A stretch of DNA of 64,000 bases from Lentinula raphanica (Eukaryota; Basidiomycota; Agaricomycetes; Agaricales; Omphalotaceae): the NCBI GenBank assembly GCA_027919835.1, contig JANVFP010000001.1, positions 1,426,001 through 1,490,000 of the forward strand, given 5' to 3'. The notes below the pieces were generated by a model. It ran no database searches, was not told where the DNA came from, and saw only the letters and a list, made by a program, of their open reading frames with translations. Made by a program: the position numbers and the translations under genes. Each line of letters begins with the position of its first letter. The stretch's first letter is position 1. This document shows positions 1 to 64,000 of this stretch, piece after piece.

Positions 1-43
1 GGTAGTTGTCGAAGAACTCTCTTATTGCGTTGGACCCGGACAT
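1..43 (-). CDS. 5' end of small conserved fungal protein, copy A (partial)
   Basis: Only the first 14 codons are inside the window (MSGSNAIREFFDNY), with the ATG at 43-41. They match the N-terminus of copy B at 1094-1702 (NPIKAFFDNYP). The DNA upstream of both starts is also alike: a TATTTAA box 45 bp before each ATG and shared blocks further out. So this is the cut-off first member of a tandem pair. Function unknown. Confidence 0.75.
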   Translation of the reverse strand, partial: MSGSNAIREFFDNY

Positions 44-87
44 CGATGTTGGGCTGGGTGTAACAAAACCTGGGGTCAGTCAGCCTC

Positions 88-95
88 TATTTAAA
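88..95 (-). promoter_or_regulatory. TATA-like box of copy A
   Basis: On the minus strand the sequence is TTTAAATA, 45 bp upstream of the copy A start codon. Copy B has the matching box at the same distance, so the core promoter was copied with the gene. Confidence 0.55.
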
Positions 96-1093
96 CAGAA
101 TGCACCCAACCCAGGAGTTTTCGACTGGTCTTCCATTACGGCACATGTAAGAAGAACGTCAATGCAGGCGACTGCGCACGAAGTATACTTGAAACTTTAT
201 TAACTTGACCATTCCATTCATCCAGGGACAACTATAACTGAGCTGCTTCTCCGCAGCAGACTTCCACTCTTCTCGAGCTCTCCAAGCCTCCATCGCAAAC
301 CTTCGCAAACTTGTACGAGGCCTAAGTATGTGAGTACTCATGCATGAGTTGCATCGTGGACGACAAAGTTTGTACGTGGATGAGAATATACGATCCTGCA
401 ATTCGGCGCCTGTATGTATAGCATGTCAAAACCCAGTGCTGATACTGGCTGTGATCAAACTATTCGAAGGTTCGTAATCCATCTACTGGCTGGTCGTGTG
501 GCTGACGTTTCGAATTCGTAGAGAGAGAGATACAACGTGATTTCGATTGTTCTGATAGTCGGACAAGAGGAGGCCAGCGAGATAAGCAAGGTGAATGATC
601 ACCATCATAATCATCATAATTGCTCAAGTGGTTCACTTATTATTCTAGACAACATGAGTCAATGAAAATTTTAACCAGCATCCGCTGTAAGCCTGTAAGT
701 CTTCTATATCACTTCTGGTCGCAGAAGAGAAAGCTGAACACCAGGCCTATAGATATCCAGCTACTGCTGTCAAGATCATTCAAGTAAACATGCAAGGTAG
801 GGGATACCTCCGAAGATGAGTATGAATCAAAGCCACTGGCAGGCCAACGCACAGTCAACCCTGTCGACAAAGTCATTCGTCAAGGCTATTCAATCTGAAA
901 GAGAAGGTTCTCCAGTATTGTCACTTATTTCTCTGGTCCCAACGGTAGTGTTTTTTTGAGCGCAGGTCTCGCAGGGTGCAAATGATAAGAACCGGTATGC
1001 AAAATCTCTACCGTCAGTTGAGGGTTGAAATCAAGCTTATCAGGGGTACTTTTGCAGGTTAATACACCTCAAAGTCTATTATGCTTTATACTT
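96..1093. other. Intergenic, no gene recognised
   Basis: The first 190 bp or so still resemble the DNA upstream of copy B, including CTGCGCACGAAGT and AGCTGCTTCT-CGCAGCAGACTTC. The rest holds only short unsupported frames and a small CATCATAATCATCATAAT stretch near 600. Confidence 0.5.
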
Positions 1094-1702
1094 TCAGCCT
1101 TCGCGCCTTGACTTGGACCTTTTAGTACCACCTCGTCCTCGTCTCCCTTTGTATCTCGAAAAGAACTCCCGAAGGAGATATTTCAGCAAGCCACCTGCAT
1201 ATGCGTTTTCGCGGGGAAATATCTTTTCAGAGGTGCGGCTATATTCCGCAAGTATTGCCGCCGAAGGAAATTGCCTTGGTTTACTGTCTTCAAAATGATC
1301 CACAAGATCACAGATATTGACATGGATCGTCTTGATTCTCTACAAGACTCCATTGATAAAACGAATCAGAAGCCGAAACACGAGCTGTTGACTTACTTCT
1401 TTGCAATCCTGAACCGTCTCTGGAATCTCGGGAGTTTGCAACGCTCGAAACAAGTTGTGCCACCCATTCAAGCTATTCGCATCACTGCCATAGATGGCAT
1501 TGAATTGAAGAGCGATAGCATTTCGTATCTGGTTCAATGCTTCCTTTCCCTCTTGACTATTTCGTCTCCATCCATACTGATCGCAGAGCTCCCTGAACTG
1601 AGGCATCGTTTCTTTGGCTCCATCATAACGAAAGGCCGGATAGTTGTCGAAGAATGCTTTTATCGGGTTCGAGATTTCGGGGCCAGAGGCCGCGTTGGGC
1701 AT
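1094..1702 (-). CDS. Small conserved fungal protein, copy B
   Basis: Two exons, complement of 1397-1702 and 1094-1339, joined by a 57-bp intron (GTAAGT...TTGTAG). The product is about 183 aa. It shows the layout of a family common in ascomycetes and basidiomycetes: N-terminal FFDNYPAFRYD, a middle block with QFNAIYGSD and LNGWHNLFRAL, then VNICDLVDHF, and a C-terminal FPRENAYAGGLLKYLLREFF with a basic tail. I know no function for the family. The start at 1702 was preferred to an upstream non-ATG frame because it begins MPNAASGPE, in register with copy A. A TATTTAA box lies 45 bp upstream. No signal peptide or membrane segment is visible, so the protein is probably intracellular. Confidence 0.8.
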
Positions 1703-1746
1703 GGATGTTTGAAGTGGATGTAACAAACTTTGGGGTCAGTCACCTC

Positions 1747-1754
1747 TATTTAAG
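1747..1754 (-). promoter_or_regulatory. TATA-like box of copy B
   Basis: Reads CTTAAATA on the minus strand, 45 bp upstream of the ATG, at the same position as in copy A. Confidence 0.5.
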
Positions 1755-2244
1755 CACAGTTGTCTAACCCAGGAGAGTCCATTTGGGCTTCGATTGCAGA
1801 GCATGTTGGCAGAACAACTGCGCACGAAGTGTTACTGCTCGAAGAATTCATTCGTCTGGCGTCAAGCTGCTTCTACGCAGCAGACTTCTAGATATCGATT
1901 CCTGAAGTCTTCAGAAGATCGAAACGTGGTCCCAAAGCTCTTTCGAAATGGCATCATCGTGCAACTGGCATTCGGCAGTGGCCCCAAATAGCGTGCCGAC
2001 GCCCGCCGAGTCCCGACCGGCGACAGTTTAAGTTGCCGGAATGAAATTGTTTGAAGATTTCGAAGTTCTGAAATCTCTCTTGTCGTTGTATTCATCGAAT
2101 GAGATGACACGACTAGCTGACGAGGGAAAACATACCCATGGGCATCAAGACTCGTTGCCGGACGATTATGACGCGTCCATCTGGCATCTCATCCAGCTTT
2201 AAAGGCCTTCTGAGAACAGTGGTCCCGTCAACACCTTTCTCGAA
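1755..2244. other. Divergent intergenic region
   Basis: Lies between copy B (minus) and dehydrogenase 1 (plus). Its first 140 bp match the DNA upstream of copy A. No other feature recognised. Confidence 0.45.
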
Positions 2245-3441
2245 ATGGTCGGTTTGGGGACTATCATTTCGCAATTATTTCCACCAGAGCCCAAGTGGTC
2301 CATCGAGAACATACCTAATCTTACTGGCAAAGTTGCGATAGTCACTGGTATCTCATTTTGCATTATATTCATGTCATATGCGAACCTTACTGTCTTCAGG
2401 TGGAAACGTCGGTTTAGGGAAGGCAACTTGCAAGCATCTCTTGCTCAAAGGCTGCACCGTATGGCTAGCAGCTCGTTCGAAAACCAAAGCGGAAGAAGCA
2501 ATCGCAGAGCTGAGAAAAGAGACTGGGAAGGAAGCACTATTTCTGGCTCTTGATTTGAACGATTTGCAGGCTGTGAAGGAGGCTGCAGAGGACTTCAAGC
2601 GGTACGTGAATGGCCTTTTTCTTATCTGAGATGAAGTGCACTCATCGCACACCCGTTAGTCAATCTCCTGCTCTTCATATCCTCATCTGTAACGCTGGAG
2701 TAATGGTCCCTCCCGTCGAACAACTTACTTCTCAAGGCTACGATCTACAGTTTGGTGTCAACGCTCTCGGACACTTCCTCTTCATTCAACTGCTCCTCCC
2801 CTCCCTTAAAGCGAGCTCGAGCCCCGAAACAGAAACCCGAATAGTCTGGGTATCCTCCTCAGTCCAATATTATTTCCGCGATCCTCCCGTCAACTATGAT
2901 AATCTCATTGACACGCCGTCCCGACAGAAGCTCGGAAAGCAACAACTATACTGCCAAAGCAAATTCATTACAGTAATGCTGGCGTATCGTTTGGCCAAGG
3001 TCCTTGCACAAGATGAGACTTCGAAAGTTATCTGCATAGTGCTGGATCCTGGAAATATCGAGACGGACTTGCAGCGCTATAATGGTCCTACTTTGTCACG
3101 ATCGATTATGGTGAGTGTGTTTCCAAACTGAGAACGTATATAGCCTATCTCAAATATCCGTCGTTCGCGGTCCATCATATAGAATTGGATGATTCTCAAA
3201 CCCGTATCAAAGGGTGTCTTGTCTCAATTGTTCGCTGCTACGGATCTTGCAGCTGCTCATCTCAATGGTAAAGTGCGTATCGTTAGTTGTCTCTGCCAGG
3301 TGCTTGGATCTTATTGTACGGGTCGTGTAGTATCTGCGACCATGGGCCCGTCTTGGAGAGCCGCATCCAAAAACCAAAGACGAAGCCGAGCAGCAGAAGA
3401 TGTGGGATTATTGCATGGCCGCTATCCAACCATACCAATAA
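2245..3441 (+). CDS. Short-chain dehydrogenase/reductase 1
   Basis: Five exons: 2245-2347, 2400-2601, 2660-3110, 3183-3272 and 3331-3441, giving 318 aa. Classical SDR features are visible: the glycine-rich cofactor site TGGNVGLG (about residues 34-41), CNAG (112-115), serines at 167-169 and the catalytic YCQSK (Tyr199, Lys203). The C-terminus PWARLGEPHPKTKDEAEQQKMWDYC is typical of fungal retinol-dehydrogenase-like SDRs. It should oxidise or reduce a small alcohol or ketone with NAD(P)(H); the substrate cannot be read from sequence. All four introns are GT-AG (52, 58, 72 and 58 bp). A diverged tandem copy with the same exon plan follows at 3842. No signal peptide; probably cytosolic or on a membrane surface. 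Confidence 0.9.
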
Positions 3442-3841
3442 ACGTAGAACTCGTATTCAGTGGCGTGTATTGAGTCTTACCGTGATGGATCCCGGTCTAT
3501 CTTCACTCAGTCTACTTATCATAGGTGCCGTGTATAAGGCCTCACTTTCAAATCAAAGGATATGTATGCTGAACGCGTGGCTCTACGTTTACGATCAACG
3601 TGTGGGGGCCTTCTAGTAAACCGAAATTATCATATGCGGGAGTCAACCGTCTGGGAATGGCTTCCAAGTTTGTATTGCAACTGGTAAACGCCCCTCTAGA
3701 TGCAATAACACCAATCTCTCATGATCAAAACCGGGCTAGTTGGCGGATTGAAGTCGGGATTATGACATAGGAAATCAATGGTCATGAACAAAGATATAAA
3801 TCCTAGAGCTTCAGACCTCGACTTGCACTTCAGAGAACTGA
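3442..3841. other. Spacer between the two dehydrogenase copies
   Basis: No gene seen. It should hold the 3' end of copy 1 and the promoter of copy 2; a TATAAA lies near 3794, about 48 bp before the copy 2 ATG. Confidence 0.4.
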
Positions 3842-5038
3842 ATGGCAAGTTTCTGGACTCTTCTCACACAATTCTTCCCTCCTGCATCCAAATGGTCGCT
3901 CGATGAGATTCCTGATCTGACAGGTAAAGTGGCATTGGTAACTGGTGGGTGTTGTCTTTCCAATTCGGATGCATTCTGCGTGGCTGACATTATGTATGTT
4001 GTAGGCGGGAATGTTGGACTGGGAAAAGAAACATGCAAACAGCTTCTCATCAAAGGCTGCGACGTTTGGTTAGCAGCACGTTCTAAGGCCAAGGCAGAGC
4101 CAGTAATCGCGGAATTGAAGGAAGCCACCGGAAAGGAGGCCTATTTCTTGGAGCTGGACTTGAGCGACTTGGACGCAATCAAAGAGGCCGCGGAAAAATT
4201 CTTGAGGTACGCTTGAACTTCCGGAAGACTTCGACATAAATGTACTAGTTTTGCTCATTACCACTGTTGCCATACTTCAGACAGTCTTCTGCACTTCATA
4301 TGCTGATTTGCAACGCAGGAGTGATGGCTCCCCCATTGATCAACTCACTGCCCAAGGTTACGATCTCCAGTTTGGTGTCAATGCCCTCGGACACTTTCTT
4401 CTCATCCAGAAATTACTTCCTATGCTCAAAACTACCTCAAACTCCTTATCAGAAACACGCATTGTCTGGGTCGCATCTTCCGCCCAATTCTACTTCAAGA
4501 GTCCCCCGATAAATTATGAAAATCTTACGGATACGCCATCGCGGAAGAAACTAGGAGCGCAGGGGTTATACTGCCAAAGCAAATTCATTACGGTGATGCT
4601 AGGGATCTACTTGGGGAAAGTACTCGCCGAAGACCAGAGCTCAAACGTCATTTGTATTTATCTGGATCCCGGAAATATTCAGACTGATCTTGGCCGGAAT
4701 CTCCCTTCTCTTCTGGTCACTCTTATGGCATGTATCTTGTTTGTCATCTAGATGAATCTCTTGCTCAAGATGTTTGAATACAGAACTGGACAGTCCTCAA
4801 GCCAATTTCAAAAGGTGTCCTCACCCAACTTTACGCAGCAACTGCTCCACAAGCAGCGGAATACAACGGAAAGGCATGTTAATCCTGTTTTCACAGTTTC
4901 ATTCAGAGGGTTCTCAATATTGTTCAGTATCTCAGACCTTGGGCTCGTCTTGGAGAACCTCATCCTCAAACCAAGGATGAGGTTGAACAGAAGAAGATGT
5001 GGGACTACTGTATAGCTGCTATTAAAGATCATGTATGA
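3842..5038 (+). pseudogene. Short-chain dehydrogenase/reductase 2, frameshifted
   Basis: Tandem paralogue of the gene at 2245 with the same exon plan: 3842-3944, 4005-4206, 4281-4727, 4784-4873 and 4928-5038. The cofactor site, CNAG, YCQSK and the C-terminal PWARLGEPHP block are all present. In exon 3, near 4326-4332, it has one base fewer than copy 1 (GGCTCCCCCATTG against GGTCCCTCCCGTCG), so the frame shifts right after VMAPP; later codons resume copy 1 similarity in the other frame. Introns 3 and 4 begin with GCATGT where copy 1 has GTGAGT and GTGCGT; only this GC-AG reading keeps phase. The rest is free of stops, so either inactivation is recent or one C was lost in the consensus. Confidence 0.75.
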
Positions 5039-5840
5039 ACTTTTGCATCTATTTCCGCTTTCAGCCGAAGCAGCGAAACACTTATACCAACCAGAATCAT
5101 TGTGAAGTTGTTTGAGCTATTGGAACTTTGGAAGGAGATCCAAGATGAACCTTCAGCGGCGACCGATGTCTAAGGTGAAGCGCCAGGGTATTAGTCAGTC
5201 TACTGCAGAGAAGATGGATTAGGAGATGTAATGAGTCCTCCAAAAACTCAACTTTCTGGGTTCGGAGGTTGGACTTGGTGCCACGAGAAAATCGGCGGTG
5301 GGAGTTCCTGCAAGCGCCAGCTAATTTTGGCGCCTATCTCCAATCTTTTTCAGTTCCGATCTTAGCTGCTTCAAGCAGCTTCAACTTCAACCTTCTTCTC
5401 GTTGCATGATGCTGCAGTCTTTCCTCCAACGCATGATGTCTTGAATATGAATAACTGCTGTCTTCGAACTACCTGACTCCTGCATCTCTGGCACTTGTGA
5501 ACATATTCGTCCGGTACTTTTTGTATCATCCTCACAACGCTCGGCACAAAAAAGGGTAGCATCCATTGTAAGTGATAGCTCTTGTCCATCGTCTAGGGAT
5601 TATCCACCAATACTGCCTTGTGTATTATTTAGGTACATAAATGAGACTTATGTGTTACCGCTCATAACCTTGTGTCCACATTGGGTTCAAGGTTCAGCAA
5701 CCTAGTGGCAACGCACAGATATAAAGAGATGGATTATGGACAATACTCAATCCTCTCTCACTACTACTATAACACTCTGGTGAGTGCTAAACAGCGTATC
5801 AATATCTGAAGATGCAAAGATCGTTCTCTAGAGTTTAACT
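5039..5840. other. Intergenic, no gene recognised
   Basis: Contains only short frames. A TATAAAG at 5720-5726 lies 115 bp upstream of the F-box gene ATG and may be its TATA box. Confidence 0.4.
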
Positions 5841-7549
5841 ATGTCTTTGGAATCTAACATCAGACCTGATTCGCCCGGCTCGTATGAACGTCTGCAGGTA
5901 AGCTGTCAATTTCTTGTGTCACAAACCTGGGACTCAAATCATCAACCTCTTAGGTAGAGGATGATCCCACAGACACTGAACGTGCTCCTTACTCCACCAC
6001 AATCTTCAAGGATACAATCCAACGCTATCATCAAAGGACACTTTCAGGCTCCATCGCGAATGTCTTGAATGTCTTTGATGACGCCGACACTTTATTTTGG
6101 CCCTCACTAGCTGGCCATCCGGGCGTAGAAGTTTCGTCAGTTTCCCGTGAATTCAGTAATCGATGCCTTGCAGTTGACCTTCCGGGCGAAATCCTCTGCG
6201 AGATTTTCATTTATCTTTTACCTGAGGAAGGGTGGCAGGGTATGTGTCCTCCGCAGCTTGTTGTCACTCAAGTCTGCAGTTACTGGCGAAACGTCGCGAT
6301 TGCATATCCGAGACTATGGTCAACAATCAATATCGTCAAGCCCACGCAGCGCCATATTCCGATGACAAGATTATGGTTAGAACGCGCAGCAAAATGTCCA
6401 TTGATTCTCTATATCGATCAAGATTATCGTAAACAGGTCGAGTTTCATAGTGCTACAGATAGCATAATTGAACTTCTTTTACCTCACGCTCATCGTTGGA
6501 AGGTGGCCACATTCAAGCTGCGTACTGGCGTGCAGTTTTCATTACTGGCTTTCTCCTATACCAAATTCCCTTTGCTTGAATCACTTTACTTCGATGCAAC
6601 ATTACTCGGTCGCAGGAACCAGGATACAAGATGGACTCCTGATGCATTGAGACACGTTCAAGAGATAATTGCTCCTTCCTCTGTTTCCTTGCGACAGTTG
6701 ACATGGAAAATCAATGGTCAACTAGTTGGTGTGTTATCGCTCCCTTCAACAAAACTCACTCATCTTTGTGGAAATTTCACCATCGAACCCCGTTTCCTTC
6801 AGTTACTCTCTGAGATGCATAATCTACAAACTCTCCGCTTGGACGCGTGCAGGCAGAACGTTGGCTCTCAGGATACTTCTCTATGGCAGCCTATAGTTCT
6901 TCCCCAATTGCATACTTTAGATCTCCGTTTATTCCCCGATCTTTCGCAAGTTTTTCTCGCTCTCACAACGACACCAAATCTTAAAGTGCTCTCGACTCTT
7001 CACCTTTCCCCCTCGGAAGGCCGCCAAGCATTACTTTCACTCATAAGGAGATCTCAATGCGAACTGGAGGCTTTTGCATATGATTGTGCTGGACAAAGCG
7101 ACCCTTTCGAGGCACCTTTCTTCTCGAAATTGCTTTCGTCGATGTCTGCCCTCTCAGAACTAATGCTGAATGTCAGCGACATGGAACCAATTTTGAAGAT
7201 TCTTACACGACGCAAATTTCCTTCCTTGAATCAACTGATTCTGCGCGGGTCCTTTCCAGGTGGTTTGCTACTCAAGATGTTGAAACGTCGTGCTAGATAC
7301 TTTCCCCATCCCAATGGCCCCAGGAGACTAGAACCGCTATTTGATTTTAGTGTGGATTTTGATATCGTGATGATGTTGGACCAAGGAATTCGACTGAGCA
7401 CTCTGTTCAAGTATTCGTTATACATAGACTGTGTCGAGGTTACTGGGTCTGCTCACGAAGTTAATGAACTTATAGAATGGTGTCAATGTAATGCTAGGGC
7501 TCACTGGAGATTCGGCATACCACAAGGTAGTGCTGCGGCCGACGAATAG
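5841..7549 (+). CDS. F-box / leucine-rich-repeat-like protein
   Basis: Two exons, 5841-5897 and 5954-7549 (56-bp intron), giving 550 aa. An F-box-like segment sits at about residues 60-110: LPGEILCEIFIYLLP ... VTQVCSYWRNVAIAYPRLWS. A long region follows with leucine-spaced repeats (LETL, LQTLRLDAC, LHTLDLR, LKVLSTLHL). This is the layout of the large F-box family of Agaricomycetes, thought to act as substrate receptors of SCF ubiquitin ligases through Skp1. The target is unknown. No signal peptide or membrane segment. Confidence 0.85.
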
Positions 7550-8256
7550 TTGGACTTATTCTGAACATGGTTCATGAATCATTGGCGACAGATCAATTGA
7601 ACCAAATGCATGAACAGTTATCTCTTACTATATCCCAAGACAAATTGAGCACCTAGATTTGAACTTTTGCTCCAGACCTTGTGTATGAATATGTTGCCAG
7701 TAAACAAATCGGAGCTCGCTTGTGGCACCGTCACTAAACTGGCTACAGTGCTACACGATGTTGAGCAGAGTGAGATATGTCTCGGTCGACGGTAACGGCA
7801 AAAAATTGATATCATCGAGAGTCGACATGATTGAGAGAAGTGCTGATCATTTACTTATGTACCCTGGAGGTATTTCTCGACATTCGTGAACCAGAGGATT
7901 GGGCTCGTCTTTGTTTCTTTGATGTCAAATATCAAACATCACATCCCCTGTGTAATTCATGACTTGTCTTGATATCATACCATCAATGACTCGTTATGCG
8001 AAGAGTTCAGATTAAAGCATACCAAGTAGAATCGTCATAATCGTAGAAAACACACTCACTGGAACTACAGAACTACAACAAGTTATCAACGGGTAAGATC
8101 CAAGTACAACACTGTACAACCTTGTACAACAACAGCATACTGATTTCATTATTTCAATATCCCTCCAGTGCCTCCAGTGCCTCCATAAGTCTTTGCAGCA
8201 ATCAACCCAGAGCCTCTTTGTCTACACGATAGACAACGTGCATTCGACTGATTACT
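7550..8256. other. Convergent intergenic region
   Basis: Lies between the 3' ends of the F-box gene and the P450. It holds a short imperfect TACAAC repeat (about 8100-8135). No gene recognised. Confidence 0.4.
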
Positions 8257-10562
8257 TCAATCTAAGGCCATTGAACGGATCATCTCGTCAGCCTGAGCAG
8301 TGCGTGGTTTTAGAGAACATTCAAATGGTGCAGGAACACTAAACGTTTGTTCAGCGACGAGTTACGGCGGTGAGGACCTAACAGACTCACCAGGCCATTG
8401 AGGGGATGAATTCATATGTTGGTTCGACGACACAGCCGTTTTCATCAAGAGGTTTTGTAATATCGAAGACGGCGAGCATAGATGCAATGGCTATCCAGAT
8501 AGACGAGAACGCCATGAATCGTCCAGGACAAATTCTGAGAACACATATCAGATCTTGACTCGGGTGATCATGATGCAATTGAACTCACCGACGTCCAAAA
8601 CCGAATAGAGCAGTATCGGGATCTTTGATCAAAGGATTGATTTTTCCGTCTGTTCCGATAAAACGTTCCGGCTTGAAAGCATGAGGTTCGGGGTACATGT
8701 TCTGCCAGTGGACTGTGTTGACTGAATGAATTCATGCACAACAAATGTAGACCAACCTCGTTATGAAGCATCGCCCTGAAATCGTACATATCAGCAGTGC
8801 GGCCGTAGCGTACACATTCGACGGGCTTACCAGATGTTCGGTACCATTATCGAGCCTGCGGGTATTCTATAACCTCTGTATATGTCCTCAGAAGTGGATG
8901 CGTGTGGAATGCCTATACAATCGATATATGAGTATGCCTGAGCAGCTTTCCGTTCGCCATGATCGTCATACCAAGAGGAGTAACATTCTTCCATCTCATT
9001 GCCTCCTTCACAATCGCAGTCACGTACGGAAGACGCTCTTGATCAGAGAATCGAGGCAATTCTCCAGCCTGAACCACAGAATCTATTTCCTCTTGAGCAC
9101 GTTTCTGAGCCTCTGGATTTGCAAGCATCGCGAGGATGAATGTGGATATAACCGATACTGTCTGATAATACAAGGATGAGAAGTCTGTATTCAAAGGTTC
9201 CAGTTGATTAGAGACCAACCGAATCAGTAGCGCCTGTAGAGTAAGTCAGCACTCATGCTCCTTCAAAATGAGAGTTCCCTTACCTGTGTACATCGTTGCT
9301 GCCGTTGATTGCACCCTTTTTTCCTGCTCTACAACATCCTCGGATTCAGTCAACTTCTCGAGACTGTAAGAAGTGAAAGATGGTTGAGCAGTTCCCTGCG
9401 ACTGAAAGAATGTTAGCTGAAGCTTTATTTTGGATTACTTGAAACTAACTATATGTTCCTTGGCAGCAGTATAAGGCAGTTCTCGCATGATAGTAGAATA
9501 CCGAGCCCATTCTTTCGCTTTGCGTTTGAAGCTAGCACCTGATATAGTTTGTTTCAGGGGAGGGTATAGCGTAAAAATATAAACACTAACCAGGAAACCA
9601 TTCGGGAATGTATTTGAGGACAGGGATAGATTCGACTAGAAAGGCTCCAGGAGCAATTCCTAGACCAAGAGACTCTAGGGCACGTTCAGCAGCATCAACA
9701 TAGGGATCATTTTCTTCCTGGACATCAATTCCGTAGGCGATGCCGAGAATTGTTGAAGCTGCTAAGCTGTACAAAGAATGAGTGAGCGACTCGAATCAGA
9801 AGCCTCATCGCACTTACTGTCGAATGTGGTGTACGTAATTTTTAGGATCTTGCAGTAGGCGGTAGAGGAACTGGTGTGTAACCCGCGTCTCGAGAGGTTG
9901 GAAACGCTCCGCGGCTTGTGGATGGAACTCCTGTTGAAACAACTTTCGCTGGGCACGCCTAATGTTCGCGCGGGTGAAACACTTTCGAACGCTTCAGAGT
10001 ATATAGTAAATTTACCATTCGTCACCTGTGCCAAACCAATGGCAATTAGTAAAGGCTCAGGTGATCATAGAACAAAGCTCACCATAGGCCATTAAGCCGA
10101 ATGAAAAATTCCATCCCATTAGCTCGTTGACCATGACGAGGCGAGGCCTTGAAGATCAGTGGTGTATGATGAGGCAGTGGTCGAGAAGATGTGCAATTAG
10201 TATCCAACACATACCTATCTGAATGAATAGCTGAATGCTGATCGAGGAGTTCTTCTGCGACCTCAGACGAGTTCATGATGATTATTGATGTCCCTGCTAC
10301 TTCCAGGTGAATAATATCCGATCCTTGGTTGGATGAGTTAAGCTAGCGCAGGAAGGAGAAGGAGTAGACAATCACCGAGCTCTTTGCACCATCTATCATA
10401 TGTCTCCCATTCGAATGTCGTAGGCATATCGAGCAAGTTTCCAATGATAGGGAGCTTTCTAGGACCGGGAGGAAGTGGAGCGAGGTGTCGACTAGATCGC
10501 CTCTTGTAGAGATAGAGAACGACTGAGCAGATCAAGGCGAGTATTATGTGGTTGGACTCCAT
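8257..10562 (-). CDS. Cytochrome P450 monooxygenase, 15 exons
   Basis: Exons (complement): 10376-10562, 10215-10323, 10083-10147, 10016-10025, 9818-9958, 9591-9766, 9450-9538, 9284-9401, 9220-9233, 8972-9161, 8831-8912, 8757-8775, 8589-8701, 8391-8534 and 8257-8338. They sum to 1,539 nt, 512 aa, with every phase consistent. An N-terminal membrane anchor (residues 3-20) is followed by the proline hinge LAPLPPGPRKLPIIGN. The I-helix reads TGATDSTVS (about 299-307), the ExxR is in KEAMRW, PERF is present, and the heme loop FGFGRRICPG puts the ligand at about Cys440. It resembles basidiomycete OrdA-like ER P450s that hydroxylate small hydrophobic compounds; the substrate is not deducible. Two microexons (10 and 14 nt) and a 19-nt exon are notable. 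Confidence 0.92.
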
Positions 10563-11411
10563 CGATGAAACAGAGAAGAACTGGGAGGCACAGAAAGGTC
10601 GAAAAAAAGACTTGCGTGTGAGTAGACAAATCGAGAGGTTTTATATCAGATCGGACTCAACGAGCATGTCAAATTTCCCTGAGCATGGCAGGTCTTGAAA
10701 TAGTAAAATGTAGGCTCACTGGGAAAGATCTCGCATGAGCATCCAACACGCGTATGATCTCTGGGCAGAAATAGAGGAGTTGATGTCACTTAATAGGACA
10801 TTTGTCTCCGAAAGAGCGGCTAGAAGCATGGCCAGAATTGCGACCCTTGAGAGTCGTTGAGCGATGAGCAGAGAAGAACTGAATTGTAGGAGGTTCACCG
10901 TTCATGCCATGGCGAATGCGATATGTCAGGATCTGTCCGGACCAGTGTAGTTTGTATCAAGTCTAACAGGCATCGTGGCGTTTTAGGCTGCAAATATAAG
11001 GAGAACAGTCTGGATCTATTTCCGCGAACGATATAATTTTTTGGCTGGAAATCGAATTTGTCAGGAAAGTTATGCGATGGCAGCCTCGAGGCTTCAAAAC
11101 GTACTCACAGACCGTAAGTCAAGCCGGACCCACATCGAAACCTCAACCTACAGACTCTAGAGCATCATGAAACATGTAGCATTGTTGAAAGTCCCGGTTC
11201 CTCCAATGTACTATTCTGAAGAGACGCGGCAACCACCGTATGAAGACAGAACGATATGTATTCATTGTACATGCGAGCCCTCGGACGGAGGGCCACGGGG
11301 AGCCTCTACATAGTCGAGTTTGAGGTAATCCGCTTTTCAGCAACGAAGAGGTAACGACTTACATAGTACGTACGTGTCAGCCGATACGATCAGTCGCCGT
11401 AGAGGTTTAGT
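10563..11411. other. Intergenic, no gene recognised
   Basis: Should hold the P450 promoter and the 3' end of ATG22. A 60-codon minus-strand frame at 10716-10898 has no family signal. Confidence 0.4.
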
Positions 11412-13481
11412 TCATGGAGTTACATTCATCAATGAGTACCTGTAACTCTGCGCATCTTTTCTTCCCCGTTCGACATCTACGCTCATCAAAATCGGTACCG
11501 CTAACCAAATCATGACCACGAGGAAGAAAAAGGCGTAACGAATGTTCCCAGTCAAGTCGGATATCAAGCCAACGATCAGAGGACCGATGAATGAACTCGA
11601 CTTGATCAGACAAAGGAAGTGGGAAATCAGAATAACTAGTCAGTTAAGCATGTAGATAAGAGGACTTGCTTCACTGTACCTTATCAGTAATCGAGAACAA
11701 ACCATACCTACACAACAACGTTCAAGGCAAAATGCGAGGAAATACGGGAAAACACATACCATCTGGCTTCTTCTCCCGGAGGTAGAAATTCCGCGTAGAA
11801 GGCCCGAGCATATCCATTGAAAGCTCCGAGCACAAATCCTAGGCCAGGATAAATTCGTGAATGAAAGTTTTCTGCAGTAGATCAAACGACATACCGAAAT
11901 AAATAGCCAAGCCAAACATCTCTCCTTTGGTAGTCAGTCCCCCGATCCGACCTTGCAAAAAGCTGATGAAGCCGAGGCACCCATAAGCTGGTACCAGAGA
12001 AGCCAAGACCAGAAGTATAAGAAGGATTCGCTGGTTGGACCACCCGTATCGACGTTGCATTCGTGGCCAAAACAAAGACCCTAGGATACCGGACGAGGGG
12101 ACGATGATTCCAATCACGATGAGAGATGATGATTCTATGTTGAGAACGGTCTTTGCAAATAGGATGGCTGTACCCGTGATCGTTGTGAAAGCTGAGAAGC
12201 GGAGAGTGAACTCATAAATCGTTTTTGAACCAACTTTAAATTAGTACCAACCATCTGAGAGTAGGAACCAAGCCGCTAAAAACTTGAACGTGTTCCGCAG
12301 CCGTTTGATCTCACTCCACTTTAGCATCCCTCCCAATCTCTGCCAAGCGGCGACAACCTCTTTCCATAAGCTCCATTTTCCGGCTGCCACAGTTTCCACA
12401 TCTACCCAGACTGCATCTTCGTCATCGATGAGGGCGTTATTCTGTCCACTGGGAAGCCATATGAGAGCTGGGATAGTGAATACGGCCCACCAGATTCCAC
12501 TAAGAAAGATAGCAAGACGAAGAGAGAACGTCGCGCCTTTCATGATTGTAACCGGGATAAGAGCGACGAAAAGCAAGAAGATGCCAGCGCCGTAACCTAG
12601 AGCTATACCAAAGGAAGAGATTCGTGAAGTCGTCCTGGAAAGCTCATCTTCGTATTGAGACTTGAGATTTTGCACTGCTTGTGTCGTTGGACGATGTATC
12701 AATGGTTGATCAATCGCCTCGTGACCATTGTTGTCATCGGTCTCGGTTCCAAGTACAGAAACCGATCCTTCAGCATTCCTGAAGCTTGCGTAGGCTTTCA
12801 CAACTTCCGGTGATTCTTTGGCAAGAGAAGGTAGGTAGGCGTTCATCGCGACCACAGAAGTCCCAAAACCGACATTGGCGATTACGGCCAGAAGAGCAGA
12901 GAGGAACCAAAACGGGGAGTTGGATGATAGTGGTAGGAAAAAAGTTGCAGCTAGGGCACCTGCCCAGGCGCAAGTGAGAAGCAGAATCTTTCGATGAGGT
13001 GCTGCAAGTAGAGTCAGTGTACATAGTTCGTCGTTATAGAGCCAAGGAGACGCACGATGGTCTGCAATCCCTCCCACGGATATCACAGTAAGGGCTTGCA
13101 AAAGTACTGATGCGGAAAAGACGTATAGACTGGAGGACTTTATTATACCCAGAACATGTTCAAAGAGAACGCGAATACGCACCTAAAACTAGCACTGTCG
13201 ATCCAGAACCAGCCAATCTTTACAACGCAACGCCCCGGAGGTGAATCTTCGTTTAGCTTCGAAACAATGGTAGAGCATCTCTCAGTCTTTGCGGGATATA
13301 GATATCCGTTATCTCTTGCGAATTGTTCCAAGCAAATAGGAAGGAAAAGCGTTAGGGATACAATAACGAAGACTTCACTTATACACAAGTCAGCCGACAA
13401 CAGATACGTAGTGACATAGAAATACCTGGCGAAAGCATAACTTAACCAGCCGTAGTATTTCTTTCTAAATTGCGAAAGCAT
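11412..13481 (-). CDS. ATG22: Vacuolar amino-acid effluxer ATG22
   Basis: Eight exons (complement): 13426-13481, 13183-13377, 13056-13129, 12252-13001, 11895-12191, 11760-11838, 11680-11707 and 11412-11600, giving 555 aa. The frame reproduces ATG22 landmarks in order: GWLSYAFASEVFVIVSLTLFLP, LYVFSASVLLQALTVISVGGIAD, NVGFGTSVVAMNAYLP, SRISSFGIALGYGAGI, TITGTAILFAKTVL, YGLFSITDKSSSFIGPL and the final VDVERGRKDA. About twelve hydrophobic segments suggest a major-facilitator fold. The family sits in the vacuolar membrane and exports amino acids freed by autophagy. The loop after the fourth segment (GTETDDNNGHEAID) is probably cytosolic. The SUMO gene lies 238 bp upstream on the same strand. Confidence 0.92.
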
Positions 13482-13718
13482 TTGAGCGCATGTGCATAGT
13501 GGAGGTGTGGATACAAGTTTGGATGTGTGATAAACAAGTTCAACTTGATGTGGTTTTGCTGCACGTGCACGACATTCGACTGAGTTCAACAGGAAAAGGG
13601 GGGCTCATTTAGATTGATGGTAGGGATAATATAGTACTATATGTTGTCGGTTGAGCAAACAATCTGGCATACTGATACAGTGGAGAAAGAGTTACAGACA
13701 ATGGGAACAAAGGGAATA

Positions 13719-14291
13719 TCATCTCGAGTTGTGAAGAATTGGTGAAGAATTGCAACCCCCGATCTGGAGAAATAATCAAAATTCCATGAACGGTCAACTC
13801 CGAAGAATCGAACCACACCTGTTCCAGAAAAGCATCTATGAGGTCGCCGTCTTCCATACCGAGCTATCATCCTTTCAGAATCTGAGTTCATGACAAAGAG
13901 ATTGGGACGCACATTAGCAGGAGTCTGATCTTCTTGTATCCGGACTCCATCGTATGTAAACTTTAATGTCCCTTGACAATCAAACATCAGTTTATGTCTG
14001 TTCAGCGTTGGCGAAAGTCGTTACCAGCCGTCTTATTAAATTTCGTCTAGGGATTGAATTGAAGCATTAGCAAGGGATAGTCGTCAGACATAGCAGTGAC
14101 ACACCTCTGCTGCCTTGAATATCTTCGCAAATTGCATATCTGCCTTGACCTTCACAGTCACGTCTACACGACGAGAACCGCCGTCAATTGTCAATGAAAT
14201 AATTTGATTTCAGGTAGACTTTGAACGCACGATTGCCTTCGAATTGTATTTGAAGATTGAGCTTTGGCTTAACGTCTGGCTCTTGTGACAT
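13719..14291 (-). CDS. SMT3: SUMO (Smt3-type ubiquitin-like modifier)
   Basis: Six small exons (complement): 14231-14291, 14105-14163, 14025-14046, 13913-13971, 13819-13863 and 13719-13763, giving 96 aa. The spliced reading gives the SUMO core: LNLQIQFEGN, VTVKVKADMQFAKIFKAAE, GTLKFTYDGVRIQEDQTPAN, then MEDGDLIDAFLEQIGG. The diglycine is at residues 84-85, followed by an 11-residue tail (CNSSPILHNSR) that a Ulp protease must remove before conjugation. All junctions are GT-AG and in phase. With no single long reading frame, this gene is easily missed by ORF finding. The modifier attaches to lysines of many, mostly nuclear, proteins. The divergent neighbour at 14783 is 491 bp away. Confidence 0.93.
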
Positions 14292-14782
14292 TGTGGCGAA
14301 AACTCAGGTTATTTGGAAGAGAGGATACGGTGCTGAACGCGAGTAGACGCGAATAATGGAGGTGGAGAAAAAGAAAGACGTTCTGACCGTGACACCCACG
14401 CTTGATGCTCCACGTGATCTGTGACAATAGAAATTACGCCATCGCCGTGCCAATAAAGGTCTGTTTATTCTCCTCATCTTCAACTCAGGAGCCGTGGATT
14501 CTCGTGGGTCGATTGTTTCAAGGTCACAAATCCACATCCACAACAATAAAACACCTCTGCGTTGCCAGTGTTGCCTCGTCATGAAACGTTCAGAACAAGA
14601 AGACTATTAGCTGCTTGGACGGTCAAAGTGCTTCCCGACCTCCGCCATGGTCAAAACCTCGGTCAAAGTTGTATTCATGCGAAGGATAAATACTGAGGCT
14701 ACTACTGCTTGATCAAATTTTCCTTCCAACTTTACCGCAGACTCACTTCATATACCATAAACCACATTCTGACAACTACAAA
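14292..14782. other. Divergent promoter region
   Basis: Shared upstream region of SUMO (minus) and the repeat protein (plus). A GATAAATACTGAGG motif near 14686 may be the core promoter of the plus-strand gene. No other gene seen. Confidence 0.4.
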
Positions 14783-16990
14783 ATGTCCGAATCGAAGGAG
14801 AGCACCCCGTTCAGAATTCTCAAGAGACAAACCCGCCGTCTAGCTAACACATTAACCAGCCTGTTTGCTACTCGGCAGGATTCCGACAGCAGTGCGATAT
14901 CATCAACGAGTGATGAAGGTCAGGTCTCGACAAGGTAAGCGTTCGTGTTGAGTCCTTCGCTGACGGTTATGATTTATTCATCTATCTGTGCTTTTCGCTA
15001 GAAATGATCAGTTTTCGATAGAGAACAACGATACTTGTAACGATCAAGACATCAAGACCGGCGATGAAAACGATGACGGGGTAGAATCTCGCAGTGCTAC
15101 CACGGTCCTACAGTCGACTTCATCACTGGGAAATGAAAGGGACACAATATCCCTCCTTATCCAACTGAATAGACACGACGCTTCCGTCGAGGCTCATGCA
15201 CCTCTTGCTGCTCCCTCGGCTTCTATCCACCCTGGCGAGGGAAACCATGGCAAACTTGCGATTGCGGGTACAATCGTTCCTTCTGAGCAAGAAGCTGCAT
15301 CTTCCCTTCATGTTCAATCTGCTCTGGCCACAGATAACGTTGCTTCTACAGATATTGCTGATCCTCATGTTTCAAACGAGGCAAAAGCTGGTTCCTCCAC
15401 TACCTTGCCCGAATCCGACATGACGTTGGATTTGATAATCAACACTGCTGCGAACACGTCCGGAAAGGATCTTACAGAAACCATCCGGACCTTGGCTTTT
15501 ACTTGTCCAGCAGGTTCTGGAAACTCTACCATCGCTCCAGGCATGTCTCTTCCAACGAACCCCGGCGCTGCGCCGGTCTCTGATCTGACGCAATCCCCCA
15601 CCGCTCTTGGTCCAAGCTCTACGGCACAGTCACCTCCCACTCATAGAGGAAAGCCTCGACTGCTGAGTGAGATTGCACGTCTCCCCGCGTTCTACGGCTC
15701 AAATGATTCCGTACGTATGAACTGGAGGGCTGAATACGGACCGTACAGAGGTCAGACCAGTCTTCCGATTTGGGACCCGGTGCTCAAGCAATGGCGACAT
15801 CGAACGTCCATTCGTCCACCTGTCGTCGGTGCTCCTACTCAGATACCAGTACCCGCCCCCGTTTCTCGTTCTAATATTACTACATCTCGCCCAATAACCC
15901 CGATCAATATCCCATCAACAGCATCTGCCGCCCCTGCCTCTGGGGGTTCTTCTGGTCAGAAATATCCAAACGTCCTCAAAGGAAAGGGAAAAGATAAGAC
16001 TCCTCGTAGACATCGTAGTCCGACGAATGCCAAGACCGCACTACTGGGTAATACGAGGTTAAATCAGGATTCAAACGTTAACAGGTTGCGACGAAGCCCA
16101 CGAATCTCAGCTCGCTACGCTCTGACCACAACGAACGCCAGCGCTGCACCAAACCCATCTATTTCTGATCCCACGTTGTCCCAGCCGCTCCTGCTCCTTC
16201 TATGGTGGCTCATACATCTTCTTCTTATAGAGGAAAGTCTCGGCCACTGAAAGAAGTTGCTCGTCTCCCCGCGTTCTACGGCTCGAATGATCTCGTACGC
16301 ATGAACTGGAAGACCGAATACGGACCGTATAGAGGTCAAACCAGTTTTCCAACTTGGGATCCAGTGCTCAAGCAATGGCGACATCAAAAGGCAGTTCATC
16401 CGCCTGTCGTTGGTGCTCCTGCTCGGACCCCAGACCCCGTGCCTGCTTCTTCTCCTCCTCATACAACCACATCTGATCCCACGCACCCAGTCAATATTCT
16501 ATCTACAGCATCTGCCCCTGCAACCTCCGTGGGTTCTCCTGTTCAGAAACTTTCGAAGATACTCAAAGGAAAAGGGAAAGACGTGATTCCTCGTAGACAC
16601 CGTGGCCCGCCGAGCGTCAAGACCGCACTATTAGGCAATCGAGAGTTGAGTCAAAACTTGAGCACTATCAAGTTGCGACGCAGCCCTCGACTCTCATCCC
16701 GCTACACTCAAGTCACCGCGGCCAAGACGGCCTCTATCCCTGCTGCGACTTCCTCAAACATGGCAGAACACATGGCAGCACAAGGGGCCTCTGTCACCAA
16801 ATCTTCCCCGGGCCCTTCTTCCTCTCCGTCTTCGTCCCGTAAACGTCCTAGAGAGGCAGACGGGGAAGAGAGGAACGATGAATCTAAAGATCGTTCGAGT
16901 AAGAAGGCTAAGCGCAGCCGAAACCCTCAAGCAGATGCACGGGCGCAGTTACCCAGTACGAGTAGGAGGAACGCCAGGAAGTCCAGATGA
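14783..16990 (+). pseudogene. Unknown nuclear-type protein with internal duplication, frameshifted
   Basis: Exon 1 is 14783-14934 and exon 2 starts at 15002. The frame stays open to 16250, but after about 16180 the reading becomes leucine-rich nonsense while another frame (to 16990) carries a second copy of the preceding domain. The repeats, about 15640-16140 and 16235-16730, share ARLPAFYGSND.VRMNW, EYGPYRGQTS, WDPVLKQWRH, LKGKGKD, KTALLGN and LRRSPR.S.RY. The lead-in of repeat 2 (ACGTTGTCCCAGCCGCTC) is one base shorter than that of repeat 1 (ACGCAATCCCCCACCGCTC). That base explains the whole frame change. If restored, one protein of about 710 aa would result, Ser/Thr/Pro-rich with basic patches and a KRxR-rich C-terminus. 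Family unknown; nuclear location is inference. Confidence 0.65.
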
Positions 16991-17508
16991 GTTTACTCCA
17001 TTGGCACTCTCAAGCTGCCGTTGTATATTTTGAACAGTCTTATTGTATTTATTCTGAGTACGTAGAGGAATCTGTACTTATCGGACTCGTCTAGTTTTTT
17101 TCTTCATTTTTTACCCAATGGATATCGCCGGGAACAGAGATCGTATCCCAATTTGTTTCAGCATCCACCATCACCTCATCGGTACAAAGAGAGTGAAAAC
17201 CCCGGACGATGTATATGGCCGCCATGCTTGTTTCAACTCCTTCGAGTTTCCGGCTTGCACCTGCTGCCAGTGGTTACTGCTGGTAATGAGCCGGTGATGA
17301 CCTACTTGCAAGCATGTTGCACCTCGTGTGTGGTCTTAAGACACCCCATGATTATCGTTACATGTACATTAGTATACAGACTATAACCACAACATAGTGT
17401 ATCGAGATTCGAAAGCAACTAGAGCATGACGAGAGTTCCAGCCCGAGAGTAAAATTTTAATGAACGCCGCGCGCCATCATTCACCCAACCCAATCAAGCC
17501 CATCGCCA
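16991..17508. other. Convergent intergenic region
   Basis: 3' ends of the repeat protein and the ZIP transporter. No feature recognised. Confidence 0.4.
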
Positions 17509-19451
17509 CTACCCCGGCGAGCAAACTACCCACGGCCAAAACCCTTTTTTAGGCGAGATACCCTCCTCTTCGATATCCGAATCTTCATCGCTGTGACTGT
17601 CAATGAACTCACTTCCGTGTGAATGACCGTGGCCGTGTACACCAGTCCCCGTCCCATGCCCACCCAGGTTTCCAAACACAAAGTCACCTGCCATCATCTC
17701 CACCGTGGCAGCGTAGATGAGCATCCCGGAGGATATGGCTGACATCAAGCCTTGGGTGAGGAGCATGCGTGCTTCGGATGCTGAACGAGAAAGACACAAA
17801 AACGGAGTAGATTCAGTGTATGAGAGTAAGGAAATGACCGGGACATACTTTTGCCTCCTTGCGAAGAGAAAACAAGCATACCCAACGCGATACCCAAAGG
17901 CGTCGTAAGGGCGAATAGGATGGTCAGCACGGGCTGCAGTACCGAGCGATGCGAACCACGAGTGTACCATGATGAGAGAGGCGGCACGAGTCTGCGTGAA
18001 GTCGACAGAGAAGAAGCTCTCGACGCCGAATGAGACTCGTGCAATTCATTTCCGGCCGCAGGTATCGCAGCTATCCGAATCCCTAGACTGAGCCCTTCGA
18101 ATAACTGGTGAAAGATGATGGCAGTGACAAGTGTGGCTAGAAAGGGAAGAATGAGATGCGATGTTTACGGATATCACAAAACATACTGAATTCAGCGCCG
18201 GATGTTATGGACAATGTGAGACCAATTACTAGTGAATGAATCATGATACCAAGCTGCAACACCTGTGACAGTGTACACGCATCGTTAGTGTATGACAACA
18301 ATCATTCGAAAGGACGGTCTGACGTACCAATATACCTACGACCTGTCTTTTCCTACTAAGTACAGGTTGCGGAGACTCTACGTCGACCTGCGACGGTAGA
18401 GCACTCGTGCCGATTTCGTTTCGAACATCCTCAGGGCTCTGCACGACAAGTTTTGATCTTGCCCCTTGCGTTGACGACTCGTCATTCTTCCCGGCCGGAC
18501 ATACGCATACGCACACACAGGAGCCTTTACCTCCCACTAGATGATATTCCCCGTTGTTTAAATGATAGTTGAGATCGTTGATGATATAAAAACAATCATT
18601 GCTCCTCGAATGACGGGGAGAGTTGGTTACAATTGATGAAAGATAGTGCTGCATTCTGGGCGGTGGCCGTATCATTGGTGTGTCGTATGAGTGATGGGAG
18701 TGGATGGAGCCTGACAGAAGATGGGTGCTCTCGTCTACGGAATGCATCTTTCTTGCAGCCGCTCGGCCGTGAGATGCATTTGAGAACTCTGTATAAGACC
18801 GAGAATGCTGTCCGGACGCAGGTGGTTCGTCATCATCACCGGAACTATCCTCGTGTAAATGATCAACATAGGAGGTTGATACATCTGCGGATACCACTAG
18901 TCAATAAGGAGAGTCATGAGTATTTGTGAGCAAACTCGTACATTCAACAAGAAAGATAGTTATGAGCGACGCTAATCTGTTGAACAAAAAGAAAATTAGA
19001 GAAATTGATGACCACGCGCCACAATAGCAATGAGGCAAACATTATGAAGCCCGTTTGTTCGCCAACCCCAGGATAGCGAGACTTGACGATATTCGATGTC
19101 AATGCTTCGAAGGAATCTTGCAGCAAGTGACAGAAGGCTGTTGACAAGATAACTCCTACAGGCGATCGTTCGTATGCGTAGTTGGCTCGCAGCATCGTAA
19201 GGACATCCTACCTGTCCCAAAGTGTTTTCCAATGAAGAACACCAATTTTGGTATAGACAAGGACCGAATCTTTCTGGATAACGCTGGGAACGAAACAGCT
19301 GAATGCGATCATGGTGAGCAACGGTGAGATATCAAATGATCGAACAGAACATACCAAGTAAAGATATAACGAAGATAATTCCCATTGCACCAACATGCTG
19401 GGCTACTCTGCCTGAGCTTAGGTCCATGGGCAAGAATGAAAGGATGCGCAT
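17509..19451 (-). CDS. ZIP-family zinc/iron transporter
   Basis: Eight exons (complement): 19355-19451, 19212-19298, 19041-19155, 18942-18976, 18328-18884, 18187-18262, 17849-18136 and 17509-17780, giving 508 aa. ZIP signatures are clear: FIGKHFGTG, ILSTAFCHLLQDSFEAL, FIIL..LITIFLVEY.STSYVDHL, GIMIHSLVIGLTL, FHQLFEG (HQLFEG at about 332-337) with LGI, and the final segment ATVEMMAGDFVF. ZIP proteins bring Zn2+ or Fe2+ into the cytosol. The variable loop between segments 3 and 4 is long and holds SIHSHHS and CVCVCVC (about 233-239). The C-terminus has an added HGHGHSHG stretch and an acidic tail. These are likely metal-sensing or -binding regions (inference). The exon 3 donor is the weaker GTTTGC. 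Confidence 0.9.
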
Positions 19452-20981
19452 TGGCTGGAGAAATCTGAAAGAACTGAACAGGTGAAGTTTATAAGCCAGT
19501 GACGTACTGGAGAAATTGAGGACCTGTCCGGTCACGTCTTCAGCCAATCAGAATCGTCCCGTTTCAAAGCAATTCGACAGAGGAACCCAGTGTAAGTCAT
19601 AGTAAGTATCAAAAATCTTTGTAACTGTCTGTCCAAACCTGTTCAAACGTTCAAGGTTTACTGATACCTGATATCCTGATACATATTCTTGTATGTAAAG
19701 GCTGTTAAGCTCTTCTTCGAATATCACAGAGTGCTACAGAGTGGCCAACAGGGCCACCGTCTGTCTACCCCAAATCCACTCATATGGAGTCTGGACGGGA
19801 TTCAAGTAATATGAGAGCATGCGATAGAATTTTCCACTCGTGAGTCGTATGGTGAGATGGATAGCGAAGGTGAGTCTACAATGTACATAGAATGAAGAGA
19901 AACGGAAGGGATAGAACCGTACCTCTCAAGGGACATGGATTCTTGAACGCATCAGGATTCTTGAGAACCTCTCCAGTGGTAGTTAAACGTCAGCTACTAG
20001 TAATTGAAAACGTGTACAGCGATATTCCTCGTTCGAGTTACAGCTTGAAGCCTGCTGCTAAAACTAACTGTTTAGGTCTACGGTCCAGTCCTCTCAATAA
20101 CTTAATCGATAATCCAAAAAATTCAAGCTTGATCGAGGGCAGTTAGAGCTCCCTCATTCGCCAGATGATCAAGCACGCGTTGAAAGCATGCTATCACCTC
20201 ATCAAGGATGATGGTTCAAGAGCGGATTTGCCACAAGTCAGCAGACGACTCTACGACCATTTCTACTGACAGCGCAGCAGCCCTCAGCCTGATATGTCAG
20301 CGTATCAGCACAGGTATTTGCTGATACTTCCCTTGTAGTCAGATGGATGCAGTCCAGAGGAGACTGACTCGATACTTGTATCATGAAAGCACATACCATC
20401 TTTGATCTAGGAAGGGAGGAAGGATAAATCATATCGTACCGCATGGTCCAGATGCTGGACGCCACTACAGTTCCAGCTCCCAGAGAACTCTCTCTGGCAA
20501 ACGCTGTTATTTCTTCGAGGCTGACTATGGCAGGTCCCAGACTCGAGGGTCCAGGAACTGAGAGTCCTTGTATTCTAGGTACGTATATCTTCGCGAGGAA
20601 CAGAATCATGCGACATACCAGCTATATTAAGCTACATCTCGGTCGGTAGTACCTGGATGTCACTGCCCGAATGAGCAGTACTTGTTCAAGCCCGTGTTCG
20701 CGATGATGGTGAATGTCCGATAGCATGCGGGGTTCGTCGAGCGCTTGAATTCAATGAATTGTTATTATTTGTGAGCGCCAAAAATCAAGATAGGCGCTCG
20801 ACAAACTTTCATTGTTCTCCGAAACGGTCAACATGTCAAATACGTTGTCAGTATCCCAGATCAGAACAAGGTCTTCCTCTCGAGAGAAGGTCAAAAAGAC
20901 CGCATTCCAACTCCTGTCTTTACTCCTCTCCCACTCTTCTACCCTCCAACCAAGGCCATTCACACTCAACACTCTCTCGCA
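19452..20981. other. 1.5-kb intergenic region, no gene recognised
   Basis: Read on both strands. Only short frames without family signal or plausible splice linkage were found. A few CTGATAC/GTATCAG words recur (19660-19680, 20300-20330). Confidence 0.4.
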
Positions 20982-22135
20982 ATGATTTTCAGCTTATTGT
21001 CCTTCGCTTTACCTACTCTCATCCACGCAGCAACAGTCACATTTCCTCCTACAGTTGGCCTGGGTACGAGTGATGTTCAATACACATCGTCTGCTTCTTC
21101 CTTCGACTCATTGAAGATCCCGAACGTAAACTCGACCACGTATGAGTGGTACTATTTCGATGCCATCTCAGACGACGGTTCTTATTCTGTCGTCGCCACC
21201 TTCTTCGTCGCACCGGACACCGCTTTTCCATTTACTGGAAGTCCTACGATGACTTTGGAGGTTCTGCTGAGTATCCAGACTCCGGATTCGGATGTGTTCT
21301 ATTTGAACGGCGAATTTGCAACGAACGCGCAAGTCACGACGGATGGAGATGGTGCTTCTGGTGTTTGGGAGGGCACCGGTCTTAGCTTCAATGGGAGCTC
21401 GGATATGTCTTCGTATGAGGTTGTTATCAATTCTGCTGATTTGATGGGTGTTACGGGAACAATTTCTATGCAATCTGTGAGTTGTTTAACCCATGTCTTT
21501 CGGATTGAACACTGACTGTCGCTCCGAAGATTGCTCCTGCACATTATCCTTGTACTGCCAATGAAGCTGGAGTCACGATGCAGCTCATGCCCCATGTTGG
21601 ATGGGCCAATGCTATTCCTGATTCTCAAGCTACTGTTCAGCTTGAGATTAACGGGCAGAACGTTTCCTTCACTGGTTCTGGATATCATGATATGGTGAGT
21701 ATATTGTCTTCTCGTCCTATTCGCCCGTTGTTGATGAGTTTCACATCGTACCAGAACTGGGGAGACATACCATTCACAGACGCAGTCGGAACCTGGCATT
21801 GGGGTCACGGCAGACTTGGTCCTTACTCACTCGTCTGGTTCAATGGAACCTCCCAAGACGGATCACCTTTTGCCAGTGGCTATATCTCCATGAACGGAGC
21901 CATACTCGCCACTCAATGTTCTGGTGTCAGCGTAACTGCCACCTCGTCCGGATTCGACATCGAAATTGATCTCGCGGACGAAGGTGTCTTCCAGGCTCAG
22001 TTTTCTACAGATCATGAACTGTTGAGCTTTGACGGTGTCTATTTCCGCTGGTCGGGGAGTCTGGTAGGTGGGATCAGTGGTGATGAGCAGTATACTGGTT
22101 CGGCGATGTTTGATGAGTTTGATTTTTCTAGTTAG
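20982..22135 (+). CDS. Secreted AttH/CrtC-like (Diels-Alderase-like) lipocalin-fold protein
   Basis: Three exons, 20982-21476, 21530-21694 and 21755-22135, giving 346 aa. The N-terminus is a signal peptide (MIFSLLSFALPTLIHA). The mature part has the family signature TYEWYYFDAISDDGSYSVVATFF, a second half starting HYPCTANEAGVTMQL.PHVGWANAIPDS, and W.WGHGRLGPYSLVWFNGTS. This matches the hydroxyneurosporene synthase/AttH double-lipocalin fold, which includes fungal Diels-Alderases and carotenoid hydratases. Many N-x-S/T sites fit secretion. The reaction cannot be predicted: no polyketide or terpene core enzyme lies nearby, which argues against a local biosynthetic cluster. Confidence 0.82.
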
Positions 22136-22440
22136 TTGAAGCTTTCCATTCGTCTTTTCGTCCTGCGTGTTGCATTTCCAAACTTCAATCATGGACATAT
22201 TCGCATTCATATCATACTTATCCTTACTTATTGATAGAGTAATTATTAATTTCGTTCTTCGAAGTTCAATGGACGCACTGGCACGAGTCGCACGACGCCA
22301 TACTCACAAATGTTTTCACGTGAAAGAAGCGTGGCTGCTCCGAGTGCAATGACGGCTTGTTTCCTTCAAGTTCTTGTCTGTTCTTGTCTTCCATCATACC
22401 TCACACAACATATACCTTGTAATCCCTAATTTACCACACC
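22136..22440. other. Short intergenic region
   Basis: 3' end of the lipocalin gene and promoter of the Rab gene. Nothing else seen. Confidence 0.35.
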
Positions 22441-23422
22441 ATGGCTCCCACTGGAACACAATCGACTATCAATGTCAAGTTACTTCTCATAGGCAACTCA
22501 TCAGTAGGAAAAAGCAGTCTCCTACTGAGGTTTTCCGACGAACAATGGCTACCCGAGGACGAAAGTAGTGCAACGATTGGTGTGGATTTCAGGGTGGGTG
22601 GGTGAGATTTCTCAGTCTTATTGGAAAGAGGAGCTGTGTCCCTTGAAGATGGAATGACTGATACAAAGCTATTGCATAGGTTCATCGAATGGATGTGAAC
22701 GGAAAGAAGGTTAAGCTCAGTATCTGGGTGCGTCTTAACATAACATGGACATTGCACTTTTGTTGATATTCCCTTGGTCTCAGGATACAGCGGGTCAAGA
22801 AAGATTTCGTACAATAACATCGTCTTATTATCGTGGCGCTCAAGGAATCATTCTTGGTGGAACCCGTTACTTGTCTTGTCAACATAACATCCATGCTCAT
22901 CCGGACTTTTCATAGTCTACGATGTCTCCTCCCGGGAATCATTCGATGCTCTACCGCGGTGGTACAGTGAACTGGAAACGTACGTTTCAGAGTCTGTCGT
23001 AAAGATTCTTGTGGGGAACAAGGTCGACAAGGTACATTCTGCTTATCCTGTGTCGTCACTTCGACACGCGTTCATGTCCAATCACACCAGGAATTCTCCC
23101 GACAAGTACCAGCAGCTGAAGCTGCGGCGTTTGCCCAACGCATGAATTCGTTGTTTATTGAAGCCTCAGCAAAGACATCAGTGAATGTCCAAGAGACTTT
23201 TCGAGAGGTGGTCGAAAAGATATTAGATACACCGGCTTTATGGGATAACGGAGCATCCAAGGTTAGCTGGCTGTCAAGAAGTTTGCTCACTTTTGCTGAT
23301 CTGGGTCTCATATGCGACAGGCTCAAAGAACCGACGGAGGTCGAGGAGGCGTTCCGGGAGGTGTTCAAGTCGTAGGTCTTTCAGATGAGCAGGCTGAACA
23401 AGGAGGAAGTTGTTCATGTTGA
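22441..23422 (+). CDS. RAB18: Rab18-type small GTPase
   Basis: Six exons: 22441-22593, 22680-22727, 22784-22856, 22916-23031, 23091-23261 and 23321-23422, giving 220 aa. All GTPase boxes are present: P-loop GNSSVGKSS, effector region [21 protein letters not shown] and [27 protein letters not shown] and the [15 protein letters not shown] region are closest to Rab18. The C-terminus GGSCSC offers a C-x-C double geranylgeranylation site. Rab18 works at the ER, lipid droplets and retrograde trafficking. No membrane segment, as expected for a prenylated GTPase. Confidence 0.92.
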
Positions 23423-23643
23423 ATAGAGAGCCTGGATTAGAATTTTCTACAGCTTTCGAAAGAATACACGCACGACAACCTTATGACTGGAATGACTTTT
23501 CTATACTTACTATATACTTCTCTTTGTACAGCCGTCACTAGTTATCTTCTCCTCTTGCTTCCAGCTTTGGGCACGCGAGCACACTCGATACATAATTCAA
23601 ATGACTTTGCTCCTCAGTAAACGTCACTTTTTCTCTCCACACC

Positions 23644-25238
23644 ATGATGTCCGATATGCTGGCGGCCTTCGTCGGCTCACTTGAAGCTGCAGCCAGCGTC
23701 TTGCTCACTGTCGGCTATGGCACCCTCGCTGGATATCTCGATATAGTCAACAACAAATCCGCGGTAAATGTATCGAAGTTGGCTGTTAGATTGTTCATGC
23801 CCTGTCTTTTATTCGTCAACGTTGGATCAGCCGTCAGCACAGAAACTATCCTCAAATATACACCCATCATCAGTAAGTACTAGCTGTCATGAGTATCATT
23901 CAACAGAACCAGATGAGCACATTCTTCATTACTGTCCTTATGCAGTCTGGTCATTTGGGTACAATACTCTTTGCATCGTTCTGGGAACCTTCGCAACGAA
24001 GACGTTCAGATTACACACATGGATAACACCCGCAGTCACTTTCAACAATTCTACATCCCTTCCCCTCCTGCTCCTACAATCATTCTCCGCCTCAGGAGCT
24101 CTAACATCTATCTCTGGTGGAAATCTGTCCGACGCGATCAGTCGTGCCGAAAGTTATATCCTCATCAACGCCGCCATTTCCAACACCCTTACTTTCAGTC
24201 TTGGACCAGCCCTTCTTCATGTCAATGCTTCGGGTGAAGAAGATAAATCGCCGATCATAGAACGAGAGCATGTTGAGGTTCTGTATATCGAGCCGGAGCC
24301 TTCGGAAAGTCACGAAGATGACTCGGAGGAGACAGAACGAGTGGAAGTCGGAGAATCGGAGCAGACTCCTTTGATTGTGAAGAGACGAAGACCGCGAAGG
24401 ACCTGGATACATTCCATCCTCTATTTCTTCCACCAGTTTTGGAATCCGACGTTTGTGGGTGCTTGTCTAGGTGCGCTTCAGGACTGTTGATTCCAAACGT
24501 TCTGGCTTGAACTTTCGTGAATCTGATTCCTCGAACGCTGTACAGGCATTTTCGTCGGTCTAATCCCTCCTCTGCATCATCATTTCTTCGATAAGGATGG
24601 TGTATTCTTCGCATGGCTGACCGTCAGTTTGCGTAATGTCGGTAATCTATTTGCTAGCACACAGGTTCTGGTAGTCGGCGTGAAAGTGAGTAAATCGCAA
24701 TCTGACTTTGACCTTATTTCATATCCCAGCGTATGTTCTTCTAGCTTCATTCCACCTATGTCAAAATGCGACAGGGTCAGGACTCTGGATCCATACCCAT
24801 TGTGTCTACCGCTTTTGTGCTTCTTGCCCGGTTCATTGTCATACCCGCGTAAGTCGTTCTTCTCATGCCTCGTCCACTGTAACTTACCATACGTACCCTC
24901 TCCTTCCACAGAATCAGTATACCAATCATATATGCCCTCGCGGCAAAGACCCATCTTCTCTCGGACGACCCGATTCTCTGGTTCTGCTTGATGATGATGC
25001 CGGTTGGGCCTACGGCTTTGCGGTTGACCGCTCTCGCCGATGTAAGTAAGGCGGATGAGGAGGAGAAGATGGTTGTGGCCAAATTCCTAGCGGTATGTGA
25101 TTTTGCTGATGGGGTTTGGTAAACGAGCTCAAGGAAGAATTTGTGCAGCTTTCGTATCTTGTCACACCGTTGATATCTCTTGCAGCTGTTGCTAGTCTGA
25201 AAGCCTGCGAGATTGCTCAAGCTCAATGGGAGTCATAA
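23644..25238 (+). CDS. PILS/auxin-efflux-carrier-type membrane transporter
   Basis: Six exons: 23644-23872, 23946-24470, 24546-24685, 24745-24848, 24912-25092 and 25149-25238, giving 422 aa. The N-terminal half has hydrophobic segments with GYGTLAGYL and LFMPCLLFVNVGS, then ITPAVTFNN.TSLPLLLLQS. The C-terminal half carries FWNPTFVGACLGIFVGLIPPL, GSIPIVSTAFVLLARFIVIP and MMPVGPTALRLTALADV. Between them lies an acidic cytosolic loop (about 175-225) rich in E and S. This is the fungal PIN-like/PILS arrangement, probably ER-localised and carrying a small organic substrate. Substrate unknown; fungal members should not be assumed to move auxin. Confidence 0.88.
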
Positions 25239-25776
25239 CGAAGACACAAAGTGTAATATTCTTTCAATCTATCGCGGACTTGTACCTATATATAGTAACA
25301 CACGGGACGTCGAAATCCTCAGTTTCAAGCATCAAGCAAACCTCAAAGTCCTTGAAGACTGCAAGTATGAGTTACGGAATCGTATTCTATACGTGTTATA
25401 TTGTATTGTACTGCCAGGAGACAGGAGAGATGCAGAAAGAGGCTAGAACAATGCCTTCTACTCGAAGGAAAGAGAGAGTTGGAGAAGCGACGATCCCCTA
25501 GCAGCACCGCCTGCAGTTATCCGCAAAGGAATCGTCGGGTACCAAAAAGGTTATTCCAGAAGTGGAGCAGGACCGTTCTCGTGGTGCTCGGAGAATCTGT
25601 TCCAATCTTCGAGCCTAAGACCGGCGATGCCGATGCCACCCTCGTATTCGCCCTCGTCATTCTCAAGTAGATCCCTTTGAAAATCTCTGCGGGCGATGGA
25701 GACGTAGTGGGCGATTATAATATCGGTAAAGCCACGCCTGGAAACTGTAGGGAACGCCATGGGCCCATATTAGTTG
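25239..25776. other. Convergent intergenic region
   Basis: 3' regions of the carrier and K/E protein A. No gene recognised. Confidence 0.4.
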
Positions 25777-26576
25777 TTATTCACTCTGACGAAGTAAGTA
25801 GTTGGTTTCACCCTTGCTGTCCTCCTTTTTCTCCTTCTCCTTCTCCTTCTCCTCCTTCGCCTCCTCCTTCGCCTCCTTCTCCTCCTTCTTCTCCTCCTTC
25901 TTCTCCTCCTTCTCCTCCTTCTTCGCCTCCTTCTCCTCCTTCTTCTCCTCCTTACCAGTACCTTCTTCGTGACTGAAAGGATGAAAAACCTTGTCTGTCA
26001 CATGATGGACCTTGGCTTTCGCATCATGAACCTTTTCTTCCATATGATGCATGGTTTCGTTCGCATACTGCGAGGTAACATTGTACGCATGGCTGGCTTC
26101 CTTCTTGATTGCCGGCATTGCGCCTGTGGCAACCGCGAGACCTACACCAGCTTGGGCGAGACTCGTGACAGCCACAGACGCTGCTGCTAATTTCGCCGCA
26201 CCTGAAAAAGCGAGATAGTATTGCAATGGGTATGAGCAACGCGATATAAGTGCACGTACCACTGTTCGGATCACCACCCACACCCATACCCAGACCTTGC
26301 ATCATACCACCACCATTCATCATACCACCACCATTCATCATAGTCGGATCTGACATCATACCACCCATACTAGGATCTGGCATAAACTGGCGAACGACCA
26401 GATTTTTCCGAGGTACGAATTGATAATGCTTCCCTTCCAGACGCCCTCTGCCAATGAAGTCATGAAATCAGCAACTCCAGCTCGAATGACAGGAAAGCTA
26501 GCTACATCGGAGAGGGATGCACGGCTACACCAAACACAGCGACGGCAACGAGAACAATGTCGGAAATCTTGCGCAT
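25777..26576 (-). CDS. Lys/Glu-rich secreted protein A (tandem family of three)
   Basis: Exons (complement): 26506-26576, 26260-26447 and 25777-26201, giving 227 aa. A signal peptide (MRKISDIVLVAVAVFGVAV) leads to a Met/Gly segment (MGGMMSDPTMMNGGGMMNGGG). A hydrophobic Ala-rich stretch (AAKLAAASVAVTSLAQAGVGLAVATGAMPAIKK) follows, then an amphipathic, probably helical part (YANETMHHMEEKVHDAKAKVHHVTDKV). About 50 residues of near-pure K/E repeats end the protein. Proteins B and C share the signal peptide, a phase-2 first intron right after it, the Ala-rich helix and the amphipathic part. I do not recognise the family. In this copy the regions matching B exons 2 and 3 are fused. Secretion is inferred from the signal peptide; the hydrophobic stretch could instead be a membrane helix. 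Confidence 0.72.
25822..25951. repeat. CTCCTT-type low-complexity array coding the K/E tail
   Basis: On the plus strand this is an imperfect array of CTCCTT, CTTCGC and TTCTCC hexamers. Read on the minus strand it codes the (KEEKE)n tail of protein A. Length is probably polymorphic through slippage; a plus-strand Pro/Ser frame here is an artefact. Confidence 0.8.
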
Positions 26577-26695
26577 GAGAGGGGTCGCGATTGCATTCAA
26601 AACTGATGAAGAAGATTATGTGAAGAGAGAGTACTTATAGAGAGAAAATGGAACGATTTGGCCAGCAATATCTCTGTGGACTCTGGAGAAGGTGA

Positions 26696-26713
26696 GGGGT
26701 TAGACCAGCTAAA
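26696..26713 (-). promoter_or_regulatory. Shared 18-bp element, copy upstream of protein A
   Basis: On the minus strand it reads TTTAGCTGGTCTAACCCC, 120 bp before the ATG of protein A and about 42 bp after ATAAAAG at 26755-26761. Identical copies precede proteins B and C. Confidence 0.8.
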
Positions 26714-27395
26714 ACCTAGGCTGAATGGTGGCAACAGCGGAAATTTTCATTGCGCTTTTATGTACATGTGTTCCGTCGCTGCATCATGCTAGTTGCGGCA
26801 AATCATAGCCACACAACCTCACACAACTGATAGCTGCTGATAGATGCCTGATAAGCGGAACCTAGGTCAGCTTGGCAATCATCAAGGCCAAGAACTTGGA
26901 TAATACAGATTGAGCAGGTCAGTGAGCTGTTTTCCTCAACTTGAAGAGAGTTGAAGAGAGAGAACAACGTGAAACAGAACCTAAAAGCACTCATAGAACA
27001 GCAATAGAACTCAGGAAATGTGATCTGACCTTGTTGTATCGATGAACGGGATGATGTTCGTTGTTAACGTTCGAGGTTTAGCATTTTCGATACCTCAATA
27101 TTTGCTCAAGCACTTGACCTTCTACTTACCCCACGAACCGTTTTTTTCCAGTGGCAAATACAACTGATATCGATACGGCTTCAATGTCTCAGCTCCGACG
27201 ACTCAGTGCACAAGTGACGAACATGATACAAATGATATACTTATGGTACAAAATTGAGAAAGTTACTATCCAAGCTCTATAGCCTGTTCACTGCGATTAG
27301 GGATACGATCGCTGCTTAAGACCAAAAGCAGTCTTCGTGAGCCCGACCAGAGCTACTTGAGAGTGATTGCTCGAGGTATCGGTTCACCTTCCTCG
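26714..27395. other. Spacer between K/E genes A and B
   Basis: Contains the TATA-like ATAAAAG at 26755-26761 (minus). No gene recognised in the rest. Confidence 0.4.
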
Positions 27396-28272
27396 TTAGA
27401 GAAAACTCGAAACGTCAGGAACTTGGTCGTCCGAATCGTGTGGCAAGCTCCGCTCGGTCACTAGAGAAAACCAAATGAATCGTCGTGTGCTATGTCTTCA
27501 AAGAGGGACAAATAGATCTTACACTCGTTGTCGTTGACTGAAGGAGTCATCGCAGGAGTCGGAGGCTGATGCTTCGAGTGCTTATGGTGAAAGGGCAACT
27601 TATTCTCCAGTTTGTTCTTCTCATCCACGAGTTCGTTCTTCTCTCCCACAAACTTATCCTTCATCTGGTGATACTTCTCTTTGGTCTTCTGGACACCTTT
27701 GCGCCACGCTTTCTTCACTGCAGGAAGAGTATTGGTGACCACCAATGCCTGCGTGGCTGCGCTAACGGCACCCGTACTCGCCTTCGCAAACTCTGCAATT
27801 TGGCCCGCCCTTCCGGGGGGAACTGTCGGTGAAAGACAAACAGACTTTGTTAACCGATAGAAATAGATACTCAAAATGAGCGCATTACGCACCATTGGCA
27901 GCATTGGTCTCATCGGGGGATGAACCGAACGCCGATGGTTCGGAAAACTCAGAGCCTGGTGACATACCACCGCCAAAGGAATCCGGAGGACCTGCTTGAA
28001 AGTGATCAATCTCAACGACTGGCCAGAGACACGAAAAGATCGAAAGCCTTACTCGGATACGCCGATTGGAACTGACGGGCTTGAATAGGAGAAAAACTGT
28101 CTCTTTCTTGAAGATGGTTGGTGGTACTGTATGACAACTTGCTTTCAGCAACCTCAGGGTCTGAGGAAAAGAAGAAAACCACTCAACGTGATACGTACAT
28201 TGGGAAAGCACCAACGATCACCGAGAGCGAGGCAGTGACGACGAAAACAGACGTAGTGGAAAGTTTGAGCAT
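27396..28272 (-). CDS. Lys-rich secreted protein B (tandem family of three)
   Basis: Proposed exons (complement): 28199-28272, 28053-28126, 27893-27991, 27523-27822 and 27396-27460, giving 203 aa. Signal peptide MLKLSTTSVFVVTASLSVIVGA; then a Ser/Pro/Gly segment (PPDSFGGGMSPGSEFSEPSAFGSSPDE); then an Ala/Val helix (FAKASTGAVSAATQALVVTNTLPAVKK); then a charged helical part with the tandem motif VGEKNELVDEKNKLENKL. The His/Lys tail starts FHHKHSKHQ instead of the K/E repeats of A. Exon 2 is uncertain because several acceptors fit. The last intron starts GTAAGATC, as in protein C; if unspliced, the frame ends at 27461. Function unknown. Confidence 0.65.
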
Positions 28273-28344
28273 CGCTCGAGTTTGGAAGAATCGGATTATG
28301 ACCAGGATATCTAGAGAAAGGGCTTGACAACTAGTAGATGATGG

Positions 28345-28362
28345 GGGGTTAGACCAGCTAAA
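28345..28362 (-). promoter_or_regulatory. Shared 18-bp element, copy upstream of protein B
   Basis: TTTAGCTGGTCTAACCCC on the minus strand, 73 bp before the ATG of protein B and 32 bp after TATAAG at 28394-28399. Confidence 0.85.
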
Positions 28363-28809
28363 CTCAAGAGCTCCGAAGACCTCCATCGCTGAACTTATAC
28401 TACAGGCTAGCCATAGATTCAAGCTCCATTGCCGCCGTGACAAAAATAGCTGCACTGGACTGATAGATAAGCGACACTGAAGTTGGGCACTGGTTGGGCA
28501 TAAAACGCGCTGCGTATTCGTCTGAGCCTTATCTTCTATCATACAAAAATACACCACAAAGCTAAGCATTGAAAGTACTACGAGTGGAAAGTTGGAACGG
28601 TCTCACAAGTTGGTTGGTATAGAGCAGCGATTGAGGTCGAGATCGCTGATGAATACCTCCCGGAATTGTGAACGCCCCTCGTAACCTCCACCAAGGTAAC
28701 AATGATTGGATTTACAACAACGAAAGTTCCTGGGCCGTTTGAGAACGTCGATGATCACCTCCACTGTTGTCTTCGAGACTGGCTCGGGACGTTTGGAGTC
28801 TCGTCGAGG
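28363..28809. other. Spacer between K/E genes B and C
   Basis: Holds the TATA-like box of B at 28394-28399 (minus). Nothing else recognised. Confidence 0.4.
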
Positions 28810-29525
28810 TCAGTGGGGGGTCACTGGTGATTCTGAAGAAACCAGAGATCAGACTAAGTACCGAGTACACCGTCATGAAGTAAGGATTGATCTTACGATC
28901 GCCATTCTCAAGCGCCTTTTCCTCTGCCTTTTCCTCCTTCTTTTCCTCCTTCTTCTCCTTGTGCGCTGCAGTACCAGGAATATTAGCTTCAAAGTTGTTC
29001 TTCTTTTTTGTGACCGTCTGCTTCACTTCCTGATATTTCCCTTTGGTTTCGTCCCATTCTTCCTGTATTACCTTGTTGGCACCCGTGACCTTCGCAAGTT
29101 CGACAGCTGAGGTGACCGCTCCAGAGCCTGCAGTTACGAGAGCGATTGTTTGGCCTGTCCTTGATTCTGTGGTAGTATATATCAATGAGAAGAGAGGTTA
29201 TACAGAGCAAGGCACATACCAGACTGTCCTGAAAATTGGGGAGACTGACCCGGCTCAAAAGGAGGAGGACTCATGCCTGTAAAGTAATCAGCCTTATCGA
29301 GTACAGATACCAGGAATACTAGAGCCAACATTACCTGGATACTCGCGACTGAACAAGTGGTTGTCTTTCCTGGGCAAGAGATTGTTGTTGCTACATGACA
29401 TGTCCTTCAATATTCGGATGGCGGAAGACGAAGATCGTCACATACACCGGAGCAGCAACAACAGGTTGAACAATCACCGAGAGAAGAGAAATGGTGATCA
29501 AGACGGTGGTGGATACTCTGAGCAT
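28810..29525 (-). CDS. Lys/Glu-rich secreted protein C (tandem family of three)
   Basis: Exons (complement): 29446-29525, 29335-29369, 29220-29276, 28897-29166 and 28810-28832, giving 154 aa. Signal peptide MLRVSTTVLITISLLSVIVQPVVA; a short Pro-rich part (MSPPPFEPGQSPQFSGQ); a helix (LVTAGSGAVTSAVELAKVTGANKVIQ); a charged helix (WDETKGKYQEVKQTVTKKK); and a K/E tail (HKEKKEEKKEEKAEEKALEN). Intron phases 2, 1, 1 in the first part match protein B, showing common descent. Without the last intron (GTAAGATC...CTTCAG) the frame continues to 28712. Function unknown; secretion inferred. Confidence 0.7.
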
Positions 29526-29573
29526 TGTCGAAAATTGTGATGAGGATACAAGTACGATTTTAGACGGGCGTGG

Positions 29574-29591
29574 GGGGTTAGACCAGCTAAA
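29574..29591 (-). promoter_or_regulatory. Shared 18-bp element, copy upstream of protein C
   Basis: TTTAGCTGGTCTAACCCC on the minus strand, 49 bp before the ATG of protein C and 30 bp after TATAAAT at 29621-29627. Confidence 0.85.
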
Positions 29592-30212
29592 CTCGAAGCT
29601 CCAGGGACCCCCACGAGTGGATTTATATACAATCTGCACTGCCTTGATATGATTGATAGGCGATCGTTATTGAGTGTTTTTACTGACTCCCGAGGAAGCC
29701 TACTTGAAGTAGTTGATACAGTGAAGTGGGACGTAAATCGTGAGGATGGAAGCGAGTCAGCACCATTCACTGAAAGAATATATGGGCATTGAACGAGGCT
29801 GAAGAGGGCTGAAGCCAGTGAGTATAGGTGAGTATGTGGCTCAAGGAGTACTGAGAAATACCTGAGGACCTCCGTCGGCGCATCTATTTTTGAATTGCAT
29901 CTCCCAAATTTTTCTCAGTGAGGCTCTGACTCTCTCTGACTCTGAGTCGTCCGAAATCCTCCGAACCCATAATAAAATAATATCGCTGCGATGTCTAGTG
30001 TATTATTATAGCCTATAGTGTAGCTGGGGCTTGCGGTTCTGGTCTTGTACTTAGTAGAAAAGATAGAGAAGAGTCAGAGACGCCCATGCGAAGAGCCGGG
30101 AGGCGCCTGCACAGCCACAGCTGATGCACACATGACAGATAGCGTGTAAGACGTGTGCTAACGTGTTGCCGCTGACTCTTTTCTTCCTCTTTCTTCCAGT
30201 CTGAGTCGCAGG
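29592..30212. other. Divergent intergenic region
   Basis: Between protein C (minus) and STE24 (plus). It holds the TATA box of C; otherwise nothing recognised. Confidence 0.4.
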
Positions 30213-31928
30213 ATGAATTTTCTCCATTCTGGGCTTGCAACTGTTCAGCGACACCTGGCTTTCGTTTCTGTGGATCCTATCGATTGGAAGTTCTATGTTC
30301 AAGTCTTTTCGTGGAGTGTCACGCTCTTCGAATCGTATCTCCTGTATGTCGACATGTCTATTTTTTTTCTTCCGTGTGTTCATGACTGGATATCATGTAG
30401 ACTGCGTCAATATCCTCTGTACTCAAAAACCTCACCACCAGAGGCACTTGCTCCTCATATCAGCAAAGAGGACTTTGATAAATCGCAGAGATATGGCAAA
30501 GACAAAGCTAGATTTGCTCTCTTTTCAAAACTCTTCAGCCAATGCGTAGACTCCGCGATGCTGCAATATGGATTTTATGCTTGGTGCTGGGGAGCTGCTG
30601 GCGCTATCTTGCAAAAGTTTGGCTACGGAAGCGACTACGAAGTGAGCGCCACGTTTCTCGTGTATGCACAAGCCCACTGAGAGCTATCTCAGATCTTGCA
30701 GTCAATCGGATTTTCGTTCACTATGTACCTGCTTTCGTCCCTCCCCACGCTTCCGTTGTCCGTGTATTCGACTTTTGTCCTCGAAGAAAGACATGGGTTC
30801 AATAAGACCACCCCTGGTCTTTTCGTCGCCGACTTGGTGAAAAGCTGGCTAATTGCTTTTGTATTGGGAGCACCTTTCCTAGCTGCCTTCTTATACATCT
30901 TCAAATGGGCCGGCGACCGCTTCGTCCCTTGGTTAATGGGCTTCATGATCTCCTTCCAGCTCTTGATGGTGATACTCTATCCCACCGTTATTCAACCTCT
31001 ATTCAACAAGCTCACCCCTCTGTCGAATGGAGAACTTCGTACCCGCGTCGAATCTCTTGCAGGGAAACTCCATTTCCCACTCAAACATTTGTATGAGATC
31101 GATGGTTCCAAACGCAGCTCTCACAGCAACGCATACTTCTTCGGATTACCTTGGGTATGTCTCTTCACAAACACTGTCAATCACATTCATTCAACGATCC
31201 ATCATAATATCTAGAGCAAACATATTGTCATTTTCGATACACTCATGCAACAGAGCAAGCCCGAGGAAGTTGAAGCCGTTCTTGGTAAAATCAATTCCAC
31301 TTATGTTGTAATCTGGTGTCTAACCACACCCACTAGCCCACGAACTTGGTCACTGGTACTATAAGCATCCAACGAAGATGATGGCCATCTCTCAGATACA
31401 CATATTCACCATCCTCGCCCTCTTCCCTGCCTTCCTTCATGCACCGCCCCTCCTTCGCTCCTTCGATTTCCCAAAACATGTTGCTGCGAAACCACCCACT
31501 ATCGTCGCCTTTCTACTTTTCCAGGTAAGTGTTGTGGCATCTCAAACAGTGTTCCATTGATCATCAGTGGCTTTTACCAGATGATTCTTACTCCCCTCGA
31601 AGCTTTCATCAGCATTGGGATGAACGCCATCAGTCGACACTTTGAATGGGAAGCAGATCGATTCGCCTGCGAGCTTCAGGATCAACTCAAGGAAGAGAGT
31701 ATGAAGGATATGGGTGACAGACTCGGTCGCGCGTTGATCACCCTCCATGTCAAGAATTTGTCGACGGTCTGGGTGGACTGGTTGTACGTGGCTTTTTATA
31801 CCATCTTAAGAGCTGCATTTGAATTCTTCGGCCATAGATATTCTGCCTATCACCACTCTCATCCCACTCTGACGGAGCGATTGAAAGGTTTAGAGTCTTT
31901 CCAAGCCAAACGGGCAAAGAAGGAGTGA
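30213..31928 (+). CDS. STE24: CAAX prenyl protease STE24
   Basis: Six exons: 30213-30343, 30401-30641, 30693-31154, 31215-31284, 31337-31524 and 31581-31928, giving 479 aa, the usual length. The zinc-protease motif HELGH (residues 303-307) is split across the 31285-31336 intron. The third zinc ligand is Glu386 in FEWEADRFA. Other family marks are YSTFVLEERHGFNKTT, DGSKRSSHSNAYFFGLP and HPTLTERL. Several hydrophobic segments surround these, fitting the ER multi-span barrel. The enzyme cuts farnesylated CAAX proteins such as the a-factor-type lipopeptide pheromones of basidiomycetes; a role in mating here is inference. Confidence 0.95.
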
Positions 31929-33029
31929 TCGAAAACCTGTTGGAAACTAGTGGGGGTTGCAGGTACACTCGGAAATGATTGTATTTCACGCTGCACTTGT
32001 ACCAATCTACATATAATTTATTTCAGGCGAACTTTTTATTGCTGAAGTAGCCCTTCGAAGAGCGTTGTCAGTGGCCTTGGTCTCCTTTCCAGATGTCCAC
32101 GCCGGAACATAGCACTGGCAGTCGTACAAGGCACGATGATTGATTCTTCATGTGCCTCTCTTTTTCGTGGGTTCGATAGAAAGAAAGTTCTGTTTTTTTT
32201 CCTTCTCGAACCTCCGGGCTTTCAGACTTGCGAAGACAGAAGTGCACAATCAGAATACCTCAGGAGCCTAGAGGAGCCTCCGCTCGCAGATGAGTTCTTG
32301 TTGGCGCCACATCGCTTCCAAAAAATGGTCCAAAGGCGTAAAACCTCATGAAACTTGTATAACAGCATAAAGCACGCTCGACTAGCGTCTAACGGACCCT
32401 TGTTACCATCTGTTACCATGAGCTTCACTGACGATTTCAGCCGAATTTTAGCCTGTTTTAGCAGGTTTTAGCCAGCCCTTTCTGCGAGGTCCTTTCTTCT
32501 GATGTCAGTGTTGCACGCTGTTGTGGGGCTGGAGAGAACTTTTTCATGCATCGCCTTCTGTTTGTCATTCACTGTTAGTCTGTTTCACCGTGTTGTGCGT
32601 TGATGACCCTCGGGACGCGCAATGAAAGGGAGCACTGAGTGATGATACGGGAGCTGGGAAGAGGCTGTGTCAGAGAGGCTCTGAGAGGGCTGCATTCGCC
32701 CGACGGATCAAGCGTCCGTACATCCGGTGCTGCAAGCTCGACCAAATCCATTATCCGGGAGCACAAGTGTGGTGTTACTCAGATACGTATCACTCCCCAG
32801 ATGGCAGCGTAACCACTTAAAACAAAAACAAATAATAATTTACTGACTTGTCTGTTTCTCTCGTGGTGGTTTACCTTGCTCTCCCAGTGTTGTTCAAGTG
32901 GTGAAGTGCAGGAAGGCCGTCTACGATCTTCCTTCACTGTATCCTCTTTTATAACAACTTCGACCTATCTTGGGGATATCTTTTTTCTACCTACGGATCG
33001 TTTTTGCAAAGACACTTGGACCCGCTGAC
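31929..33029. other. 1.1-kb intergenic region
   Basis: No gene recognised on either strand. A short TTTTAGC(C/A) word recurs at 32445-32475. CT-rich DNA near 32850-32985 may be the MAP kinase promoter. Confidence 0.4.
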
Positions 33030-34617
<1,588 letters not shown>

Positions 34618-34916
34618 TCTGTAGGTTTGATTTTTGGGTTTTATGGTCCTCAAATATGGTGGGCAATGGGTGGTAATAGAATACAGGACGCGAACTTCGC
34701 CATATTGGTTTACTAGTCATAGTGAAACTTGAACATGAACTATCAATTGGCAGAAAGTTCGACACCTGGCTATACATGACTCAGCATACTTTCAAGCAAA
34801 ACGCGTTGGGTCGTCGGGGGCACGGCAAGACGCGTTAATTACGGCACGTGGTCGTGATCATCTAGCGCCTGTCCTGACGTCACTCGATACCGCCTTAGTA
34901 TTGCTCTTCCATCAAC

Positions 34917-35755
34917 ATGCAGAATCCCGAGCAAGAAATAGCCTCTGTTGCCCTACTTCTCACTGCCTCAGACTCGCCCGACATACAGAAGGCCGCTTTC
35001 TTGAAATATGTCGCCCCAGACGTCGGCTTCAAGCACCCTTTGTGCTACGTCCCTCCGAGTCGCGATTCACGAGCAACACTGCTAGGAATTTATCAGTGAG
35101 CGGTATACTCAATCGTGTTCGACTACTGAAACTAAAATGGATGTACTAGATGGTACCGTGTGCTGAGCCCTAAGATTATAGGCAGAGTTCACTCTGTAGG
35201 TAAGTTTCCGAGAAGTATCATGTTAGACGCCATGAAATGGAAGCTTCCGTCTGGACAAAAGTGTACGACGAACCCAATCATACGCTACTTTTGGATATAT
35301 CCCAGCAGTTCCATATCCGAATTTCTCCACTCAAACCAGCATGGTCTAGGTGAGCATGTCATGAATGCCGATCTTATCCGAATTCTGCGTGGCATTCGAT
35401 GCGAAGACGCTCGCTGATGTCTTCTTATGTAGATTACTCGTCCGTATAACGATTAAGGAAATCAACGGACTGTACTACATTTCATTTCAGGAAGACTTCT
35501 ATCATGCAGATGTGCGCAGTTCCTGTACCCAATGTCATGTATATGGCACCTCATGCTTATCGTTGACTATATGCACAGGACTTCGCCAGACTCTTGGTTC
35601 CGGCGCTGGCACCTGCGATCTTGCTCGTTCAGGCGGGAACCAGCGTTGCTTCGAATGTATACGCCAGTATCGCGCAGATGCTGGGGTTTTGGCGACCAAG
35701 TCGCACGGCAGGGGTCGCAGATGCAGGGTTATACGATGGCGATAAAACGGATTGA
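34917..35755 (+). CDS. SigF-like NTF2-like domain protein
   Basis: Five exons: 34917-35095, 35150-35199, 35262-35349, 35433-35511 and 35579-35755, giving 190 aa. The order of motifs is that of fungal SigF-like NTF2-fold proteins: an N-terminal MQNPEQEI with helix, YVAPDVGFKHPLC, IYQWYRVLSPKI, VVYDEPNHTLLLDISQQFHIR and YYISFQEDFYHADDFARLLVPALA. A hydrophobic stretch near residues 135-150 may touch a membrane. Ascomycete members affect conidiation; the biochemical role is unknown. The DNA between 34618 and the start shows nothing else. Confidence 0.8.
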
Positions 35756-35885
35756 GCAGCAGGAGCTGTTTCATATAACAACGGACATTGGATGTAACAA
35801 ACGATAATCTCGGTACAGCTATGCGACCTAATTCACGAGGATTTCACCTCGGAACACGTTTAGCTTGAGCACGATGCAAGCATTT

Positions 35886-36966
35886 TCAGCCGCTCCTGGA
35901 TTCGGCTACGCTGGCCACATACGCTTTGTAGTAAGTTTCCAAACCGTCTGTCAAGCCTATCTTCTTGGGCTGCCACCCAAGCAGAGCTCGGCCGAGGTAT
36001 GGCTTTGCCAGTACGGTGGCGCTTACCGCCACTTCAAATACTTCCGGACAAAAAATTTCAGAGACGCATTATCAAGGCAAAAATTCCACACTCACTGTTC
36101 GTTGGTTTCCTATACTCATATTTTCCGCCGAGTCCAGCGACTTCCGACAGTTTCTTCAAAAAGGCATCCACATCTTCAAGAACATCGTTTCCAGCATCGA
36201 ATATTTTACCTCCTGCGATAGCTGCTTTTTCAGCCAGACGAACGTAGAGGTCTGCCAAGTCGTCCGCATGGATCAAAGAAAATTTCCCTCCAGGCGTTCC
36301 TGGCCAGGTCACTTTGCCTCCCTCGTGGGCTTGTTGGAAGACGGAGGCGAAGATAGAACCGCTTCTGCCATAAAGCATGACCGGACGTACGACAATGCCG
36401 TTGAGAGCGGGATGGTTGACAACAAATTGTTCCTGCTCAGGCCTCCAAGCTACGAGCTCTACAGGCTTGTTGATGGGCGTGGTGTCTGTGACGACCTCAG
36501 TCCGACTGTCACCATGCACCCAGCATCCTGAGGTGTAGATGTAAGTGAGCTTTGGAGCGTGGGAAGGCCTGAAACTTTGAGTTGTAGATGCAACTGCCTC
36601 ACGAACGGACGCCGCGACGATGGCTTTGGTGGAAGCACCCCCAAGAGCTTCGATGACTGCATCCAGAGTCGGGACTAGGTAATGCCATGCGTCTGACTCG
36701 GGATCGCAGACGATAGGGATGACTGTATAGAAGACCTGATCAGTTCTTTAAGCTCAGATAGCAGAATACGCCATTGGACGTACTTTCTTCAGCTTGGAGT
36801 CGTGTAGCCTTGGCTGGAGAACGAGTTTGACCATACACAGTGTGGCCAGCTCTGATCAAAGCTTGTGCGGCAGGAAACCCGATGAAACCAGATGCTCTAT
36901 GGATAGCAATCGGTAATGGTCCGTCGAAGGAGCATGAACTACGCACCCAAAGATGAGTACTTTCAT
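35886..36966 (-). CDS. NAD(P)-dependent epimerase/dehydratase-like protein
   Basis: Four exons (complement): 36947-36966, 36784-36896, 36096-36722 and 35886-36040, giving 304 aa. The Rossmann start MKVLIFGASGFIGFPAAQALI carries GxxGFIG, split by the first intron. Later marks are LTYIYTSGCWVHGDS, VVRPVMLYGRSGSIF and FSLIHADDLADLYVRLAEKA. This is the extended, atypical SDR layout; a clear YxxxK pair is missing at the usual place, so it may bind cofactor without classical catalysis. The 3' end faces the SigF-like gene 130 bp away. Confidence 0.85.
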
Positions 36967-37489
36967 GGTTAAGATTAAAGATGAGAGAAGGGATCGTTGA
37001 GAAGCCTGAGAGGATTCTTGTCCCAAACTGCGCCGTAGAAATACACGCGCAGAAGATAGTATCTAGAGTGTTCGGCCGCGGTAGAAGCGTCAGCAGTTCT
37101 ACGTACATGGACATTAGGTGGAAGGGAAAGTCATCCCAATTACTGCGAAGAGCTGCTAACTTAGTACAGATTACTCAGTCAATAACACATTACATAATGC
37201 ATCAGCAGCGCCGAAGGCTAAGGAGCAGCAGGGGAGCAGCAGGGGAACTGCAGAAGATTGCCGAGTAATAGCCGAAACCGAAGCAGAGAATTCAGGCGTG
37301 GGAACATATAAGCTTTTCAAGATGTCGGGCGCTTAATGTGCAGTATAATCTCCGATTCTCTCATGAAAGCCATTCAATGAAGCCGAAAGTTTACAATTCC
37401 AGCGCAGTGCGCGGCTCAACACATTACAGATTGAGTTTGGCTCTTATACCTCAAGATAAGAATTGCTTCACAGCTTTTCGTCTTTGACC
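36967..37489. other. Divergent intergenic region
   Basis: Promoter region of the epimerase-like gene (minus) and Argonaute (plus). A short direct repeat GGAGCAGCAG is seen near 37223. No gene. Confidence 0.4.
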
Positions 37490-40400
37490 ATGAGTCAACG
37501 TGGATTTCAGCAACGTAGCAGTAGCCGTGGCGGTTCTCGAGAACCAGGACGAGATGGTGGTGGAGACAGAGGCAGAGGCGGTTACCGAGGTGGTGGAGGA
37601 GACAGAGGCGGTGGCGAAAGAGGTGGCCGTGGTGGCCGTGGTGGCCGTGGTGGAGGAGATAGAGGCAGTACCGAAAGAAGTGGCGGAAGAGGTGTTAGCC
37701 GTGGTGGAGGGGGAGGTGGACGAGGTGGATTTTCTGGGCCTGTCATCTTTCAAGCTCAAGGCCCAGCGAGTATCGATGATCGGCTGGCACGAAACAACGA
37801 TGTCGAACTCGTCAAATCGTTCAGTTCCTTGAAGGTAACTGACCCCAGTCGTCCTTTGAGACCTGGCTATGGTACCGTTGGTACTCAAATCACTGTCAGA
37901 GCCAACTTCTTTGCTCTTCGCCTTCCCAAAGGCACCATCTATGACTACGACGTGTCGATATCACCCAAAGCTGAAGCAAATTGGCTCAAAATCCGCATCT
38001 TTACTCTTCTGGAGGAGCTCCAGAGATTCAAAAGTTACCTGCCTCATATTGCGCATGACAGAAGTGCGAGGCTGGTCTCTGCCAAACCGCTTCCACAACC
38101 GCTGGACTTTGCTGTGCCATTCTATGAAGAGGGAGCTTCCCCCAAGAACATCACCAAGACCTACACAGTTTCGATCGTTTATATCAAACGAGGTTCAGAA
38201 TTGGATTATACACAGGCAACTCGGTAAGTCTCAAAATCTACTTCATGCTCTGGTCCTAAATGTAGAAAATGGCAGATATGTTGAGGGACAACCTCAAAAC
38301 CGTAATTACGACCTCCTTCCTCTGCTTTCGGCTTTGAACTTGGTGATGCAGCAACATGCTGTACGTTCGGGTGTCCGAGTAGGCAAGAACAAGTATTTCT
38401 TCCCTACCTCGTCCCAAGGATTCAACCTCAGTACTGGAGTCTCGGCTTTTCAAGGTTTTTATGCCTCTGTTCGACCCGCATACAAACAATTCATGGTCAA
38501 TGTGTAAGTTCATAAAATTTCTTCTCCTCCAAATGCTCTGACCAACACTCATTAGGAATGCTTGCATGACTGCCTTCATTGAACCGGGAAACTTGGCTGA
38601 CGCACTTCTTGCGTTCAATCGCAATTCGAGAGGAGCAATGCCTACTCTGCCTCCAGAGCTTATGAAAAAAGTCAAAGTGACCACTCATCATCTGGGTAGC
38701 AAACGTCGCTATAATATCCATAGTGTCGCAGGGACTACTGCGCGAAACACATCATTCAATCACGATAAATATGGTAAAATATCTGTCGAGGAATATTTCG
38801 CCAAAGGTAAGGGGCCGTAACACAATTCTATCCGACCGTGTCATGCTTATACCTTCTATACTCTTCGTTAGAATATAAGATCAAGCTCAAACACCCGACT
38901 GATCTACCAGTGATCAACGTTGGCTCGAAGAAGAAGAATACATATCTTCCCGCTGAAATCTGCGAAATCGAACCCGGTCAACCCTTCCGTGGCAAGCTCA
39001 CGGATAGACAAACCCAACAAATGATCAAGGTCGCCTGTAACCCTCCCCGTGTGAACGCGGAAGCCATTGTGGGTGACGGCTTCCAGAAACTAGGCTTGAA
39101 ATCCTCGACCTCACCCTTGGCTGGGTTCGGCATAGAGGTCAGCAATGAGATGGCCGTTATTCCTGCGCGCCAAATTCCCCCTCCTCAGTTGGACTACCGA
39201 GTTGGGAAACCACGGGTAGACAACGGAGGCTGGAACATCTTGGATGTTAAATTCCATCGCGGGGCGCAGATCCCAAACTGGTCTGTCTTTGTCGTTCGTG
39301 ACGGCCCATCGGTCTTCAACGGGCCCACAGATCCTAGACTAGTGGGTCTTGTGCAGGGTTTCGCGGCAAAGCTGCAAAAGAGCGGAATGAATGTGCCATC
39401 AGGCATGCCATCGCTGCTTGTGGTCGACCTTCCGTCAGAACATCGAGATCCTGGTCGAGTGTCAGCGTTGAACCTGATCAGAAATACATTTGGAGAACAC
39501 CTAGAGAAAGCTAGACCCAAACCTGCTTTTGTGCTCGTACTTCTCTCCCGTCGTGATAACTATATCTATCCGGGCATAAAGGTAATTAATTGCTATCATT
39601 GTTTTTCCTGCAATCGCTCAACTCATTCTCAGCGCATTGGCGATGTGGAACTTGGAGTTCACACAGTTCACATGCAGCTGGATAAAGTAGTGAACTCAGA
39701 CCCAAAGAAACAAGATCAATACTTTTCAAACGTGGCGCTCAAGGTTAATACCAAGCTTGGAGGTATCAACCATAAGGTGAAAGGCATAGTCCTAGGTATT
39801 TCTTACAATCGAGACTGATATCTCTACTTCTCACGCAGCTGGACCTAAAAGCCATGCAATGGCTTCGTAAGAAATCTACTATGATGGTCGGAATTGATGT
39901 CACTCATAGGTAGGGCTTCGCTTTTCTTTGAAACCTCATTACTGACCGATGATCTATACAGAGGCCCTGGTATGACTCGAATAATTTGAATGCTTCTCGG
40001 TCGGTGCTCACATTGATTTAGGTGCCAAGGAAGGTACACCGTCTATCGCTGCAGTTGTTGCTAGCGTGGACGACGATTTCGTGCAATTCCATGCGAGTTT
40101 GCGAATTCAACAAACGGACGAAATCAAAGAGGTGCGTATTTCGCGCGATCACTCTTCCTATAATTAACTCATTGTAATGTAGATGCTGGATGAGTTAGCT
40201 GACATGATGGTGGAGAGGTTGACGCACTATCAAGCCAAAAACAAAGCTCTTCCTGAGCGAATTTTTGTCTTTCGCGATGGTGTCTCAGAAGTTGGTTATT
40301 GTACAACTTCTCCTGATCCTTTACTCATCTTCATTGATGTAGGGTCAATATGATACGGTTCTGACGGAGGAGTTACCTCAAATCTTGAAGGCATTCCAAA

Positions 40401-41091
40401 AATTCAGCACAGGCGGTCGAAAATCACCTTATAGACCAACGGTTTCTATCATCATCTGTGGAAAACGACACCATGCAAGGTCATTCGCATTCTAGACTCA
40501 CACTGTGTTACTTTTTCTAATGTCTCGTCTGCAGATTTTTCGCTACAGATTCTCAATTCGCTGATAGGAATGGGAATACCAAGCCGGGAACAGTTGTCGA
40601 TCGAGGCATCACCGACGTGTATGTTCCAAGTTCTCCGTGTTCACTGTCGTGAATTTTTTTGTAACCACCATTCATAGGTTCGAGTTTGATTTTTACTTGC
40701 AAGCTCATGCCGGAATTCAAGGTCACGCTAAGCCTACGCATTATACTGTCATCTACGACGAAACAAGCTTCTCTGCGAACGAAATACAACAGGGAACTCA
40801 CGATACTAGCTACCTGTATGCCCGAGCTACACGAGCAGTCAGTCTGATACCTGCAGCTTATTATGCTGATCTCGCATGTGAACGGGGACGCTGCTATCTC
40901 AACGATTTCCTTGTGGACAATCAATCGTCGGTCGGTGGAGACAAGAAGGCAGAAGCTCAGAAGACCTATGAGGCAGCGCGCAAAGCATGGGGAAGAGGCG
41001 TGAGTTTCGAGTATTGTCTGCTTGAATGATGACTGTCTAATTAACTTCATAGCTTCATCCCAATATTGCGGATTCAATGTTCTACATCTAA
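37490..41091 (+). CDS. Argonaute
   Basis: Thirteen exons: 37490-38223, 38276-38503, 38556-38806, 38872-39581, 39633-39776, 39839-39909, 39962-39969, 40022-40131, 40183-40290, 40343-40479, 40535-40618, 40678-40999 and 41053-41091, giving 981 aa. The N-terminus (to about 85) is RG/RGG-rich, a likely RNA-binding and arginine-methylation region. N, L1, PAZ (KYGKISVEEYF), MID and PIWI domains follow. PIWI catalytic residues read from sequence are Asp709 (GIDVTH), Asp784 (FRDGVSE) and His883 (AKPTHY), so slicer activity looks preserved. The end is MFYI. Exon 7 is only 8 nt (reads R-G-P across junctions). It should load small RNAs for silencing, plausibly of transposons such as those at 51-64 kb. 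Confidence 0.93.
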
Positions 41092-41266
41092 CACATGAAT
41101 GTATTTCAAGTGGATGATCTCTAGTCTTGGTTATTATTGCTGCTGTTTGCTTTAAGTGCTGTCGTATTGTCGCAATTGCGTGCTATGTTGATGTAGTTAT
41201 TAAGTGTACTTGATTAACATTCATGATGATAATGGGTATAGAAAGGGTTATGCAAAATGGTAATAT

Positions 41267-44200
41267 TCATAAGCAAAGTCCTAGAGCAGCATTCAAGTCT
41301 CTTACACCTCTGTTTTCCGAGAGCTTTAGAGCAAGAATTAGGCAATCTCGTTCCCGTTCCTTTCGACCTTGCAAGCCATATGCTTTTGCTAGAAAATACC
41401 ACGCTTCAGATATATCCCAAGCAGCACCTTGCGTGAGGTGTGATAGCAGCCCTGCGGCAAGATCGATGTTCTCTGGAATGGCTTCCTCTTTGTACTTTTT
41501 GTGGAACGATTCATCAGGAAAGAGGTACGCGCGCGCAAGATGGACGGATGCACCGACATCGTCGGATGAGATGAACAAAGCTTTTTGAAAAGCCTCGATG
41601 GCTGCCATTGAGCGCCCCAAAGCAACATAGTACAGTCCAAGCTGAGGGTTGCAGAATGTGAGCTCGGGACACGAGCAAAAATCCAGCCATCGTACCTGTA
41701 CCCAAACTCCTGGGTTAGCTTCATCTCTGACTTCTGCCTCTTGAATAGCACCCTTCGCTTGCTCAATCTTACCAAGCCGTCTGAATGTGGCCGCCGACAT
41801 GAGCCAAAGATCACTCAATAACCGATTTTCTTTCATCGTCCGACTATTCCATTTTGAATTCGATGTTGGCGGTAAGGCAGGTGGAGGTGGTGGCGGTGGG
41901 GAAGAGGAATCCAAAAAGTCGGCGACTGGAGAGGCAGCACTTAAGCGTCTACGCGAGTGAATTGATGAGGCTTGATAGGACATTGGACGTAGGACTGCAT
42001 GAAAATCTGTAACTTGTCAGGATTGGTATAGCATTTGAGCAGGGATGTCGTCGTACCAGGGGTGGAAATAGACCTTCTCAAATTCCCGTTCTTCACCACA
42101 CCATGACCAATTTTCTTGGATATAGTACTGATACGAGCGCTTCCTTTGTGTACTTGGCTCTTGAGTTTTTGCTGCATCTTTTTCGACTTGGAAGCGTCCC
42201 GGTCATGAGTCTGCGCAGATAACCGCAGACGCTTGTCAGTCCCATCGTCAGCCTCAAATTCTTTCTTTTTCTCCTTCTCTGCATCTAGCGGATTCGTACC
42301 ATTCGCTGCCGGTGACGAAGTACCGTCGGGAGTAGCGGGGGATATCATGATGGGAATTGGAGGTTGCAGCTCGGTTGAATTAGAGTTCGACAAAGATGGC
42401 CGTGGTTGGAAGTTATCCTGATTTTGCTCAGCAGCAGCATCGTGAATCACCTTGACTTCGTGACCGGCCTGTGAGTTGGACGCAGATGTAGACAATGCGA
42501 GCTCGGAAGGTGCTCTGAGTTTCATGTCTGCCGATCTTGCTACATCGATTGAGGCACGGGCTTGAGATACGGATATCAGAAGATGTACGAAAAGATATCT
42601 TAGTACATACTTTGAGTCTGGTCTCCAGTGATGCCTCTCTTTTGGGCAATCCACTCGAATACTTCCGGAAGCTTGTCTGCAGCACCTTCCGCACCCTCGA
42701 CATACTCACTTACTGCTACCTGTGTCATCCTCAACTGCAGCGCGTGTTCGAACTTGTCGTGCCTCGACGGTTCAGGATGATCCGTTGCAGGTTGTAACAG
42801 CTCCGAAGAGGGAGGTAAGGTTTGTAGTTGTGATGTGCCCGTAGTAAGCGGTCCAAGGGCGTACGCTGCAGGTACGTCTTCCTCTTTTGGAGGCGGCAGA
42901 GGTTGTGGTGGCGCGCGCGAAGAATCGAGAGGTAAACCCTCTATCGTGTCTGCATCACCATTGAGCCCAATACCTTTTGCTGTTCCCTGAGAAGGCACAC
43001 TTAATCTCGCCGTACTCTGAGTATCTGTCGCCATATCCTCCCCATTGTTGTTATCTGCAAAGGTGTCGGTTGTTTCTCCAACTGAAGCACCAGTCTCCAG
43101 AGCACTTTCCGCTGCTTCCCACTGCTCAATCTTCGCCGAGAGCAATCCGATGAGATGCCAGTACCTGATCTCGGAAGGCTTGGCTTCAGCAGCGGCAGCG
43201 GCGTGAATGATAGCTTTCTCTAGATTATGTTCGTGGCCATTTTCTTGGCCTTTCTCCGGGTTATCTTCGAGTGAAAATCGGGGCGCAGCAGGAACATATC
43301 GTGCGTATGATAGGGCTATATGATAATGAGCGGTCGGTGTCGGAAAAGTGTCGATCGAGCGAAGGAACAGGGCGTGTGCTTTGGCAAAATCCGAAGGACG
43401 CGTATCCGGATTGTGTTCTGAACGAAGAAGCGTTCATTCCAGCAATCTACCTAGGAGGTAACCACTCACGTTTGACGGCCATGACAGTCAACCATATCCC
43501 CTCTGCTAAATCCACGCAAGCAACCAAATCCTTCTCCGAAGCGTTCAGTCTCGTCTTTGCTTTATCGATCAATGCTCCGGCCTCTCTCAAATCGTCCATA
43601 ACCTCCTTGGCTCGGCCAGTGGAAACGCTGGCAGATGTTGAGGAAACAATCCTGCACAACATCCGTGCGCCAAATACGCAGGTCTGCACCCAGCTTCGGT
43701 CGGTATCGGCTTCGTGTTCTAGTTCTTCCCCTGTGATGCCGCTAGCTGAGGCAGCCTGGTGAGCTTTGGAAACGATTTGAACATATAAGCGGAGGGTTCG
43801 CCGGGCAAGAGAGATATCGCCGGAAACGTATAGAAGCCGTGTCATATGCCTCTGAATGGTGTAGGAATTAAATGTTAATCGTGTAGCCCACCAAAGAACC
43901 TGTAAAGGTCGTTGATCAAAATTCGCTCGCCGTTAGATGTTAGTAGAACATACATCAAGAACCCACCCACCATATTCTCCAATACCTCCACTGGCTTCCC
44001 AAACAGCGACACACTGCTCTGCGAAATCCTCCACTTTGTAATTACGTTCTCCGGCTTTTGGGAATTTTGTGGATACATTGAGGATAGCGCGATACTCTTG
44101 AACGACACTACGAGCCGTGTTCATCCATGGTGGTGACTTGCGAGCCGTTCCTACCAGTGCCGGCTGAGGACTTTCTGATCCATATCGGAGTACCAGTGCT

Positions 44201-45330
44201 CGAAGATATATGACGGAAATCGTTGACCGATGTGAAGTCCGAAAATTCGACGGCCAGTACACACTGCAACTCGAGTAGTGTTCTAACCAAGTCCACAGCG
44301 AGTCTGATTCTGAACATGAGGTAAGTTTGTGGTCATGATGAAGATTGAAGATCCTGGATCCAAGAACAATAGCACGCCAGAGTAATCGTTCAACCCATCG
44401 CCAAACTTCACGAAACCGAGTGAACGATGAGAAATCGATCTTGCCTGTGGAAGTAGGGACTGGAGCGTACGTCGAAGCCAGCTCAGTTTCGACAATTGTG
44501 AGAAGTGGGAAAGCGGCAGAATATGTTTTGAGAGCCTTTCGCGGATTATCGGGAAAGAGTTTCTCATGGGACATTCCTATGAAGGTTTAGAATGAAATCG
44601 ACAAATAGTGTGTAGTTGGATAAGCGTCACCTTGTAGACACAGACTGCGAATGGTCTCCGCAATTGCCCATGCCCGGTCATCCTTGATATCTGCAATGGA
44701 TATTATTGAATCCGTTCCTCCGCTACTTTCTGCCAGACTGGAAGTTGTGATACTCGATCCTCCATTTGGTACGTGTAGAGAGTTCGCTTTGAGAGTGGCA
44801 GGTAGGGGAATATGGTTTTGTACATGCGACACGTCGGGAACCTTGTTGAGATGGTCCAAGCATTCTGAGGGATTACCAAGAGCATACGCATAGTATGCCA
44901 GAGCAAAGTTCAACGTCTATGAAATCGTCATTATTTCAGTCAAGGACAGAAAGAACGAGCACGAGCTCACATCGAAATTTGAAGACTCCAACTTCTTCAA
45001 TACCTCGTATCCTGATCGTGCCTCTTCCAATCTCTCCGGGGCAAGAATGCATCCATCACCAAGTTCCAGAGGGTATTCTTCTGGCCGTATGACTTCATCC
45101 TGGTCTTCATCTTTGGAGTTGGCAAGGAGAAGAAGAGATAAAGCATGAGTCTGTGAAGCAACCTCTGCTACATCGGTATAACCCTTGCAATGCTTGTTGA
45201 ATTTCCGAAAGAGATCCGACCAAGAAAGAGGTTTGCCTTGAAATGACTTCGCCGGTGAAGAGGATGTCCAGTGACCAGCAGTGAGAGCTGCTCGAAGCTG
45301 AGCCCAATAGAACCGGTCTTTAGTAGTCAT
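41267..45330 (-). CDS. YPP1: YPP1/TTC7-like TPR protein of the PI4-kinase complex
   Basis: Eight exons (complement): 44971-45330, 44631-44916, 43954-44576, 43470-43899, 42611-43417, 42057-42560, 41696-41994 and 41267-41641, giving 1,227 aa. Helical TPR-like repeats run through the N-terminal two thirds (TLNFALAYYAYALGNPSECLDHL; DVLWWATRLTFNSYTIQRHMTRLLY; AHYHIALSYARYVPAA). A long Ser/Pro/acidic loop (about 600-850) follows, and C-terminal TPRs end with LGLYYVALGRSMAAIEAFQKALF. This is the layout of fungal YPP1, the TTC7 counterpart that with EFR3 holds the Stt4 PI4-kinase at the plasma membrane. A run of seven prolines lies near residue 1010. The gene is convergent with Argonaute (175 bp apart) and divergent from the next gene. 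Confidence 0.85.
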
Positions 45331-45617
45331 TTTGGAACGACTCGAGCTTGGAGATGAGTTGGAAACTTAGAATTTTGAGGAAAGAAAGGCCGTCATAAGT
45401 CACGTGCGCTTTCTCTGTTACTTCCGTTTTAGGCCGGTCAAAGCTGCATTTACAAAATGAGCGTCGTCACTCTCACTCGCAGGGCCGACGGCGATAAGAC
45501 AGTCCACCCTCGGACTGTTCTTTTCTTCCTTCTGGTTTCTTTTCTACTTTCTTATCTCTGGTGCGTTCCTTATAAGAATGACACAGTATTCATGGGCTCT
45601 AACTCCCCATCTTTCCA

Positions 45618-47059
45618 ATGTCCATAGAACAATCAGGTCGTGTTTTTCCTTCTGGGCGTGATTCAACACATGCTTTTCGACGAGATCTGGCCTTTACTCC
45701 CTGCTTAAACTCGTCGCCTTCTATCTATACGCCACAAAATCCACCAATTACACGCCACCAGAAATTACACCATCGTACTCAGTCTACCGGAGTCCGGTCT
45801 GACCCTAACAAGGCCGCATCTCCCAACAAGAAGAATCTATTGTCTCGGTCATCCCCAGAAATCTTCACCCCAAGTAACACACCTGTTTTCCTTGTCCCAA
45901 GTCATCCAGGAAAACATACCTTTCTTCGACGAACGAGCTCTCACCATTCTGTTACTTCTTCTGTCCAGCACATCTCTACTCTCACACCTGAAGCTTCGTC
46001 TTGCTCATTTGACATGCATCGCGATAGCGAAGATGATGTAGACGACGATACCTTGATTCAGGGCGCGCGACCTAGGCACAAGCAGGCGATAAGGAAGGGA
46101 TCCTCTAGCCTCACAGAACGATTGTTCTCTTTCGCCACCGGTTCAAACTCCAAAAGTCGCGACAAACTCATCAGCACCAAGCCTGGAGAGAGAGGTGCAG
46201 GAGAGACCGAAACGGAGATTGATGAGCCAGTAAGTGTGTGTCGTAATTTCTAGCTATGAAGTTCTAATGAGATACAACAGCCACGCCATCTACCTACGTC
46301 CCGGAAGGTACCTTCTCGTGCACCCCTCGTCCCACCCAATGTTCTCCAACAACGCCTTACACCTTTGCTCTTCGAATTCTCGCGTCTGTTATCTATTGTC
46401 CCCGCATTTTTCGGTGTTCTCTATCATATCTATCATATCTACCATCCACCTACTATATTGATTGACGGGAGACGGCCTCCCGAGCGTATCGACTATATTA
46501 TATCTGCCCTTTGGGTAAGTTATTCTGGACTACTCGTCGTTCATTTCTCTCCTCGGGTTCACACGCAATCATTGTTTGTCTTTAGGCCCTTTTGACTGGC
46601 TATCAATGCCTCTATCTAACAACCGGTTTACTCGCCCGTTGGCGCGTGTACTACCCCCCTCTCGCCACCCTCATTCGTCTGATCTCCCTCCAAGCCATCT
46701 GCTGGCCCGCGACCCACTTCACACTTTCCCTTCTCGAGCACGAAAAACGTCCGGTCATCGTTTGGGCAGTCATTGGTACGACGACGTGCGCTAGCCGGAG
46801 CGTGCAGATCTGGGTGACGAGTAATCTCTGGTGGGAGGCACCTAGTGGTGGTCCTGCCGGAGCAGCAGCGGGCGTCAAACATGGAAACGGTGGGTTGAGA
46901 GGGAATGAGATTGATTGGCAGAGATGGAAAGGTGGAAAATGGGGAGGGAGGAGATGGGATTGGAGAGATGTGGTGAAGAAATGCATGCTTCCGGCTGGTG
47001 TGGTGTACTGTATCATGGCTTGGGCAGAGCAGTTAAGGAGAGAATGGTCAGGCTGTTAG
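45618..47059 (+). CDS. EOS1: EOS1-like ER membrane protein (N-glycosylation)
   Basis: Three exons, 45618-46229, 46281-46514 and 46586-47059, giving 439 aa. Residues 1-205 are a Ser/Thr-rich, probably disordered cytosolic region with an acidic DSEDDVDDD patch. The conserved part follows with about four membrane segments: LLFEFSRLLSIVPAFFGVLYHIYHIYHPP, RIDYIISALWALLTGYQCLYLTTGLLARWRVYYPP, a third at LIRLISLQAICWPATHFTLSL, and VIVWAVIGTTTCASRSVQIW. The fungal EOS1 family is required for N-glycosylation and oxidative-stress tolerance. The Trp/Gly/Arg-rich loop WQRWKGGKWGGRRWDWRD is unusual. Confidence 0.72.
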
Positions 47060-47448
47060 AGCCTCAGAGAGCTACTCCCGTTTCCGATCAGGTGAGCTCA
47101 TTCTACTCTAGTGTTGATCAGATTGCTACATCTGCTACAGGTAGATTGATTGTCCGATGTATCTCCCGCCTTTATCAAATGCTTCGCTCGCTCTGCTTTG
47201 CGAATGGCTGTTCTTGGTTCGCCTGAATAATGACCGTTCGTCGCTTCCATCTCGAATGATGTGGAAATTTTGTGCAACAGAGCTATGATATGTATTTGGG
47301 ACTATTTACACTGTTTTGAACTTTTTATCTCTCGAAACAAAGCCGGTAAACCATGCTGCTGTTATTTCCATCTCTTCCAGATCTAGTAGTCTTATCTTCG
47401 TCCAACTGGTAAGCTTTTCTGAGAATTCGGGCTGTATCGAAATTGACT
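47060..47448. other. Intergenic, no gene recognised
   Basis: 3' end of the EOS1-like gene and promoter of the membrane-protein gene. Confidence 0.35.
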
Positions 47449-48785
47449 ATGTCACTACTTCCAGGCCTGCAGAATTGCATGTATTCCCTCCTCTTCCTCA
47501 GCTGGTTAGTTGGAACAATCTCTGCAGCAGTCGTGGACGGTTCCAACGTACAACTTGGTCAATCAGCAATAGCACATTGGTCTTTAGACTCTGGCGACTC
47601 TGCTTTAGTCGAAGGTGGATTCGGATTGGGCCTGTACCAAACAGAATATGGTTTAGTTGCCACGACCACCGTGCCGCCTATTCAAGCTCAACTCACTACT
47701 GGAGCATGGACTGTGACACCAATGGTTACTGGGTCAGTTTGGGCTGGCTTGTCTTCGGTCTCACGTAGTTGCTCATTTATGGCATTGCATCGCCATTGTA
47801 TTGCACATTTCAGAACGTTGATGCTCGTGTTACGGCCCAACTTGCAATATCCATTGTGCGCATAACAATTGGTGCTATTCACTCATTGTAGCAGCAGATA
47901 ACTCCTCCTGCAGACCCAGCGGTGGGGTCGAAACTTCGGAGGGTGTGATATTAGTGACGGTGGCCCCCACTGTATCGTATGGGACCGCCATATCGTCTGG
48001 GACCAACGTCTCGTCTGGGACCACCGTACCGTCTAGGTGACAGCCCCTCAACCTTGCACATGTCGCAGTTCGTGCACTGACATTCCTAATACTGGTGAAG
48101 CGCTGGCCCAATTACTGGTAATCTAAGCACAAGAGGTATTATCGGTGTGACTCTAGGACTGAGTGCCACCGGCATGATCGCGCTTGGACTTAAGTGGATT
48201 CTCTATCGTTCGAGAGCTGCCAAAGAATCCAAGCATTCCGAAGAGGATCGCCATGCTCCGGTCAATACTACATCTCGAAGGCATCGGACCACCCGTACCA
48301 ACATCAATGCCACCACACCGGTACCGTATATGCTGAAACCCGCCTTACCGAGGGAATCAACGATCTTGCCGTACAACCACACACCAGATATACATGAGGT
48401 GAGCATGAGATCTTTCACACTGCTACTTACAATCTGTTGCACTGAGAATATTCATGCTCATGTATAGGTACCATCGGCCACCTCTAATGTACCCATAGAT
48501 AGTGTCGAGCCCTCCTGTCCGGTTCCAATAGGTGTTGTTGTGACAGAACGGCAAACCCGGCTTTTAGAAGAAGCACAAAGCACTCGGGACGCTCTCAGTA
48601 TTCTAGAACGACAGCTACCGGACACCGCTGCGACTGCATTGCACGCCGAAGGCGATAGCGCGGTCAGCGCACTTCAGGCGAGGGTCGCGGAGATGATGAA
48701 TCGCGTGGCGCGTCTAGAGGCACAGATGTCGACGGACTGGGCCAGAGGCTTGACGGATGAACCTCCACCAGGGTATGATGATTGA
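47449..48785 (+). CDS. Single-pass membrane protein with Ser/Thr-rich ectodomain
   Basis: Proposed exons: 47449-47736, 47814-47826 (13 nt), 47892-48036, 48134-48398 and 48468-48785, giving 342 aa. A signal peptide (CMYSLLFLSWLVGTISAA) is followed by an ectodomain with WSLDSGDSALVEGGFGLGL and a Ser/Thr-rich stem (SYGTAISSGTNVSSGTTVPS). One membrane helix (GIIGVTLGLSATGMIALGLKWILY) leads into a basic stop-transfer. The cytosolic part ends with a coiled coil (about 280-325) and PPPGYDD. This pattern is frequent in Agaricomycetes; function unknown. Exon 1 uses a weak GTTTGG donor, and the 13-nt exon was chosen because it alone keeps phase between flanking exons. Confidence 0.68.
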
Positions 48786-49171
48786 TATTGATGCATTGTA
48801 TGATGATATGTACGCGGTGATTTGAACGAGCTTATACTTGCAATGACGATAGATTCAAAACGACAGACTAGGTTGAAAACACATTGCGCTTCCGCCTAGA
48901 ATATGAGGAAAGTCTGTACCATTTCTTGTCACGATATCGCCCGGACCAAATGCAAACGCTTGCGAGGCTCGACTCAATCCCGAATTGCCCACATTGCCAT
49001 TGCGGCTTTCGTTGTCGGAAAGTCTATGTTCCCGATGTCAGCGTCCAAGGCAAGTAATTCTTTGAATGATCAAGAACGCACGAATCAGGAACCTCAAAGC
49101 AAATCGCAGCCCGACAGAAAACCCCAACTTCAGCTAGCGATGCCTCTTCCTCTGCTTCTGCGGGATGACAC
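48786..49171. other. Intergenic, no gene recognised
   Basis: A 103-codon plus-strand frame (48903-49214) has no family signal and overlaps the likely secreted-protein gene on the other strand. Confidence 0.35.
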
Positions 49172-49435
49172 TCATCGTAATGAAGGGTTGCATATGCGTA
49201 TCCTTTGTATCTGATTGCTATATGGGCCTGATGGATAGATAAACAAAATCAGTGACCCTTCAAGCGAAGAAAAGGAGGCAGCCTGCAATGGACGCACATC
49301 GGGACCTTCATCACGACAGAGTCCGAATAGCAGCCTGTATTCTGTGAAAGGGATTGCGTCCGACGTCGTGACTGCTTTTACGATGTTGGAGGTGGTGAGC
49401 CAGGCAAGAGCGAAAAGCAACAGTACCTTGATCAT
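49172..49435 (-). CDS. Possible small secreted protein
   Basis: 87 codons starting MIKVLLLFALAWLTTSNIVKA, a good signal peptide, then TTSDAIPFTEYRLLFGLCRDEGPDVRPLQAASFSSLEG. A TATATAA at 49487-49493 lies 52 bp upstream of the ATG, which supports a real promoter. The 3' end is uncertain: an intron after SSLEG could lead to other frames that run to about 49030. No family recognised. Confidence 0.4.
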   Translation of the reverse strand: MIKVLLLFALAWLTTSNIVKAVTTSDAIPFTEYRLLFGLCRDEGPDVRPLQAASFSSLEGSLILFIYPSGPYSNQIQRIRICNPSLR

Positions 49436-49807
49436 TGTCAAGGTCTGAGGGAGAGATATTGAAGCCTCTCGGACGTGTCCTTAGAGTTATATACGCATCG
49501 CTGTCAGGTCTGCCACCTGACAGGCAGAACGCAATTCGGCACACCAACCAGTTACCAAAGAGAAGAATTTGAAGAAGCTGAATTTCCCTGAACGTCCTGT
49601 AACCTGTTAGGATGTGAAGGTCAGTGCGCTCGAAGGTCGACTCAAGTGCTCAAGCATAGTAGGTCTGCATAGGTTGCACGAAGAACGAGAAAATATCCCG
49701 GCGGGCGGGAAATGATATGGGCCATGGAAGGGGCTCTTGCTGCGTCCTGTTTAGGAGGATGTCATTCGGATGGAACTGACTTTATCAAGGCTCTATTGGA
49801 GGACGTT

Positions 49808-50413
49808 CCATAAGAAATTGGACCGTCCAAAATCCTTTTTAGGTAGCCGGGTGATGTCATGCCGCTGAGCGGCAGGTGAGGCAGTGCAGTGAATCTGATA
49901 TTTCTTTTGGTCCAAATCTCATGTATTTGGACCTGCCTGGACCCTGCAGGCCAAATTTTCATCAGCGTCCAATTTTCCTTGCCGTGAGATGCCGATGATG
50001 TATCGTTCACATACCCCAGATGAAAAATGTTCATTCACTATATTTTCTACTCAATGGTTGTGTGTCCTTCCCCTTCTATAAATCCCAGAAATTTTCAGTG
50101 ATATTTGTCCATGAAGGAGAGAGCAAGAAACAAGCTATGTACATCCTTCCCACGATTGATTTCATCAGTCCAATTTAAACAAATTTTGGACCAATTTCGT
50201 TTATGGTATTTGGAGCGGTCCAAATTGTGCGCACCGCCTATTTTACGTCATGAGAAAATAAAAATTGGCCCGACCAATTTCTTATGGCAATTCATCCATT
50301 TTGGACCAATTTCGTTTATGGTATTTGGAGCGGTCCAAATTGTGCGCACCGCCTATTTTACGTCATGAGAAAATAAAAATTGGCCCGACCAATTTCTTAT
50401 GGCAATTCATCCA
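49808..50413. repeat. AT-rich inverted/direct repeat cluster, MITE-like
   Basis: CCATAAGAAATTGG at 49808-49821 recurs inverted at 50274-50287 and again at 50389-50402. GGTCCAAAT-type words repeat many times between them (49909, 49926, 50186, 50217, 50301, 50332). The layout suggests a non-autonomous element, but I see no convincing target duplication. The rest of 49436-50967 holds no recognised gene. Confidence 0.5.
50184..50413. repeat. Perfect tandem duplication of 115 bp
   Basis: Units 50184-50298 and 50299-50413 appear identical by eye, each starting TTTTGGACCAATTTCG and ending GGCAATTCATCCA. Complete identity implies a very recent duplication. Confidence 0.9.
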
Positions 50414-50967
50414 TTCTCTCTTCTAGTTTGGGAACTCGCCGGATCCTAGTAAGAGAAGGAGTTGATGTGGTGCACGAGCGTCTATCAATATCTCCTGGAG
50501 ATTCCCAAGCGCTCGTCGGACCTTGCAAGTTGCTTGCCTTTCAACTCCACTGCCTGTCCTTCAGATTTTCTCTGACGCTGTTTGCCTTACTCCTAATAGA
50601 TGAACTCAGGAAACAATGTACATCGAACATGTTGAAGGACTTGACATCTTCGACATCAAGATGCAGTGGTTATTACTTGATTTGAACAATCTGGCATGTG
50701 GTGGCACACCGCCCACATTACTAGCTCAATCGATACCTTTTAAGTGGTGCTAGTTCTCCTCGAGGCTCGTAAACTGTACGTGTACTATCATTCTCCCTCG
50801 TGTTAACCAAGTGCACTTGTTGACTATGTGATCTACAGATAAAGTTCTGCTGGAGTCTGACTTGCTATTTAAGCGTAAGTGCCCCACCATCTGTCTGTAC
50901 TGTCTCGCGATTTGGTTTGTTTCCGCTCCCCCATCTTCGCTGCTAACACCTGCAATATCAAGTCCCA

Positions 50968-51327
50968 ATGGCTCAGCCTGCTAGGCTGCAGTCCGTTCAC
51001 ATAAACATTGATACCGTCACAGGATGGCAAAATGATGATCTCCAAAGATTGAAGAATCTCAAGCGTCTGGTAAGTAACCGATAGCTTCGAGCCTTAGCTT
51101 CAACACGTTGTGGCAGTGGCGGTTTTTTCCACACCCCAACTGGTGGTCAAAATTCACTGACACCTCTTCTCTTCCTCTCAAGTTTATGTTCTTTTTGCTG
51201 CAACTGATCATTGTCGCTAGGGCCAGAAAAGTCAACTCTTCCGTGATCATTTTCGTGAACAGCAAGATAATGCGGATAACGCAGGCCCTGACCTGCAACA
51301 AGTTTGGTTGAAAAAGATGAAGAAAAT
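50968..51327 (+). pseudogene. 5' part of FtsJ-like methyltransferase gene, split by the transposon
   Basis: Exons 50968-51069 and 51221-51327. The reading includes GWQNDDLQRLKNLKRLG, FRDHFREQQDNADNAGP and VWLKKMKKI, which resembles the N-terminal helical part of fungal FtsJ-like proteins. The frame then runs 25 nt into the transposon and stops at 51350-51352. The left target copy AAT is 51325-51327. Skipping the element and the second AAT joins this exactly in frame to 57447. Earlier exons upstream of 50968 are possible, so the start is provisional. Confidence 0.7.
51325..51327. other. Left target-site duplication (AAT)
   Basis: AAT directly before the CACTAT terminus, repeated at 57444-57446 directly after the other terminus. 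Three bp is the usual length for CACTA elements. Confidence 0.8.
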
Positions 51328-51358
51328 CACTATAAGCCCAGGACCGGGTTAGGGTAAC
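51328..51358 (+). repeat. Left terminal inverted repeat
   Basis: Begins CACTATAAGCC; shares CACTAT, CAG-region, GACCGGGT.AG and AAC with the right end in inverted orientation. Confidence 0.8.
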
Positions 51359-51588
51359 TTGTATGACGGGTGGGAGTAACCCAGTACCGTGAAACCAAGT
51401 ACTTTAGGGTGAAAGCCCAACGGGTCACAACGGGTTGAAGAGGGTTAAATTTTTTGGTCGGGTTCTTTAACCGAGTTGATTCTAATGGTGAGCCCGTTGA
51501 GTGGGTTATGACCGAGTTAATCTTATCGTGGGCCCGTTGAGCGGGTTACAACCAAGTTAAATTCATAGCAAGTCCACTGAGTGGGTTA
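51359..51588. repeat. Left subterminal repeat array
   Basis: About four degenerate units of roughly 55-60 bp built on GGTTATGACCGAGTTAA and CCGTTGAGTGGG. Subterminal arrays of this sort bind transposase in plant CACTA elements; such a role here is inference. Confidence 0.7.
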
Positions 51589-54500
51589 TTACTCTCCGTT
51601 TACATAGAACGATGATTGTAAAGTACCCGTCCTGTCCACAATATAAGTTTTTTTCCTGTCCATAGCCATGACACGACCAACAAGGCACTGCACGACAGAC
51701 ATATCAACCACCTCGACTGCGCCCATCTGTTCATAATATGGGGCTCCCGAAGAACTTGTACCGATAATTTTGCATCGCTGGATTGCAGCAAGGATATATG
51801 TTGTTTCGGTGTTGGTCTGTAACTCTGCTCCAGCAGATAAAGATACCACGAGGATGTGCCGAAGTTGGCCATAGAAACTCTGCTTCTGAAACTCTGGTGC
51901 AACTGTCCGGCGACGTGCATTCATATCTACAAGCATATCATACTGAGCATGTCACTTGTGAGCAAGAGAATCACTTGAAATTCAAAGGGGAACGTACTCG
52001 AACAAAGGTGGCATCCCGTCGGTCTTCTGCAAATGATGCCATTTCTGATGAGTTCATATCGTCTCCGCCATTGAGACGCCGTACTTTTGCCCACTGCGAA
52101 ATTGAGTCCTTCAATAGATATCGGCGTATGGTTGCTTTCCTAGCATTGAATCGGGTTGCGAAAGATATAAGGATTTTCTCAACAATTGCAGCAGGAATTG
52201 TTGATGATGGCTGCTGTGGTGGAAGGAGGATACAAGAGGGATCTGTATCCCATGGAAAACATCAGCATGTAATCAAGCTGGAACGAATAAAGCAAACATA
52301 CAGTCCACATGTGCAAAGTGTCTTGCAGGAAGCAATGAGCGTGGTATCTTCAGAGAAAGTTCCTCTTCGACGCCATAGATGAGCTTGATTTGTGAGAGTT
52401 GCGCTTGGAGGACGATGTAGTTGTCAATAGCTACAAATGGATGTCGACGGCTCTGGATAGCTGGCTGGAGACGGCCACAATAGCGCTCTGTCGGAAAAGC
52501 CCAATGCGTCCAGACTGGTCCTATTTCTTCGAGTGCATCCGGGATATGCAGTAACCCATGGATAGTCAATGGGCAAGCACTGACTCGTTCTGGGTCATGC
52601 TGATAATAGAGTCTATATAATATGATCAGACCCGTTCCATCCAAGAAAGGAATGTTACGCACTTCTCATAATCTTTGACCCATTCTTGGCATGCTGAACG
52701 AAGTTCCGCCAGTCGTTCCCGTTCAATCTCAAATTGCAGACATGCTTCAACAATAGAGGCCAAACGACAAAAGTGATGATGGTATGAAGATGAGCGGAAT
52801 TGATCCTGAAGGAGGATCGGGCCTAGGTACAGAAGCCAAAATGACCATGTATCCGCTGTTGTTGCCTGCTTGTCCTCTGCAACATTAGGGGGCCGTGCAC
52901 CAAATGCACTTGGGATGGTTGAACCAGAGGCAGATGTTGCACTTCCAATAGCCTCCCAGACCTTGTTATCGAGTTGAAAAGAGCCTGTACCTTCGTCTAG
53001 ATCCTTGAACGAACCTGTCCACCAGAGAACAAGTGATTTCATGATGTTCTCAAACAAGAGATGCATAAAATCGTATGGGAACGAAATGGGAAATGACAAA
53101 GAAGGTAAAGCCATGAGTGCCGGAGTACCCTTGATGCCATACTCGGTCGCGAGTTTCTCGGATTGCGATGAGTTGAGTGCAAACTGTACTTCTTCGGCCT
53201 GGCGTTTCATTTCGGCATGGGTGCGTCGAGGAAGCTGAGCTGCGTCATATATCGGAGTGGAAGATTGAGAGTGATGGGAACGGTGCAGAGGCACATAGTA
53301 GACCTTCCCGTTTGGTGCCTGGACTCCCTGTATGTTACACATCCGACATGGACAAAACCCGTTATGACCTTTCATATGCATAACCATTGAAACAGCGGGG
53401 ATATCACCGAATACGATCACCAGGTAGGCATGAAGGGTGAAGATCTCCTGGGTGCTCACGTCGTATGCTTTTACACCACGTGCAAGTTCAAGGAACTCTT
53501 CGATGGCTGGCCAAATGAATGAGTCGAAATCTTTTGGTTTCTTTGGCCCAGGGATGACACCGATACACAGAATGTATTCGAGATGGAATCGGATTTCTGG
53601 AGGGAGGTTGTAGTTGTAGAGAAGGAGAGGCCAGCAGGTTTTCTTTCGACGCTTCCACGGTGCAAATCCATCGGTAGATAGACCAAACATCACATCGCGC
53701 GAGTCTGAAAAGAAAGTATGAGGATATTCTTGTCCGTCGATGATGACATGCTGCTGGCAGAGTTGCTGATAGTGCGAACCATCCATTATATCACATATTG
53801 GTCCTTCCGGTGAATGCACGTACGAGCCCCGATACTTCAGTTTCTCAGTCATGGCCAGACTTCGGTAGTAGGCGCGGAGTCGAGGTATAATAGGCAGGTA
53901 GGTGAAACGTTTGCGTGGGGTTTTTGTGTTAGGGCGGTACCGACTTTCATGGCAGTATGGACATTGTGTTTTCGAAGCATGAGGCCCCACATAGCAGATG
54001 CAGGAGTTCATACAGCAGTCGTACACCCTGGGAGTAAAGGCAGAGAGTGACCGGGCCTGAGATTTCGTGGACTTCCAGGATTGAAAATTCTCGCTTGGAC
54101 ATGCAAATGGCAGTTTCGCAAATGTATCGTCTGTCATGTGAGTCTCAACTTTCAGGGCAAAGTGACACATGTCTGAGAGCTCGTCCTCCGTGAGCGATTG
54201 GCCTATGAAGTCAATATATATTAGTGGATTGGGAGCAATAAGTTCAAATGAAATGACACACCAGCGTCCGCAAGTTCACGTTCGAGTTGTTCATCAAGAA
54301 GGTCGTCGAGGCTGAGACCCCGGTCAAGATCTAGCGCAGTGTCGAAGTCTGGGACCAAGTCTTCATTATTCATGTCCATGTTCCAATTAACTCCATTCTC
54401 TAGGTCAAGCAACTGATCACCTTCGGGATCAGGATCAGGATCACTGTAGTCTTCATCTTCATCCAGGATATCTTCAATAGACGGAGACCATTTTCGGGTC

Positions 54501-54918
54501 TCCATCATAGCATCAACAGTAGAATGAGCACTATCGATATCAAGACTGGGCTAGTTATGAAAGTGATAGGTGAGTATGGGATTGATTCGGCGATAATATG
54601 AGAACATACTGGTTGCATATCATCGATGCTCTTCTGAGCCCAGTTGCTTTGATCATCACCCTCGCCCTCGGTACCATGCATATTGTCTTCGTCACTGTCA
54701 TATTCTTCAGAATCAAGCATTGTTGCATCTTCGTTGTATGGATCTTTGAAAAGTTTGGAATGCGGATGTTGCGAGTCAGAAAGTTGGGGTACTATTGCGC
54801 CAGCCAGGTGTCGCTCAACGGTTCGGACATGTAGGTTTTTACCACAGTGAGAACAAACAATCTTTTCATTCTGGGGTCGTTTAGTGCGACGAAGATGTTT
54901 GCGGGGAGGTCGAGCCAT
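51589..54918 (-). CDS. Tnp2-family transposase (Transposase_21 type)
   Basis: Six exons (complement): 54610-54918, 54262-54550, 52663-54202, 52302-52612, 51998-52242 and 51589-51942, giving 1,015 aa with no stop or frameshift. The N-terminus is basic and carries a zinc-finger-like CSHCGKNLHVRTVERH, followed by acidic stretches (EDEDYSDPDPDPEGD). Tnp2 landmarks in the core: YDCCMNSCICYVGPH, CPYCHESRY, STDGFAPWKR, HMKGHNGFCPCRMCNIQG, FPYDFMHLLFENIMKSLVLWW and HWAFPTERYCGRL, then RYDMLVDMNARRR. The catalytic domain is expected to be RNase-H/DDE type. It is close to the Plavaka-like elements of Agaricomycetes. The unknown gene starts 195 bp away in the opposite direction, so the two may share a promoter. 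Confidence 0.9.
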
Positions 54919-55113
54919 ACAGGAGTTGGTGAAAGTAAAGACGAGTACGGCGGAAGCAAAATTGGTAATCGCACCAAGCACGGCGCGCGGTCACAAGATG
55001 AGTTATAGGAGTTTGTTGATAGAGATAAGGACAGGATATAAAGGGGAGTGCGCAGGTTTCAGACTTGAACTTAACCTCCATCGCAATCGACCAGACTTGG
55101 CCCAGCACATACA

Positions 55114-56831
55114 ATGCCTGCTACACCTGCTAACACAACACTCAATGATAAGAATATCCGTATGTAAAAGATACGCCTACCTGCTCTCATTTGACGCCGA
55201 CATCCTTTTTAGGTGGAAAGAAGGTCAAACGCGTCGATAATCCAACCATTGACGGGGCAACTGCAGCTCGAGGACACGTTGAAAATTTATCTGAGGCTGC
55301 TGATGGCGCGACTGCAGTTCAAGGCGGCTTGAAACGAAAGGCTACTGCACAGGGTGGTAAGTACTCACATTGGGCAGAGGATCCTATACACTCATAGACG
55401 AAACAGGCACGAAAACCAAGAAAGCTACTCCAGTGGTCATCAAGTCGGCAGCCACCACAGATAAATCTGCGCCTGCTGATGTCCGCGTCCCACTCAAGGA
55501 TGTTACGCGTAAGCCAAATGAGGGTCGTCCTGCGCACGATGGGGTTACGCGTAAGCCAAACGAGGGTCGTCCTGCACACGATGGGGTTACGCGTAAGCCA
55601 AATGAGGGACGTCCTGCGCACGATGGGGTTACTAGCAGCCCTGAGCCTGCGCGGGCTCCCAATGGTAAAGCCCACTTACCTAGCAACACAGAGGGCCCGA
55701 GCGTTGATCTTGAAGCTGAAAAGGCGCGAATTTTCAAAGAAGCTAATGGTTTGACACGAAGTTCTTTTCCGCCACAGTATGACTGAACATTTCTACAGAA
55801 AAGATTAGAGCACTGGAACGTGCTCAACAACTGACCAACTCACCTGCGGATACTCATAATCCCGGCATTCCAAAGACGCCAAAGATAGCTAGCAGGCCCA
55901 CTGTCAAAGATGGTGCTGATAACACCCAGACCTCCGTGCCACCCAAGAAGCAGTGGCCCCCGGTCAGGAAGCATAATCGAGGTATTGTGTTCTATACAGT
56001 GTTCTTCAGCAATCACTGCTAAACCTATGACTTAGGTCAGATCCCAAGCCAATACCTCAACATTCCTAAGCCTGCAGGTGAGACTTGCCTTTGAATTTTG
56101 ACACCATCATTGCACCAACTATAATTCTCAGTAGCGCAACCATCGACTGAGCCCCCGCTTACGATTCAGAGCTTGGATGGGAAAGTCGAGAAGGTTTCGA
56201 AGGACTATGAGCCTATCCTACGTCCTCGTGGTGAAGCAGGAGATGGCAAACGCGGTTTCTGTCTCCAGGAAGCTGTGGAATTGGATGATGGTAGTGTCAG
56301 TAACGATGTGTTTGCCGATTTTCTTGTAAGTCACACTTGTTGATGTGCATGTGATCTCAAAGCTTCGTCTCTTCTTCAAGTTTTTGATCCTCTATCTCAC
56401 TTACACTCACCTTACAGGCGTGTGTCCGTACCAATGCTACATTGGCACGCGTTGATTTGACAAAGACATTTCGCCAACAAGATCCCGACGTTATCTCTTT
56501 GGTCTGTCGTAAGGTATGTTACCCAGATTGTACTCACACACCGGGCTCACAAATATGCATGTAGACTGCGCTCGATATGCCTTACTTTGGGAAACAACAG
56601 TTTCCAGGATACTGGCCAACACGCGAAGCACTCAAGCAATACATCAAAAACCAGCGCAAGTACATGGCACGTCAACGAAAGGCCCGACTTTCCGGAAAAC
56701 GCCAGAGGGAAAACAATCCTTTCCGTGACACCACGATATATCTATCGGATGGTTATGGCGATGATGCTGAGGAAGATGAAGACGACAATGGAGCTGGGCC
56801 TTCTGGCACTCACCACGATGAGGATGATTGA
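55114..56831 (+). CDS. Unknown accessory gene of the CACTA element
   Basis: Eight exons: 55114-55159, 55213-55356, 55398-55748, 55799-55981, 56036-56077, 56132-56325, 56418-56513 and 56565-56831, giving 440 aa, all in phase. The first half is low-complexity and basic, with three tandem copies of VTRKPNEGRPAHDG. The second half looks folded: SLDGKVEKVSKDYEPILRP, FCLQEAVELDDGSVSNDVFADFL, CVRTNATLARVDLTKTF, and a basic RQRKARLSGKRQRENNPFRD before an acidic tail (DDAEEDEDDN). I know no family. A basic region plus acidic tail fits a nucleic-acid-binding helper of transposition, as TnpA is in plant En/Spm, but this is inference from context only. The 41-bp second intron is short. Confidence 0.75.
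55502..55627 (+). repeat. Three tandem 42-bp coding repeats
   Basis: Units at 55502-55543, 55544-55585 and 55586-55627 each code VTRKPNEGRPAHDG and differ by only a few bases. A fourth partial unit (GTTAC) follows. Confidence 0.9.
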
Positions 56832-57412
56832 ATACAAATCACTGGTGCGTTTGAGTGGTCAATGATTTCATCTCCTCACTCAATGACTTTGTATACTAGT
56901 GCTCTTGCCTTCTTGGAATGTGTTCATTGATGTTCCAGAAGATTTGGATCCTCTATGTGCCACCCCTGGTATTGACGCCTTCATATACCATTCTTGCTTT
57001 CTCGGACTGTGTTCATAACTTTCCAGACGATTCAATATCCCTATGTGCTTTAGAATTCTTCAATTCGACTTAACAACCTCGAAGCATAACCTCTTCGGAC
57101 TGCATTCACTATGTTCCCAGACGATTTCTTGATAAACTTCTTGTATAGAGCTGTGTTCGTTTCACTCGGTTTCCAAAGCTGAATATAACCATTTGTATCC
57201 TGATCATGGTGCGCCCTCTGTAAGCTGGTCTGGTGAAAATACCCCGGTGACCTGGTCCAACCAGGTGGAAACTCAACCATGCATCAGGATTAAAAACGGC
57301 ATATATTGGGTAGAAACAACCCTAAACTACCCTACCTAATCCAACCGTAGGACTAGTTAACCTGACCTGCCTTAAGGGTGAAAGCCAACCGTCGAGCGGG
57401 TGAAATTTTCGG
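56832..57412. other. Right non-coding part of the transposon
   Basis: Two or three diverged copies of a block with TTGCTTTCTCGGACTGTGTTC and CCAGA-GATT (56905-57130). GGGT/ACCC-rich subterminal DNA follows from about 57300, including AAGGGTGAAAGCC at 57374, which matches 51411 in direct orientation. No gene. Confidence 0.55.
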
Positions 57413-57443
57413 GTTCATCTCACCCGGTCTGAGTTGCATAGTG
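57413..57443 (-). repeat. Right terminal inverted repeat
   Basis: Read on the minus strand it starts CACTATGCAACTCAGACCGG, the counterpart of the left end. Confidence 0.8.
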
Positions 57444-57446
57444 AAT
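57444..57446. other. Right target-site duplication (AAT)
   Basis: Second copy of the AAT found at 51325-51327. Confidence 0.8.
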
Positions 57447-58453
57447 CATGAATCAGATTGACAACAGCAGAGCCGCAGAGAAGCTCTGGGTGGTTCCATT
57501 TGCTAATAGGCCTTTTAGATTCCTTGATCTTGGGTAGGTGTATCGTTTCTCTAATTCCTCATCCTCTGATTCGTTCTGTTGGATCAATCATTTTTAGATG
57601 TTGCCCAGGAGGATTCTCAACGTATATTTTGAAGAAGAACAAAGAATCTACCAGCGTCGGTGTCTCTCTCGACCCTGCGCAAGGCGGACATCCCTATCTT
57701 CTTGAAGAAGCCCTCCGTCCTCGCCAGACCGTGATCTTCGCTGACATGACTACTTTCCTACTCGGAAGCTCTGAAACACAACTTGAAGTTTCAGATCCAT
57801 CCTTCCAGCTTCATCATGATACGTATCTCACTGCGCACGGCGGGCCACCTCTTATTCCAATTCCCAAGGTTTTACTCGCCCGAGACTTTGACCTTGTCCT
57901 CCTCGACGCTCACCACCTCCGTAACCAAACCAGCAACAGCAACAGTGACCTCCTCGCCATCTCTCAAGTCCTTCTTGCTCTGCTCACCATCAAATTCGGT
58001 GGAACAATCGTGATGAAATTGGCCTCACCAGACACGCAGTACACGGCTACGATGCTTTTTATGTTGGACATGCTCTCGTCTTCGATCCATGTGCACAAGC
58101 CGTATGCGATGCATCGGGTGCAGAATACGTTTTATGTGATCGCTCGTGGGGTGGGAGGTAAGCCTGATCGGAGGCTGTACATGCAGGATGAGGTGATCCC
58201 TGGATTGCGGCGAGTATGGGAGCGTTTGAGACAGAGGGCTGACGTTGAGCGTCAGACCCCTTTGAGTGGAAGGAATCATCCTGGGGGCCAGGGAGGGTTG
58301 GTGATGGGCGATTTGGATTTTATTGTGAATAAGCAGCAACTTGGGGGTTATGGTGAGCGGTTGCATGAATTATGTGCCAGCGTTTGGAAATTGCAGGTTG
58401 AGGCTTTGGAAACACGACTTTCTGAGATGGGGATTTCAACTGATAGCGCATAA
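57447..58453 (+). pseudogene. 3' part of FtsJ-like methyltransferase gene, split by the transposon
   Basis: Exons 57447-57533 and 57598-58453. The SAM-binding motif RFLDLGCCPGGFSTYIL spans the intron, followed by VGVSLDPAQGGH, FDLVLLDAH and a later strand GGTIVMKLASPD, the FtsJ/RrmJ-like Rossmann methyltransferase plan. An ATG at 57448 could start a 313-aa product, but it lacks the N-terminal helical part, which is found in frame at 50968-51327. Joined without the element, the gene would code about 383 aa. Substrate unknown. Whether the remnant is still expressed from transposon sequence cannot be told. Confidence 0.8.
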
Positions 58454-58586
58454 TACTTGATATGTACAATAGGTTATGAACTGTAGGACTCGTCGGTACA
58501 ATCTTGAATCGGCATCTTCGGCTTGAAAAACCATCACGGTACATGCATCGGCAGGCTCGGAGCAATTATTGTGCTTCGTTCCTTCC

Positions 58587-60574
58587 ATGTCCATTGAGAA
58601 TACAGCCTTCTCTTCCTCTGGAGAGGAAGTGATAAGTCGTGCTATCCACGTTGAGGTAGACGACACAGCTGATCAACTAAAATCTTCGGCTGAATTCAAT
58701 GCCTTCTATGAAATCGAACGAACAGCAAAAGAAATCGAGGAAGGCAATTTCAAGAGAGTACGTCCCTTGTACTTAGTCTGTTCTCAACAATTCACGTCTG
58801 ATCACACTCAAGGTGGCTCTGCAATTTCCAGATGAACTCCTCCATGACTCTGTTCAGATTTTCCGAGAGCTGAAGCGGAGGATTGGCTCAGATAGAGAGC
58901 TATATGTTCTTGCAGATACATCTTATGGCAGGCAGGCTTTAGTACTTTCTCGCAGAACACACGGTCTCTTCTGACCTCAGTCTCCTTTGGATCTAAAATG
59001 AAGCTGCTGTGTGGATGAGGTGGCTGCGCAACATGTAGATGCAAATGCTCTCGTGCATTATGGTCATGCTTGTATGAGCCAGTGCGTTGATTCCTGCTCA
59101 TCGTTCAAAGCTTCAATTGCTGACCCACTGATTCCTAACCAGGACATATCGACTTCCAGTGATCTATGTTTTCGGAAAGAAACCAATAGACGAAGAAGAT
59201 TGTGTGTCTCGTTTCCTCGAAGTTCTCTCGTCAGCCGAACACGAGTCGAAATTGAGCCATTCTGAGAAAATCGTTTTCCGTCACGACGTCGCATATACAT
59301 ATCGAGCTGGTAAGGTTCAAACCAACTCCTGCCTTACTGAATTTCTGAAAGCTTCCTGCAGCCAACATAGTTGAACGTCTTCGAATGGCTCTAGCGAATT
59401 CCTCACATCAACTCGTTTACACAAGTATACCCCAGAAACTCTTACCTCCGGACTCTCCAGAGAGCATTCGACTCACTTCGGAAGACGTGGTTGCAGACTG
59501 CACAATCTTCTATGTTGGAGAGGAAAGCCTTGGTCTTACAAACTTGTTGATAACACATGCTGCCTGTGACGTTAGCTCTTGTTCTTTCTGGCAAAACCAG
59601 ATACTCATACGGCACCCCTCAAGGTCTTTCAATACTCTCCTTCGTCCAGATCATGTCACTTAGTATCTGGTCGAACGAACAAACTCCTCATGCGGCGATA
59701 CGCTACGATGCAGAAAGGTCGCGATGCAGACGTATTTGGCATCCTCGTAGGGACTCTTGGTGTCGGTGAGCTCCGTCGATCATTACACGAAGAACAACCG
59801 AACCTTAACCTTCCACGAAGCATCCTATCTCCCTTTGATCAAGCATATCCGCAGTCTGCTAGCTGCATCGCACAAAAAGAGCTATACCATCAGTGTCGGC
59901 AAGCTCAACCCAGCCAAACTAGCCAACTTCATGGAAATAGAATGTTTCGTGCTTGTTGCTTGCTCTGAGAATAGTCTCATTGACGCAAAGGTTGATAGTC
60001 TTTCCACCCCTTACCACCACCATATGCTCACGCTTCTTGTCAGGATTTCTATCGTCCTATCATAACACCGTATGAATTAGAGGTGGCATTGCAAGCCGAG
60101 CAAAGCTGGACAGGAAAATATATTCTCGACTTCCAGAAACTACTCGCGGAATATGGTGGGGATAGGAACGCCGTATCTGCTGATGATGATGTTGGCGATG
60201 ATAGAGATGAAGAATCGCCTGTGTTTTCCCTCGTAACAGGAAAGTATCGACATCCAAAGCGATTTGGACCTGCTACTCATTCAGACGAATCGAGTACTAT
60301 GTCTACGTCGACCTCGGCATCTGCTCTAGTTGAACGAAGTAAGGAAAACGCATTGTCATTGCTCAGTAATAGCGCCGCGGGTAAGAACCGTTTGATATAC
60401 GACTGCGAAGCCTTCCTTGATTAATCTATGCATCATCCAGGTCAATATCTGCAGAGCCGAACATATCAAGGTCTGGATCCTCGTTTAGGGCAAGACGCAC
60501 CAAGTGCTTTGGAACAAGGACGGACTGGGATCGCCAGAGGATACGGAGATACCGTGGGTGCTGGACGAACATGA
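58587..60574 (+). CDS. DPH2: Diphthamide biosynthesis protein DPH2
   Basis: Nine exons: 58587-58757, 58813-58931, 59004-59081, 59143-59309, 59362-59570, 59624-59765, 59821-59990, 60044-60380 and 60441-60574, giving 508 aa. DPH2 marks: [127 protein letters not shown] and [16 protein letters not shown]. With DPH1 it makes the radical-SAM-like Fe-S enzyme for the first step of diphthamide on elongation factor 2. Intron 2 needs a GC donor (AG|GCAGGC) to keep the conserved YGSCCVDE. The last exon ends the usual way after [10 protein letters not shown]. Cytosolic. Confidence 0.92.
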
Positions 60575-61539
60575 TATAAATGTCATCGATGTGATGAAGT
60601 GTAATGGAAGTTTCTCTGATTGTGTTTTCTGGGCTGCCTTTCATGGTATGGAACATGCTGTCTATTAGGTAGCTCGTTCCTTAACCTCTTGACAGTTCTC
60701 GCCGCCTGGGAGGCTTTCGTCAGTGAACCACGCGTCTCCAATTTCGGAGTTCCTCAACATTCGTACCGTTGCTTCTGTACATGGTCAGCTGCATCATTAC
60801 ATCCCCTGCCATCTCATATGGAAGATTCAGAAAAATATACGAAAAATATTGTAATTTCTGATTTCGGCCAAGCACCGAGTTCGGATGGATTGTTACGCCT
60901 CATTTGGCAGTTTCTTTACCCTTTTGGGGCATATACGCCCCATGCTTGGGCGGCGAACAAAATTTCAGCTGAAAGTTTTTCTTCGCTTTCGACCCTTGCA
61001 AAAAGTGCGAGCCGTAATACATGTTTTTCCGGAAGTATATCAGGACGACGTTCATTTTTCTTGAACCTTTTCCATTCTGTATCGACTGGATTCAGACTGA
61101 CCTTGGAGCCCGCCATTCGGGAGGTACGGGACTACGGAATAGGGCAAAGGGCAAGGATTGACATATGACAAGAACCTCACCTTACACGTTGTATTTTAGA
61201 CAGAATCCTCATGTTTTACTTACTTTTACTTACCTTTTTACTTACAAAAAGACACTAGTGGCGTAGTTTCTAGAACATGACTGAGCCTTATGCTCGTCGT
61301 GTGGTACGGTACTCATAAACATAAGTAGTAGTATTGGCGGGGATCTCATCTAATCCCCCCCCTCTCTTGTCTACACATTCCAGAAATATAACTATTATCT
61401 ATACATCTACGCCTGACTCTCAACACGCCGTCTCCAGCCTCTACATCTGGAGCCCACCGCGAACCCAAGAAATCTTTCTTGGTCCCGAATTGACACGATT
61501 TCACGCACACGCTCACGGCCGTCGACGCTCCCTAGACGA
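60575..61539. other. Intergenic plus 5' region of the retrotransposon
   Basis: No host gene recognised. A 66-codon minus frame (60916-61116) and a 182-codon plus frame (60620-61168) overlap and neither shows a family. The LTR and primer-binding site should lie in the second half, but with one end visible I cannot fix them. Confidence 0.4.
61214..61245. repeat. TTTTACTTAC tandem repeat
   Basis: Two exact units and one imperfect unit in a row, just upstream of the retrotransposon gag region. Confidence 0.8.
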
Positions 61540-63396
61540 GTGTTGCCACTGAGACGAGGTATCGCGTCCACATCGCATCGCCAGTTCCTGAACACAGGAC
61601 GACTTAGCTATCAGTTCCCGGACGAGGGATCGCAACCGAATACCCGCATTACCGAGGACGTTCCTGCATCGAGTCTGACCGTCGACGATATCGTTTCTGA
61701 GCCTACACACACATCGAGTGTTAGTCCGTTACCTGCCAGTCCTACGAAGGATAACGTACCGATTAGCGAGTTTACCTCCTTGAATACTACACCATCGACA
61801 CTTTCTGCCTTGTCTTCGTTAGCTTCGTCACCTTCGCCGCCACTAGTCATCGAACCGAATCCATTGTCTGTTGATATGTCTACCCCAGCTCCGCGTCCTG
61901 CTACGAAGGGCCCTGCATATCTTCCTGCGCCCGGATCCACAAGAGCTCCTGAAAAGTTTCGTGGAGATGGAACTCAGCTGAAGTTCTTCCTGAAGGAATT
62001 CGAAGGTCATGCTAACGACCAAGAACTTACTGATGAAGAATGAGTTCGACTGGTCTTGAAGTATGTCGATGGCCCAACCCGGGAGTATTGGATGACCCTG
62101 AAGGGATACAAGAAGGACGATTGGGCGCAGTTGAAAGCGGAGCTTTACGAAGCTTATCCAGGATCAAAGCAAGGCCATCGTTACACCCGACGTCACTTGA
62201 AGAAACTTGCCAGCGGCCATGCTAAGGGGAGGCTCGACGACGAGGCAAAGTTTGCTGAGTACTACCACCAATTTCGTCGCATCGCCGAACGTTTGGTCGA
62301 AGATGATGAGTTGACCGAAAAGGAAGCGAACCGTTACTTTTGGCATGGTATCCACAAGGCTGATCGTCGAGAGATTTTGCTCTATATGAGGATGGGGAAT
62401 GCGACCCCAGACTTCAAGTCGATTCCCAGCGTCGAGACCACTTACAAGATGGGAATGCGGATCTTCGAGGATGAGGTAATGGGGATGGACTCTGACGATG
62501 GTTTGGATGAGGTTAAGCCCACGAAAGCGAAGAAGTCAAAGAAGAAGAAGCATGTTTCGCCCCCTACGAGCGAGAGCGAGGACGATGCCGCCGAATCCTT
62601 GAGCGATAGCGATTCTGAGGAGGAACGGAAGCCTAAGAAGAAGACAGTCAAACAAGAGGTTCACACGAAGGTTGTGGAAAAGGTGAAGACTGACAGCATC
62701 GATGAGCTTGCTCGTCAGCTCCGTTCGTTGAACGTCCACGATGCGAATTATGCGGGTGTTTATGCGCAGCTCGCCAATGTTTCACCCCTCATGGCCAGTG
62801 TCATCGCCAGTCTTCCACGCGATGCTCCGAACGTTACCGTGACGGCGACTCCTGCTATGCCCATGGCTCCCTACCCAAATCCCCAGTATCAGCAATCTTC
62901 GTATACGCCTGTGTCATATCCACCTACTCCGTTTCCGAATTCTTCGTACCAAAACTCGTTGTTCCCATCGCAGATGAATCCGTCGATATCCCAAAATTTC
63001 GGCCAGTTTCCTCCTCAACAGTACCCGGGTCCTCCGAACCATATGAACGCCTACCAGAGTGGCCAAGGCCCTCCCGTAACGTACCCGAACTCGATACCGG
63101 TCAATGCAAATGGGTACGGGGGACCTCCTCGAAATGGTCAACGAGGACGAGGACCGCCAAACGGACCGCTTCCTCCACATGTCCTGTGTTTTTTCTGCAA
63201 AGAAAATCACCTTCTTCGCAACTGTACCCATCTGCCGGGGTACATCCAGTCGAATCGTGTCGTACAGGTGGGCCGATGGTTTTACTGGCCTGATGGTCAT
63301 CCCCAGGCTCGTCAAGTTATCCAGGCCGATTTGAATACAGGAGTCAAAGGAGTTATTGATCGACCTGCTCCTGCGCCTCAGCAGCCGGGTTTTTGA
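61540..63396 (+). pseudogene. LTR-retrotransposon Gag, interrupted by an in-frame stop
   Basis: One frame runs from 61540 (first ATG at 61875) to the stop at 63394-63396, broken only by TGA at 62041-62043. The parts on both sides belong together: PEKFRGDGTQLKFFLKEFEGHAND before, and VRLVLKYVDGPTREYWMTLKGY after, as in Ty3/gypsy-type capsid domains of basidiomycetes. An acidic/lysine linker and a Pro/Gln/Tyr-rich stretch follow. Then comes a zinc knuckle CFFCKENHLLRNC (C-x2-C-x3-H-x4-C, one residue shorter than the usual C-x2-C-x4-H-x4-C) with RWFYWPDG after it. The stop could be CGA changed to TGA by C-to-T mutation. Gag would package the element RNA. Confidence 0.8.
63387..63393 (+). other. 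GGGTTTT -1 slippery heptamer at the gag/pol border
   Basis: In gag frame the codons are CCG GGT TTT TGA, so the heptamer fits X XXY YYZ exactly and the stop follows at once. The -1 frame continues open to the window end. One missing T in the run would give the same picture. Confidence 0.55.
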
Positions 63397-64000
63397 CGCG
63401 CCAAGCCGTAGTGGCAGCGGTGGTGACGGTGGAGGCGAAATCGAACGAGGAAGTGAGGGAGGAGTCTGAGGAATCACCGATTGAGGCGACGAAGAGTGAA
63501 GAGGTGGATGAAGAGACGATTGGAAGGGATGATCATAATGTTGCAGGGGTCGATGAAAAGGAAGACGAGTTGGGTTGGTTAGAGGCGTTTCAGATCAGAA
63601 GCATCGAGGAGGAAGATGCAGGTGTGGTGCCAGAACGGTTGCGAGTCGAGGAGATTGGTGATGAGGGTGATAGTGACGAACGTTTGGATCATGTTCGGAA
63701 GGTAGATGAGGTCGTCGAAGGGAAGGAGGATGAGTTAGTTTGGTTCGAAGGATTTGAGTTAGAGCGTATTGAGGAAGCGGAGATGATGGTGACGACGAGA
63801 GCTGCTGGGAAGAAGAAGAAGGTCGAGGCGGAAGGTGTGAAGAGTGACGACGAAGCTAAAGTGGGGGGGACGCGTCAGACAAAGAAGAACGAGAACGATA
63901 AAGAATCGAAGGACGTACCAGGCGATTCACCGGCATTTACATATGAGTCAAAAGCGGAGATTCCAGAGAAGGCGAATGAGATGTTCGAGAGGATGTTGGA
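63393..64000 (+). CDS. Start of retrotransposon Pol (partial, -1 frame)
   Basis: From TTG at 63393 the -1 frame is open for all 608 remaining bases, with no stop. It codes an E/K/D-rich linker (WLEAFQIRSIEEEDAG; VWFEGFELERIEEAEM) and then FTYESKAEIPEKANEMFERML, which resembles the lead into the aspartic protease of basidiomycete gypsy-type Pol proteins. Protease, reverse transcriptase and integrase would lie beyond the window. No ATG occurs until far inside, so translation should depend on Gag. Confidence 0.65.
   Translation, partial: MTRQAVVAAVVTVEAKSNEEVREESEESPIEATKSEEVDEETIGRDDHNVAGVDEKEDELGWLEAFQIRSIEEEDAGVVPERLRVEEIGDEGDSDERLDHVRKVDEVVEGKEDELVWFEGFELERIEEAEMMVTTRAAGKKKKVEAEGVKSDDEAKVGGTRQTKKNENDKESKDVPGDSPAFTYESKAEIPEKANEMFERML

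Follow-up and report, generated by a model that had tools for sequence, protein, structure and literature searches.

What breaks a methyltransferase gene in two in Lentinula raphanica, a mushroom related to shiitake, how long ago did it arrive, and can it still move? The window analysed here, a stretch of 64,000 nucleotides, contains a gene for an FtsJ-type methyltransferase whose second exon is interrupted by 6116 bp of other DNA. We are very confident that this DNA, here called E1, is an autonomous-looking CACTA (EnSpm) transposon that inserted into a coding exon of the host gene and is young by comparison with the host species. The interruption amounts to a fairly young gene knock-out of an ordinary sort, made by a mobile element of known kind. 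What makes the case worth recording is the empty allele, together with a candidate TnpA-like partner gene; otherwise it is ordinary.

The interrupted gene and its empty allele

The host gene lies on the forward strand. Exon 1 (50968-51069) is the same as residues 1-34 of P0001, an L. raphanica protein of 383 amino acids; the left part of the interrupted exon 2 (51221-51327) carries codons 35-69 and two bases of codon 70; the right part (57447-57533) has its first ATG at 57448, which is M71; and the last exon (57598-58453) encodes most of the FtsJ domain, PF01728, which a Pfam scan matches to the open reading frame 57458-58453 at 3.6e-9. Exon 1 and the left part of exon 2 add up to 69 codons and two bases, and reading resumes at 57447, with codon 70 split by E1. 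The initial annotation had claimed that removing the element would restore the phase, and P0001, which reads straight through the site (...KKMKKI-MNQIDNS..., with no gap), bears this out. Over the whole protein, 378 of 382 scored residues are identical and the match is unbroken across the site. The left 69 host residues do not differ from residues 1-69 of P0001, and the right 313 (ATG 57448 to the stop at 58453) differ at four positions (window residue first: S156C, L176F, G180S and T229S), so that the host gene is otherwise undamaged, as had been proposed. Position 229 is S in all ten relatives fetched, judged by eye, which suggests that T229 probably changed on the lineage of the window.

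Orthologues lead to the same junction. Our protein search scored the 7999 candidates with the most shared words and gave at least 23 orthologue matches, ten of which were fetched. The initial annotation had named halves that are not contiguous in relatives as an observation that would speak against an insertion; eight of the ten fetched orthologues run through the junction uninterrupted, and the other two, the L. detonsa gene models P0003 and P0004, do not contain the junction segment and are uninformative on contiguity. The N-terminal motif KKMKKI is kept in eight of the ten. A distant paralogue in the same genome (L015, 39% identical, C23:12510-13325) is also continuous at the equivalent place, RMKGIFQELDEQ; one TGA lies within this match. 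At the borders of E1, a search by hand found no GT-AG pair able to yield a contiguous protein from the occupied allele, and the contiguous proteins therefore reflect alleles without E1. By this comparison of sequences, P0001 is the natural empty allele of the interrupted gene.

The methyltransferase gene may be dispensable, because no protein of L. edodes, L. lateritia or L. novae-zelandiae is named among the matches listed (at least 23, five without a name) and because four models of the L. detonsa group (P0003, P0004, P0014 and P0015) skip or shift segments, a hint of decay or of annotation trouble. Downstream of the gene, the open reading frame 59757-60065 carries a diphthamide synthesis domain (PF01866).

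Boundaries and classification of E1

E1 occupies 51328-57443 and is flanked by a target-site duplication, AAT, at 51325-51327 on the left and 57444-57446 on the right. Its first letters are CACTATAAGCCC and its last letters GTTGCATAGTG; the terminal repeat is perfect for 6 bp (CACTAT) and then imperfect, with 15 of the first 22 positions identical. A search of the genome (49 Mb, 75 contigs) found one other full-length copy, E2, at C14:1250392-1256108, with 72% identity to E1 across 5643 aligned columns. The ends of E1 are not a chance match, because E2 has the same end motifs, CACTAT and ATAGTG, and is flanked by a separate 3-bp duplication, TTC. Shared termini in two insertions whose duplications differ settle where E1 begins and ends, and the earlier description of a complete CACTA element with inverted CACTAT ends and AAT on both sides is exact to the base at 51328 and 57443.

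The subterminal repeats reported in the initial annotation hold for the left end, where three 22-bp copies, GGGTT-rich and spaced at 40 bp, lie at 51491-51592. GGGTT occurs eight times in the first 300 bp of E1 (both strands) and seven times in E2, and neither count was reached by any of 5000 mononucleotide shuffles. They do not extend to the right end, where no GGGTT excess (two in the last 250 bp) and no subterminal repeats were seen.

The EnSpm/CACTA superfamily has maize Spm/En as its type. E1 resembles it in its CACTA-type ends, its 3-bp duplication that varies between insertions, its Tnp2 DDE transposase with C(2)C and H(3)H motifs, its left subterminal repeats and its possession of a second gene; it differs in that no relation between this second gene and any named family was detected and in the shortness of its perfect terminal repeat. 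Fungal EnSpm elements are described in PMC12730594 as having 5'-CAC..GTG-3' ends and 3-bp duplications. A rival assignment is the fungal Plavaka lineage, which occurs in mushrooms and has a related transposase; according to the same source, its transposases also carry the metal/zinc-type motifs C(2)C and H(3-4)H, and its duplications are 2 bp in PlavakaA and 2-3 bp in PlavakaB, so that duplication length alone is not decisive. However, Plavaka termini are given there as TGT..ACA or CATCA..TGATG, whereas both E1 and E2 have CACTAT..ATAGTG, and the Pfam match of the E1 transposase is Transposase_21/tnp2. We consider it extremely unlikely that the transposase came from the Plavaka lineage. Ends, duplication, transposase and motif content place E1 in EnSpm/CACTA and not in Plavaka.

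Two other known systems provide a comparison. CNIRT6 of Cryptococcus neoformans is a fungal CACTA element caught moving (PMC12810828); like E1 it inserts into exons (and introns), and its 3-bp duplications are variable, but it has a CACTG end motif and its movement was observed, whereas E1 is known from its letters. CACTA-related elements of fungi were noted already in 2006 (PMC1636069). SmTRC1 and the fungal TRC elements of that paper are, like E1, Transposase_21 elements outside plants, with matches in Coprinopsis and Phanerochaete. SmTRC1 also has a second, rapidly evolving protein (SmTRC-PrA) proposed to act like TNPA; unlike in E1, its ends are CCC, its repeat is 54 bp long and its transcripts are alternatively spliced. 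For the fungal TRC elements, that paper (PMC1636069) did not resolve the ends. Our literature search found no paper with CACTA elements of L. raphanica in its title. E1 offers a clean natural case: the CACTA element is complete, it lies in a coding exon of a mushroom, and L. raphanica also has an empty allele. This combination makes allele frequency, excision footprints and the expression of both genes directly testable.

The two genes of E1

The Tnp2 transposase gene (51589-54918, reverse strand) has six exons (54918-54610, 54550-54262, 54202-52663, 52612-52302, 52242-51998 and 51942-51589) with GT-AG introns and an open spliced frame of 1015 amino acids. The open reading frame of its largest exon matches PF02992 (Transposase_21/tnp2) at 7.5e-25, above the cut-off. 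Conservation was read from alignment columns of 44 homologues no shorter than 840 amino acids, drawn from the best 120 of 171 found; strict motif expressions had left 13 of 14 homologue rows with one or more motifs undetected, and the columns were used instead. The residues D377, D466, C485-x2-C488, H731-x3-H735 and E755 are kept in 40, 44, 43, 43, 41, 41 and 40 of the 44, respectively, the exceptions being gaps and one T at the first D. With the catalytic D, D and E assigned by position, the predicted protein has D/D/E with C(2)C and H(3)H between the second D and E. PMC12730594 gives D-D-E, C(2)C and H(3-4)H as the pattern of EnSpm and related elements.

Gene 2 (55114-56831, forward strand) has eight exons (55114-55159, 55213-55356, 55407-55748, 55799-55981, 56036-56077, 56132-56325, 56418-56513 and 56565-56831), GT-AG introns and an open spliced frame of 437 amino acids. 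Comparison with E2 gave the transposase a dN/dS of 0.117 (999 codons, 17 skipped) and gene 2 one of 0.179 (363 codons, 75 skipped), both rough ratios because the synonymous distances, 0.94 and 1.38, are near saturation. Indels agree with the ratios: four of the five in the transposase are multiples of three, the fifth being a 1-base deletion in E2, and so are eight of the nine exonic indels in gene 2, the ninth being 5 bases at the 3' end. These rough ratios point to purifying selection on both genes of E1. The earlier view that both genes are intact agrees with their open spliced frames, their GT-AG introns and values of dN/dS far below 1.

Gene 2 is the least explained part of E1. A protein from another L. 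raphanica record (P0144, EV360DRAFT_76523, on a 5804-bp contig) is 98% identical to it from end to end, with eight substitutions and one missing residue, and fits the same exon joins except for that residue, which is missing at a splice junction. Gene 2 has 13 matches in the genome, all of them in E1 (six), in E2 (five) or beside E3 (two), a further relative described below, and no other was found at E<=0.001. Its conserved core lies around GEAGDGKRGF and EALKQYIKNQRK (11 protein matches, ten aligned). No Pfam match was found at 0.1 in the five relatives scanned, and the predicted structure, a poor model (mean pLDDT 49), gave no structural match at E<=0.001.

In plant Spm, TnpA binds subterminal repeats and helps to bring the ends together. 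By its position, and by analogy with this protein and with SmTRC-PrA, gene 2 may encode a TnpA-like partner that binds the GGGTT-rich subterminal repeats and helps to bring the ends of E1 together, and it is a concrete candidate for the fungal counterpart of plant TnpA. Its purifying selection, its presence with E1, E2 and E3 and the lack of any other match in the genome lead us to raise, tentatively, the further reading that gene 2 founds a new TnpA-like, subterminal-repeat-binding accessory family specific to a mushroom CACTA lineage, although we think this somewhat likelier to be wrong than right.

Following the known mechanism of the family, we hypothesize a cut-and-paste insertion of E1 into the host coding exon in a Lentinula lineage. 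The DDE transposase would have cut at the CACTAT ends and joined E1 to staggered target ends, and repair would then have left the 3-bp AAT duplication.

Effect on the host protein

Translation shows that the host frame runs on through codon 70, the third base of which E1 supplies, and closes after seven residues encoded by E1 (TISPGPG), giving a product of 77 residues. The Pfam FtsJ match on P0001 covers residues 78-283, and the 77-residue product therefore contains none of the domain. Could the gene nevertheless work? One way would be for a transcript that starts in or near the right end of E1 to be translated from the ATG at 57448 into a 313-residue methyltransferase without the first 70 residues. 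This ATG is the first after E1, it is in frame, and the FtsJ match of P0001 lies entirely downstream of M71; a restart that would deliver the whole domain is speculative, and we judge a working gene of this kind very unlikely, since the lost N-terminus, with its KKMKKI, is conserved. The other way would be for E1 to be spliced out of the host transcript and a near-normal protein to be made. An AG (CATAG) does end at 57441, and GT dinucleotides occur near the left end, but the frame of exon 2 runs into a stop after TISPGPG, the sole GT before that stop (GTTAGG, which overlaps it) breaks the frame with the acceptor at 57441 when worked out by hand, and all later donors are beyond the stop. A 6.1-kb intron would also be unusual for a mushroom, and we regard splicing of this kind as scarcely credible. 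We retain the reading of E1 as a knock-out of the methyltransferase gene.

Age and mobility

That the insertion is recent, as the initial annotation proposed, is well supported by the undamaged host coding sequence on both sides, the very close allele without E1 and two open genes under purifying selection. It is young only in a relative sense, given the four amino-acid differences from that allele. Present mobility, which had also been suggested, is plausible but unproven, because no near-identical DNA copy of E1 was found in its own assembly. Near-identical copies with different 3-bp duplications had been put forward as a check; none was found in this assembly, where the next full-length copy is E2.

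At least seven DNA matches to E1 were found in the genome, namely E1 itself, four pieces of the one copy on C14, one on C23 and one 99-bp end on C38; Transposase_21 matches occur at 20 places. The transposase of E2 has a 1-base deletion (a frameshift) and an in-frame TGA, and that of E3, on C23, is split by about 3 kb and has a stop in its last part that may be intronic. Searches with the ends alone gave eight matches to the left-end pattern at up to one mismatch, against 11 for the reversed control, and therefore only the three exact ones were used; the right-end pattern at up to three mismatches gave three matches against none for the control, the third being doubtful.

The best sign of recent movement is, at the level of the protein, the 98%-identical P0144 in the other L. 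raphanica record. A single transition could account for each of seven of the eight substitutions between gene 2 and P0144, and for five of the seven the site in the window is a CpG (binomial 0.0004 from opportunity counts). All five have an intact CpG in the window and an implied TpG or CpA in P0144, a direction that is weak in itself (102 opportunities against 87 in reverse; two-sided 0.066). The E2-type protein P0145 agrees with the window at R22, T65 and P161, and at R22 the more distant P0146 shares the residue of P0144. This one-sided pattern in the protein sequence suggests that the P0144 copy is more decayed than gene 2 of E1.

An element intact in its letters may nevertheless be silent. 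E1 might be the one copy to survive, methylated or unexpressed, having entered one lineage some time ago and no longer moving, a reading that is compatible with the insertion itself and qualifies the claim of mobility. Only one intact copy was found in the 49-Mb assembly, the related copies are broken or distant, and CpG observed/expected is lower in E1 (0.82) than in the rest of the window (0.91). Against this, both genes are open with dN/dS relative to E2 far below 1, and the five CpG-type differences, weak as they are, make the window copy look less decayed than P0144. We give silence an even chance. As a clock, CpG decay does not discriminate: the ratio of E1 does not exceed that of the broken E2 (0.84; E3, 0.70), and E1 is therefore not marked as younger by this measure. 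Our preferred reading remains that of a relatively young, autonomous-looking E1.

Two other loci were considered. At C38:412690-412788 lies an orphan 99-bp left end of the E1 family, 74% identical; it was rejected as a solo or miniature element, there being no exact CACTAT on the needed strand within the 7 kb of C38:406500-413500. Another CACTA transposase, on C4 and C19 (99.9% over 3.4 kb), was rejected as a case of fresh movement. The pair is part of an inverted duplication of at least 19 kb (C4:1722000-1741150 and C19:387293-407105, 99.3-99.8%), bordered on one side by repeated sequence, and therefore is no proof of single-element movement; it is either a recent segmental duplication or a very large element.

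In L. edodes, the gene 2 copies P0148 and P0149 show, by eye, several arginine-to-cysteine or arginine-to-histidine changes, as expected from methylated-CpG decay.
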